Below are positions 1 through 64,000 of a stretch of DNA of 64,000 nt, one piece after another (the stretch's first letter is position 1; every line of letters starts with the position of its first letter). This DNA comes from Isoptericola sp. BMS4 (GTDB taxonomy: Bacteria; Actinomycetota; Actinomycetes; Actinomycetales; Cellulomonadaceae), in the NCBI RefSeq assembly GCF_011634835.1, contig NZ_SIRP01000001.1:2108034-2172033 (forward strand), given 5' to 3'. Under the pieces are notes generated by a model. It searched no databases and was not told where the DNA came from. It saw nothing but the letters and a program-made list of their open reading frames with translations. The position numbers and the translations under genes were made by a program.

Positions 1-677
1 TCCGCCTCGTCCAGGGGGAGGCGGGCTCGGAGACGTCCTACGGCGACCCGCTGGCCGCCGCCCTCGACTGGCAGTCCGGCGGCGCCGAGTGGATCCACCT
101 CGTGGACCTCGACGCCGCGTTCGGCCGCGGCTCCAACGCCGACCTCCTCGCCCGCGTCGTCGCCGAGCTCGACGTGCAGGTCGAGCTGTCCGGCGGCATC
201 CGCGACGACGCCTCCCTGGAGCGGGCGCTGGCGACCGGCGCCCGCCGCGTGAACATCGGCACCGCCGCCCTGGAGGACCCCGAGTGGACGGCGAGGGTCA
301 TCGCCGACCACGGCGACGCCGTCGCCGTGGGCCTCGACGTGCGCGGCACCACCCTCGCGGCCCGCGGCTGGACGAAGGAGGGCGGCGACCTGTGGGAGGT
401 CCTCGCCCGGCTCGACGAGGCCGGGTGCGCCCGGTACGTCGTCACGGACGTCACCAAGGACGGCACCCTGCGGGGCCCCAACGTCGACCTGCTGCGCGAC
501 GTCGCGTCGCGCACCGACGCGCACGTCGTCGCCTCCGGCGGCATCTCCTCGCTCGCGGACCTCGAGGCGCTGCGCGCGCTCGTGCCCGACGGGGTGGAGG
601 GCGCCGTGGTGGGCAAGGCCCTCTACTCGGGCGCGTTCACCCTGCCGCAGGCGCTCGACGTCGCGGGGCGTCCGTGA
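1..677 (+). CDS. priA: Phosphoribosyl isomerase A (HisA/PriA), 5' truncated by window edge
   Basis: The visible 224 residues are the bulk of a (beta/alpha)8 barrel of the HisA family; the family is about 240-245 residues, so roughly the first 20, including the N-terminal catalytic Asp, lie outside the window. Family landmarks visible are [13 protein letters not shown] near the start, [13 protein letters not shown], the phosphate-binding SGGIRDD, the second catalytic region [13 protein letters not shown] and a final ASGGISS loop. HisA isomerises ProFAR to PRFAR in histidine synthesis. In many actinobacteria lacking trpF the same enzyme (PriA) also does the TrpF step of tryptophan synthesis; dual function here is inferred from lineage. 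The stop overlaps the GTG start of the next gene by 4 bp. Confidence 0.95.
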
Positions 678-1534
678 GCACGCCGGAGAGCACCGGGCAG
701 GACGACACCGGGCAGGACGACACCGGGCAGGACGACACCGGGCAGGACGACACCGGGCAGGAGTCGGCCGGGCGCCAGCTCCCCGGCCACCTGCGCTCGA
801 TCCAGCCGACCTCGCAGTTCGCCGGCGACGACGGCTCGGTGGACGCCCGGCTCGCGGAGCTCCTCGAGGGCTACGCCGCCGGGCGGGCCGCGCTCGCCGA
901 CGTCGTGGAGCACCTGGCCCGGACGCGTGTGCTCGTGCCGGTGCTGGCCGAGGTCGAGGCCACGGCCGCCGTCACCCACGACGGGCAGGAGCTGGAGGTC
1001 GACAAGGAGGCCTCCGCCGGTGTCGTCGCGGTCGAGGCGCCCGACGGGCGGCGCGCGCTGCCGGTCTTCACGTCGGTCGACGCGATGGCCGCGTGGCGGC
1101 CGGACGCCCGGCCGGTACCCGTCGAGGCGCCGCGGGCAGCCCTGTCGGCCGTGAGCGAGGACTGGTCCCTCCTGGTCGTCGACCCCTCCGGGCCCGTGAC
1201 CGTGCAGGTGCCCAGGCCCGCCGTGTGGGCGCTCGCGCAGGGCAGGCGGTGGCGCCCGGCGCTGACCGGTCCGGGGGACGACGGCGCGCCGACGGTGGAC
1301 CCCGAGGTGGCCGCCGCCGTCGCCGACGCCGCCGCCCCCGTGCAGCACGTGGTGCGGGCCCACGCCGAGCCGGGCCGGCGCGCCGAGGTCGCCGTCGTCC
1401 TGGCACTGGACCCGGGGCTCGACCGGGCCGGGCTCGACCGCGTGCTCGGCCAGGTCAACGCGCGGCTCGGAGCGTCGAGCGTCATCTCCGAGCGGGTCGA
1501 CTCGCTCGAGCTCCGCGTGGGTGCCGCCCGCTGA
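674..1534 (+). CDS. SseB family protein
   Basis: Protein of 286 residues starting at GTG 674, which overlaps the priA stop as GTGA. After a disordered, repeat-bearing N terminus (about residues 5-36) it has the SseB-type alpha/beta domain: LVPVLAEV, an acidic [15 protein letters not shown] segment, [14 protein letters not shown] and [22 protein letters not shown] are typical of actinobacterial SseB-domain proteins encoded between priA and infC. The C-terminal part ([27 protein letters not shown]) resembles the C-terminal extension of that family. The biochemical role of these proteins is not established; secretion-linked naming derives from distant enterobacterial homologues. No signal peptide or membrane segment is seen. 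Confidence 0.85.
701..760 (+). repeat. Four perfect 15-bp tandem repeats inside the SseB gene
   Basis: The unit GACGACACCGGGCAG occurs four times head to tail, preceded by a 10-bp partial copy at 691-700. It is in frame and encodes repeats of the pentapeptide DDTGQ in the disordered N terminus of the SseB-family protein. Because the unit is a multiple of three, copy-number slippage would change protein length without shifting the frame. Confidence 0.97.
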
Positions 1535-1558
1535 GCCGGACGCCCGCCCGCACCGGCC

Positions 1559-2335
1559 TCAGGAGCAGGGCGGCAGGTCGCTGAACGCGTCGGAGTCGGA
1601 GAGCAGGTCGCGCAGCGTCGAGCTCGGCACGAGCAGCGAGTCCCCGTCGCCCGTCTTGGCGTAGACGACGCCGATGACGTCGCCGTGCGCGTCCAGGGCG
1701 GCCGAGCCCGAGGACCCGGGCTCCACGGGCGCGTCGGTGCGCAGGACCTCGCCGAGGTTCTCGTGCAGCGGGTCGGTCGTCGGCCCGATGATGGCCCCGG
1801 CGGTCGCCGTCAGCTCGCCGCCCTCGGGGTACCCCACGACCGTGACGGCGTCGCCGGGCTGCGGGTCGTCCGGCGTCACGCGCGGGTGGCTCGGCAGGGG
1901 GTCGCGGGTGCGTACCACGGCCAGGTCCGCCAGCCGGGCGGTGGCGGCCGCCGAGACCGTGAGGTCGCGCCCGTCGTACGTGCTCACCTGCAGGTCCTCG
2001 GAGTCGGCGACGACGTGCCGGTTCGTGATGAGGGTGTGCTCGTCGATCGCGAAGCCGGACCCCGTGGACAGGCCGTCGCAGCCCACGTTGCGGATCCGCA
2101 CGGCCATGCGCTGCACGGCGTCGAAGCCGTCGGGGGAGAGCTCGTCGTCCGGGCTGTGGGCGGGCGGCGCGAAGGACGCACGGTAGGACGGCACGACGTC
2201 GCTCGGCACCGGGTCCGGAAGCGCCGGCAGCACGCCGCAGCCGCCCAGGGTCGTGGCCAGCAGGCCGGCGAGCAGGGCGCGGCGGGCGGGGGCTCCCGGG
2301 CCCGGGGGGCGGCGCCGTGCGCGCGCCGCGCTCAC
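1559..2335 (-). CDS. Trypsin-like serine protease, predicted lipoprotein
   Basis: Protein of 258 residues from GTG at 2335, overlapping the upstream gene's stop by 4 bp (GTGA). The N terminus has Arg residues, a hydrophobic stretch and a lipobox-like LGGC (Cys33), so it is probably exported and lipid-anchored. The chymotrypsin fold is supported by a full triad: His107 in TNRHVVAD, Asp137 in ADLAVVRT and Ser209 in EPGSSGSA. The Ser motif is PGSSGSA instead of the common GNSGGP. VTVVGYPEGG and VIGVVYAKTG are typical trypsin-fold strands. Cys86 and the near C-terminal Cys could form a disulfide. Substrate unknown. The frame stays open upstream, but the coupled GTG next to the signal sequence is the convincing start. 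Confidence 0.85.
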   Translation of the reverse strand: MSAARARRRPPGPGAPARRALLAGLLATTLGGCGVLPALPDPVPSDVVPSYRASFAPPAHSPDDELSPDGFDAVQRMAVRIRNVGCDGLSTGSGFAIDEHTLITNRHVVADSEDLQVSTYDGRDLTVSAAATARLADLAVVRTRDPLPSHPRVTPDDPQPGDAVTVVGYPEGGELTATAGAIIGPTTDPLHENLGEVLRTDAPVEPGSSGSAALDAHGDVIGVVYAKTGDGDSLLVPSSTLRDLLSDSDAFSDLPPCS

Positions 2336-2868
2336 GGCGCCGTGCCCCGCAGCTCGCGGCGCAGCTCGTCGTGCGCGTCCACCGCCTGCCGGCAGAGGTC
2401 GTCGACGTCGCTCGCGAACCGGTCCGTGGCCGCCGGGCCGTCCGACGTGGCGGCGTCGTCCCGTGCGAGCGCGTCGATGAGCCGGGACTGCGCCCCGATG
2501 CACTGGTCGAGCGCGTCGGCGACGACCGCGGCGGCCTCGCTCACCCGGGTCTGCTGGTCGACCTCCAGCTGGGAGACCACGTTCCGGTCGCCGAGCTGCG
2601 CCTTCTCGTTCGCCAGGTCGGTGATGCGGTCCGTGGCGGTCGCGAGCTGTTCGCGCGCCGCCACCAACTCGGCCTCGACCGCCGAGGTCTCGGCACGCTG
2701 CTCGGCCACACGGTCCGCGTACCGGCGCGCCTGAGCCTCCCACGTGGCGCTGTCGGCCTGCCAGCGCACGGTGGTGAGCCACAGGTACCCGCCGAGCGCG
2801 AGGGCGGCCACCAGGAGCACGCCCAGCACGGGCACCGCGGCACGGCTGCGGGCGTGCGGCGCGGCCAT
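2332..2868 (-). CDS. Membrane-anchored coiled-coil protein of unknown function
   Basis: Protein of 178 residues. Residues about 12-32 (VPVLGVLLVAALALGGYLWL) form one membrane segment after an Arg-containing cytoplasmic tip, so the rest should be outside the membrane. Residues about 38-100 are rich in Ala, Glu, Arg and Gln with heptad-like spacing (ETSAVEAELVAAREQLATA), predicting a coiled coil. The C-terminal third has two Cys residues. I recognise no family. It is translationally coupled to the downstream protease lipoprotein by a 4-bp overlap and follows the DUF1844 gene by one base, so the three are probably co-transcribed; a partnership between coiled coil and protease is an inference from position only. 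Confidence 0.7.
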   Translation of the reverse strand: MAAPHARSRAAVPVLGVLLVAALALGGYLWLTTVRWQADSATWEAQARRYADRVAEQRAETSAVEAELVAAREQLATATDRITDLANEKAQLGDRNVVSQLEVDQQTRVSEAAAVVADALDQCIGAQSRLIDALARDDAATSDGPAATDRFASDVDDLCRQAVDAHDELRRELRGTAP

Positions 2869-2869
2869 C

Positions 2870-3247
2870 TCAGACGACGGAGCCCGTGAACTTCTCGCCA
2901 GGGCCCTCGCCCGGCGCGTCCGGGACGACGGAGGCCTCGCGGAACGCGAGCTGGAGGGACCGCAGGCCGTCGCGCAGCGACCGGGCGTGCTGGTTGCCGA
3001 TGTCGGGCGCGCTGGTGGTGACCAGCGCGGCGAGCGCGGTGATGAGCTTGCGCGCCTCGTCGAGGTCGAGGTGCTCGGCGGCGTCGGCCTCCTCCGCGAG
3101 ACCGCACTTGACGGCCGCGGCGCTCATGAGGTGGACGGCCGCCGTGGTGATGACCTCGACGGCGGCGACGTCGGCGATGTCACGGGTCGCGCCGTCGACG
3201 GCGGGGTCGGTTCCGGGGGACGCCGACTCGGGCGTGCTGCTGCTCAT
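2870..3247 (-). CDS. DUF1844 domain-containing protein
   Basis: Protein of 125 residues. The core from about residue 22 (DIADVAAVEVITTAAVHLM, AAAVKCGL, LDEARKLITALAALV) matches the short helical DUF1844 family commonly found near infC in actinobacteria. Function is not known. I chose the ATG at 3247 over the ATG at 3256: an AGG ribosome-binding core abuts the upstream ATG directly but sits 9 nt from the downstream one. It appears to head a three-gene minus-strand unit with the coiled-coil protein and protease that follow. Confidence 0.8.
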   Translation of the reverse strand: MSSSTPESASPGTDPAVDGATRDIADVAAVEVITTAAVHLMSAAAVKCGLAEEADAAEHLDLDEARKLITALAALVTTSAPDIGNQHARSLRDGLRSLQLAFREASVVPDAPGEGPGEKFTGSVV

Positions 3248-3295
3248 GGGGGACATCCTCGCATCGTGCGTGCGGCTCGGACGACAGGGACGGCA

Positions 3296-3329
3296 CCGGG
3301 GGCCGGCTCCGCGCGGACCCGGCCCCCGG
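3296..3329 (-). terminator. Hairpin terminator behind katA
   Basis: Perfect 11-bp inverted repeat, CCGGGGGCCGG at 3296-3306 and its complement at 3319-3329, with a 12-nt loop. It lies just past the katA stop (3380) and before the next minus-strand gene (start 3247), as expected for a factor-independent terminator in a GC-rich actinobacterium. There is no U-tract, which is usual in this group. Confidence 0.65.
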
Positions 3330-3379
3330 AGGCGTCGACGACGTGTCGACAGCGCGTCGACCGTCGCCCTAGGCCGAGG

Positions 3380-4828
3380 TCAGGACGCGACCTCGGAGCG
3401 GAGCTTGGCGCCCAGCTCGGCGTCGACGTTCGTCCAGTACTGGAAGAACCGCTCGCGGATCTCGTCGATCGTGATCGACTTGCCCTGGCCGGTCAGGGTC
3501 TCGAGGAAGCGCGCCTTGGTGGCCTCGTCGAAGACCTCGCGGTACAGGGTGCCGGCCTGGCCGAAGTCGTCGTCCTCCGCGTGCAGGGTCTGCGCGGCGC
3601 GCAGCAGCTCGCCGTCCGACTCCCAGCCGGCCTCCGCCGCGCGGGCCGGGTCCGCCGCCGGGCCGCCGAACGAGTTCGGGGTGTAGACGCGGGCCTCGGG
3701 GCCGTTGAAGTGGTACTGCATCGGGCCCTCGTGCATGTAGTTCGCCGTCTCGGCCGCGTGCGGCTGGTTCACCGGCAGCTGGTTGAAGTTCGCGCCGATG
3801 CGGTGGCGGTGCGCGTCGTTGTACGCGAACACGCGGGCCATGAGCATCTTGTCCGGCGAGATGCCGGTGCCGGGGACCTGGTTGCCCGGCGAGAACGCCG
3901 CCTGCTCGATCTCCGCGAAGTAGTTGCGCGGGTTGCGGTTCAGCGTGAACGTGCCGACCTTGATGAGCGGGTAGTCGGCGTGCGGCCAGACCTTGGTCAT
4001 GTCGAACGGGTTGAAGCGGTAGGTCTTCGCGTCCTCGTACGGCATGACCTGCACCATGACGTCCCACGACGGGTGGTCGCCGCGCTCGATGGCCTCGTAC
4101 AGGTCGCGGCGGTAGAAGTCCGCGTCCTCGCCCGCGATGCGCTCGGCGTCCTCGTTCGACATGTGCTCGACGCCCTGGTGGCTGATGAAGTGGTACTGCA
4201 CCCAGAAGCGCTCGCCGGCGGCGTTGACCCACTGGTAGGTGTGCGAGCCGTAGCCGTTGAGGTGGCGCCAGGACTTCGACAGGCCGCGGTCGCCCATGAG
4301 GTAGGTGACCTGGTGCGCCGACTCGGGGGACAGGGTCCAGAAGTCCCACTGCATGTCCGCGTCGCGCAGGCCGGAGGCGCCGAGGCGCTTCTGGGAGTGG
4401 ATGAAGTCGGGGAACTTCATCGCGTCGCGCAGGAAGAACACCGGGGTGTTGTTCCCGACGATGTCGAGGTTCCCCTCTTCCGTGTAGAAGCGCAGCGCGA
4501 AGCCGCGCACGTCGCGCCAGGTGTCGGGCGAGCCCTGCTCGCCGGCGACCGAGGAGAAGCGCAGCAGCGTCTCGCTCTTCGCCCCCTTCTGGAAGACGGC
4601 CGCGCTGGTGTACCGCGAGACGTCCTCGGTGACGACGAGCTCGCCGAAGGCGCCGCCGCCCTTGGCGTGCGGGTTGCGCTCGGGCACGCGCTCCCGGTTG
4701 AAGGAGGCGAGCTTCTCGACCAGGTAGCGGTCGTGCAGGACGGTGGGCCCGTCCGCGCCCACGGTGAGCGAGTGCGCGTCGCTGGCGACCGGGGTTCCGG
4801 TCTGGGTCGTCGTGAACGGCGTCGTCAT
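3380..4828 (-). CDS. katA: Monofunctional heme catalase
   Basis: Protein of 482 residues, normal for small-subunit catalases; it converts hydrogen peroxide to water and oxygen. Visible residues: the distal catalytic His54 in [13 protein letters not shown], the Asn pair 126-127 in [12 protein letters not shown], and the proximal heme-ligand Tyr336 in [14 protein letters not shown]. The frame is open 30 codons further upstream, but ATG 4828 follows an AAAGGA ribosome-binding site at good distance and gives the typical N terminus. It lies 13 bp behind a Fur-family regulator on the same strand, so the two form an operon analogous to furA-katG and catR-catA. No secretion signal is seen; expected in the cytoplasm. 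Confidence 0.97.
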
Positions 4829-4841
4829 GTGACGTCCTTTC

Positions 4842-5330
4842 TCAGGGGGTTCCAACTCGGTGGGTCGTGCCGGAGGGCCCGGCCGCCGGGACGGGGTCGG
4901 CGGTGGGCTCGGAAGCACAGGTGGGGCACAGGCCCCAGAAGGTGACCTCGGCGAGGTCGACGGTGAACCCGTGCGTGTCGCGGGGCGTGAGGCACGGGGC
5001 GGCGCCGACGGTGCAGTCGACGTCGGCGACGGCGCCGCACCCGCGGCACACCACGTGGTGGTGGTTGTCGCCGACCCGGCGCTCGTAGCGTGCGGGGTGG
5101 CCGGCGGGCTCCATCCGTCGCAGGAGCCCGGCGGCCGTCAGGGCGTGCAGGCAGTCGTAGACGGCCTGCACCGAGACCGTGCCGAGATCGGCCCGCACGG
5201 CGCGGACGAGGTCGTCCGCGGTGGAGTGCTGGTGCCCGTCGAGAGCGCGCAGGACGCCGAGGCGCACGCCCGTGACGCGCAGCCCGCGCTCACGCAGCAG
5301 CGTGCTGTCGTCCGTGCTCGCCGTGGTCAT
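4842..5330 (-). CDS. Fur/PerR-family peroxide-responsive repressor
   Basis: Protein of 162 residues. A winged-helix DNA-binding half (residues about 10-85, including [21 protein letters not shown]) is followed by a metal-binding dimerisation half with [10 protein letters not shown] (His90-92, Cys95, Cys98) and CPTC (Cys135, Cys138). The two CxxC pairs form the structural zinc site known in the family; the His cluster is the usual regulatory-metal region. Being first in an operon with katA, it is most likely a PerR/CatR-type repressor relieved by peroxide, although FurA-type iron sensing cannot be excluded. The ATG at 5330 is chosen because the longer upstream frame is GC-rich shadow and the homologous region starts here. 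Confidence 0.9.
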
Positions 5331-5353
5331 GGCCGGAACGGTAGCAGCCTTTT

Positions 5354-5368
5354 CTGGAATCGTTCCAG
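5354..5368. promoter_or_regulatory. Candidate Fur/PerR operator for the fur-katA operon
   Basis: Perfect inverted repeat CTGGAA-TCG-TTCCAG, 24 bp upstream of the fur start codon, inside a short AT-richer stretch (AGCCTTTTCTGG...CCAGTAAG). Position and symmetry suit autoregulation by the Fur-family protein encoded immediately downstream on the minus strand. Assignment to that protein is inference. Confidence 0.5.
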
Positions 5369-5473
5369 TAAGGGGTGGGGGCGTGTCCGCGCTCGGGCGG
5401 GCCGGGTCGGGATCGGCCGTGGGTGCCGGGGTGGTGTCCGGCACAGGCGTCCCGAGGCGCCCCTGGTCCGTGC

Positions 5474-5750
5474 TAGCCTTGGTGGCTGACCGACCTGGGT
5501 CGAGCGATCGGACGCCGTCGAGCGTGCGAGCTGGTCCCGGGTGCATCAAGTGGATTCCATCCCACCCGAGCGCCGACCGCACGCCGAGAGCGTCGACAGG
5601 GGCCGGGTCCGGTCGGGCGGCGAGCAGCCGGCACCGACCCCGGTCGCCGGGCTCTCGCGCCCGACGTCGGTTCATGGCCTCCACCTGTGCTCAGGTCGGG
5701 GGCCTTTCCCGTCCCTGGCGGTCTACCGACGAGTTCCTAGGAGCATCACC
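5474..5750 (+). promoter_or_regulatory. infC promoter candidate and long 5' leader
   Basis: Between the fur operator and the infC start there is no convincing protein gene. A TAGCCT hexamer at 5474-5479 could be a -10 box, which would leave a leader of about 260 nt. The leader holds a small hairpin (ACCTG 5683-5687, CAGGT 5692-5696) followed by a pyrimidine-rich stretch. IF3 operons often have regulatory leaders, so this may be one, but I cannot assign it to a known leader class. Confidence 0.35.
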
Positions 5751-6509
5751 ATCAGCGAGCCTCGCATCAACGATCGGATCCGCGTCCCCGAGGTCCGACT
5801 CATCGGCCCGGGCGGGGAGCAGGTCGGCGTGGTCGCGACGGGAGTCGCCCTGAAGCTTGCCCAGGACGCCGACCTCGACCTGGTCGAGGTCGCGCCGAAC
5901 TCTCGCCCGCCCGTCGCCAAGCTCATGGACTACGGCAAGTTCAAGTACGAGTCCGACATGAAGGCGCGCGAGGCGCGGCGCAACCAGGCGAACACCGTGC
6001 TCAAGGAGATCCGGTTCCGCCTCAAGATCGACCCGCACGACTACGCGACCAAGAAGGGCCACGTCGAGCGCTTCCTGAGCGCGGGCGACAAGGTCAAGGT
6101 CATGATCATGTTCCGCGGCCGCGAGCAGTCCCGCCCCGAGATGGGCGTGCGCCTGCTGCAGCGCCTGGCGGAGGACGTCTCCGACCTCGGCTTCGTCGAG
6201 TCGATGCCGAAGCAGGACGGCCGCAACATGACCATGGTCCTGGGCCCGGTGAAGAAGAAGGCCGACGCCAAGAGCGAGCAGCGCAAGCGCTCCGCCGAGG
6301 TCAACGCCCAGCGCAAGACCAAGTCCGAGGTGAAGGCCGAGGCCCGCGCCCAGTCGCAGACCGCGGCCGACGAGCCGGAGGCGACCGGGACCGAGGCCGA
6401 GGCGCCCGCCGCACCGGAGCCCGCGGAGGCGCCGCGCCCGGCGTCGGAGACGCCGGCACCCGCGGCGCCCAGGCCGACGCCGGCGCGGCCCAAGCCGAGC
6501 CCCCGCTGA
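5751..6509 (+). CDS. infC: Translation initiation factor IF-3
   Basis: IF-3 binds the 30S subunit, prevents premature 50S joining and proofreads initiator tRNA pairing. With the start at ATC 5751 the protein has 252 residues: the N domain begins [20 protein letters not shown], a helical linker carries [11 protein letters not shown], and the C domain carries [28 protein letters not shown] and [15 protein letters not shown] Lys/Ala/Pro/Glu-rich tail of about 75 residues, typical of actinobacterial IF-3, follows. No ATG or GTG sits at the homologous N terminus. AGGAG at 5739-5743 is 7 nt before ATC 5751 (another ATC at 5745 is too close), matching the rare-start-codon habit of infC genes. It is followed by rpmI and rplT. 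Confidence 0.93.
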
Positions 6510-6617
6510 GGGCACCGGCCACGTACTGACCATCTGGCACCGGGTCGGCCCGCCGGCCCCGGTCCGCACACGTCACCGCCCCCGGGTGGGTGACCGACAC
6601 GAGGAGAGACGGCAGTC

Positions 6618-6812
6618 ATGCCGAAGAACAAGACGCACTCCGGCGCCAAGAAGCGTTTCCGGGTCACCGGCAAGGGCAAGGTCATGCGCGAGCAGACCAA
6701 CGCTCGCCACTACCTCGAGCACAAGTCGAGCCGCCGCACCCGCCGACTCGCGATGGACCAGACGGTCTCGCAGGCCGACGTCAAGAACATCAAGAAGCTG
6801 CTCGGCAAGTGA
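6618..6812 (+). CDS. rpmI: 50S ribosomal protein L35
   Basis: Basic 64-residue protein [18 protein letters not shown]... ending KNIKKLLGK, the normal length and signature of bacterial L35. The start has AGGAGAGA upstream. It stands in the conserved order infC-rpmI-rplT, 108 bp after infC and 76 bp before rplT. Confidence 0.98.
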
Positions 6813-6888
6813 CCCCCTGCGGCGGACCGTCGTTCGAGAACGACACCGCCGCCAGCACTTCCGGCCCCGACACTGCAAGGAGCATCAC

Positions 6889-7272
6889 GTGGCACGCGTG
6901 AAGCGGGCGGTCAACGCCCACAAGAAGCGCCGTACGACCCTCGAGCGCGCCAGCGGCTACCGCGGCCAGCGGTCGCGTCTCTACCGCAAGGCCAAGGAGC
7001 AGGTCACCCACTCCTTCGTCTACTCGTACCGCGACCGCAAGGCCAAGAAGGGCGACTTCCGCAAGCTGTGGATCCAGCGGATCAACGCGGCGGCCCGCGC
7101 CCAGGGCCTGACCTACAACCGCTTCGTCCAGGGCCTCAAGGCCGCGGGCGTCGAGGTGGACCGCCGCATGCTCGCCGAGCTCGCGGTCAACGACGTGGCG
7201 GCGTTCAACGCGCTCGTCCAGGTCGCCAAGGACGCGCTGCCGTCGGACGTGAACGCTCCGAAGGCCGCCTGA
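6889..7272 (+). CDS. rplT: 50S ribosomal protein L20
   Basis: Protein of 127 residues from GTG 6889, preceded by AAGGAG. It shows the L20 hallmarks [34 protein letters not shown] and the globular C-terminal half [15 protein letters not shown]...[20 protein letters not shown]20 is an early 23S rRNA assembly protein. A short inverted repeat (CTGAGC 7269-7274, GCTCAG 7280-7285) surrounds the stop codon and could attenuate readthrough into the methyltransferase gene 66 bp downstream. Confidence 0.98.
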
Positions 7273-7338
7273 GCGACCCGCTCAGCACCCGGACGCCCGG
7301 ACGACGCCCGACCTGCCGATGCCAGGCATGATTCCGAC

Positions 7339-8199
7339 ATGACCTCAGGCATCCCCGAGGTGACGCTCGCGAACCCGCGAGCCGATCGGGTCAAGCAGGT
7401 CCGGGCGCTGTCCGGGCGTCCTGCGCGTTCCCGGCACGGGCAGTTCCTCGTCGAGGGCCCGCAGGGCGTGCGCGAGGCGGTCCGGCACGCGCCCGGGCAG
7501 GTCCGGGACGTCTACCTCACCCCGGCGACCGCCGAGCGGTACGCCGAGATCCGCACGGCGGCCCAGGATGCGGGGCTGTACGTGCACGTCGCCACGCGCG
7601 AGGTCCTGGAGGCCATGAGCCCCGACGCCCAGGGGGTGCTCGCCGTCGTGCGGGCGCACCCGTGCGCGCTGGACGACGCCCTGCGCGCGCCTGCTGCGGG
7701 CCCGCTGCTCGTCGCGGTGCTCGCGAACGTCCGCGACCCCGGGAACGCCGGCGCGGTGGTCCGCGCGGCGGACGCCGCGGGCGCGGACCTCGTGGTGCTC
7801 GCCGGCGAGAGCGTCGACGTGCACAACCCCAAGGTCGTCCGCTCGACGGCCGGCTCGCTCTTCCACCTCCCCGTCGTCACGGGCGTGGCGCTGTCCGACG
7901 TCGCGGACGCCGCGCGGCGGGCGGGCTGCGTCGTCCTGGCGGCCGACGGGTCGGGGGACCACGACCTCGACGACCTGCTCGACGTGGCCGGGACGCCCGT
8001 CGCGACCGGCGGCGGTCTGCCCGACCTGGCGGGCTCCACGGCGTGGGTCTTCGGCAACGAGGCCTGGGGGCTGCCGCCGGACGACCGCGCGCTCGCCGAC
8101 GCCGTCGTGCGCGTCCCCATCCGCGGCCGGGCCGAGTCGCTCAACCTCGCCACCGCGGCCACCGTCTGCCTCTACGCCAGCGGCCGCGCCCAGCGCTGA
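7339..8199 (+). CDS. SpoU/TrmH-family rRNA 2'-O-methyltransferase
   Basis: Protein of 286 residues. The N-terminal part (residues 1-100) has the substrate-binding subdomain (RHGQFLVEGPQGVREAV). The C-terminal SPOUT knot carries the three family motifs: NVRDPGNAGAVVRAADAAGAD (motif 1, split here from a longer run), FGNEAWGLPPD (motif 2) and IRGRAESLNLATAATVCLYA (motif 3). These enzymes use S-adenosylmethionine to methylate ribose 2'-OH in rRNA or tRNA. Location right after rplT matches the tsnR-like gene found there in mycobacteria, suggesting 23S rRNA as substrate, but the exact nucleotide cannot be told. Confidence 0.93.
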   Translation: MTSGIPEVTLANPRADRVKQVRALSGRPARSRHGQFLVEGPQGVREAVRHAPGQVRDVYLTPATAERYAEIRTAAQDAGLYVHVATREVLEAMSPDAQGVLAVVRAHPCALDDALRAPAAGPLLVAVLANVRDPGNAGAVVRAADAAGADLVVLAGESVDVHNPKVVRSTAGSLFHLPVVTGVALSDVADAARRAGCVVLAADGSGDHDLDDLLDVAGTPVATGGGLPDLAGSTAWVFGNEAWGLPPDDRALADAVVRVPIRGRAESLNLATAATVCLYASGRAQR

Positions 8200-8236
8200 C
8201 CACGGCCCGGCCGTGCGTCCGGCCTACCATCGCGGC

Positions 8237-8887
8237 ATGCGACTGTTCACGGCCGTCTACCCGTCCGACGACGCCGTCGCGCACCTGGAGCTCGCCCTCG
8301 GCGGCGTGGGCGGGCGGTCGCTGGGCGACCCGGGCCGTGGCCTGCGGTGGGTGCCGGCCGCGCAGCGGCACGTGACGCTCGTCTTCCACGGCGAGGTGCC
8401 CGACGGCGCGGTGCCGGGCTACGTCGAGGCGCTGGAGGTCGCACTGCGCGACGTCCCGCCGTTCGAGCTCGCCCTCGCGGGCAGCGGGGCGTTCGGCGGG
8501 CGCACGCTGTGGATCGGCGTGACCGGCGCCGTGCCCGAGCTGCAGCGGGCCGCCGCGACGGCGCGGGACGTCGCCGACGGCGCCGGCCTGCCCGCGGCGG
8601 ACCGTGCGGGCGGGCGGCCGCACCTGACCGTCGCGCGCACCACGCTGCGCGCGGCGCCCGACCGGCGGGGCGCGGTCGCGGGGGCCCGCGGGGGCAGTCG
8701 CGGGCCGCGCGGCCGGTCGGCGGAGTCTCCGCTGGTGCCGTGGGCGCGGGCCCTCGCGGTGTACCGCGGACCGGCCTGGCGTGTCGACACGGTGCACGTC
8801 GTGGGGTCCCGGCTCGGCGAGGGCCGCTCCGGAGGCCCCCTGCACGAGGACGTGGCGGTCGTCCCGCTCGGGCCCGGGCCCGGCTGA
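8237..8887 (+). CDS. thpR: RNA 2',3'-cyclic phosphodiesterase (2'-5' RNA ligase family)
   Basis: Protein of 216 residues with the two HxTx motifs that define the 2H phosphoesterase fold: HVTL at residues 45-48 and HLTV at 129-132. RLFTAVYPSDDAVAHL at the start and WRVDTVHVVGSRLG near the end are typical of ThpR. The family hydrolyses 2',3'-cyclic phosphates on RNA to 2'-phosphates; the physiological substrate is uncertain. Residues about 135-170 hold an Arg/Gly-rich insertion that may be disordered. I use ATG 8237, where the family's conserved N terminus begins. Confidence 0.9.
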   Translation: MRLFTAVYPSDDAVAHLELALGGVGGRSLGDPGRGLRWVPAAQRHVTLVFHGEVPDGAVPGYVEALEVALRDVPPFELALAGSGAFGGRTLWIGVTGAVPELQRAAATARDVADGAGLPAADRAGGRPHLTVARTTLRAAPDRRGAVAGARGGSRGPRGRSAESPLVPWARALAVYRGPAWRVDTVHVVGSRLGEGRSGGPLHEDVAVVPLGPGPG

Positions 8888-8894
8888 GCCCGCC

Positions 8895-8918
8895 CGCCGC
8901 CGCGGCCCTCGGGCGGCG
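8895..8918. terminator. Possible bidirectional terminator between thpR and the FGGY kinase
   Basis: Inverted repeat CGCCGCC (8895-8901) and GGCGGCG (8912-8918) with a 10-nt loop, lying in the 34-bp gap between two convergent genes. GC-rich background makes a chance repeat of this size plausible. Confidence 0.35.
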
Positions 8919-8921
8919 CCC

Positions 8922-10412
8922 TCAGGCCGGGTCGGTCTCCCGCTGAACGGCCGCCGCCCGGTGCGCGGCCGGGCGCGTGGCCGCGTCGAGGGCGAGGTAG
9001 TCCGCGTACAGGGCGTCGTAGCGCTCCGCGTGCGCGGGGTCGGGCTCGAGGGTCGTCGTGAGGGGGTTCCAGGCGGCGATGTCGACGTCCGCGACGGTGC
9101 GGGCGGCGAGGAGGGCGCCGCCCAGACAGGCGCCGGCGGTGCTCCGCCCCAGCGTCTGCGGCAGGCCCGTGACGTCGGTGACGATGCGCGGCCACAGGTC
9201 GCTCTGCGACCCGCCGCCCACCGCGACGCCCCGCTCCACCCGCGCGCCGGCGTCGGCCATCAGCTCGAGGTGCCGGCGCACGCTGAACGCCGTCGCCTCC
9301 AGGGCGGCGCGGTACACGTCGCCACGGCCGTGGTCGAGGGTGAGGCCCAGCAGCACGCCGCGCGCGTCCGGGTCGTGCAGGGGCGACCGCTCCCCGGCGA
9401 AGTACGGGAGCATGAGCAGGCCGTGGCTGCCCGGCGGCGACGCGGCGGCCTCGGCCACCAGGTCGGCGAAGTCCGGTCCGCCGAACAGCCGGCGCAGCCA
9501 CGAGGTGACCGCCCCGCTGGTCGCGGTGCCGCCGGTGAGGTCGAACTCGCCCGGGCGCAGCCCCGCCGTGGTCCAGAGGCGCTCGTGCACGAGGGGCCGG
9601 GAGCCGCGGGCGATCATGAACAGCGTCGTCCCGTACATCAGCGCGAGGTCGCCGGGGCCGGTCGGCGCGCTCGCGGCCTCCGCCCAGGCGTCCGTCGTCC
9701 CGGCGACCACGGGGATGCCGGCGGGCAGCCCGGTGCGGGCGGCGGCGTCCGCGGTGACGTGCCCGGCGACGTCGCCCGGCCAGGCGAGCGGCGGCAGCTC
9801 GACCCCGCCGCGCAGCAGCCCGGACCACTCGTCGTGCCAGGCCGCGGCCCGCAGGTCGTACATCGGGTCCACCTGGCTGGCCGAGGTGTGGTCCAGGCAG
9901 TACCGCCCGGTGAGGTTCCACACGAGCCACGACGCGGGCATGAACAGGCGGCGCGCCCGGGCCCAGACGTCGGGCTCGTGCTCGGCGACCCAGGCGAGCT
10001 TCGGCCCGGCCGCCTGGCTGGTCAGGCGGGATCCGGTGACGCGCAGGACCTCGTCGGCCCCGAGCTCGGCCTCGAGGCGGGTGATCTGCGCGCCGGCGCG
10101 GGTGTCGACGCCGTAGAGGATCGCGGGCCGCAGCGGCGTGCCGGCGGCGTCGGTGAGCAGGACGCACGGGCCCATCCCGCTGAGGCCGACGGCGCGCACG
10201 GCGACGTCGTCGACCTGCCGGAGCAGGTCGCGGACCAGGTCGACGCACTCGGACCACCAGAGGGCGGCGTCCATCTCGACGTGTCCCGGGTGCGGGCGCG
10301 TGGGCTCGTGCGTGATCGCGGCGCGCGCGAGCTCGGTGCCGTCGAGCGCCACGAGGACACCTTTCGAGCTCGAGGTGCCGATGTCGACCCCGACGGTGGC
10401 GTCGACCGTCAT
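8922..10412 (-). CDS. FGGY-family carbohydrate kinase
   Basis: Protein of 496 residues, normal for xylulokinase/gluconokinase-like FGGY kinases. The N-terminal ATPase-fold half starts VGVDIGTSSSKGVLVALDG and carries HPGHVEMDAALWW and GLSGMGPCVLL; the C-terminal half has VVAGTTDAWAEA, MYGTTLFMIARG, PYFAGERSPLHDPDARG (FGGY signature region) and VAVGGGSQSDLWPRIVTDVTGLP. It should phosphorylate a ketose or polyol. Its start overlaps the stop of the SorC-type regulator (ATGA), and it faces a tetritol-type operon across a divergent promoter, so an alditol or tetrulose is a plausible substrate; xylulose and gluconate remain alternatives. Confidence 0.9.
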   Translation of the reverse strand: MTVDATVGVDIGTSSSKGVLVALDGTELARAAITHEPTRPHPGHVEMDAALWWSECVDLVRDLLRQVDDVAVRAVGLSGMGPCVLLTDAAGTPLRPAILYGVDTRAGAQITRLEAELGADEVLRVTGSRLTSQAAGPKLAWVAEHEPDVWARARRLFMPASWLVWNLTGRYCLDHTSASQVDPMYDLRAAAWHDEWSGLLRGGVELPPLAWPGDVAGHVTADAAARTGLPAGIPVVAGTTDAWAEAASAPTGPGDLALMYGTTLFMIARGSRPLVHERLWTTAGLRPGEFDLTGGTATSGAVTSWLRRLFGGPDFADLVAEAAASPPGSHGLLMLPYFAGERSPLHDPDARGVLLGLTLDHGRGDVYRAALEATAFSVRRHLELMADAGARVERGVAVGGGSQSDLWPRIVTDVTGLPQTLGRSTAGACLGGALLAARTVADVDIAAWNPLTTTLEPDPAHAERYDALYADYLALDAATRPAAHRAAAVQRETDPA

Positions 10413-11395
10413 GAGGCGGGGGCGTCGTGCCGGTCGAGGAGGGCGAGCACGGCGCGCGCCGTCTCGGCGTCGGTGACGAGGGACCGGACGAGCCCGGCGC
10501 GCACCGCGCCCAGGATGCTGGGCGCCTTCTCGGCGCCGACGGCGACGCCGACGGACCGGTCGAGGCCCTGCAGGAGCTCGCGGGGGGTGCGCACCATGCG
10601 GTCGCTGCCGGGGAACTCGATGGCGCGGCCCTGGGCGTCGAAGAAGTTGAGGCACACGTCGCCGACCGCGTCGCGGAAGGTCGAGGCGTCGGTGGGGATG
10701 AAGCGCGAGATCGAGTTCCGCGTCGCCGTGGGGGCGCCGATGCCCACGACGGCGGCGCGGGCGCCGTTCCACAGGCCGAGGACGTGCTGGAAGGCGGGGT
10801 CGACGTCGAGGGAGCGCCGCATCGAGGCCGTCGGGACGGCCTCGGTGAACAGGAACGACGGGAACGCGCCGGTGCTCGACGCGGCGAGCCGCGCGATCTC
10901 GTTCGTCTGGTACCAGGCCTCGGGCTCGCGGAGGCCGCCGACGGTCGGCACCACCTGGACGCCCGTCATGCGGGGGAGCGGCTCGCGGACGACCTCGTAG
11001 ATCGTGCGGCCGGACGACAGCAGGAGCACGTCCCCGGCGGCGAGCGACATCTCCTCGAGCTCGGCGCCGACGGCGGGGGCGAGGTCCGGCCCGAGCCGGC
11101 TGGGGTGCACGGGGGGCACGACGCGGGCGTGGTCGAGCCCGAGCGCGTCGCGCAGCCGGGCGGCGAGCACGTCCCGCTCGTCGGAGCGCGGGTCGACGAC
11201 CTCGATGCGCACGATGCCGAGCCGGCGGGCCTCCGACAGCAGCCGGCTGACCGTGGGGCGGGACACGCGCAGCCGCTCGGCCACGCCAGCCTGCGTGGCG
11301 CCGTCGACGTAGTACATCCGGGCCGCCTGGTAGGCGACGTCGGGGGAGAACTGCTGCCTGGTCCCCGGCTCGGTCGCGTCGTCGCGCTCGTTCAC
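10409..11395 (-). CDS. SorC-type sugar-binding transcriptional regulator
   Basis: Protein of 328 residues from GTG 11395 behind GAGGAG. An N-terminal helix-turn-helix (about residues 20-60: YQAARMYYVDGATQAGVAERL, RVSRPTVSRLLSEARRLGIV) is joined to the SorC sugar-phosphate-binding domain, with VLLLSSGRTIYEVV, GVQVVPTVGGL, VVGIGAPT and DVCLNFFDAQG. Family members are effector-controlled regulators of neighbouring sugar genes, the effector usually being a phosphorylated intermediate. It is divergent from the dehydrogenase operon and coupled to the FGGY kinase, so it very likely controls both units from the shared intergenic region. Confidence 0.92.
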   Translation of the reverse strand: MNERDDATEPGTRQQFSPDVAYQAARMYYVDGATQAGVAERLRVSRPTVSRLLSEARRLGIVRIEVVDPRSDERDVLAARLRDALGLDHARVVPPVHPSRLGPDLAPAVGAELEEMSLAAGDVLLLSSGRTIYEVVREPLPRMTGVQVVPTVGGLREPEAWYQTNEIARLAASSTGAFPSFLFTEAVPTASMRRSLDVDPAFQHVLGLWNGARAAVVGIGAPTATRNSISRFIPTDASTFRDAVGDVCLNFFDAQGRAIEFPGSDRMVRTPRELLQGLDRSVGVAVGAEKAPSILGAVRAGLVRSLVTDAETARAVLALLDRHDAPAS

Positions 11396-11461
11396 GGTGC
11401 TCCTCGGGTTCACGGGACGGGATGCGCCCCCGATTCTGCCTTCTTCACCTCGACACTTGCG

Positions 11462-11488
11462 TTGACATCTGTTCAACACATATGTTCA
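11462..11488. promoter_or_regulatory. Candidate promoter/operator between the SorC regulator and the polyol operon
   Basis: In the 147-bp divergent gap, an AT-richer island holds a consensus-like TTGACA (11462-11467) and two direct copies of TGTTCA (11470-11475 and 11483-11488), 13 bp apart; between them lies the small palindrome ACATATGT. It is the only AT-rich block in the gap, a natural place for the regulator to act. Exact promoter elements cannot be fixed by eye. Confidence 0.5.
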
Positions 11489-11542
11489 GGGCAGTCGGGC
11501 GTCCATCGCGACGCCGCCCCTGCGCCAACGGAGGTCAGAACC

Positions 11543-12652
11543 GTGTCACTCGTCAAGAACGCCGAGATCCCCGCCACGATGCGTGCCGTCGTCGTGCACG
11601 GCCCGGAGGACTACCGCCTCGAGACCGTCCCCGTCCCCGTGCCCGGCCCGGGCGAGCTCCTGCTGAAGGTCGACGCCGTCGGCGTCTGCGCGAGCGACCT
11701 GAAGTGCTACCACGGCGCCGCGAAGTTCTGGGGCGACGAGCACCGCCCCGCCTGGGCCGAGAAGGGGCGCACGCCCGGCCACGAGTTCGCCGGCACCGTC
11801 GTCGCGGCCGGCGATCAGGCCGCCCTCGACAAGCGCGGCGCGGCGCTGGGCGACCGGCTCGCCTGCGAGCAGATCGTGCCCTGCTGGGAGTGCCGCTACT
11901 GCCTGCGCGGCGCCTACTGGATGTGCGGCCCCCACGACATGTTCGGCTTCAAGGGCTTCGACGGCGCCATGGCCGAGTACGTGCTCGTCCCCGAGCGCGC
12001 CCTCGTCCACCAGGTGAGCACCGGCATCGCGCCGCAGCACGCCGCCTTCGCCGAGCCGCTGTCCTGCTCCATGCACGCCGTGGAGCGCGGGAACATCCAG
12101 CTCGACGACGTCGTCGTGGTGGCCGGCGCCGGCCCGATCGGCCTGGGCGCCATCGCCGGCGCCCGGCAGAAGAACCCCTACCTCGTCGTCGCGCTCGACA
12201 TGAGCGACGCCAAGCTCGAGCTCGCCCGCAAGGCCGGCGCCGACCTCACGATCAACATCACGACCGACGACGCCGTCGCCCGCGTCAAGGAGCTCACCGA
12301 CGGCTACGGCGCCGACGTCTACATCGAGGCCACCGGGCACCCGTCCGCCGTCTCCCAGGGCCTCGACATGCTCCGCAAGCTCGGCACCTTCGTCGAGTAC
12401 TCCGTGTTCAAGGACGACGTCACCGTCGACTGGTCGATCATCTCCGACGACAAGGAGCTCGACGTCCTCGGCGCGCACCTCGGCCCCCACTGCTGGCGGC
12501 CCGCGATCAAGCTCATCGAGTCCGGCACGCTGCCGCTCGAGGAGGTCTGCACCCACCAGTTTCCGCTGGACCGCTTCCAGGACGCCCTCGACCTCGTGGG
12601 CGACTCCGCCGGCGGGTCCGTGAAGGTCTCGATCGTCCCCTCGCTCGTCTGA
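11543..12652 (+). CDS. eltD: Zinc-dependent erythritol/L-threitol-type dehydrogenase
   Basis: Protein of 369 residues from GTG 11543, 8 nt after GGAGG. It is a medium-chain zinc alcohol dehydrogenase: catalytic zinc ligands Cys49 (GVCASD), His80-Glu81 (GHEF), structural zinc Cys114/117/120/128 and the NAD-binding AGAGPIGLG. The passages CYHGAAKFWGDEHRPAWAE, YWMCGPHDMFGFKG and VEYSVFKDDVTVDWSIISD are, to my recollection, hallmarks of the EltD group described from Mycobacterium smegmatis, which oxidises erythritol and L-threitol to L-erythrulose. The downstream erythrulose-type kinase and isomerase genes support this. The symbol rests on similarity and context. Confidence 0.85.
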   Translation: MSLVKNAEIPATMRAVVVHGPEDYRLETVPVPVPGPGELLLKVDAVGVCASDLKCYHGAAKFWGDEHRPAWAEKGRTPGHEFAGTVVAAGDQAALDKRGAALGDRLACEQIVPCWECRYCLRGAYWMCGPHDMFGFKGFDGAMAEYVLVPERALVHQVSTGIAPQHAAFAEPLSCSMHAVERGNIQLDDVVVVAGAGPIGLGAIAGARQKNPYLVVALDMSDAKLELARKAGADLTINITTDDAVARVKELTDGYGADVYIEATGHPSAVSQGLDMLRKLGTFVEYSVFKDDVTVDWSIISDDKELDVLGAHLGPHCWRPAIKLIESGTLPLEEVCTHQFPLDRFQDALDLVGDSAGGSVKVSIVPSLV

Positions 12653-12682
12653 CCCGCCCGACCGACCGTTCGAAGGAGAACC

Positions 12683-14035
12683 ATGTCCTCGACCACGACG
12701 CGCGACGACGCGACGTCGCCGGCCGTTCCGTCCAGCACCGACTCCCGCCTCGAGCGGATGGGCATCCCGCGCACCGTCGCGTGGGGCTACCTCGGCGTCC
12801 TGCTGTTCATGACCGGGGTCGGTGTCGACTCCAACTTCATCACCCCCCACCTGGTGGAGGCGCTCGGCAGCCCTGAGGCGACCGTCGCCACCATCATCAC
12901 CGCCTACAGCCTCACCGTGCTCGTGGGCAGCTACCTCTCCGGGGCGCTCGCGGACCTCATCGGCCCCCGCCGGGTCATGCTTCTCGGGTTCGCGGTCTGG
13001 GTGGTGTTCCAGGCCGTCTTCCTGCTCGCCCTCGACAGCGGCAGCTTCTGGTTCACCGCGGTCAGCTACGCGATCCGCGGCTTCGGCTACCCGCTGTTCG
13101 CCTTCGGCTTCCTCGTGTGGGTGAACGTCGCCACGCGCCCCGAGCGCAACGGCTCGGCCGTCGGCTGGTTCTACGTCGCCTTCACCGGCGGCCTGCCGAC
13201 CCTCGGCTCGCTCTTCGCCATCGGGGCCATCCCGACGTTCGGCGGCGGGTTCGCCGGCGAGACCGGCGCGATGTGGGCGTCGCTGCTGCCCGTGACCCTC
13301 GGCTTCCTCGTCGCCTGGATCGGGGTCCGCGACCCGCGCGGGTCCCGGCGCATCGCCCCCGAGGGCGACTCCGCGTCGGCGGTGATGCTGTCCGGGCTGG
13401 CGCTCACCGTCCGCAGCCCCAAGGTCCTCATGGGCTTCCTGGTGCGCCTCATCAACACCGCGCCCCAGTACGGCATGTTCATCGTCCTGCCCGCGATCAT
13501 CGCGGACGACCGGGGGTGGGGACAGGCTCGCTGGCTGACCATGACCGTGCTCGTGTACGCCACCAACATCGGCGTCAACGCCCTGTTCGGGTGGATCGGC
13601 GACCGCATCGGCTGGCAGCGCACCGTCAAGTGGTTCGGCGTCTTCGGCTCGTCCCTCGGCCTGCTGGCCTGGTGGTACGTGCCGCAGCTCGTGCCCTACG
13701 GCTCCGACTGGGGCTTCTGGGTCGCCACCGCGGCCGGCTGCGTCTTCGGCTGCCTGCTCGCCGGCTTCGTGCCGATGGGCGCGATCATGCCCGCCCTGGC
13801 CCCCGAGCGGAAGGGCGCCGCCATGGCCATGTACACCACCGCCGCGGGCGGGGCCGCCTTCCTGGGCTCCGCGGTCGTCGCCCTCGGCTACGCCGTCGGC
13901 TTCGGCGGCCAGGGCATCGTCTGGATGTTCGTCGCCCTGTATGCCGCGGCGTTCGTCATGGTCGGCCGCCTCACCGTCGACCAGCCGGGCCACCCCGCCC
14001 CGGTGCCCGCCCCGGCCGTCGACGCCGCCCGCTGA
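12683..14035 (+). CDS. MFS polyol permease
   Basis: Protein of 450 residues with about 12 predicted membrane segments, 30 bp after the dehydrogenase and with AAGGAGAA before its ATG. Typical MFS features: TGVGVDSNFITPHLVEAL in helix 1, the loop 2-3 motif GALADLIGPRRVMLLG, and the repeat of that motif in the second half, GWIGDRIGWQRTVKW. Sequence style resembles the polyol permease branch (ribitol/arabinitol-type). In this operon the likely cargo is a C4 polyol such as erythritol or threitol, with proton symport as the probable mechanism; cargo is inferred from neighbours only. Confidence 0.9.
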   Translation: MSSTTTRDDATSPAVPSSTDSRLERMGIPRTVAWGYLGVLLFMTGVGVDSNFITPHLVEALGSPEATVATIITAYSLTVLVGSYLSGALADLIGPRRVMLLGFAVWVVFQAVFLLALDSGSFWFTAVSYAIRGFGYPLFAFGFLVWVNVATRPERNGSAVGWFYVAFTGGLPTLGSLFAIGAIPTFGGGFAGETGAMWASLLPVTLGFLVAWIGVRDPRGSRRIAPEGDSASAVMLSGLALTVRSPKVLMGFLVRLINTAPQYGMFIVLPAIIADDRGWGQARWLTMTVLVYATNIGVNALFGWIGDRIGWQRTVKWFGVFGSSLGLLAWWYVPQLVPYGSDWGFWVATAAGCVFGCLLAGFVPMGAIMPALAPERKGAAMAMYTTAAGGAAFLGSAVVALGYAVGFGGQGIVWMFVALYAAAFVMVGRLTVDQPGHPAPVPAPAVDAAR

Positions 14036-14083
14036 CCCGCCCGGGGGCCGGCCCGCCCCCGCCAGAACGAGAAGGACGCTGAC

Positions 14084-17629
<3,546 letters not shown>

Positions 17630-17630
<1 letters not shown>

Positions 17631-20224
17631 TGCCCCGCATCGTCACTGACTGGCTCGCGGAGCACGTGGAGCTGCCGGCCGACCTCACCGCGGAGCGGCT
17701 CGCCGCCGACCTGGTGCGCGTCGGGCTCGAGGAGGAGGAGATCCACCCGGCCGCCGTCACCGGCCCCCTCGTCGTGGGTCGCGTGCTGGCGCTGACGCCC
17801 GAGCCGCAGAAGAACGGCAAGACGATCAACTGGTGCCTGGTCGACGTCGGCCCGGATCACAACGCCACGCAGATCAAGGGCGTCGACGATGCCGACGTGC
17901 CCGCCGGCGGCGCGCGCGGCATCGTCTGCGGCGCGCACAACTTCGGCGTCGGGGACCTCGTCGTCGTGTCGCTGCCCGGCACCGTGCTGCCCGGCGGGTT
18001 CGCCATCGCCTCGCGCAAGACGTACGGGCACGTCTCCGACGGCATGATCTGCTCGGTGCGCGAGCTCGGCATCGGCGAGGACCACGACGGCATCCTCGTG
18101 CTCACCCGCGCGGGCTTCGACGCCGCCGACCTCACCCCCGGGCAGGACGCGGTCGCGCTGCTCGGCCTGGGCGACGAGGTGCTCGAGATCAACGTCACGC
18201 CCGACCGCGGCTACGCGTTCAGCTACCGCGGCGTGGCCCGCGAGTACGCGCACTCCACCGGGGCGCGGTTCACCGACCCCGCGCTGGTGGCGAACCTGCC
18301 GGCGGCCACCTCCGACGGGTTCGCCGTCGAGGTCGACGACGCCGCGCCCATCCACGGCAACGTCGGCTGCGACCGGTTCGTCACCCGCATCGTGCGCGGC
18401 ATCGACCCCGCCGCGCCGACACCGCCGTGGATGAAGCGCCGGCTCGAGGGCTCGGGCATGCGGTCCATCTCCCTCGCGGTCGACGTCACCAACTACGTGA
18501 TGCTCGACCTCGGCCAGCCCATCCACGCCTACGACCTGGCGCGGGTCGCCGCGCCGATCGTCGTCCGTCGCGCGGCGGCGGGGGAGCGGCTGACGACGCT
18601 GGACGACGTCGACCGCGCCCTGGACGCCGAGGACCTGCTCATCACCGACTCGCCCGCCGGCGAGCGCGGCGTCCGGGTGCTCGGCCTGGCCGGCGTCATG
18701 GGCGGACAGTCGTCCGAGGTGTCGGGCGAGACGACGGACGTGCTCGTCGAGGCCGCGCACTTCGACCCCGTCACCGTGGCCCGCACCGCCCGCCGCCACC
18801 GCCTGCCGTCCGAGGCGGCCAAGCGGTTCGAGCGCGGCGTGGACCCGCGCCTGCCGGCCGTGGCCGCGCAGCGCGTGGTGGACCTGCTCGTCGAGCTCGG
18901 CGGCGGCACCGCGGACGACGCCGTGAGCGACCTCGACGCGACGACGGCGCCCACGCCCGTGACGCTCGACGCCACGCTGCCCACGCGCCTGTCCGGGGTG
19001 GAGTACGACCGCGCCACCGTGGTGCGGATCCTGGAGCAGATCGGGTGCGTCGTCGAGGGCGACGACCCGCTGCGCGTGACGCCGCCGTCGTGGCGCCCCG
19101 ACCTCACCGAGCCGGCGGCGCTGGTCGAGGAGGTCGTGCGGATCGACGGGTACGACCGGATCCCGTCGGTGCTGCCGGCGGCGCCCGGCGGCCGCGGGCT
19201 GACGGCCCAGCAGCGGACCCGCCGGTCGGTCGCCCGCGCGCTGGCCGAGGCGGGGTTCGTCGAGGTCCTGTCCTACCCGTTCGTCGGCACCGCGGACCTG
19301 GACGCCCTCGGCCTGCCCGCCGACGACGTGCGGCGCACGACGCTGCGGCTGGCGAACCCGCTGGCGGACGACCGCCCGTTCCTGCGGGCCGAGCTGCTCA
19401 CCACGCTGCTGGAGGTCGCGCGGCGCAACACGGCGCGCGGCCTCGGCGACGTGGCCGTCTTCGAGCTCGGCCTCGTCACCCGCCCGGTCCCGGGCGCGCC
19501 GGCGGCTCCGCAGCTCCCGGTGGGCGTCCGCCCGTCCGACGACGACCTGGCCGCGCTGCACGCCGCGGTGCCGGACCAGCCGCGGCACGTCGCCGGTGTG
19601 ATCGCCGGGTCGCCGGAGCGCGCCGGCTGGTGGGGCCCGGGGCGGCCGGCCGACTGGGCCGACGCGGTGGCGGCGGCCCGCCTGGTGGCCGAGCGCGTCG
19701 GCGTCGAGGTGGCGGTGCGCGCCGACGCCGAGACCATGCCGTGGCACCCGGGCCGGTGCGCGGCCGTGGTGGTCGCGGGCGGCGACGCCGACGGCACCGT
19801 CGTGGGTCACGCGGGGGAGCTGCACCCGAAGGTGGTCGAGTCGCTGGGCCTGCCCGCCCGCGCGGTCGCCTTCGAGCTCGACCTGTCCGCGCTGGTCGCG
19901 GCAGCGGACCCGGAGCCGGTCCAGGCGCGCCCCGTCTCCGCCTTCCCGGCGGCCAAGGAGGACTTCGCGCTCGTCGTGGACGCGTCGGTGCCCGCCGCGG
20001 ACGTGCGAGCGGCCGTCGTCGCCGGGGCCGGGGAGCTGCTGGAGGAGGCGACGCTCTTCGACGTCTTCACGGGGGCCCAGGTCGGTGAGGGCAAGAAGTC
20101 GCTCGCGTACTCGGTGCGGCTGCGGGCCGCCGACCGCACCCTCACGGCGGACGACGTCCGCGCGGTGCGCGACGGCGTCGTGGCCGCCACCGCCGAGCGG
20201 GTGGGGGCGGTGCTGCGTGGCTGA
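17630..20224 (+). CDS. pheT: Phenylalanyl-tRNA synthetase beta subunit
   Basis: Protein of 864 residues, in the usual size range. Domains in order: N-terminal TRBD/OB fold (about 40-150, VVGRVLALTPEPQKNGKTINW...GIVCGAHNFGVGD), the B3/B4 editing domain (about 215-390, with MRSISLAVDVTNYVMLDLGQPIHAYD), the B5 domain (about 410-480, TPVTLDATLPTRLSGVEYD), the core catalytic-like domain with SYPFVGTADLD and NPLADDRPFLR, and the C-terminal anticodon-binding FDX-ACB fold (RPVSAFPAAKEDFALVVD...). The last 8 bp overlap the following SDR gene. Confidence 0.97.
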
Positions 20225-21074
20225 GCAGGTCGCCGCCGCCCGGACCGACGGTGTTCCTCCCGCCCGCACCGCCCTGGTCACGGGCGCGAGCCGCGGCATC
20301 GGCCGCGAGGTCGCGCTCGGGCTCGCCCGGGCGGGGCTCGACGTCGCGCTGCTGGCCCGCGACGCGGACCGGCTGGCCGAGGTCGCCGGCGAGGTCCGCG
20401 GCCTCGGCCGCACCGCCGTCGCCCTGTCGTGCGACGTCACCGACCCGGCGGCCGTGGCCGACGCCGTGGCCCGCGCCGAGAGCGAGCTCGGGTCGGTCGA
20501 CCTGCTGGTCAACAACGCGGGCCGGATCGACACCGAGGTCCCGCTGTGGGAGGCCGACCCGGACGAGTGGTGGTCGGTGCTGGAGACGAACGTGCGCGGG
20601 CCGTTCCTGCTCGCCCGGCACGTCGTGCCGGGCATGCTCGCGCGCGGCGGCGGGCGCGTCGTCGATCTCAACAGCGGCGCGGGCTCGCACGACAACGGCC
20701 GCGCGAGCGCCTACAACCTGAGCAAGACGGCGCTGATGCGCCTCGGCGCCGGGCTGCACCTCGCCGGGCACGACCGCGGGCTGCGGGTGCTCGAGGTGGC
20801 CCCGGGCGTGGTGCGCACCGACATGACCGCCGCGATGCGCGCCCACGAGGGCCGCACCGAGTGGACCCCGGTCGAGCGGACCGTCGACCTCGTGGCCGCG
20901 TTCGCGGCCGGCGGCCTCGACGCCTGCTCGGGCTGGTTCGTCCGCGCGTCGCACGACACGCCGGAGTCGCTCGCGGCCCTGGCCGCCGAGGCGACTGCCC
21001 CGGCCGCCCGGCGGCTGCGCGTGCAGCCGGCCGCGGACGACGACCCGCTCGGTACGGCCCTCACCGGCCGCTGA
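20217..21074 (+). CDS. Short-chain dehydrogenase/reductase
   Basis: Protein of 285 residues from GTG 20217, overlapping pheT by 8 bp. Classical SDR features: cofactor-binding TGASRGIG (about residues 21-28), Asp in CDVTDPAAV, NNAG in LVNNAGRIDTE, and the Ser-Tyr-Lys set in NSGAGSHDNGRASAYNLSKTA. The basic residues around the cofactor loop (ARDADRLAE) would accept either NAD or NADP. The C-terminal stretch GGLDACSGWFVRASHDTPESL is seen in SDRs of unknown substrate. Function beyond an oxidoreductase cannot be assigned; linkage to pheST looks like operon hitch-hiking. Confidence 0.85.
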   Translation: MAEQVAAARTDGVPPARTALVTGASRGIGREVALGLARAGLDVALLARDADRLAEVAGEVRGLGRTAVALSCDVTDPAAVADAVARAESELGSVDLLVNNAGRIDTEVPLWEADPDEWWSVLETNVRGPFLLARHVVPGMLARGGGRVVDLNSGAGSHDNGRASAYNLSKTALMRLGAGLHLAGHDRGLRVLEVAPGVVRTDMTAAMRAHEGRTEWTPVERTVDLVAAFAAGGLDACSGWFVRASHDTPESLAALAAEATAPAARRLRVQPAADDDPLGTALTGR

Positions 21075-21081
21075 CCCGTCG

Positions 21082-21116
21082 CGAGGGGCGCGTCCGGCAC
21101 CCGGGCGCGCCCCTCG
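21082..21116. terminator. Bidirectional terminator hairpin
   Basis: Perfect 11-bp inverted repeat, CGAGGGGCGCG (21082-21092) and its complement (21106-21116), 13-nt loop, centred in the 46-bp gap between convergent genes (SDR stop 21074, LLM oxidoreductase stop 21121). It can serve both strands. Confidence 0.65.
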
Positions 21117-21120
21117 GCCG

Positions 21121-21909
21121 TCACCGGCGCTCGTCGCGCCAGCGCACCCACCGCTCCACGAGGGACAGGTCGTAGCCCGGCCCGCTCGACCCGATCGTGA
21201 AGAGCGTGGCCCCGGCGTCGACCAGTGCCTGGCCGACCTCCTCGGGCGGCGCCGAGACGCCGACCGACCGTTCGACGAGCGCGGCGGTGTCGCGGCCGAC
21301 GGCGGCCCCGTGCTCGTCGAGGATCGCGGACTTGCGCGTCAGGGTGTCGACGTCGCCGAACGAGTGCCAGACGTCGGCGTGCTCCGCGACCAGGCGCAGG
21401 GTCTTGCGCTCGCCCCCGCCGCCGATCATGACGGGGATCCGCCGCGTGGGGGCGGGGTTGCCCTCCGCCAGCCGGTGCCGGATGCGGGGGAGCGCCTGGG
21501 CGAGGTCCGCGATGCGCGAGCCCGCGGTGCCGAACTCGTACCCGAACCGCTCGTAGTCCTTGGCGAACCAGCCCGCCCCGATCCCGAGGATCAGCCGGCC
21601 GCCGGAGATGTGGTCGACCGTGCGGGCCATGTCCGCCAGGAGGTCCGGGTTGCGGTAGGAGTTGCAGGTGACCAGGGCGCCGATCTCGACGCGCTCGGTC
21701 TGCTCGGCCCAGGCGCCGAGCATCGTCCAGCACTCGAAGTGCTTGCCGTCGGGGTCCCCGCTCAGCGGGTAGAAGTGGTCCCAGTTGAAGACGACGTCGA
21801 CCCCGGCGTCCTCGGCGCGGCGGACGGCGTCGCGGAGCTGGTGGTAGTCGGCGTGCTGCGGCTGGAGCTGGACGGCGATCCTGACGTCTCGGGCGGGGGT
21901 GTCGCTCAT
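21121..21909 (-). CDS. LLM-class F420-dependent oxidoreductase
   Basis: Protein of 262 residues with a luciferase-like TIM barrel: VFNWDHFYPLSGDPDGKHFECW, QTERVEIGALVTCNSYRNPDLLADMARTVDHISGGRL (cited here in parts), and LGIGAGWFAKDYERFGYEFG are signatures of the actinobacterial F420-dependent branch, with IPVMIGGGGERKTLRLVAEHAD in the C-terminal half. It would use reduced F420 or FMN on an unknown substrate. The start MSDTPARDVRIAVQLQPQ at 21909 fits the family; the frame open upstream belongs to the methyltransferase gene region. It lies 40 bp after the trans-aconitate methyltransferase and may share its transcript. Confidence 0.85.
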   Translation of the reverse strand: MSDTPARDVRIAVQLQPQHADYHQLRDAVRRAEDAGVDVVFNWDHFYPLSGDPDGKHFECWTMLGAWAEQTERVEIGALVTCNSYRNPDLLADMARTVDHISGGRLILGIGAGWFAKDYERFGYEFGTAGSRIADLAQALPRIRHRLAEGNPAPTRRIPVMIGGGGERKTLRLVAEHADVWHSFGDVDTLTRKSAILDEHGAAVGRDTAALVERSVGVSAPPEEVGQALVDAGATLFTIGSSGPGYDLSLVERWVRWRDERR

Positions 21910-21949
21910 GGCGCCCACCCTAGGCCGCGGCACGACCTCGCGGATCGGG

Positions 21950-22747
21950 TCAGGCCCGCGTGGCGACCGCGAAGACGCGGCGGAACGCGAGCGGTGTGCC
22001 GTAGGCCCGGCGCGGGTACGCCTCGCGCAGGGCGGCACCGTACTCGGCGTCGAACCGGGCTCGCAGGTCCGTGCCGTGGGTGGCGTCGTGGGCGTCGAGG
22101 GCGTGCAGCACGGGCTGCGCCCCGGTCGCGGAGATCCACCGCAGGACGGGGTCGTCGCCGTCGAGCACGTGGGTGTAGGTCGTCTCCCAGACGTCGACCT
22201 GCCGGCCGGGGCGGGCGAGGAGGTCGAGGTACTCGCCGGGGTCGCCCACCGCCCGGCGCTCCACCGTCCCCACGGCCGCGGCGTAGGGCTCGCGCGCGGC
22301 CACCTCGCGCAGGAGCCGGTGGCTGGGAGCGTCGTGGTTGCCCGGCACGGAGAACGCGAACGTCGTGCCGGCCAGGTCGGCCAGCGCCGGCAGCAGGTCG
22401 CGGTGGCCGGGCACCCACTGGAAGGTGGCGTTGCTGATGACCAGGTCCGCGCGCGCCGGGACACCCGCCGGCGCCCGCCCCACGGCGACGTCGCGCACGT
22501 CGCCCAGCACGTACCGGCCGTCGGGGTCGGCGGCCCGCGCCCGCTCGACCATCGCGGGCGAGGCGTCGAGGCCGACGACGTCGGCGTCCGGCCAGCGGTC
22601 GCGGAGCAGCGCGGTGAGGTGCCCGGGCCCGCAGCCGAGGTCGAGCACGGTGGCGGGCGCGGCGGGCACGCGGGCGAGGAGCTCGGCGAACGGGCGGGAG
22701 CGCTCGTCGGTGTAGCGCAGGTAGGCGGTGGGGGACCAGTCGGCCAC
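21950..22747 (-). CDS. tam: Trans-aconitate 2-methyltransferase
   Basis: Protein of 265 residues from GTG 22747, 7 nt after GAGAGG. SAM-dependent methyltransferase with motif I VLDLGCGPGHLTALL (about 35-49), VVGLDASPAMVERA and the Tam-typical SNATFQWVPGHRDLLPALA. The C-terminal region (WETTYTHVLDGDDPVLRWI, LREAYP) is also as in Tam. The enzyme methylates trans-aconitate, a spontaneous by-product of aconitase that inhibits the citric acid cycle. The frame is open 12 codons further, but that stretch is the AT-richer operator region. A candidate MarR/TamR-type operator overlaps its leader. Confidence 0.88.
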   Translation of the reverse strand: MADWSPTAYLRYTDERSRPFAELLARVPAAPATVLDLGCGPGHLTALLRDRWPDADVVGLDASPAMVERARAADPDGRYVLGDVRDVAVGRAPAGVPARADLVISNATFQWVPGHRDLLPALADLAGTTFAFSVPGNHDAPSHRLLREVAAREPYAAAVGTVERRAVGDPGEYLDLLARPGRQVDVWETTYTHVLDGDDPVLRWISATGAQPVLHALDAHDATHGTDLRARFDAEYGAALREAYPRRAYGTPLAFRRVFAVATRA

Positions 22748-22757
22748 GGGAATTCCT

Positions 22758-22787
22758 CTCGACGTCGAGTATCTCGACATCAAGATA
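22758..22787. promoter_or_regulatory. Two abutting MarR/TamR-like operator half-sites upstream of tam
   Basis: CTCGACGTCGAG (22758-22769) is a perfect 12-bp palindrome and is followed at once by the 18-bp imperfect palindrome TATCTCGACATCAAGATA (22770-22787). Both share the core TCGACRTC. Such TATCTTGA-type palindromes are bound by MarR-family proteins, and in Streptomyces coelicolor a MarR protein (TamR) controls tam. Here the repeats overlap the leader and ribosome-binding region of tam, but no MarR gene is adjacent. Confidence 0.5.
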
Positions 22788-22804
22788 CATCGTGGCCGGT
22801 CGCG

Positions 22805-23788
22805 CTACGGCACGAGGAGCACCTTGCCCGTCGTCGCGCGGCCCTCGAGCGCCGCGTGCGCGGCGGCGGCGTCGGCCAGCGGGTAGGTGGCACCCACGCG
22901 GACGTCGAGGTCGCCCGCGGCGGCGGAGCCCAGCACCTCGCCAGCGCGCCACTCGAGCTCGCCGCGCGTGGCCGTGTAGTGCGCGAGCGTCGGGCGCGTG
23001 AGGAACAGCGACCCCGCCTTGTTCAGCCGCTGCGGGTCGAACGGCGGCACCTGGCCCGACGCCCCGCCGAACAGCACGAGCGTGCCGCGCGGGCGCAGCG
23101 AGGCCAGCGACGCCTCGAACGTCGCCCGCCCCACGCCGTCGTACACCACGTGCACGCCGGCGCCGTCGGTGAGCTCGCGCACGACGGCGGGCAGCTCCGT
23201 CGTGACGTCGTCCATCGCGGCGTAGTCCACGGTGTGGGCGGCGCCCGCCGCTGAGGACAGGGCCGCCTTCTCGGCCGAGGAGACCGTGGTGACCACCCGG
23301 CCACCGCGGGCCACGGCGAGCTGGGTCGCGAGCAGACCCACCCCGCCCGCGCCCGCGGTGAGGAGGACGTCGTGCCCGGGCCCGACATCGAACGTCGAGG
23401 CCACGAGGTAGTGCGCCGTCATGCCCTGCAGCGGCAGCGCCGCCGCGGTCGTCAGGTCGAGCCCGTCCGGCACACGCACGGCGTGCGCGGCCGGGACCAC
23501 CGCGAGCTCGGCGTAGGAGCCCGGCGCCTCCGCCCACGCGACCCGGTCGCCGACGGCGACCGTGCCGACCCCGGGGCCGAGCGCCTCGACCGTGCCCGCG
23601 CCCTCGACCCCGACCACGTGCGGGTAGTCCATCGGGTAGACGCCGGCGCGCCGGTAGGTGTCGATGAAGTTGACCCCTGCCGCCGCGACGCGGACGAGGA
23701 GCTCGCCCGGGCCGGGAGCGGGGTCGGGCTGCTCGGTGTGGGCCAGGACCTCGGGACCGCCCGCCTCGCGGGCCACGACTGCGTGCAT
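22805..23788 (-). CDS. NADPH:quinone oxidoreductase (zeta-crystallin-type MDR)
   Basis: Protein of 327 residues of the zinc-free medium-chain reductase family: MHAVVAREAGGPEVL at the start, GVNFIDTYRRAGVYPMDYP, the cofactor motif TAGAGGVGLLATQLA, and VVYDGVGRATFEASLASLRPRG with LFGGASGQVPPFDPQRLN. The zinc-binding Cys residues of alcohol dehydrogenases are absent, as expected for quinone reductases. It probably reduces quinones by one electron with NADPH. The start at ATG 23788 is used because upstream codons give no family similarity. It is divergent from the GH15 gene, 89 bp away. Confidence 0.92.
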   Translation of the reverse strand: MHAVVAREAGGPEVLAHTEQPDPAPGPGELLVRVAAAGVNFIDTYRRAGVYPMDYPHVVGVEGAGTVEALGPGVGTVAVGDRVAWAEAPGSYAELAVVPAAHAVRVPDGLDLTTAAALPLQGMTAHYLVASTFDVGPGHDVLLTAGAGGVGLLATQLAVARGGRVVTTVSSAEKAALSSAAGAAHTVDYAAMDDVTTELPAVVRELTDGAGVHVVYDGVGRATFEASLASLRPRGTLVLFGGASGQVPPFDPQRLNKAGSLFLTRPTLAHYTATRGELEWRAGEVLGSAAAGDLDVRVGATYPLADAAAAHAALEGRATTGKVLLVP

Positions 23789-23877
23789 GGGTCCGAGCCT
23801 ACGGCCCGGGCCGCGGTCGACGGCCGGGTGTCCCGGTGGCCGTGCGACGAGGTCACGCCGGTGGCACGGTAGGGCCG

Positions 23878-25641
23878 ATGACACGAGTCTGGGACCGGTT
23901 CCCGCCCCACGTGCTGCGCGACCAGGTGCTGCTCGCCGACGGGCGGCGCGGGGCGCTGTGCGGGCCGCGGGGAGACCTGACCTGGCTGTGCGCGCCGGCC
24001 TGGGACTCGCCCCCGGTGTTCTCGGGTCTCGTCGGCGGCGCGGGCGTGTACGCCGTGACGCCGCGCGAGCCGTACGTCTGGGGCGGCTGGTACGAGCCGC
24101 ACTCGCTCGTGTGGCACCACCGGTGGGTGACGCCGGAGGCCGAGGTGGAGTGCCTCGACGCGCTCGGGTTCCCGGGCGAGGCGGACCGGGTCGTCCTCCT
24201 CCGCCGGGTCATGGCCTCCGAGGTCCCCGCCCGGGTCGAGGTCGTCCTCGACGTGCGCGCCGAGTTCGGGCGCCGGCGGATGGTCGGGCTGCACCGCGGG
24301 GACGACGGCACGTGGACCGGGCACAGCGGAGGGCTGGACTTCCGGTGGTCCGGCGCGGCCGGTGCCGTGCACCGCGCGGAGGGGCTGGTGCTGCACGAGA
24401 CCGTGCAGCCCGGCCGGCACCTCGACCTCGTCCTGGAGATCGGGCGCCTCGGCGACCGTCCCGTCGATCCCGACGAGGCGTGGCCCTCGGTCCGCGCGGC
24501 CTGGACGCGGGAGGCCCCGGACCTCGGGGAGACCGTCGCGCCGCGCGACGCCGGCCACGCGACCGCCGTCCTGCGCGGCCTCACCGAGCCGGGCGGGGGG
24601 ATGGTCGCCGCGGCCTCCCTGGGCCTGCCCGAGCGGGCGCGGGCCGGGCGCAACTACGACTACCGCTACGTGTGGCTGCGCGACCAGGCCTACGCCGGGC
24701 AGGCCGCCGCCGTGGCGGGGCCGCTGTCGCTCCTCGACGACGCCGTGGCGTTCGCGACGGCGCGGCTGCTGGAGCACGGCCCCGGGCTCGCCCCCGCGTA
24801 CCGCACCGACGGAAGCCCCGTGCCGGACGAGCACGAGCCGCCCGGCGTGGACCTGCCCGGCTACCCCGGGGGCAGGGTCGTGGTGGGCAACCACGTCAAC
24901 GACCAGTTCCAGCTCGACACGCTCGGCGAGGTCCTCCAGCTGTTCGCGGCGGCCGCGCGTCGGGACCGGTGGCACGCCGAGACGGAGCGGGCCGCGCGGA
25001 TCGCCGTCGAGGGGATCGAGCGGCGGTGGGACGCGCCGGAGGCCGGCATCTGGGAGCTCGACGACCGCTGGTGGACGCAGTCCCGGCTCGCCTGCGTGGC
25101 GGGGCTGCGGTCCCTCGCCCGGCACGTCCCGGCGCGGGACGCCGGCCGGCTGGGGGCGCTGGCCGACCGGGTGCTGGCCGCGACGTCCGCCCGCTGCCTC
25201 GACCCGGACGGCACCTGGCGTCGTGCGCCCGACCTGCCGGGCCCGGACGCGTCGACGGTGCTGTCGCCCGTGCGCGGGGCGCTGCCCGCGGAGGACCCGC
25301 GCACGCGCGCCACGCTGCGTCGCGTGCGCGACGAGCTCACCGAGGACGGCTACGTATACCGCTTCCGCCCCTCGGACCGCGCCCTCGGCGAGGACGAGGG
25401 GGCGTTCCTGCTGTGCGGGTTCGCCCTGGCGACCGCGTACCACCACCAGGGGGAGGCCGTGGCCGCGGCGAGGTGGTTCGAGCGCACCCGCGCCGCGTGC
25501 GGCCCGCCCGGCCTGCTCGCGGAGGAGTTCGACGTGTCCGAGCGTCAGCTGCGCGGCAACCTGCCGCAGGCGTTCGTGCACGCGATGCTGCTGGAGACGT
25601 CGGCGCGGCTCGCCGCCGACCCCGGCGGCGCGACGGTCTGA
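23878..25641 (+). CDS. Glycoside hydrolase family 15 protein (glucoamylase/trehalase-like)
   Basis: Protein of 587 residues. The N-terminal beta-sandwich (about 15-240) leads to the (alpha/alpha)6 catalytic barrel, with NYDYRYVWLRDQAYAG as the family signature, VNDQFQLDTLGEVLQ, WELDDRWWTQSRLACVAGL, and GLLAEEFD...GNLPQAFVHAML at the end, the region that usually supplies a catalytic Glu. Family members hydrolyse alpha-glucosidic bonds; in actinobacteria many are cytoplasmic trehalases. No signal peptide is seen, so trehalose or an internal glucan is the likely substrate; I cannot choose between them. ATG 23878 is preferred to an upstream in-frame codon because the conserved N terminus starts here. 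Confidence 0.88.
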   Translation: MTRVWDRFPPHVLRDQVLLADGRRGALCGPRGDLTWLCAPAWDSPPVFSGLVGGAGVYAVTPREPYVWGGWYEPHSLVWHHRWVTPEAEVECLDALGFPGEADRVVLLRRVMASEVPARVEVVLDVRAEFGRRRMVGLHRGDDGTWTGHSGGLDFRWSGAAGAVHRAEGLVLHETVQPGRHLDLVLEIGRLGDRPVDPDEAWPSVRAAWTREAPDLGETVAPRDAGHATAVLRGLTEPGGGMVAAASLGLPERARAGRNYDYRYVWLRDQAYAGQAAAVAGPLSLLDDAVAFATARLLEHGPGLAPAYRTDGSPVPDEHEPPGVDLPGYPGGRVVVGNHVNDQFQLDTLGEVLQLFAAAARRDRWHAETERAARIAVEGIERRWDAPEAGIWELDDRWWTQSRLACVAGLRSLARHVPARDAGRLGALADRVLAATSARCLDPDGTWRRAPDLPGPDASTVLSPVRGALPAEDPRTRATLRRVRDELTEDGYVYRFRPSDRALGEDEGAFLLCGFALATAYHHQGEAVAAARWFERTRAACGPPGLLAEEFDVSERQLRGNLPQAFVHAMLLETSARLAADPGGATV

Positions 25642-25682
25642 CCGGCGGCCGGCGAGGCCGCACGCCGACGGAAGGAGCAGAC

Positions 25683-26711
25683 ATGGGCCGGCACCAGCAC
25701 GCGCGGACGATCGTGGTCACCGGGGCCTCCGCCGGGATCGGACGCGCGGCCGCGCGCGCGTTCGCGGACCGGGGCGACCGGGTCGCCCTGCTCGCGCGCG
25801 GCACCGTGGGCCTGGACGCGGCGGCACGAGACGTCGCGGACCGGGGCGGCACGCCGCTCGCCGTCGAGGTGGACGTCGCCGACGCGGCCGCCGTCGAGGC
25901 CGCGGCGGACCGGGTCGAGGACGCCCTCGGCCCGATCGACGTGTGGGTGAACGTGGCGTTCACCTCCGTCTTCGCGCCGTTCGGCGAGATCGCTGCGGAC
26001 GAGTTCGAGCGCGTCACCCGTGTCGCGTACCTGGGCTACGTGCACGGCACGATGGCCGCGCTGCGCAGGATGCGGCCCCGCGGCGCCGGTGCGGTGGTGC
26101 AGGTCGGCTCGGCGCTCGCCTACCGCGGCGTGCCCCTGCAGAGCGCCTACTGCGGCGCGAAGCACGCCATCCAGGGCTTCACGGAGTCCCTGCGGTGCGA
26201 GCTCCTGCACGAGCGCAGCGGCGTGCACGTGACCATGGTGCAGATGCCGGCCGTCAACACCCCGCAGTTCTCCTGGGTGCTCTCGCGCCTGCCGCGCCAC
26301 GCCCAGCCCGTCCCGCCGATCTACCAGCCGGAGGTGGCCGCGGACGCCGTGCTGCACGCCGCCGACCACCCCGAGCGGCGCGAGTACTGGGTGGGGGCCT
26401 CCACCGTGGGCACGCTCGTCGCGAACGCCCTCGCGCCGGGGCTGCTCGACCGCTACCTGGCCCGGACCGGGTACGACGCCCAGCAGGCCTCCGCCCCCCG
26501 CCGGCCCGACCGGCCCGTGAACCTGTGGGAGCCGGCGGACGGGCCGGCCGGCCACGACTACGGGGCGCACGGCGTCTTCGACGACCGCTCCCGCACCCGC
26601 GCCCCGCAGGTGTGGGCGTCGCGGCACCACGCCGCCCTCGGTGCCCTCGCGGGAGCGGTCGCGGGGCTCGGTGTGGGCGTCGCGGCGTGGCGGCGCGCCG
26701 CGGCCGGGTAG
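25683..26711 (+). CDS. SDR family oxidoreductase with C-terminal membrane tail
   Basis: Protein of 342 residues, 41 bp after the GH15 gene, with GAAGGAG before ATG. SDR fold: TGASAGIGRAAARAFADRG, VDVADAAAVEAAADRV, a variant NNAG region reading VNVAFTSVFAPFGE, the catalytic Ser in VQVGSALAYRG and YCGAKHAIQGF (Tyr and Lys). Substrate-loop QMPAVNTPQFSW and the extended C terminus NLWEPADGPAGHDYGAHG match a subgroup of long SDRs widespread in actinobacteria. Residues about 318-335 (ALAGAVAGLGVGVAAW) look like a single membrane segment, so the enzyme may be tail-anchored. Substrate unknown. Confidence 0.85.
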   Translation: MGRHQHARTIVVTGASAGIGRAAARAFADRGDRVALLARGTVGLDAAARDVADRGGTPLAVEVDVADAAAVEAAADRVEDALGPIDVWVNVAFTSVFAPFGEIAADEFERVTRVAYLGYVHGTMAALRRMRPRGAGAVVQVGSALAYRGVPLQSAYCGAKHAIQGFTESLRCELLHERSGVHVTMVQMPAVNTPQFSWVLSRLPRHAQPVPPIYQPEVAADAVLHAADHPERREYWVGASTVGTLVANALAPGLLDRYLARTGYDAQQASAPRRPDRPVNLWEPADGPAGHDYGAHGVFDDRSRTRAPQVWASRHHAALGALAGAVAGLGVGVAAWRRAAAG

Positions 26712-26721
26712 CGTGCCGCTC

Positions 26722-27240
26722 GTGACCACGACGAGGCCCGCGACCTCCTTGACGATCCGCCCCGCGACCGATGACGACTGGCCCCTCCTGTGGCCGGTCG
26801 TGGAGGCCGTGGTGCGCGAGGGAGAGACGTACGTGTACCCCCTCGACCTGACGAGCGACCAGGCGCGTGAGGTCTGGATGGAGCGCCCGCCGGGGGCCAC
26901 CGTCGTCGCCGAGTCCGCGGACGGCACCGTCCTCGGCACGGCCAAGATGGGCCCGAACCGCCCCGGCCACGGGGACCACGTCGGCACCGCCTCCTTCATG
27001 GTGGCGCCCGCGGCGCGCGGGCTCGGGGTGGGCCGCGCCCTGGGCGAGCGCGTCGTCGCCTGGCACCGGGAGCGGGGCTTCCACGGCATCCAGTTCAACG
27101 CCGTGGTGGAGTCGAACGCGCCGGCCGTCCGGTTGTGGCGGTCGCTGGGGTTCGCCATCATCGGCACCGTGCCGGGCGCGTTCCGGTCGCCGGCGCACGG
27201 CTACGTGGGGCTGCACGTGATGTACCTCGACCTAACCTGA
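26722..27240 (+). CDS. GNAT family N-acetyltransferase
   Basis: Protein of 172 residues from GTG 26722 (GTG 26713 is an in-frame alternative). The acetyl-CoA-binding motif is clear: VAPAARGLGVGRALGERVVAW, followed by FNAVVESNAPAVRLWRSLGF and IIGTVPGAFRSPAHGYVGLHVMY. It would transfer an acetyl group from acetyl-CoA to an unknown amine; the C-terminal passage resembles L-amino-acid acetyltransferases related to phosphinothricin acetyltransferase. It begins 11 bp after the SDR stop. Confidence 0.88.
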   Translation: MTTTRPATSLTIRPATDDDWPLLWPVVEAVVREGETYVYPLDLTSDQAREVWMERPPGATVVAESADGTVLGTAKMGPNRPGHGDHVGTASFMVAPAARGLGVGRALGERVVAWHRERGFHGIQFNAVVESNAPAVRLWRSLGFAIIGTVPGAFRSPAHGYVGLHVMYLDLT

Positions 27241-27271
27241 GTCGGCATGTGCGGCGCCGGGAGGGCGCATC

Positions 27272-27718
27272 ATGGGCCGGGTGAAGGACGGGTTCCTCCA
27301 GGTGCTGAAGCGGACCCTCAACCCGCTCACCCTGCGGGCCGCCCGGGCGGGTCGCGGACCGTTCGCGCTCGTCCGCCACGTGGGGCGCAGGTCCGGCCGC
27401 CGGTACGAGACGCCGCTGATCCTCGCCCCGACGGCGGGCGGGTTCGTCGCGGAGCTGACCTACGGCCCGCAGGTGTCGTGGTACCGCAACGTCGTCGCGG
27501 CCGGCGGGTGCGAGGTCGTCGTGGCCGGGCGCACCCACACGGTCGTCGGCGTGGAGCCGCTCGCGCCCGACGTCGGCCGTGCGGCCTTCCCCGCGCCCGC
27601 CCGCCTCGTCCTGCGCCTGCTGCGGCGTCGCGAGTTCCGCCTGCTGCGCACCCGCGGGCCGGCTGACCACGGCGGCGTCGTGCCCGGATCGTGGGACGCT
27701 CCCCAGAGTGATGCATAG
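27272..27718 (+). CDS. Nitroreductase-family deazaflavin-dependent oxidoreductase
   Basis: Protein of 148 residues of the split-barrel DDN/DUF385 family: LNPLTLRAARAGRGPFALVRHVGRRSG (cited in parts), RRYETPLILAPTAGGFVAEL, YGPQVSWYRNVVAAGGCEVV and GRTHTVVGVEPL are the family landmarks. These enzymes use F420 or bind related flavins or heme; the substrate is unknown. GGGAGGG lies 7 nt before ATG 27272. The 3' end overlaps the start of the ArgR operator preceding argC. Confidence 0.85.
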   Translation: MGRVKDGFLQVLKRTLNPLTLRAARAGRGPFALVRHVGRRSGRRYETPLILAPTAGGFVAELTYGPQVSWYRNVVAAGGCEVVVAGRTHTVVGVEPLAPDVGRAAFPAPARLVLRLLRRREFRLLRTRGPADHGGVVPGSWDAPQSDA

Positions 27719-27736
27719 ATATGTATAGTGCTGCAT
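27711..27736 (+). promoter_or_regulatory. ArgR operator (ARG box) and -10 element of the arg operon
   Basis: ATGCATAGATATGTATAG (27711-27728) followed by GCTGCATATG at the start codon is an AT-rich run with GCATA/TATGTA half-sites like actinobacterial ARG boxes. Inside it TATAGT (27724-27729) is a good -10 hexamer. Transcription would start at about 27735-27737, at the argC ATG, so ArgR binding would cover promoter and start together. argR itself is the sixth gene of this operon. Confidence 0.75.
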
Positions 27737-28825
27737 ATGGTCAGCATCCCGTCGCAGCAGCTCCGCGTCGCGGTCGCCGGCGCCTCCGGCTATGCCGGGG
27801 GCGAGTTCCTCCGCCTGGCGGCACGGCACCCGCACCTCGAGGTCGGCGCCCTCACGGCGCACTCGAACGCCGGCGCGCGCCTCGGCGAGCTCCAGCCGCA
27901 CCTGCGATCCCTGGCCGACCGGGTGCTCGCGCCCACGACGCCCGAGGCGCTCGCGGGCCACGACGTCGTCGTCCTCGGGCTCCCGCACGGGGCGTCCGGG
28001 GAGATCGCCGCAGCCCTGCCCGACGACGTGCTCGTCCTCGACCTCGGCGCCGACCACCGGCTCGCGTCCGCCGCGGACTGGGAGGCGTTCTACGGCTCGA
28101 CCCACGCCGGCACGTGGCCGTACGGGCTGCCCGAGCTGGTCCACGCCGACGGCGCGGGGTCGGTCGCGGGCACCCAGCGCGACCACCTCGCCGGTGCCCG
28201 CCGCGTCGCCGTCCCGGGCTGCAACGTCACCGCCGTCACGCTCGGGCTGCAGCCCGGCGTCGCCGCCGGCCTGGTGAGCCCGGTCGACGTCGTCGCCGTG
28301 CTGGCCAACGGCTACTCGGGGGCGGGCAAGTCCCTCAAGCCGCACCTGCTCGCGGCCGAGGGGCTCGGGTCGGCGGTGCCGTACGCCGTCGGCGGCACCC
28401 ACCGGCACATCCCCGAGATCGCGCAGAACCTGCGGGTCGCCGGGGCGGCCGACGTGTCGATCAGCTTCACGCCCACGCTCGTGCCGATGTCGCGGGGCAT
28501 CCTCGCCACGGTCACCGCGCGGCTGGCCCCCGGCCACGAGGCCGCGACCGGCGCCGACGTGCGCGCCGCCTGGGAGCGGGCGTACGCCGACGAGCCGTTC
28601 GTCGACGTCCTGCCCGCCGGGCAGTGGCCCACCACCGCCATGACGGCCGGGTCGAACACCGCCCTCGTGCAGGTCGCCCTCGACGAGGCCGCCGGGCGCG
28701 TCGTGACCGTCACCGCCATCGACAACCTCGTCAAGGGCACCGCCGGCCAGGCCGTGCAGGCCATGAACCTCGCCCTCGGCCTGCCGGAGACGGCCGGCCT
28801 CGTCACCGAAGGAGTCGCACCATGA
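27737..28825 (+). CDS. argC: N-acetyl-gamma-glutamyl-phosphate reductase
   Basis: Protein of 362 residues. NADPH-binding [17 protein letters not shown] at the start, the catalytic Cys in [15 protein letters not shown] and [17 protein letters not shown] are characteristic; [14 protein letters not shown] and [20 protein letters not shown] follow. It reduces N-acetylglutamyl phosphate to the semialdehyde. No ribosome-binding site precedes ATG 27737 and the -10 box ends 8 nt before it, so translation is probably leaderless. A GTG at 27728 is in frame but would lie upstream of the predicted transcript start. The stop overlaps argJ by 4 bp (ATGA). Confidence 0.96.
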
Positions 28826-30003
28826 GCGTCACCGCCGCCCAGGGCTTCCGAGCCGCCGGCGTGACCGCCGGCCTCAAGGAGTCCGGCACCCCGGACCTCG
28901 CCCTCGTGGTCAACGACGGCCCCGAGCACACGGCGGCGGCCGTGTTCACGAGCAACCGCGTCGTGGGCGCCCCGGTGCTGTGGTCGCGGCAGTGCGTCAA
29001 GGACGGCGTCGCGCGCGCTGTGGTGCTCAACTCCGGGGGCGCCAACGTGTGCACCGGTCCGGGCGGCTTCCAGGACTCGCACGCGACGGCGGAGACCGTC
29101 GCCGACGCGCTGGGCATCGGCGCGATCGACGTCCTCGTCGCCTCCACCGGCCTCATCGGCGTGCGGCTGGCCGCCGACAAACTCCTCGCGGGCGTGCCCG
29201 TCGCCGTCGAGGCGCTCGCGGACGACGACGCCGCGGGCCGGGCGGCCGCGACCGCGATCATGACCACCGACACCGTGGCGAAGACCGCGGTGCGCACCAT
29301 CGAGACCCCGGACGGCACCGTGACCGTGGGCGGCATGGCCAAGGGCGCGGGCATGCTCGCCCCCGCGCTCGCCACGATGCTGTGCGTCGTCACGACCGAC
29401 GCGGCCGTGGACGCCGGGACCGCGGACGCCGCGCTGCGCGAGGCGACCCGCCTGACGTTCGACCGGGTGGACTCCGACGGCGCCATGTCGACGTCCGACA
29501 CGGTGGTGCTCATGGCGTCCGGCGCGAGCGGCGCCACCCCGGACGCCGCCGCGCTCACCGAGGCGGTCACCGCGGTCTGCGCCGACCTGGCCCGCCAGCT
29601 GATCGCCGACGCCGAGGGCGCGTCGCACGACGTCGCCATCACCGTCACGAACGCCACCACCGAGGACGCGGCCCTGGCCGTGGCCCGCGCGGTCAGCCGG
29701 TCCAACCTCGTCAAGGCGGCGATCTTCGGCAACGACCCCAACTGGGGGCGCATCCTGTCCCAGGTCGGCACCGTGCCCGAGGACGTCGCGCCCTACGACC
29801 CGGCCGAGCTCGACGTGAGCATCAACGGCGTCATGGTCTGCAAGGCCGGGGGAGCCCACGAGCCGCGCGAGTCGGTCGACCTCGCCGCGTCGCGCGAGGT
29901 CGCGATCACCGTCGACCTGCACGCCGGCGACGCGGAGGTCACCCTGTGGACCAACGACCTCACCCACGCGTACGTCCACGAGAACAGCGCGTACAGCTCA
30001 TGA
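28822..30003 (+). CDS. argJ: Bifunctional glutamate N-acetyltransferase / amino-acid acetyltransferase
   Basis: Protein of 393 residues of the self-cleaving ArgJ family. [15 protein letters not shown] and [15 protein letters not shown] open the alpha part. [17 protein letters not shown] holds the conserved Ala-Thr where autoproteolysis frees the catalytic Thr of the beta chain. [19 protein letters not shown] and [11 protein letters not shown] at the C terminus are also conserved. It transfers acetyl from N-acetylornithine to glutamate, and in bifunctional forms makes N-acetylglutamate from acetyl-CoA. No separate argA or argE is in the cluster, consistent with the cyclic pathway. Start and stop both overlap neighbours as ATGA. 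Confidence 0.96.
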
Positions 30004-30922
30004 GCAGCGACGTCGTGAACGGGCTGGAGCCTGGCCAGAAGGCGGAGGTGCTCGTCGAGGCGCTGCCGTGGCTGCAGGAGTACGCGGGCGCGCTCGTCGT
30101 GGTCAAGTACGGCGGCAACGCCATGGTCGACGACACGCTCAAGGCGGCGTTCGCGCAGGACATGGTGTTCCTGCGCCAGGTGGGCCTGCGTCCCGTCGTC
30201 GTGCACGGTGGCGGCCCGCAGATCAACGCCATGCTCGAGCGCCTCGACATCCACAGCGAGTTCCGCGGGGGGCTGCGCGTCACCACGCCCGAGGCGATGG
30301 AGGTCGTGCGCATGGTGCTCACCGGTCAGGTCTCGCGCGAGCTCGTCGGGCTCATCAACGCCCACGGCCCGCACGCGGTCGGGCTGTCGGGGGAGGACGG
30401 CGGCCTGTTCGGCGCGACCCGGCGGCACGCCGTCGTGGACGGCGAGCCCGTCGACGTCGGCCTGGTGGGCGACGTCGTGCAGGTGCACCCGGCCGCCGTG
30501 CAGGACCTGCTCGACGCCGGCCGCATCCCCGTGGTCTCGACCGTGGCGCCCGACGTCGACGACCCCACCCAGGTGCTCAACGTCAACGCGGACACCGCCG
30601 CGTCGGCGCTCGCCGTCGCGCTCGGTGCCACCAAGCTCATCGTCCTCACGGACGTCGAGGGCCTGTACACCTCGTGGCCGGACACGGACTCGCTCGTCGA
30701 GGAGATCGCCGCGGACGACCTCGCGGCCCTGCTGCCGAGCCTCTCGGCGGGCATGGTGCCCAAGATGGAGGCCTGCCTGCGGGCGGTGCGCGGCGGCGTG
30801 CCGCGCGCCACCGTCATCGACGGCCGCCAGCCGCACTCCGTGCTCCTCGAGGTCTTCACCACCCGCGGCAACGGGACCATGGTCGTCCCCGACGTGGCGA
30901 CCACCGCGACGGAGGCGAACGC

Positions 30923-30926
<4 letters not shown>
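30000..30926 (+). CDS. argB: N-acetylglutamate kinase
   Basis: Protein of 308 residues, amino-acid-kinase fold: [13 protein letters not shown] near residue 34, [52 protein letters not shown] and [32 protein letters not shown] (in parts). Phosphorylates N-acetylglutamate in the second step of arginine synthesis. The N-terminal extension before the kinase core (about 25 residues with PWLQEY) is typical of arginine-feedback-inhibited hexameric enzymes, so feedback control is likely. Overlaps argJ and argD by 4 bp each. Confidence 0.97.
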
Positions 30927-33683
<2,757 letters not shown>

Positions 33684-33762
33684 CCACCGGCCGGCCTCCC
33701 CCGCGGGGGGAGCGGCGGCTGCCAGACTCGACCCGACCCCGAACGCAGGAAAGAGAACTCCC

Positions 33763-36491
<2,729 letters not shown>

Positions 36492-36507
36492 CCCACCTGC
36501 CTCGGGT

Positions 36508-36568
36508 GCCGAACATGTGGTTCCTCCGGGACTCGACCCCTGAGTCCCGGAGGAACCACATGTTCGGC
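36508..36568. terminator. 27-bp perfect palindromic hairpin after argH
   Basis: Left arm 36508-36534 and right arm 36542-36568 are perfectly complementary over 27 bp, separated by a 7-nt loop (GACCCCT). The core reads GAACATGTGGTTCCTCCGGG and its complement. The position 16 bp after argH and 20 bp before the next gene suits a terminator of the arginine operon, but the arms are far longer and more perfect than the other hairpins in this window and there is no U-tract. A mobile REP/MITE-like palindrome is the alternative. Confidence 0.75.
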
Positions 36569-36588
36569 GTCGTGAAAGGACATGGTCG

Positions 36589-37194
36589 ATGACGGTGCCC
36601 GACGACGTGCTCGCGATGCTCGTGCGGCGGGTGCGCGACGCCCGGCCGCGGCTGCCGGCGCCGGGCGCGCCCGAGCCGTGGCGGACCGTGCGCCTGGTGT
36701 GCGTGGACGGCCCCGCGGGGTCCGGCAAGACGACGCTCGCCACGCAGCTCGCGACCGCGCTGGACAGCGCCGTCGTGCACCTGGACGACCTGTACGAGGG
36801 ATGGTCGGCGGGACCCGACGGCGGCGCGCGGCGCCTGGGCGAGTGGGTGCTCGAGCCGCTCGCCGCCGGGGGAGCGGGCCGGTACCGGCGCTACGACTGG
36901 TACGCGGGGGCGTACGCCGAGTGGCACGACGTCGAGCCGTGGCCCGTCGTGGTGGTCGAGGGGTGCGGCGCGGCGGCCCGGCAGGTCGACCCGGTGGCCG
37001 CCCTGCGGGTGTGGGTCGGGGCCGAGGACTCCGAGCGGCTGCGCCGCACCGTCGCGCGGGACGGGGAGGGGTCCCGTGCCCACCTGGTGCGGTGGATGGC
37101 GGACGAGCGGGTCCACTTCGCCCGGGAGCGCACCGAGACGCGCGCGGACGTGCGGCTCGACGGGCGGGGACGCGTCGTCGCGCGGCGCACCTGA
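36589..37194 (+). CDS. Uridine-kinase-like P-loop protein
   Basis: Protein of 201 residues. Walker A is CVDGPAGSGKTTLATQLA (GPAGSGKTT about residues 42-50), followed by VVHLDDLYEGWSAGPDGGA, the LDDLYxGW pattern of uridine-kinase/AAA-like small kinases, and a Walker B-like PVVVVEGCGAA. Late residues include RWMADERVHFARERT with the Arg residues expected of a lid. It probably phosphorylates a nucleoside or other small molecule; substrate unknown. No ribosome-binding site stronger than GAAAGGA at 9-14 nt before ATG is seen. Confidence 0.8.
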   Translation: MTVPDDVLAMLVRRVRDARPRLPAPGAPEPWRTVRLVCVDGPAGSGKTTLATQLATALDSAVVHLDDLYEGWSAGPDGGARRLGEWVLEPLAAGGAGRYRRYDWYAGAYAEWHDVEPWPVVVVEGCGAAARQVDPVAALRVWVGAEDSERLRRTVARDGEGSRAHLVRWMADERVHFARERTETRADVRLDGRGRVVARRT

Positions 37195-37205
37195 CGGCGC
37201 CCGGT

Positions 37206-37252
37206 CATACCTCGTGCTGCTAGGGTAATGATCCCTTGCAGCTCTAGGTATG
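37206..37252. promoter_or_regulatory. Candidate PadR autoregulatory region
   Basis: The gap before the PadR gene contains the inverted repeat CATACCT (37206-37212) and AGGTATG (37246-37252), a -10-like TAGGGT (37221-37226) and a smaller symmetric AGGG...CCCT element around TAATGAT. PadR proteins commonly repress their own operon by binding such repeats. Confidence 0.4.
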
Positions 37253-37261
37253 GGAGTGCCC

Positions 37262-37645
37262 GTGCACATCGACAAGGACCTGGTCGCCGCGTCCGCGACC
37301 CCGCTCGTCCTCGGCATCCTCGCCGACGGCGAGTCGTACGGGTACGCGATCGCCAAGCGGGTCGCCGAGCTCTCCGGCGGCCGCATGCAGTGGACCGACG
37401 GCATGCTCTACCCGCTGCTGCACCGGCTCGAGCGGCTCGGCCTCGTGGCGTCCTCGTGGGGCAGGTCCGAGACCGGCCGGCGGCGCAAGCACTACGCCAT
37501 CACCGACGCGGGCCGCGACGCGCTCGCCGAGCGCCAGGAGCAGTGGGCCGTCGTCGCCGGCGCCCTGCGCCAGGTCTGGCAGGGCGTCCGCGACGACGCG
37601 CGCGCCGTGCACCTGCCGGGCGCCGCGGCCGAGGGGTGGGCGTGA
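37262..37645 (+). CDS. PadR family transcriptional regulator
   Basis: Protein of 127 residues from GTG 37262; GGGAG lies 5 nt upstream and the family N terminus HIDKDLVAASATPLVLGIL begins right there (an ATG at 37250 is in frame but without a ribosome-binding site). The winged helix is clear: GESYGYAIAKRVAELSGG, MQWTDGMLYPLLHRLERLGLV, GRRRKHYAITDAGRDALAE. Such two-gene units of PadR plus a membrane protein with a permease-prefix domain often form envelope or drug-stress modules. The stop overlaps the next start by GTGA. Confidence 0.9.
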   Translation: MHIDKDLVAASATPLVLGILADGESYGYAIAKRVAELSGGRMQWTDGMLYPLLHRLERLGLVASSWGRSETGRRRKHYAITDAGRDALAERQEQWAVVAGALRQVWQGVRDDARAVHLPGAAAEGWA

Positions 37646-38998
37646 CCGGGGCGCCGGAGCGGCTCGAGGCGCAGATCGACCAGTGGCGCGGGTACGTCCG
37701 GCGCCACCGGGCCATCGCGGCGAGCGACGTGGACGAGATGGAGGACCACCTGCGCGCGCAGGTCGACGACCTCGGCGCGACGGGCCTGGACGCCGACGAG
37801 GCCTTCCTCGTGGCCGTCAAGCGCATGGGCCGCCTCGACGACGTCTCGCGCGAGTTCGCCCGGGAGCACTCCGACCGGCTCTGGAAGCAGCTCGTCCTCG
37901 TCCCCGCCGACAGCGCGGCGCCGGCGGGCGCCACGCGGTGGCGCGAGCTCGCCGTCGTGCTCCTGCTCGCGGTCGGCGCCCGGCCTCGCGCTCAAGGTCG
38001 GCATCGCGACCATCGCCGACGAGTGGACGCTGACGCGCGACGCCGGCCTGCTCGTGATCCCCTTCGTGGCCGCCTACTTCGCCTGGAAGCGCCGGGTCCC
38101 GGCGCGCGTGCCGGCCGTCGCCGGCGGCGCGCTGCTCGTGCTCGCGGTCGTGGTGAACGCCTACCCCTTCGCGCCGGGTGGGTCGACCGGGACGCTCGCC
38201 GCGATCCACACGCCCGTCGTGCTCTGGGCGCTGCTCGGCGTCGTCTACGTCGAGGGACGGTGGCGGTCCCACGCGGGGCGCATGGACTTCGTCCGGTTCA
38301 CGGGCGAGCTGGTCGTCTACCTGACGCTCCTCGCCCTCGGCGGCGGTGTGCTCGTCGGCCTGACGGCCGCCCTCTTCGGCGTGATCGACGTCGACCTGGA
38401 GCCCGCCCTCGAGTCCTGGATCCTGCCCTTCGGCGTCCCCGGGGCGCTGGTGGTGGCCGCCTGGCTCGTCGAGGCCAAGAAGAGCGTGGTCGAGAACATC
38501 GCGCCGGTGCTGACCCGCGTCTTCACCCCGCTGACCATCGTCATGCTGCTGGCGGCCCTGCCCGTCCTCCTCAGCGCCGGCGACCTCGCTGCCGCCGACC
38601 GCGGGCTGCTGATCCTCATGGACGCGATCCTCGTCCTGGTGCTGTGCCTGGTGCTGTACTCGATCTCCGCACGCGACCCGCTCGCGCCGCGCGGGCTCTT
38701 CGACGCGCTGCAGCTGGTCCTGCTCGTGGCGGCGCTCGCGGCCGACGCCGTGCTGCTGACCGCGATGCTCACGCGCATCGCCGAGTTCGGCCCGAGCCCG
38801 AACAAGGTCGCCGCCCTCGGCCTGAACCTGCTCCTGCTCACCCACCTGGCGCGCGCCGCGTGGCTCACCGGCGGGTTCCTGCGCGGCCGGCGCTCGTTCG
38901 CCGCGATCGAGCGGTGGCAGACCGGGTTCCTGCCCGTGTACGCGCTGTGGGCCGCCGTCGTGGTCGTCGTCTTCCCGCTCGTGTTCGGGTTCGCCTGA
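37642..38998 (+). pseudogene. Permease-prefix-domain membrane protein, interrupted by a +1 frameshift
   Basis: From GTG 37642 the first 113 codons encode a soluble N-terminal region (RLEAQIDQWRGYVRRHRAI, DVDEMEDHLRAQVDDL, AFLVAVKRMGRLDDVSREFA) typical of the permease prefix domain next to PadR genes, then enter the first hydrophobic segment (LAVVLLLAVGA). At 37979-37981 one extra C in a CCC run shifts the frame; from there the +1 frame continues without break (GLALKVGIATIADEWTL...) through about nine more hydrophobic segments to the stop at 38998. Removing one C restores one protein of about 451 residues. It is either a true frameshift mutation or a sequencing error in a C run. Function unknown; it partners the PadR regulator by a 4-bp overlap. 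Confidence 0.85.
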
Positions 38999-39059
38999 CG
39001 TGCCCGGCGCGCGGGTGCCGGACGTGCCGCTGTCGGTGGCCGGCGCGATGATGAGCGGC

Positions 39060-39791
39060 ATGCGCGTCCCGGACAGCTCCTGGTACGACCGCCCCTCGAC
39101 CGACGTCGCGCGTGACCTGCTGGGCGCGGTCCTCCTGCGGCGCACGGCGGACGGCACGGTCGCCCTGCGGCCGACGGAGGTCGAGGCGTACGACGGCGAG
39201 CACGACCCGGGCTCCCACGCCTACCGGGGTCGCAGCGCGCGCAACGCGACGATGTTCGACGAGGGCGGGCGCCTGTACGTCTACCGCCACCTGGGCCTGC
39301 ACCACTGCGTGAACGTCGTCTGCGGGCCGCCCGGGCGGGCGTCGGCGGTCCTGCTGCGCGCCGGCGAGGTGCTGGACGGCGCGGTTTCGGACGGCGGCGC
39401 GCGCGTCGGCGCCGCCGCGGACACGCCCCGAGGCGGCCGGGCGCTGGCCGCCCGCCGTCGGCGGGCGGCGGGGGTGCTGCGGTCCGACCGCGACCTCGCG
39501 CGCGGCCCGGCCCGCCTCACCGTGGCGCTCGCCCTGGACCTCGCCGACGACGGCGCCGACGTCACCGACCCGGCCGGGGGCGTCGTCGTGGCGCTGCCCG
39601 GCGGGCGGCAGGGTGCCTCGCCCGGCGTGGTCCGGTCCGGGCCCCGGGTCGGGGTGAGCGGCGACGGCGGCCGTGGCGACCTGTTCCCGTGGCGGTTCTG
39701 GCTCGACGGCGAGGACACCGTCTCGGACTACCGGCAGGCGGCGCGCCGGCCGGCGCGCGGCCCTGGTGGGGAAGGCCGGGCGGCCCGGTAG
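39060..39791 (+). CDS. DNA-3-methyladenine glycosylase (AAG/MPG family)
   Basis: Protein of 243 residues. AAG-family landmarks: VARDLLGAVLLRR, the catalytic Glu in TEVEAYDGEHDPGSHAYRG, RNATMFDEGGRLYVYRHLGLHHCVNVV (in parts), AVLLRAGEVLDGAV and PWRFWLDGEDTVSDY near the end. It excises alkylated and deaminated purines in base-excision repair. ATG codons at 39048, 39051 and 39060 are all in frame and none has a strong ribosome-binding site; the start is uncertain by four residues. The C terminus has a short basic tail. Confidence 0.92.
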   Translation: MRVPDSSWYDRPSTDVARDLLGAVLLRRTADGTVALRPTEVEAYDGEHDPGSHAYRGRSARNATMFDEGGRLYVYRHLGLHHCVNVVCGPPGRASAVLLRAGEVLDGAVSDGGARVGAAADTPRGGRALAARRRRAAGVLRSDRDLARGPARLTVALALDLADDGADVTDPAGGVVVALPGGRQGASPGVVRSGPRVGVSGDGGRGDLFPWRFWLDGEDTVSDYRQAARRPARGPGGEGRAAR

Positions 39792-39919
39792 GCCGCCCGC
39801 GACGCACCCGCACCACGTGCGCGTGGGTACGCTCGGCACGGCCGGCGGCGTCGGCAGGCTCCCCGCGTCGCGGTGCCGTGTCCGCGGGGGCTGTCGACGG
39901 ATCACGAGAGGATCGATAC

Positions 39920-40186
39920 GTGCCCGGTGGGGACGATGTGGCGAGGGCGAGGTTCAGTGTGCGTCGGTACCGACGCACCCGCTGGGTCGTCGCGGCGGTG
40001 GGTCTTCTCGGCGGCGTCCTGGCCCTGGTCGCCAGAGCGCTGATCGGCGCGCCGGTCTTCGACGGCGACTGGTGGGCGGCCACGCTCGTCGTCGTGATCG
40101 TGGCGGTGACGAGCGCGCTCCTGATCGCGCTGCTGGTGCGCCGGTACGGGGCCCGGCGCGACCAGCTCGTCGCTCAGGTCCGCTAG
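39920..40186 (+). CDS. Small two-segment membrane protein
   Basis: Protein of 88 residues from GTG 39920, 8 nt after AGAGG. Basic residues (FSVRRYRRTRW) precede the first membrane segment (about 25-44), a short acidic loop FDGDWW separates it from the second (about 55-77), and the C terminus RRYGARRDQL is basic, so both ends should face the cytoplasm. No family recognised. The next gene starts 16 bp downstream in the same frame. Confidence 0.6.
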   Translation: MPGGDDVARARFSVRRYRRTRWVVAAVGLLGGVLALVARALIGAPVFDGDWWAATLVVVIVAVTSALLIALLVRRYGARRDQLVAQVR

Positions 40187-40201
40187 GCACGTCCGGGTGC
40201 C

Positions 40202-40561
40202 GTGGTGATTCCCGCCTACTCGTCCCGCGAGCTCTGGTCCGACGCCGTCGACGCGGGCGTCGGCACCCAGGGCCTCTCGCGCCGCTGGACCACGGTGCTG
40301 GCCGTGGCCGTGGTCGGTGACCGCGCCGAGATCTGGATCTGCGGCGACCGGGAACCACGGTGGTCCGTGCGGCTCGTGCCGGGGCGCGTCGAGGCGCGCG
40401 AGATCGCGATGGGGGAGACGTCCCAGCCCGGGGTGCGGATCTCCGACGGTACGGCGTCCGCCTCCTTCGTCCCGCACTACGGGGTCGGCAGCAGCATCGC
40501 TTCCGTCGAACAGGCGCTGCGTGACCTCGGCGAGGACCCGGCGGACCATCTGGCGCCGTGA
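40202..40561 (+). CDS. Hypothetical protein, 119 residues
   Basis: Starts at GTG 40202 (GTG 40205 is an alternative). It has a mixed alpha/beta look: ELWSDAVDAGVG, VLAVAVVGDRAEIWICGD, WSVRLVPGRVEAREIAMG, and an amphipathic C-terminal helix SIASVEQALRDLGEDPADHL. No signal peptide, membrane segment or known motif. It follows the small membrane protein by 15 bp and precedes tyrS by 95 bp; base composition and third-position GC resemble the neighbours, supporting a real gene. Confidence 0.55.
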   Translation: MVIPAYSSRELWSDAVDAGVGTQGLSRRWTTVLAVAVVGDRAEIWICGDREPRWSVRLVPGRVEAREIAMGETSQPGVRISDGTASASFVPHYGVGSSIASVEQALRDLGEDPADHLAP

Positions 40562-40656
40562 GTCCGGTGGTCGGTGGCGTCGTCCCCGTTCGTCGTCGGG
40601 CAGACTAGAGGGGCGGCCCGCGGTGGGCCGCGTTCCCTGACCAAGGAGTTGACACG

Positions 40657-41916
40657 GTGACCGACATCCTCGACGAGCTGCACTGGCGGGGCCTGGTGGC
40701 GCAGACCACCGACGAGGCCGCGCTGCGTTCTGCGCTGTCCGAGGGGCCCGTCACCTATTACGCGGGCTTCGACCCGACCGCGCAGAGCCTGCACGTGGGC
40801 CACATGGTGCAGCTGCTGACCATGCGCCGCCTGCAGCTGGCGGGCCACCGCCCGCTCGCCCTCGTGGGCGGCGCCACCGGGCTGATCGGCGACCCGCGCC
40901 CGACCACGGAGCGCACCATGCAGTCGCGCGACGTGGTCGCGGGCTGGGTGGATCGCATCCGCTCGCAGATCGAGCCGTTCCTCGACTTCGAGGGGCCGGC
41001 GGCCGCGCGGATGGTCAACAACCTCGACTGGACGGGGTCGATGTCCGCGATCGACTTCCTGCGGGACGTCGGCAAGCACTTCCGCGTGGGCACCATGCTC
41101 GCCAAGGACATCGTGGCGCGCCGCCTGCACTCGGACGAGGGCATCAGCTACACCGAGTTCAGCTACCAGGTGCTCCAGGGGATGGACTACCGGGAGCTGT
41201 ACGAGCGCCACGGCTGCACGCTACAGCTCGGCGGCAACGACCAGTGGGGCAACCTGCTGTCCGGCGTCGAGCTCATCCGCAAGACCGACGGCGCGGCGGT
41301 GCACGCGATGACGTCGCCGCTGATCACCAAGGCCGACGGGTCCAAGATGGGCAAGTCCGAGGGAGGGGCCGTGTGGCTCGACCCCGAGCTGACGAGCCCG
41401 TACGCCTTCTACCAGTTCTGGCTCAACCAGGCGGACGCTGACGTCGTGAAGTACCTGAAGGTCTTCACGTTCCGCACCGCGGAGGAGATCGCCGCGCTCG
41501 AGCAGGAGGTGGCGGAGCGTCCCTTCGCCCGGGCGGCGCAGCGCGCCCTGGCGGGCGACCTGACCACGCTGGTGCACGGGCAGGGCGCGACCGACGCGGT
41601 CATCGGCGCGAGCCAGGCTCTCTTCGGTCGAGGCGAGCTGTCGGCCCTGGACGAGGGCACGCTCGGGGCTGCCGTGGCCGAGCTGCCACGGACCACGGCG
41701 AAGGCGGGGGACCTCGTCGTCGACGCGTTCGTGGGCACCGGGCTCGTCGCGTCCAAGGCGGCGGCACGCCGTGCGATCGCCGAGGGCGGGGCGTACGTGA
41801 ACAACGTCAAGGTGACCTCCGACGAGGCGGTGCTCGAGCCCGCCGATCTGCTGCACGGCCGGTTCGCCGTCCTGCGGCGCGGGAAGAAGACCCTGGCGGT
41901 CGCGTCCACCGACTGA
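40657..41916 (+). CDS. tyrS: Tyrosyl-tRNA synthetase
   Basis: Protein of 419 residues from GTG 40657 behind AAGGAG. Class I features: [21 protein letters not shown] (cited as two parts, with HVGH as the HIGH motif), [14 protein letters not shown] and KMGKS for KMSKS ([11 protein letters not shown]). The C-terminal S4 domain is present ([21 protein letters not shown]...VNNVKV). Attaches tyrosine to tRNA-Tyr. A strong hairpin terminator follows 3 bp after the stop, ahead of the rRNA operon. Confidence 0.98.
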
Positions 41917-41919
41917 GGC

Positions 41920-41977
41920 GCGCGGTCGTAGGCGGGGGCGGGGGGCCACAGCCCTCCGCCCCCGCCTACGACCGCGC
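41920..41977 (+). terminator. Terminator behind tyrS
   Basis: Perfect 22-bp stem, 41920-41941 with 41956-41977, around a 14-nt loop; the core left arm reads GCGGTCGTAGGCGGGGGCGG. It begins 3 bp after the tyrS stop and separates tyrS from the rRNA operon promoters. Confidence 0.8.
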
Positions 41978-42020
41978 CAGCAGCGGCGCGGACACCCGGA
42001 AATGCGGCCCGACCTGCGAA

Positions 42021-42051
42021 TTTGTCCTCCCCGCCGAGGTGTGTGTAATGT
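42021..42051 (+). promoter_or_regulatory. Upstream rrn promoter candidate
   Basis: TTTGTC (42021-42026) and TAATGT (42046-42051) with a 19-bp spacer (18 if TTGTCC is taken), in a locally AT-richer stretch about 480 bp before 16S. The spacer is long, so this is a weaker candidate than the promoter at 42226. Confidence 0.4.
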
Positions 42052-42225
42052 TCTCGTCGTTCGCCCGGCAGGGAGCAACGGACACCGCGGAGACGGCCTC
42101 AGGGTCGGGTACCGGTGGACGGTCCCGGAGGGCGGTCCTCCGATTCCTTCACGGGACGTCTTCGTGCGTCGCGCTTCGGATATCGGGCACGAGGCCTTCG
42201 TCAGACTCGATCGCAAGATCAGGAC

Positions 42226-42253
42226 TTGACAGGGAGAACGGGCCTGGTAAGGT
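42226..42253 (+). promoter_or_regulatory. Main rrn promoter candidate
   Basis: Consensus TTGACA (42226-42231) and TAAGGT (42248-42253) with a 16-bp spacer. Transcription would begin near 42260, about 275 nt before mature 16S, and pass through the duplicated boxA-like leader element. Confidence 0.7.
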
Positions 42254-42286
42254 TGAAGGGTTGCCCCGGACGGGGTCGGGACGAGG

Positions 42287-42410
42287 TCCTGGTCTTGGAT
42301 GGTGTGCGTCGGTTGTTTGAGAACTCAACAGTGTGCTTGATAGTCAATTCCTGGTCTTGGATGGTGTGCGTCGGTTGTTTGAGAACTCAACAGTGTGCTT
42401 GATAGTCAAT
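42287..42410 (+). repeat. Perfect 62-bp tandem duplication in the rrn leader carrying a boxA-like antitermination element
   Basis: Copy 1 is 42287-42348 and copy 2 is 42349-42410, identical over all 62 bp. Each contains TTGTTTGAGAACTCAACAG and then GTGTGCTTGATAGTCAAT, matching the boxA/boxC-type antitermination leader described for actinobacterial rrn operons (NusB/S10 binding). The boxA-like cores lie at about 42314-42333 and 42376-42395. From 42411 to 42534 the leader continues AT-rich with T-runs and no gene. Confidence 0.9.
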
Positions 42411-42534
42411 GCCAAATTTTTGAACCTTTAGTGGTTCCTTTGGATCGGACAGTCTAGTTTTTTGCTAGCTTGTCTGGCCAGTATCGATTGGCATCGCGGG
42501 TCCTTTTTTGGGGGTTCGTGGTGTTGTTCTCTCT

Positions 42535-47778
<5,244 letters not shown>

Positions 47779-47787
47779 ACCCAACAT

Positions 47788-47823
47788 GCGTGGGGTGGGA
47801 GAGTAGGACGCCGCCGAACACCC
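47788..47823 (+). pseudogene. 3' remnant of a 5S rRNA gene
   Basis: GGGTGGGAGAGTAGGACGCC and the following GCCGAACACCC are the last ~36 nt of an actinobacterial 5S rRNA (loop E, helix IV end and the 3' strand of helix I). The first ~80 nt, including the usual GGTGGCCATAGCG start and ATTCCGAACCCGGAAG, and the normal 23S-5S spacer are missing: only 9 bp separate the 23S end from this fragment. It is either a deletion or an assembly collapse between rrn copies; the fragment cannot fold into 5S rRNA. Confidence 0.85.
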
Positions 47824-47829
47824 TTTCAT

Positions 47830-47870
47830 GTGAAGGCCCACCCCCGGATACCCCGGGGGTGGGCCTTCAC
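47830..47870 (+). terminator. rrn operon terminator
   Basis: Perfect 18-bp stem, 47830-47847 (GTGAAGGCCCACCCCCGG) with 47853-47870, and a 5-nt loop ATACC, directly after the 5S remnant. The following 230 bp to the next start codon hold no recognisable gene. Confidence 0.85.
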
Positions 47871-48103
47871 GCATACCCCCACACCCACCCGTGATCCGCA
47901 CACTCCACGTGGGCCGCTCCCGACCACTCATCGTCGAGGCCCGCGCGGCGCTGCGCGGCAAGGCATCCTGATCAGCCCCGGTGCGGATCGGCTCGGGTGG
48001 TGACAGGTGCGCGCTGTCACAGCTGCCCGTGGCCGGCAGGGCCCTGTCGAGCGATGGTGACGTGGGAGAATACCGGGGCATTGTCGTCGAGAAGGGGTAG
48101 ACC

Positions 48104-49540
48104 GTGAACGCATCGCCCGAGGACCGGGGCCGGGACGACTCGGCCGGCCGTTCGCCGCACCGTGGCGGCGGTACCTCCCGCAGCGGGGACCGGGACCGGA
48201 GGGCGGCCAGCGGCCGCGGTGGAGCCCAGCAGGGCCGCACGATCGGCGGTCGCCGTGAGGAGCGGCAGGACGACCGACGGTCGACGCGAGGCGGTCCTCC
48301 GGGAACCGACCGCCGAGGCGCCGACGACGGACGACGGACGGGGGCCCGCAGGGACGACACCGCGCGGGGAGCGTCGGACCGCCGTGACCGGCGGGACGCG
48401 CCGGCTGGAGGCGAGCGTCGTGGTGCTCCCGACCGCGGTGACCGTCGCGGTGCGCCGGACCGTGGCGAGCGTCGTGCTCCCGACCGTGGTGAGCGCCGTG
48501 GTGCGCCGGATCGCGGAGACCGCCGTCCCTCGGAGCGTGGCGACCGGCGCGGTGGCCCGGACCGCGCGGGTGCCGGGCGGGGCGACGGCCCCCGCGGGCA
48601 GGTCCGACGCGGAGCCGACGCCCGCGGGGCGGACGCGCGGCGCTCCGGACCGGGGCGCCCGGCGGCGCACCGTGGCGCGTCGCGCCCGGGGGAGGACAAG
48701 CGGCCCCGCACCCCTGAGCCGGAGATCGCCGAGGACGCGTCGATGGGTCAGCTCAGCCGCGACACCCGCGCGCGGATGCGCGGCCTGACGAAGGAGAACG
48801 CCGAGCGCGTCGGCCTGCACCTGGTCATGGCCGGCCGCCTGCTCGACACCGACCCCGAGCGTGCCTACGAGCACGCCCAGGCGGCGGTGCGGCGCGGGGG
48901 ACGGATCGACGTCGTGCGGGAGGCCGCGGGGATCGCCGCCTACCGCACCGGCAGGTTCGCCGAGGCGCTGCGCGAGCTGCGCACGGTCCGCCGGCTCAAC
49001 GGGTCGTCGGAGCACCTGCCGCTGATGGCGGACGCCGAGCGTGGCCTCGGGCGCCCGGAGCGAGCCATCGCCCTCGCGGCGAGCGAGGAGGCCCGCACCC
49101 TCGACGCCGAGGGCCGCACCGAGCTCGCCATCGTGGTGAGCGGGGCCCGGTCCGACCTGGGCGAGCACGAGGCCGCGCTGACCGTGCTGGACCGCATCCC
49201 GGCCGCCGAGCGGACCGGCGAGCTCGGGGTCCGGGTCCTGCAGGCCCGGGCCGTGGCCCTCGAGCAGGCCGGACGTGCCGACGAGGCCGCCGCGGTGCTC
49301 GCCGGCATCGACCCGGACGTGCTCGACCGCGCCGCCGGGGTGTCCCTCGACGACGACGTGGTGGTCTACGACGTCTACGACGAGTCGGCCGAGCCCGACG
49401 AGCCCGAGGACGACGCGCCCGAGGCCGACGTCACGGACGACCACACGACGCGGGACGCCGGCCAGGACGCACCCGCCGCACCGGGCGACGGAGACGACCC
49501 GCCCGTGCCGGAGGCGCGGGACGAGGAGCCGCGGGCGTGA
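48104..49540 (+). CDS. TPR-like protein with a long basic low-complexity N terminus
   Basis: Protein of 478 residues from GTG 48104. Residues 1-205 are a disordered Arg/Asp/Gly/Pro-rich tract with repeats such as GAPDRGDRR and GAPDRGERR. Residues about 210-410 form helical repeats (ALRELRTVRRLNGSSEHLPLM, EARTLDAEGRTELAIVVSG, AALTVLDRIPAAERT), a TPR-like fold. The C terminus (415-478) is strongly acidic. This charge-polarised design and place downstream of tyrS match the TPR protein of M. tuberculosis order (Rv1691). Role unknown; basic tract and operon with rRNA-modifying TlyA hint at nucleic-acid or ribosome contact, as inference. Confidence 0.8.
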   Translation: MNASPEDRGRDDSAGRSPHRGGGTSRSGDRDRRAASGRGGAQQGRTIGGRREERQDDRRSTRGGPPGTDRRGADDGRRTGARRDDTARGASDRRDRRDAPAGGERRGAPDRGDRRGAPDRGERRAPDRGERRGAPDRGDRRPSERGDRRGGPDRAGAGRGDGPRGQVRRGADARGADARRSGPGRPAAHRGASRPGEDKRPRTPEPEIAEDASMGQLSRDTRARMRGLTKENAERVGLHLVMAGRLLDTDPERAYEHAQAAVRRGGRIDVVREAAGIAAYRTGRFAEALRELRTVRRLNGSSEHLPLMADAERGLGRPERAIALAASEEARTLDAEGRTELAIVVSGARSDLGEHEAALTVLDRIPAAERTGELGVRVLQARAVALEQAGRADEAAAVLAGIDPDVLDRAAGVSLDDDVVVYDVYDESAEPDEPEDDAPEADVTDDHTTRDAGQDAPAAPGDGDDPPVPEARDEEPRA

Positions 49541-50550
49541 CGGCGATGCTGCGCGGCAGCGCCGAGCCGCTCGCCACGGCCCACGACCTCGCCCTGGTCG
49601 ACCTGGACGGCGTCGCGTACCGCGGCCACCTCGCGATCCCGCACGCCGCGCCGAGCCTCGTCTCGGCGCGCGACGCGGGACTGCGGCTCGTGTTCGTGAC
49701 GAACAACGCGTCCCGGGAGCCGGAGGACGTCGCCGGTCAGCTCACCGGCCTCGACATCCCGACGTCGCCCGACGAGGTGATGACGGCGGCGCAGGCCTGC
49801 GCCGCGCTGCTGCGGACGCGGCTCGCGCCGGGCGCCCGCGTCCTGGTGATCGGCGGCGCCGGCCTCGTCACCGCCGTCGAGGCCGCTGGCCTGCGGGTCG
49901 TGGAGTCGGCCGACGACGCACCGGAAGCGGTGGCCCAGGGGTACGCCCCCGGCCTGGCGTGGCCCGACCTGGCGGAGGCGGCGTACGCCGTCGCCGGCGG
50001 GGCGTGGCACGTGGCCAGCAACCTCGACCTCTCGCTGCCGACGGCGCGGGGTTTCGCCCCCGGCAACGGCGCGCTCGTCGGCGCGGTCACCGCGGCCACC
50101 GGCGTCCGCCCGGACAGCGCCGGCAAGCCGTCGCCGACCATGTACCGGATGGTCGTCGAGCGCAGCGGCGCACAGCGACCCCTGGTGGTCGGGGACCGGC
50201 TCGACACCGACCTGGCGGGAGCGCGGGCCGGCGGCTACCCGGGCCTGCACGTCCTCACGGGCGTCTCCTCCGCGCGGGACGCCGTGCTGGCGGAACCGGA
50301 GCTGCGTCCCGACTTCGTCGGTGCGGACCTGCGGTCGCTGCTCGAGCCGCACCCCGAGCCCGAGCCGGCCGCGGACGGCTGGTGGCGGTGCGGCGACCGG
50401 GCGGCACGCGTCACCGGCCGTACGCTCGAGATCGACAGGGAAGGGCCCGCCGGGATCGACGTGGTCAGGGCCGCGTGCGCGGCAGCGTGGGAGGTCGTCG
50501 ACGCCGGCGGCACCCTCGACCCGTCGAGCGTGCCCGAGCTCACGGCCTGA
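49537..50550 (+). CDS. HAD-family phosphatase (NagD/p-nitrophenyl phosphatase type)
   Basis: Protein of 337 residues from GTG 49537 (GTGA overlap, GAGGAG 8 nt upstream). HAD motifs: nucleophile DLDGVAYRG (about 26-34), VTNNASREPEDVA (motif II Thr), the Lys region DSAGKPSPTMYRMVVE and motif IV VVGDRLDTDLAGARAGGY. The cap-type fold corresponds to HAD subclass IIA, as in NagD. The last ~70 residues (GWWRCGDRAARVTGRTLEI, IDVVRAACAAAWEVVDAGG) form an extra domain seen in actinobacterial members. Substrate unknown; in Mycobacterium the same locus holds the glycerol-3-phosphate phosphatase Rv1692, so that activity is a good guess. Confidence 0.88.
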   Translation: MTAMLRGSAEPLATAHDLALVDLDGVAYRGHLAIPHAAPSLVSARDAGLRLVFVTNNASREPEDVAGQLTGLDIPTSPDEVMTAAQACAALLRTRLAPGARVLVIGGAGLVTAVEAAGLRVVESADDAPEAVAQGYAPGLAWPDLAEAAYAVAGGAWHVASNLDLSLPTARGFAPGNGALVGAVTAATGVRPDSAGKPSPTMYRMVVERSGAQRPLVVGDRLDTDLAGARAGGYPGLHVLTGVSSARDAVLAEPELRPDFVGADLRSLLEPHPEPEPAADGWWRCGDRAARVTGRTLEIDREGPAGIDVVRAACAAAWEVVDAGGTLDPSSVPELTA

Positions 50551-50730
50551 GGGCCCGGGCCGCCGTCCCCAGGACGTGCGTGGTGCACCCGTCGACGTCG
50601 GCGGTTCCGGGTACCGTGGACCCGGCCGCGGCGCCGTCATGACCACGAGGACCACGACGCGCGGCACCTGACGCCGCCGCGCACGACGCCGTCGGCGCGA
50701 AGCGAGCGGCGAGGCACGTGAGGAGGGACG

Positions 50731-50931
50731 ATGACACGGGACACCGGAGAGCCGGGACCGGGCACGGTCGAGGACGACGCCACCCCGGGTTCCGTGGCGG
50801 AGGCGCTCTCCGGCCTGGACGACCTGCCCCTGGAGGAGCACGTGGCACGGTTCGGTGCCGTCCACGACCGGCTCCGTGCCCGGCTCGACGGGCAGGACGA
50901 GCAGGCGGGCGCCCCCGGGGCGGAGGCCTGA
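50731..50931 (+). CDS. Small acidic conserved protein
   Basis: Protein of 66 residues with AGGAGGGACG directly before ATG 50731. Only LPLEEHVARFGAVHDRLRARLDG in the second half looks structured (an amphipathic helix); the rest is Gly/Asp/Pro-rich. Its position between the HAD phosphatase and tlyA matches the tiny conserved gene at this place in mycobacteria (Rv1693). The stop shares one base with the tlyA start. Function unknown. The 180-bp gap before it shows no gene. Confidence 0.75.
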   Translation: MTRDTGEPGPGTVEDDATPGSVAEALSGLDDLPLEEHVARFGAVHDRLRARLDGQDEQAGAPGAEA

Positions 50932-51842
50932 TGCCCGACGTGCGCGCGGACGTCGAGCTCGTGCGCCGCGGACTCGCCCGCTCCCGTCGTCAGGCCGCCG
51001 AGCTGGTCGCGGCCGGTCGCGTGCACCTGGCCGGCCGCACGGTCGCCAAGCCGTCGGCGCAGGTGCCGGCCGGCGCGACGCTGGAGGTCGCGCACGACCC
51101 CGACGACCCGGGCTTTGCCTCGCGCGCCGGCGGCAAGCTGGCCGGGGCGCTGGCCGCGCTGGCCGCGCACCCCGTGGGACGCGCGCTGGTGGACGCCCTG
51201 CCCGGGGCGGCGTGCCTCGACCTGGGCGCGTCCACCGGCGGGTTCACCGACGTCCTGCTGCGGCACGGTGCGGCGCACGTCGTGGCGCTCGACGTCGGGC
51301 ACGACCAGATCGTCCCGTCGCTGCGCTCCGACCCACGGGTCGACGTCGTCGAGGGATTCAACGTCCGCGACCTGACGCCGGGCACGCTGGACGCCGCCCC
51401 GGACGTCGTCGTCGGTGACCTGTCATTCATCTCCCTGACCCTCGTGGTGCGCCCGCTCGCGAGCGTGCTCGGTGCGCGCTCGCACGTGCTGCTGCTGGTC
51501 AAGCCGCAGTTCGAGGTCGGGCGCGAACGGCTCGGCAGCGGCGGCGTCGTGCGCGACCCCGGCCTGCGAGCCGACAGCGTGCGCACCGTGGTCCGCGCGG
51601 GCGCCGACGCCGGGTGGCGGCCGGTGGCGCTCGTGCCGAGCCCAGTCCCCGGCCCGAGCGGCAACACGGAGTACTTCTGCTGGTTCGTCGTCGGCGACCA
51701 CGGTGAGGAGCCCGCGACCGGGGACGACGCGGTGGCCGCCGCTGCGCGGGAGGCCGTCGCGTGGTCCCCGCCCGCCGACGGCACACAGCCCGGCACCGTC
51801 CCCGCCGTCCCGCCCGTCCTGCCGATCGGAGGAGCCCCGTGA
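50931..51842 (+). CDS. tlyA: TlyA-type rRNA 2'-O-methyltransferase
   Basis: Protein of 303 residues. N-terminal S4 RNA-binding domain (about 1-65: RADVELVRRGLARSRRQAAE, GRVHLAGRTVAKPS), then an FtsJ/RrmJ-like methyltransferase: FASRAGGKL, SAM motif ACLDLGASTGGFTDVLLRHG, VVALDVGHDQI, VVVGDLSFISL and KPQFEVGRE. In mycobacteria TlyA methylates 16S C1409 and 23S C1920, sites that affect capreomycin/viomycin sensitivity. A Pro/Ala-rich tail of about 45 residues follows the domain. Coupled to nadK by GTGA. Confidence 0.95.
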   Translation: MPDVRADVELVRRGLARSRRQAAELVAAGRVHLAGRTVAKPSAQVPAGATLEVAHDPDDPGFASRAGGKLAGALAALAAHPVGRALVDALPGAACLDLGASTGGFTDVLLRHGAAHVVALDVGHDQIVPSLRSDPRVDVVEGFNVRDLTPGTLDAAPDVVVGDLSFISLTLVVRPLASVLGARSHVLLLVKPQFEVGRERLGSGGVVRDPGLRADSVRTVVRAGADAGWRPVALVPSPVPGPSGNTEYFCWFVVGDHGEEPATGDDAVAAAAREAVAWSPPADGTQPGTVPAVPPVLPIGGAP

Positions 51843-52813
51843 CCCGCCGAGTCCTCGTCGTCACGCACGGTGGCCGGCCGGAGGCCGTGGCCGCCCTGTC
51901 CGAGGCGGTGCGCGAGCTCACCGCCGCCGGCTTCGAGGTGGCGCTGCACGACGACGACCTCGCCGAGTCCTTCGGCGACCACATGGCCGCGGCCCGGGTC
52001 CGGGAGGGGGTCACCGAGTCCGAGGTCGTCATGGTCCTCGGCGGCGACGGGACCATCCTGCGCGCCGCCGAGCTGACGCACGGCACCGGGGTGCCCCTGC
52101 TGGGCGTCAACCTCGGGCACGTCGGCTTCCTCGCGGAGAGCGAGCGCGAGAACCTGCGGCACGCGGTCCAGCGGCTGGCGGCGCGCGACTACGAGGTCGA
52201 GGAGCGCGCGGTCGTCGACGTCGTCGTGCACCTGCCGGGTGAGCCCGAGCCGATGACCGGCTGGGCGCTGAACGAAGCCACCGTCGAGAAGGCGCAGCGC
52301 GAGCGCATGGTCGAGGTCGGCATCGCGGTGGACGGGCGCCCCCTGTCCTCCTTCGGCTGCGACGGCGTCGTGATCTCTACGGCCACCGGGTCGACGGCGC
52401 ACGCCTTCTCCGCGGGCGGGCCGGTGATGTGGCCGGACGTGGACGGCGTGCTGCTCGTGCCGCTCTCCGCGCACGCCCTCTTCGCGCGCCCGCTGGTGAT
52501 CGGCCCTCGGTCCACGTACACGGTCAAGGTGCTGGAGCGCAGCGCCGTCGGGGCGGTGCTCACCTGCGACGGCCGCCGGCGCATCGACCTGCCCGTGGGG
52601 GCCCAGGTCGAGGTGCGTCGTGGCGCGCTCCCGCTGCGCTTCGCACGGCTCTTCACCGCCCCGTTCACCGACCGGCTCGTGTCCAAGTTCTCGCTGCCCG
52701 TGGTGGGGTGGCGCGAGCTGGCGGCGCAGCGTCCCGAGCGGGGCGACGACCGGTACGACGAGGCGGAGCGGGACGGCAGGCACGACGACCCCGAGCAGGA
52801 CAAGGAGGCGTGA
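51839..52813 (+). CDS. nadK: NAD kinase
   Basis: Protein of 324 residues from GTG 51839, 6 nt after GGAGG. Key motifs: VMVLGGDGTILRAAEL with GGDG at 68-71, LGVNLGHVGFLAE, WALNEATVEKAQRERM (the NE/D motif), GCDGVVISTATGSTAHAFSAGG and GPRSTYTVKVLE. Makes NADP from NAD with ATP or polyphosphate. A charged tail of about 30 residues (RGDDRYDEAERDGRHDD) extends beyond the fold. Coupled to tlyA; recN begins 4 bp after its stop. Confidence 0.96.
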   Translation: MTRRVLVVTHGGRPEAVAALSEAVRELTAAGFEVALHDDDLAESFGDHMAAARVREGVTESEVVMVLGGDGTILRAAELTHGTGVPLLGVNLGHVGFLAESERENLRHAVQRLAARDYEVEERAVVDVVVHLPGEPEPMTGWALNEATVEKAQRERMVEVGIAVDGRPLSSFGCDGVVISTATGSTAHAFSAGGPVMWPDVDGVLLVPLSAHALFARPLVIGPRSTYTVKVLERSAVGAVLTCDGRRRIDLPVGAQVEVRRGALPLRFARLFTAPFTDRLVSKFSLPVVGWRELAAQRPERGDDRYDEAERDGRHDDPEQDKEA

Positions 52814-52816
52814 GGC

Positions 52817-54607
52817 GTGCTCGAGGAGATCGCGATCGAGAACCTGGGCGTCATCGAGACGGCACGGGTGCCGCTGGCCGACGGCCTGACGGTCATCACC
52901 GGCGAGACCGGCGCGGGCAAGACGATGGTGCTCACGGGCCTCGGCCTGCTCATGGGCGGCAAGGCGGACGCCGGCGCCGTGCGCCCCGGGGCGTCGCGCG
53001 CCGCCGTGGAGGGCCGGGTGCGGGTGACCGGCCGTGAGGACGTGGCCGCACGGGTCGACGAGGCGGGCGGCGAGGTCGACGACGACGGCACCGTCGTCGT
53101 GCTGCGCACCGTCGCCGCGGGCGGCCGTTCGCGCGCGCACCTCGGCGGCCGGGGCGTCCCCCAGGGGGTGCTCGCCGACATCGCGGACGAGCTCGTGACC
53201 GTGCACGGGCAGGCGGACCAGCTGCGCCTGCGCACGCCGGCCAAGCAGCGCGACGCCCTGGACACGTTCGCGGGCGCCCGGCACCGGGCGACGATCGAGG
53301 AGTACCGGGCGGCGTGGGCCGAGCGCGCCGGGCTGCTCGCGGAGATCGACGACCTGACGACGCGCGCCGCGGAGCGCGCCCGCGAGGCGGAGCTGCTGCG
53401 TCTGGGGCTCGCCGAGATCGAGCGCGTGGACCCGCAGCCGGGGGAGGACGCCGAGCTGACCGCTCTCGTGGCGCGGCTGGGCAACGCCGAGGGGCTGCGC
53501 GTCGCGGCCCAGGAGGCGCACGACACGGTGGCGGGCGACGACGTCGAGACCGACGGGACCGCGGTCGCGGCCGTGGAGCGCGCCCGCCGCGCGCTGGAGG
53601 CGGTGGCGTCCGACGACCCGGCGCTCGGCGAGCACGCGACCCGCCTGGCGGAGGCCGGCTACCTGCTCGCCGACGTGGCGGGCGAGCTCGCGTCGTACGT
53701 GGACGGACTCCAGGCGGACCCGGCCGGGCTGGAGACGGCGCACTCCCGCCTGGCCGAGCTGGGGGCGCTGACCCGCACCTACGGCGAGACGATCGACGAC
53801 GTGCTGCGGTGGGCGAGCGACGCCGGGCTGCGCCTCCTGGACCTCGACGACGGCGGCGAGCGGCTGGAGTCCATGCGCCGCCGCACGGCCGAGCTGGACG
53901 ACGTGCTCGCGGCGGCGGGCGAGCGGGTGAGCGAGGGGCGCCGGGCCGCGGCCGACGCGCTCGCCGCGGCCGTCACGGACGAGCTCGCCGGCCTGGCGAT
54001 GGCGGGGGCGCGGCTGGTCGTGCGCGTCGAGCCCGCCGCCGAGCCGGGGCCCTCGGGGCTCGACCAGGTGACGTTCCTGCTTGAGCCGCACCCCGGTGCG
54101 CCCGCCCGACCGCTCGGCAAGGGGGCCTCGGGCGGCGAGCTGTCCCGCGTCATGCTGGCCGTGGAGGTGGCGCTCGCCACGGCGCGCGTGGAGGACGAGC
54201 CGGGCGACGGCGCTCTGCTGCCCACCTTCGTGTTCGACGAGGTCGACGCGGGCGTCGGCGGCCGTGCCGCGGTCGAGGTCGGTCGGCGCCTCGCCGCGCT
54301 GGCGCGCCGCACCCAGGTCGTGGTGGTGACGCACCTCGCGCAGGTCGCGGCGTTCGGCGACGCGCACCTCGTGGTGACGAAGTCGCAGGGCGCCGCCGGC
54401 ACCGAGGTGGACGACACCGGCGCCGACGGCGCCGACGGTACCGACGTCGAGGACGGCGTACCGGCGGTGACGGTGACCGGTGTGCGCGAGGTCACCGGCG
54501 ACGCCCGCGTCCGTGAGCTGGCCCGGATGCTCTCCGGCCAGGAGGAGTCGGCCACGGCTCGCCAGCACGCGGTCGAGCTCCTGGAGTCCTCCATCGTGGG
54601 ACGATAG
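52817..54607 (+). CDS. recN: DNA repair protein RecN
   Basis: Protein of 596 residues of the SMC-like ABC ATPase family. GTG 52817 sits 8 nt after AAGGAGG. Walker A GETGAGKTMVLTGLGLLMGG at 29-48, a long central coiled coil interrupted by the usual LPAA-rich middle, the signature LGKGASGGELSRVMLAVEVAL and Walker B TFVFDEVDAGVGGRAAVEVG near residue 475. An acidic insert (VDDTGADGADGTDVEDG) lies between the last ATPase strands and the C-terminal RMLSGQEESATARQHAVELL. RecN tethers DNA ends in recombinational double-strand-break repair. Confidence 0.96.
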   Translation: MLEEIAIENLGVIETARVPLADGLTVITGETGAGKTMVLTGLGLLMGGKADAGAVRPGASRAAVEGRVRVTGREDVAARVDEAGGEVDDDGTVVVLRTVAAGGRSRAHLGGRGVPQGVLADIADELVTVHGQADQLRLRTPAKQRDALDTFAGARHRATIEEYRAAWAERAGLLAEIDDLTTRAAERAREAELLRLGLAEIERVDPQPGEDAELTALVARLGNAEGLRVAAQEAHDTVAGDDVETDGTAVAAVERARRALEAVASDDPALGEHATRLAEAGYLLADVAGELASYVDGLQADPAGLETAHSRLAELGALTRTYGETIDDVLRWASDAGLRLLDLDDGGERLESMRRRTAELDDVLAAAGERVSEGRRAAADALAAAVTDELAGLAMAGARLVVRVEPAAEPGPSGLDQVTFLLEPHPGAPARPLGKGASGGELSRVMLAVEVALATARVEDEPGDGALLPTFVFDEVDAGVGGRAAVEVGRRLAALARRTQVVVVTHLAQVAAFGDAHLVVTKSQGAAGTEVDDTGADGADGTDVEDGVPAVTVTGVREVTGDARVRELARMLSGQEESATARQHAVELLESSIVGR

Positions 54608-54612
54608 GGGCG

Positions 54613-55806
54613 ATGAAGATGATCCTGCGCAAGCCCGACCGCGCCGCCGACCCCGGCGAGGACCTGCCCGAGGTGCAGGGGCCCGCGCGCGTCGGCGCGC
54701 GGACCAAGGACCTGACGAAGCGCCTGCAGGCCGGTGACGTCGCCGTCATCGACCACGTCGACATCGACCGCGTGGCCGCCGACGCGCTGGTCGCCGCGGG
54801 GCCGGCGGTCGTGCTCAACGCCGCCCGCTCGACGTCGGGCCGGTACCCCAACGCGGGACCCGGGATCCTGGTCGAGGCGGGCATCGTGCTCGTCGACGGC
54901 CTCGGCCCCGACGTCATGAGCCTGCCGGAGGGCACGGCGGTCGGCGTGGAGCAGGGGAAGGTCGTCGTGGACGGCGCCGTCGTCGCCGAGGGCACCCGCC
55001 AGACGCCCGAGACGATCGAGGCGGACATGGCCGCCGCCCGCGAGGGTCTCTCCGTCGAGATCGAGAACTTCGCCGAGAACACGATGACGTACCTGCGCCG
55101 GGAGCGTGACCTGCTGCTCGACGGCGTCGGCGTGCCGGACGTGCGCACCCGGATCGACGGCCGCCACGTGCTCATCGTGGTCCGCGGCTACCACTACCGC
55201 GAGGACCTCGCGATGCTGCGCTCCTACATCGCCGAGAACCGGCCGGTGCTGGTGGGCGTCGACGGCGGCGCGGACGCGATCATCGACGCCGGGTGGAAGC
55301 CGGACATGGTCGTCGGCGACATGGACTCCGTGTCGGACAAGGCGCTGGCGTGCGGGGCGGAGATCGTCGTGCACGCCTACCGCGACGGCAACTCCCCGGG
55401 GCTGGAGCGGGTCCGCGCGCTCGGCGTCGACCCCGTCGTCTTCCCCGCGACCGGCACGAGCGAGGACATCGCGATGCTGCTCGCGGACGACAAGGGTGCC
55501 GAGCTGATCGTAGCGGTGGGCACCCACGCGACGCTCGTGGAGTTCCTGGACAAGGGCCGGGCGGGCATGGCCAGCACGTTCCTGACCCGCCTGCGGGTCG
55601 GGGGCAAGCTCGTGGACGCGAAGGGCGTCTCGCGCCTGTACCGCACCCGCATCTCGAACCTGCAGCTCACGCTGCTGTCGCTGGCCGGCGTGGCCGCGGT
55701 GCTTGCGGCGCTGTGGTCGACGTCGGCGGGGCAGACGTTCTTCGGGCTCCTCGGTGCGCGGATCGACGACGTCGTCTCCTGGGTGGGTAGCCTCTTCGGC
55801 GGTTGA
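54613..55806 (+). CDS. steA: SteA-like cytokinesis/cell-envelope protein
   Basis: Protein of 397 residues, 5 bp after recN. The cytoplasmic part has TKDLTKRLQAGDVAVIDHVD, NAARSTSGRYPNAGP, a thiamine-pyrophosphokinase-like core (VLVGVDGGADAIIDAGWKPD, VVGDMDSVSD, VFPATGTSEDIAMLLAD, VAVGTHATLVEFLDKG) and one membrane segment at about 350-372 (LTLLSLAGVAAVLAALW). This architecture is the SteA protein that in Corynebacterium forms a complex with SteB and controls the peptidoglycan hydrolase RipA at division. The adjacent steB-like gene supports the name. No evidence of real TPP kinase activity. Confidence 0.85.
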   Translation: MKMILRKPDRAADPGEDLPEVQGPARVGARTKDLTKRLQAGDVAVIDHVDIDRVAADALVAAGPAVVLNAARSTSGRYPNAGPGILVEAGIVLVDGLGPDVMSLPEGTAVGVEQGKVVVDGAVVAEGTRQTPETIEADMAAAREGLSVEIENFAENTMTYLRRERDLLLDGVGVPDVRTRIDGRHVLIVVRGYHYREDLAMLRSYIAENRPVLVGVDGGADAIIDAGWKPDMVVGDMDSVSDKALACGAEIVVHAYRDGNSPGLERVRALGVDPVVFPATGTSEDIAMLLADDKGAELIVAVGTHATLVEFLDKGRAGMASTFLTRLRVGGKLVDAKGVSRLYRTRISNLQLTLLSLAGVAAVLAALWSTSAGQTFFGLLGARIDDVVSWVGSLFGG

Positions 55807-55925
55807 CCTCCCCGACGCGCGACCGCGGGTGTCCGCCCGCCGCGGGCCGGTGCCGTCACCGGAGCCCGACCCGCACCCGACCACCCTGCACCTGACCGCC
55901 ACCCCATGAAGGAACCCCTGCCGAC

Positions 55926-56963
55926 GTGATCGACTTCAGATACCACCTCGTCTCGCTGATCTCCGTCTTCCTGGCCCTCGCGGTCGGCATCATCCTGGGG
56001 GCGGGGCCGCTGCAGGGGGCGATCGGGGAACAGCTCACGGACCAGGTGGACGCGCTGCGGAACGAGCGCAACGCGCTGCGCGAGGACATCGACGCGGCAC
56101 AGGAGAACCTCGACGAGCAGCGTCGCTTCGTCGACGCGGCGGGCGACCAGCTCGTGACCGGATCGCTCGCCGCCCAGCGGATCGCCGTCGTCGACGTCGA
56201 CCAGGTGGGCGACGACACCGAGCGCGCCGTGCTCGACGAGCTCGACGACGCCGGCGCGCGCGTCGTCGCGCACGAGTCGCTGACCGAGTCGTGGACGGCG
56301 GCGGACGAGAGCACGCTGCGCGACACGGTCGCCGGCGGGCTGCGCGAGCAGCTCGGCGAGGAGGCCGCGGGCAACCTCATCGACGACGAGTCGAACACCG
56401 CCGAGCTGCTGGGCGCCGCGCTGACGGTGGCGCTCACGGACACCGACGCCGACGCTCCCGGCCAGCGCAGCAGCGAGGCGCAGGAGCTGCAGCAGCTGCT
56501 CGAGCGGGTCGGCCTGATCGAGGTCGAGTCCGCCCCGGAGGAGCCCGCGGACGCGATCCTCCTGCTCTCCGGGGGCGCGACGGACATGCCGGAGGAGCCG
56601 ACCGAGGGCGGCGACCCCGAGACCATGGGCGCGGCGGCGCTGGCGACGCTCGCCGGCACGGCGTCCGAGCTGGCGGCGACGGTGCTGGCAGGCCCGACGA
56701 CCACCGAGGGCGACCTGATCGCGACGGTCCGCGGCGACGAGGAGCTGGTCGACACCGTGACGACGGTGAGCGGCATCGAGCAGCGCACGGGCCAGATCGT
56801 GGTGCCGCTCGCGATCGCCTCGACCAGCACCGGGGTCGTGGACCAGTACGGGTTCGAGGAGGGTGCCACGGTCCTGCCGCCGCCCGCCGAGCAGGCGTCC
56901 GGCGACGCCGGCGGGAGCGCCGCGGGCGACCAGGGCGGCTCCGGCTCGGGAGACGAGTCGTGA
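55926..56963 (+). CDS. steB: SteB/MctB-like copper-transporter-family membrane protein
   Basis: Protein of 345 residues from GTG 55926 with a ribosome-binding site GAAGGAA 15-20 nt upstream (somewhat far). FRYHLVSLISVFLALAVGIILGAGPL is a single membrane segment followed by a coiled coil (DALRNERNALREDIDAAQENL), the DUF3186 pattern of MctB. MctB in M. tuberculosis lowers intracellular copper; the corynebacterial homologue SteB partners SteA at the division septum. Without a mycolate outer membrane here, the SteB role is the more likely. The C-terminal tail is Gly/Ser/Asp-rich and disordered. The 119-bp gap before it is gene-free. Confidence 0.85.
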   Translation: MIDFRYHLVSLISVFLALAVGIILGAGPLQGAIGEQLTDQVDALRNERNALREDIDAAQENLDEQRRFVDAAGDQLVTGSLAAQRIAVVDVDQVGDDTERAVLDELDDAGARVVAHESLTESWTAADESTLRDTVAGGLREQLGEEAAGNLIDDESNTAELLGAALTVALTDTDADAPGQRSSEAQELQQLLERVGLIEVESAPEEPADAILLLSGGATDMPEEPTEGGDPETMGAAALATLAGTASELAATVLAGPTTTEGDLIATVRGDEELVDTVTTVSGIEQRTGQIVVPLAIASTSTGVVDQYGFEEGATVLPPPAEQASGDAGGSAAGDQGGSGSGDES

Positions 56964-57874
56964 GCCGGCGGGGGGCGCGGGCGGGAGCGCTGCTGCGCGC
57001 GGGCCTCGTCGCAGGGGCCGTGACGGTCGCCGCGCGCCGGGTGCTCGACACCGACCCCCCGGGCGGCGCCGCGCGCTGGACCCGGACCAACCACCGCGGC
57101 GAGCCCGTGAGCATGCTGGAGGGGCCCGCCGTGGCCGCCGGCCTGTCGGCCGGGGCGCTCGCCGGGAGCGACCCCCGCACCCGCACGGCCGCGGCGCTCG
57201 CCACCGCCGGGGCCGGGGCGTTCGGCCTCGTGGACGACCTCGCCGAGGACGCCTCCACCCGCACCAAGGGGCTGCGCGGCCACCTCGGCGCGCTGGCGCG
57301 GGGCACGCTGACGACGGGTGGCCTGAAGGTGCTCGGCATCGGGGCGACCTCGATGGTGGCGGCCGCCGTCGGGACCCGGCGCACCGGCGGGGCGGCGGGG
57401 CACGCGGCCGACGTCGTCGTGAACGGCGCGCTGGTGGCCGGCACGGCCAACCTGCTGAACCTGCTGGACCTGCGCCCCGGCCGCGCGTTCAAGGCGGCGA
57501 CCGTGCTGAGCCTGCCGGTCGCGGGCGGCTCGGTCCCGGCGGCGGGCGCCGTGGTCGGCGCGGCAGCGGCCGCCGCACCGGGCGACCTGGCCGAGCGGGA
57601 CATGCTCGGCGACGGCGGGGCGAACGCCCTCGGCGCGCTCGTGGGAGCGCAGTGGGCGTTCGGCGCGCCGCGCGCGGTGCGCGTCGCCGCGCTGGGGGCC
57701 GTCGTCGGCCTGACCCTCGCCTCCGAGCGCGTCAGCTTCTCCGCGGTGATCGACCGCACGCCGTGGCTGCGACGGGTCGACCGCCTCGGGCGGCGACCGG
57801 CGCCCGAGACCGCGGCGCCCGAGACCGCGGCGCCCGAGGCCGCCTCGGGCGCGGACGAGGACGCGCGGGCTTGA
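56960..57874 (+). CDS. MraY-like membrane protein with altered active-site motifs
   Basis: Protein of 304 residues, GTG start coupled to steB by GTGA. It shows the polyprenyl-phosphate phosphosugar transferase outline (COG0472-like): WTRTNHRGEPVSMLEGPAVA, FGLVDDLAEDASTRTKGLRGHL (VDD corresponds to the Asp-Asp motif), and NLLNLLDLRPGRAFKAATVL where MraY/WecA have the NxxNxxDGxDG motif. About eight hydrophobic segments are present. The last 30 residues repeat ETAAP. It is shorter than MraY (about 340-360) and lacks the DG pair, so either substrate range differs or activity is lost. Coupled to murJ, hence a cell-wall lipid role is likely. Confidence 0.75.
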   Translation: MSRRGARAGALLRAGLVAGAVTVAARRVLDTDPPGGAARWTRTNHRGEPVSMLEGPAVAAGLSAGALAGSDPRTRTAAALATAGAGAFGLVDDLAEDASTRTKGLRGHLGALARGTLTTGGLKVLGIGATSMVAAAVGTRRTGGAAGHAADVVVNGALVAGTANLLNLLDLRPGRAFKAATVLSLPVAGGSVPAAGAVVGAAAAAAPGDLAERDMLGDGGANALGALVGAQWAFGAPRAVRVAALGAVVGLTLASERVSFSAVIDRTPWLRRVDRLGRRPAPETAAPETAAPEAASGADEDARA

Positions 57875-59553
57875 CCACGCCGGCCGGCCGGGCGCGTGCC
57901 GGCCAGACGCTCGCGGGCGCGGCGGTGCTCATCACCGTCGTCACGCTCGCGAGCCGCGTGGTGGGCTTCGGCCGCTGGCTCGCCCAGGCGCACTACCTCG
58001 GCACGGGCGGCGTCGACGGGCCCTTCAACGCGGCGAACCTGCTGCCGAACGTGCTGTTCGAGGTGGCCGCCGGGGGAGCGCTCGCCGGCGCCGTGGTGCC
58101 GCTGCTGTCCGGCTTCCTCGTCCGGGGCGAGCAGGAGAAGGTCTCGCGGACGGCGTCCGCGCTGCTGGGGTGGACGCTCGTCGTGCTCGTCCCGCTGGGC
58201 GGCCTCATGGCGCTCCTCGCCGACCCGATCTCCCGCCTGCTGCCGCTGGAGGACGCGGCCGACGTCGCCGTCGCCGCGGACTTCGTGCGGGTCTTCGCGC
58301 TGCAGGTGCCGCTGTACGGGCTGTCGGTGGTGCTCGGCGGCGTCCTGCAGGCGCACAAGAGGTTCTTCTGGCCGGCGTTCGCCCCGCTCGTCTCCAGCCT
58401 CGTCGTCATCGGCGTGTACGCGGTCTTCGGGGCGCTCGCCGACGGGAACCAGCAGGACGTCGCCGCGCTGTCGTCCCGCGCGCTCGGGTGGCTGGCGTGG
58501 GGGAACACCGCGGGGGTGGCGTTCCTCGCCCTGCCGTTGCTGCGGCCCGTGCACCGCACCGGGGTGCGGCTGCGGCCCACGCTGCGGTTCGTCGACGGCG
58601 AGGGGCGGCGCGCCGCCCGGCTCGCCTTCGCGGGGATCGGCGCCCTGGTCGCGCAGCAGCTGTCCCAGCTCGCGCTGATGTGGGCCGGGATCCGGGCCGG
58701 CGGGGACGCCACCTGGACCATCTACCTGTACGCCCAGCAGGTGTACCAGCTGCCGTACGCGGTGCTGGCGTTCCCGATCGCCACGAGCGCGTTCCCGCGC
58801 TTCGCGGAGCTCGCCGCGCAGCGGGCCTGGGACGGTCTCGGCCGGCTGGTGTCGTCCACCACGCGCGTGCTGGTCACCACGATGGGGGCCGGGGCCGCCG
58901 CCCTCGTGGCCGCGGCCCCGTTCGTCGAGGACGTGTTCGACATGGTCGTCTCGCACGGCGACGCCGCGGGCATGGGCGGTGCGCTGGCGTGGATGGCGCC
59001 GGGGCTGCTCGGGTTCGCGCTGATCCTCCAGCTGTCCCGCCTCCTGTACGCGGTCGACTCCGGGCGGGCGGCGGTCGTCGCCACGGCGTCGGGCTGGGCC
59101 GTCGTCGCCGCCGGCGCGCTCGCCTGCGTGCCGGTCTTCGCCGGCCGGCCCGGGGGCGTGACCACGCGGGTGGAGGTCCTGGCGTGGCTCGGCGCCGCGG
59201 TGACGGCCGGCATGACGGTGGCGGCGGCGGGGCTGCTCGTCGCGGTGCGCCGCCGGCTCGGGCCGGCGGCGCTGCGGGGCGTCCCGCGCACGGGTGCGGT
59301 GGTGCTCGCGGCGGGTGCCGCGGGGGCGACGCTCGCGCGGTGGCTGCTGCCGGCCGGTGGCTCCGGGCCCGGGGCGGACGGCGGGGGCACGCCGTTCGAC
59401 CTCGGCCGGTTCCTGGCGGACGTCGGCCTGGGCGTGGCGGCGGGCCTGCTGGCGGCGGTCGTCGTGGTCGTCGTGGTCGCCGCGGCGGACCGCGAGGTGC
59501 GTGGGCGTGTCGCGTCCGTGGCCCGGCGGGCCCGCGGGATGCTCCGTCGCTGA
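57871..59553 (+). CDS. murJ: Lipid II flippase MurJ-type protein
   Basis: Protein of 560 residues from TTG 57871, coupled to the preceding gene as TTGA. MATE/MVF fold with about 14 membrane segments: [20 protein letters not shown] at the start, [34 protein letters not shown] (MurJ region, in parts), [51 protein letters not shown] (in parts), [15 protein letters not shown]. MurJ flips lipid II for peptidoglycan synthesis. The short form here lacks the large cytoplasmic kinase-like domain of mycobacterial MviN. TTG is accepted because of the overlap and the lack of a better start. Confidence 0.88.
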
Positions 59554-59693
59554 CGAGGCGCCGATCCGCCCTCACGGCTCTGACCTGCACCGACCCGAGG
59601 CCGCGGAGAGGAGGACGACGGGCGGCCGCTGTGACGTCGGCCCGGGTCTGCCGGAACGGTCCGCTCCGCCGCGTCGGGGGCCCGTGCGTCGGT

Positions 59694-59699
59694 TAGCAT
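59694..59699 (+). promoter_or_regulatory. Candidate -10 element of pyrG
   Basis: TAGCAT within GGTTAGCATGG ends 8 nt before the pyrG GTG, so the transcript would begin at or within 2 nt of the start codon, with at most a partial ribosome-binding site (GGAG, 4 nt from GTG). No clear -35 is seen. The 154-bp gap from murJ holds no gene. Confidence 0.45.
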
Positions 59700-59707
59700 G
59701 GAGTTCC

Positions 59708-61402
59708 GTGGCCGACACCATTCGAGAGACCCGCCCTCAGCCCCGTACCCTCAGCCGCGCCGGTGCCACGCACCAGACGCGCCACATCTTCGTGACGGGT
59801 GGTGTGGCCTCGTCGCTCGGCAAGGGACTCACGGCCTCCTCGCTCGGCCGCCTGCTGCGCTCGCGCGGCTTGCGGGTCACGATGCAGAAGCTCGACCCGT
59901 ACCTCAACGTCGACCCGGGCACGATGAACCCGTTCCAGCACGGCGAGGTGTTCGTCACCGAGGACGGCGCCGAGACCGATCTGGACATCGGCCACTACGA
60001 GCGGTTCCTCGACATCGAGCTGCCCGCCTCGTCCAACGTCACGACCGGCCAGGTCTACTCGTCCGTCATCGCCAAGGAGCGCCGCGGCGAGTACCTCGGG
60101 GACACGGTGCAGGTCATCCCGCACATCACCGACGAGATCAAGTCGCGCATGCGGGACCAGGCCGGCGCCGACGTCGACGTCATCATCACCGAGATCGGCG
60201 GCACCGTCGGCGACATCGAGTCCCAGCCGTTCCTCGAGGCGGCGCGGCAGGTGCGCCACGAGCTCGGCCGCGACGACTGCTTCTTCCTGCACGTCTCGCT
60301 CGTGCCCTACATCGGCCCGTCGGGCGAGCTCAAGACCAAGCCGACGCAGCACTCCGTGGCCGCGCTGCGCTCCATCGGCATCCAGCCCGACGCGATCGTG
60401 CTGCGCGCCGACCGCGTCGTGCCGGAGTCGATCAAGCGCAAGATCGCGCTCATGTGCGACGTCGACAACGAGGCGGTCGTCAACGCGGTCGACGCGCCGA
60501 GCATCTACGACATCCCCCGGGTGCTGCACGCCGAGGGCCTGGACGCCTACGTGGTGCGCCGCCTCGACCTGCCTTTCCACGACGTCGACTGGGACGGGTG
60601 GAGCCAGCTCCTGGAGCGCGTGCACGAGCCGGAGCACCACGTCGAGGTCGCGCTCGTCGGCAAGTACATCGACCTGCCCGACGCGTACCTGTCGGTGACC
60701 GAGGCGTTGCGCGCCGGCGGCTTCGACAACGACGCCAAGGTCGGCATCCGGTGGGTCGCCGCGGACGACTGCCAGACTCCCGAGGGCGCGCAGGAGGCCC
60801 TGGACGGCGTCGACGCGGTGCTGGTGCCCGGCGGCTTCGGCGTGCGTGGCATCGACGGCAAGGTCGGCGCGCTGCGCTGGGCCCGCGAGAACCTGGTCCC
60901 GACGCTCGGCATCTGCCTCGGCCTGCAGTCCATGGTCATCGAGTACGCCCGCAACGTCCTCGGCCTCGCCGACGCGTCGTCGACCGAGTTCGACCCGGAC
61001 AGCGACCACCCGGTGATCGCCACGATGGCGGAGCAGCTCGCGATCGTCGGCGGGGACGGGGACCTCGGCGGGACGATGCGCCTCGGCGCCTACGACGCGC
61101 ACCTCGGCGCGGGGACCGTCGTCGCGAAGACGTACGGCGGCGAGCGGGCCTCCGAGCGCCACCGGCACCGCTACGAGGTGAACAACACCTACCGCGAGCA
61201 GCTCGAGGCCGCGGGCCTCGTGTTCTCCGGGACCTCGCCCGACGCCAGCCTCGTGGAGTTCGTCGAGCTGCCCGCCGACGTCCACCCGTACTACGTCAGC
61301 ACGCAGGCCCACCCGGAGTTCAAGTCCCGTCCCACGCGCTCCCACCCGCTGTTCTCCGGCCTGGTGGCGGCGGCCCTGGTGCGTCAGGGCGCCACGGCGT
61401 GA
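59708..61402 (+). CDS. pyrG: CTP synthase
   Basis: Protein of 564 residues from GTG 59708. Synthetase domain: [20 protein letters not shown] (P-loop about 29-48), [40 protein letters not shown]. Glutaminase domain: [20 protein letters not shown], catalytic Cys in [16 protein letters not shown] and His-Glu in [10 protein letters not shown]. It aminates UTP to CTP using glutamine. Start may be leaderless (see the promoter entry). The downstream Nudix gene overlaps by 4 bp. Confidence 0.97.
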
Positions 61403-62067
61403 GTGACGCGGATGGCCGGCCGGCGGACGGCGCGCCCGACGTGCCCGAGGTGGTTGACGAGGTCGACCCGCGCCCCGTGCTCCGGCACGAGCGCCTGTAC
61501 GACGGCCGGATCATCGACCTCGTGCGCGACGACGTCGACCTCGGCGACGCGGGCGTCGTGACGCGGGAGTACGTGGACCACCCCGGGGCGGTCGCGGTCG
61601 TCGCCCTGGACGACGAGGACCGTGTGCTGCTGCTGCGCCAGTACCGCCACCCGGTCCGTGCGTTCCTGTGGGAGGTCCCCGCGGGGCTGCTCGACGTCGA
61701 CGGCGAGCCCGCCGCCGACGCGGCCGCGCGCGAGCTGGCGGAGGAGGCCGACGTCACCGCGGAGTCGTGGGCCGTGCTGACCGACTACGCGACCACGCCG
61801 GGCAGCTCCAACGAGGCGGTCCGCGTCTTCCTGGCCCGGGGCGTCGCGGAGGTCGCCGCGGCGGACCGGCACGCCCGCACCGGCGAGGAGGCGGGCATCG
61901 AGACCCGCTGGGTCCCGCTGGACGAGGCCGTGGCGCGGGTGCTGGACGGCAGCCTGCACAACCCGTCCGCCGTGGTCGGTGTGCTCGCCGCCGCGGCGAG
62001 CCGCGCGGGCGGCTGGGCCTCCCTGCGCCCCGCCGACGCGCCCTGGCCGTGCCGACCCGGCGCCTGA
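61399..62067 (+). CDS. Nudix hydrolase (ADP-ribose pyrophosphatase type)
   Basis: Protein of 222 residues from GTG 61399, GTGA overlap with pyrG. After about 25 acidic residues comes the Nudix fold: [40 protein letters not shown] and the Nudix box from [20 protein letters not shown] to EADV, with the REL-EE residues intact. [11 protein letters not shown] and a late acidic strand fit the ADP-ribose pyrophosphatase branch, as does the pyrG-Nudix order seen in mycobacteria (Rv1700). It probably clears ADP-ribose or related dinucleotides. The C terminus is short and proline-rich. Confidence 0.9.
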
Positions 62068-62089
62068 GGGGGCGGTAGGCTCCACAGGC

Positions 62090-64000
62090 GTGCACGACCA
62101 CTCCCGCCCCGCGCTCGGGGCCGACGACGCGCCGCCGGTGGACGCCGCGGCGGCCCCGGCCGTCCGGGTGCTCGGGCCGGTCCGGGTGGCGGGCCCGGAC
62201 GGGGGCCCGCGCGGCCCCCGCGGTGCTCGCGCGTGCGCGCTGGTCGTGCTGCTCGCCCTCGCGGGGCGTCGCGGGGTCTCCTCGACGGCGCTGGTCGACC
62301 GGCTGTGGCACGAGTCCCTGCCCGCCGACCCGCGCGCTGCCCTGCAGAACCTCGTGTCGCGCCTGCGGGCCGTCGCCGGGCGTGGTGTCGTGCGCGCGAC
62401 CGAGACCGGGTACGCCCTCGACGTGGCCACCGACCTCGACGCGGCCGGCGACGCCCTCACCGTTGCCCGCCGCGAGCTCGTCTCCGGCGATCCGCGCGTC
62501 GCCGCGGACACCGCGGGGGCGGCCCTGAGCCTCTGGTCCGGCACGCCCGGCAGCGACCTCGAGGGCGGGGAGTTCGCCGGGGTGGCCGCCGAGCTCGCGG
62601 CGGTGGCCGGGCGCCGCCGCGACGAGCTCCGGGTGGTGCGCCGGGACGCGGCGGAGGCGGCGGGGCAGCACGCCGTCGTCGCCGAGCTCGCCGGGGCGGA
62701 CGTGGCCGCCGACCCCTCCGACGAGGACGCTGCGCGCGCCCTCATGGGCGCGCTCGGCGGCCTCGGCCGCCCGGCGGAGGCGCTCCGGGTGTTCACCCGG
62801 CTGCGGTCCGTGCTGGTGCGCGAGCTGGGCAGCGAGCCGGGGCCGGCGACCGCGACGCTCTACGAGCGCCTCGCCGCCGACGTCGAGCGGCGCGGAGAGG
62901 CCGCGTCGGCGGCGGTTCCCGGGCCTTCGCCGGCGACCCTGCCGGAGCCGCCGACCGGCTCGGTGCCGCCGCGGACCGGTGCGGGCCACGACGGTGGGAC
63001 GGCGCACGCCACGGGCGCGACCGCCCGCGGGGTGCGCACCTACCCGACGCCGCTGGTCGGCCGCGAGCAGGACGTCGTCTCCGTGCTGGAGACGCTGGGT
63101 GACGCCCGGCTCGTGACCGTGCTGGGCCCGGGCGGCCTCGGCAAGACGCGCCTGGCGCAGGAGGTCGCGCGACGTTCGCTGGAGCGCACCCCCGTCGTGG
63201 TGGTCGTCGAGCTCGTCGGTGTCCGGACGGACGAGGACGTCGTCCTGGCGCTCGCGGACGCCCTGGGTGTGGCGCCCGGAGCGGGGTCCGTGCGGCTGGC
63301 CGACAGGCTGCGGGCCGGCGACCTGGAAACTCAGGTGGCGGCCCGGCTGAGGGAAGCCCACGCGCTCGTCGTGCTGGACAACTGCGAGCACGTCGTGGAG
63401 GGCGCGGCCCGCTGGGCCGGCGCGCTGCTGGACGTGTCCTCGCGGCTTCGGGTGCTCGCCACGAGCCGGACGCCGCTCCTGCTCGAGCACGAGGTGACAT
63501 ACGCGCCGTCCCCGCTCGGGTCGGACCCCGACGACGAGGACGGGGGCCCCGCGGTCCGCCTGTTCGTCGAGCGGGCGCGCGCCGTGCGCCCCGACGCGCT
63601 GCTCGACCGCCCGGCGGTCGCCCGCCTGTGCGAGCGCCTCGACGGGCTCCCGCTGGCCATCGAGCTCGCCGCGGCGAGGATCCGCACGCTGAGCGTCGCG
63701 GAGGTGGACGCACGGCTCGACGAGCGGTTCGCCCTGCTGCGGGGACGGGACCGCTCGGCGCCGGACCGGCACCGCACGCTGGAGGCCGTGCTCGACTGGA
63801 GCTGGAACCTGCTCACCGCCGGACAGCAGGCGCTGTGGCGCCGCGCCGCCGTGCTCCCGGACGGGTTCTCGGCGGAGGCGGCGCGGGCCCTGGTGCCCGA
63901 GGGGCGCGGGTGGCAGGTCGACGACGACGTGGATGCGCTCGTGCTGCAGTCCCTGGTGCGCGTCGAGGAGGCGGACGGCACGAGCCGCTACCGCATGGTC
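62090..64000 (+). CDS. SARP/AfsR-type regulator with NB-ARC ATPase, 3' truncated by window edge
   Basis: An uninterrupted frame of 637 codons runs from GTG 62090 off the end of the window. Domains: OmpR-like winged helix (about 23-100: VLGPVRVAGP, VVLLALAGRRGVSSTALVDRL, DPRAALQNLVSRLRAV), the BTAD helical domain (about 110-270: ADTAGAALSLWSGTPGSDLEG, EALRVFTRLRSVLVRELGSEPG), a Pro/Ala/Gly linker, and an NB-ARC-like ATPase with Walker A VLGPGGLGKTRLAQEVA (GPGGLGKT at 346-353), VVLDNCEHVVEGAARW (Walker B) and LCERLDGLPLAIELAAARI. A TPR tail is expected beyond the edge. Such regulators activate secondary-metabolite or stress genes; no target is visible here. Confidence 0.9.
   Translation, partial: MHDHSRPALGADDAPPVDAAAAPAVRVLGPVRVAGPDGGPRGPRGARACALVVLLALAGRRGVSSTALVDRLWHESLPADPRAALQNLVSRLRAVAGRGVVRATETGYALDVATDLDAAGDALTVARRELVSGDPRVAADTAGAALSLWSGTPGSDLEGGEFAGVAAELAAVAGRRRDELRVVRRDAAEAAGQHAVVAELAGADVAADPSDEDAARALMGALGGLGRPAEALRVFTRLRSVLVRELGSEPGPATATLYERLAADVERRGEAASAAVPGPSPATLPEPPTGSVPPRTGAGHDGGTAHATGATARGVRTYPTPLVGREQDVVSVLETLGDARLVTVLGPGGLGKTRLAQEVARRSLERTPVVVVVELVGVRTDEDVVLALADALGVAPGAGSVRLADRLRAGDLETQVAARLREAHALVVLDNCEHVVEGAARWAGALLDVSSRLRVLATSRTPLLLEHEVTYAPSPLGSDPDDEDGGPAVRLFVERARAVRPDALLDRPAVARLCERLDGLPLAIELAAARIRTLSVAEVDARLDERFALLRGRDRSAPDRHRTLEAVLDWSWNLLTAGQQALWRRAAVLPDGFSAEAARALVPEGRGWQVDDDVDALVLQSLVRVEEADGTSRYRMV

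Follow-up and report, generated by a model that had tools for sequence, protein, structure and literature searches.

A 5S rRNA gene reduced to its 3′ tail in a draft Isoptericola genome is very probably the product of a short-read misjoin

The draft genome of Isoptericola sp. BMS4 comprises 4,433,416 bases in 47 contigs. One rRNA operon lies within the stretch of 64,000 nucleotides that was analysed as a whole (C1:2108034-2172033, hereafter the window), and its 23S rRNA gene is followed almost immediately by the 3′ end of a 5S rRNA gene. A reading made from the sequence alone had offered two explanations for this arrangement: either the operon has truly lost its 23S-5S spacer and most of its 5S gene, or the assembly has joined two rrn copies wrongly. 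Is the 5S gene missing from the organism, or only from the draft?

What remains of the 5S gene in the window

The features of the operon and its surroundings are given in Table 1. The 5S 3′ motif GGGAGAGTAGGACGCCGCCG was found at 47797-47816 with zero mismatches (chance expectation 0.05 at up to three mismatches). The sequence-only reading had correctly recognised that only the 3′ tail of the gene remains. However, it put the remnant at the last ~36 nt, whereas the 5S end positions in relatives set its length at about 28 nt; likewise, the gap after the 23S rRNA gene is 12 nt and not 9 bp. An Rfam search of the whole window listed no 5S rRNA, and a permissive 5S scan of 47400-48400 returned no match. 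The structure taken for a terminator at 47830 does form a perfect hairpin, but it has no T run, and a scan for promoters and consensus terminators was empty. A small CACCC/GGGTG hairpin, described as spanning the junction, is present in the minimum-energy fold but absent from the centroid, and is treated as an incidental by-product of the join.

Table 1. Features of the rRNA operon and its flanks, in window coordinates.
Feature	Position	Strand	Basis or remark
tyrS, upstream synteny anchor	40657..41916	+	Pfam tRNA-synt_1b, SYY_C-terminal
16S leader, first copy of perfect 62-bp tandem duplication; probable end of 5′ flanking contig	42287..42348	+	
16S leader, second copy of the duplication; probable start of collapsed rrn contig	42349..42410	+	
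16S rRNA	42535..44057	+	Rfam RF00177
23S rRNA, full model length	44663..47779	+	Rfam RF02541
23S-5S spacer stub, 12 nt; probable terminal part of collapsed rrn contig	47780..47791	+	
Probable false junction: end of collapsed rrn contig (23S-5S spacer) abutted to 3′ flanking contig starting inside 5S	47791..47792		
5S rRNA 3′ tail, ~28 of ~117 nt; probable start of 3′ flanking contig	47792..47819	+	Motif match and 5S ends in relatives
62 bases common to this 5S tail and the second tail (minus strand, C1:4241458 downward)	47792..47853	+	Next base differs
Perfect 18-bp-stem hairpin, terminator-like, without T tract	47830..47870	+	Second copy has one-base deletion
HAD-family hydrolase, downstream synteny anchor	49537..50550	+	Pfam Hydrolase_6 / Hydrolase_like

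Measured from the first base of the 23S motif CCGGTACTAATC to the last base of the 5S motif, the distance is 67 nt in the window as opposed to 250-268 nt in all 14 operon copies of four single-contig genomes of the same genus (G001, G010, G013 and G017). Therefore, about 183-201 nt are missing from the window. In each of these four genomes, tyrS and the HAD gene enclose a full 5S, with the gene order of the window, and the complete chromosome of Luteimicrobium xylanilyticum (L095) carries tyrS, 16S, 23S and a full 5S. Across the 38 genomes compared (BMS4 included), a 5S match was found in 32. All nine single-contig genomes have 2-4 full 5S genes, and the six without a match, BMS4 among them, are all multi-contig. 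The tyrS product shares 91% identity with its counterpart in Isoptericola cucumis, which makes the genus Isoptericola likely; the I. cucumis contig itself breaks off inside the 16S.

rRNA fragments elsewhere in the assembly and a recurring 62-base overlap

The sequence-only reading had looked to other copies to compensate for the lost gene. A 5S covariance search of the readable own assembly, in which 150 of 236 first-pass candidates were scored, returned no match; of the 46 small contigs 5 were readable, 41 (31,886 bases) read as N, and C17 and C42 were covered only in part. No rRNA and three tRNAs came from an Rfam scan of 20 own-genome sequences (L036 and 19 small contigs; 14 contigs were N only). 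The conserved spacer motif of the relatives had 0 matches in the own genome at up to three mismatches. Searching the own genome with the spacer and 5S of a relative gave 18 matches at E values up to 10. The best of these were two 28-nt tails (E = 6.1e-6); one further match (E = 1.4e-4, minus strand) falls in the 16S-23S spacer of the window operon, and the remainder have E values of 0.26 or worse. A plasmid search in which 528 records with 23S were matched (the best being Arthrobacter crystallopoietes at 87.5%) added nothing to the question.

The 16S-23S stretch occurs once in the assembly. 16S leaders are found at three sites (C1:2150183 in the window, C1:3288120 and C1:4241559) and 5S tails at two. 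On the minus strand at C1:4241349-4241692, a leader is followed by exactly 100 N and then by the second 5S tail and its terminator. A run of exactly 100 N is commonly used to mark a gap whose size is not known, and this locus is probably an operon represented by a gap, even if the 100 N could in principle be something other than a scaffold gap. Comparison of the junction with other rrn copies had been proposed from the sequence alone. The second tail starts directly beside the 100 N at the same base as the tail in the window, and exactly 62 bases are common to the two.

The same length recurs at the other end of the operon. The leader motif is single in 14/14 operon copies of the relatives, as against the tandem duplication at 42287-42410 in the window. 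When the window, L036 and the five readable small contigs were scanned, no other near-full exact tandem repeat with a unit of 40-199 turned up. The duplication is most likely an assembly artefact, an untrimmed contig overlap, and it would be unsafe to read it as a doubling of a leader element. The break in leader 2 falls at the same base as that in leader 3, and up to this point the two agree over exactly 62 bases. Leader 1 has 59 bases in common with them up to their break and a further 3 beyond it, making 62 from its own divergence point. Moreover, two unplaced contigs among the five readable small ones (C28 and C34) are identical over exactly their first 62 bases.

The third leader (C1:3288119/3288120; L189 6120/6121) directly adjoins, with no N between them, a piece ending in a 62-bp repeat found elsewhere in the genome. 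The last 62 bases of that piece recur at C1:612978-613039, with further matches of 61, 60 and 42 bases. This junction is likely a misjoin that hides a third operon.

In all, exact sharing of 62 bases marks contig ends or joins at five places. Overlaps of k-1 at contig ends are a feature of de Bruijn graph assemblers, and a k=63 graph would produce just such a recurrence of 62 bases. A single shared length, equal to an odd k minus one, is found at several contig ends or joins, and the breaks fall at the borders of repeats: the leaders (three sites), the 5S tails (two sites), the C1:612978 repeat and elsewhere. The junction in the window is itself exactly at such a k-1 border, and not away from assembly borders as a true deletion would have it. 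A constant shared length of this kind can serve as a test on an assembly for which no reads are at hand.

Graph simulation with intact operons of relatives

For each of the four same-genus genomes separately, the operon copies (14 in total) were cut into unitigs with k=63, and pieces of at least 200 nt were retained. The 5S end was set one base beyond the Rfam end, by which count the tail in the window is 29 nt. Under these settings, 11 of the 14 copies retain just 9-49 nt of the 5S, as a 3′ tail that opens the downstream flank. The other three, all from G001, retain all 117 nt. Loss of the same piece from intact operons is therefore typical though not universal (11/14). The copies of G001 retain the 5S in full whichever of the five values of k is used, whilst at k=127 it is retained in 14/14 copies. 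At k=31, 55 and 77, too, most of the 5S disappears from the 11 copies that lose it at k=63, so that the simulation supports the mechanism and not k=63 specifically.

In G017, the collapsed operon forms one piece of 5401 bases that stops within the spacer, at 96 nt from where the 23S motif begins; the corresponding distance in the window is about 42 nt. Between this piece and the flank there are only pieces of 81-185 bases. The pattern resembles that of the window, in which such a piece would extend from 42349 to 47791 (5443 bases). Among the small contigs of the own assembly, the shortest has 212 bases, which fits a retention floor of about 200.

A misjoin weighed against loss, relocation and exchange

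Taken together, these data point almost certainly to an assembly artefact, in which a short-read misjoin at a repeated rRNA operon mimics a truncated 5S gene and no gene has really been lost. Short reads would have been assembled by a de Bruijn graph with k=63, merging at least three rRNA operons into one contig that ran from the point where the leaders merge to a few bases past the 23S, within the spacer. What lies beyond, namely the remaining spacer and the initial ~89 nt of the 5S, would have formed graph pieces too short for retention, and so discarded, or would have been omitted otherwise. The unique downstream contig would then open k-1 = 62 bases before the terminators diverge, at a point where 28 nt of the 5S remain. 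Finally, the contig ends would have been juxtaposed, with no N in the window: at the 5′ join the 62-base overlap would have been left twice, and at the 3′ join the missing piece would have been skipped. Of the two explanations first offered for the locus, the wrong join is thus the one favoured by the k-1 border at both 5S tails, the 62-bp duplication at the other end of the operon and the full syntenic 5S in 4/4 relatives. Judged from sequence comparison, a full 5S is most likely present at this place in the living cell, and the missing 183-201 bases are, as far as the evidence goes, absent from the record and not from the organism. Should one of the 41 small contigs that read as N carry a 5S, this would only strengthen the artefact reading.

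The other explanation first offered, a real deletion of the spacer and most of the 5S in one operon with the remaining copies as the sole 5S supply, is very unlikely. Bacteria with several operons can survive the loss of one 5S gene, and the junction in the window carries no N. However, the assembly border would then have to coincide with the deletion by chance: the breakpoint is exactly 62 bases before the point where the tails diverge, and the second tail begins at the same base. At its opposite end the operon has a 62-bp duplication, as expected of an untrimmed overlap. Nor is a compensating copy visible: the readable assembly, which takes in 5 of the 46 small contigs, yielded no full 5S at any other place. 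With a break at a k-1 contig border, a duplicated leader and intact syntenic 5S genes in relatives, the deletion first suspected is disfavoured.

It is more improbable still that the 5S genes have moved away from the operons, or that the standard 5S has been lost, leaving the operon tails as relics. This would agree with the covariance search, which found no 5S in the readable assembly. Against it, a full linked 5S stands at the syntenic place in 4/4 single-contig genomes of the genus, the five other genomes without a match are all multi-contig, and the k-1 signatures account for the breaks without any biology. Recombination between rrn copies, giving a chimeric operon in the living genome, can be set aside with equal confidence: near-identical operon copies can recombine, but homologous exchange between them would retain the spacer and the 5S, and it does not predict that exactly 62 bases are shared at the leaders and the 5S tails and also in a contig pair and a repeat with no relation to the operons. 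Each of the three alternatives was rejected on the grounds given for it.

The artefact inferred here has parallels in print. In the riboSeed paper (PMC6009695), rDNA repeats are described as problematic for short-read assembly, collapsed rDNA is suspected in reference genomes, and assembly results are said to vary with settings, the k-mer range among them. As in the cases given there, several near-identical operons appear to have been merged into one region with gaps at others; unlike in those cases, the collapsed operon here is also missing a part, and its ends are abutted without N, mimicking a gene deletion (PMC6009695). The draft of Paenibacillus polymyxa CR1 (PMC4301005) similarly had operons at contig boundaries or gaps, rRNA fragments at contig ends and rearrangements made by the assembly. 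Its gaps were closed by primer walking, whereas the present case is argued from sequence evidence. Short-read drafts with collapsed rRNA operons are already documented (PMC6009695, PMC4301005), and the present case is an ordinary one. When a short-read draft shows a tail-only 5S at a single rrn operon together with a tandem duplication in the leader, a contig join should be suspected first; claims of 5S loss or of unlinked 5S genes based on such drafts could be wrong.

Lastly, shorter repeats were observed in other parts of the window. At 691-762, a 15-bp unit is repeated perfectly in tandem, with 4.8 copies. Imperfect tandem repeats with periods of 24, 27, 51 and 54 occupy 48371-48566, inside a reading frame just downstream of the operon (48104-49540), and encode its repetitive N-terminal part, which is rich in Arg, Gly and Asp.
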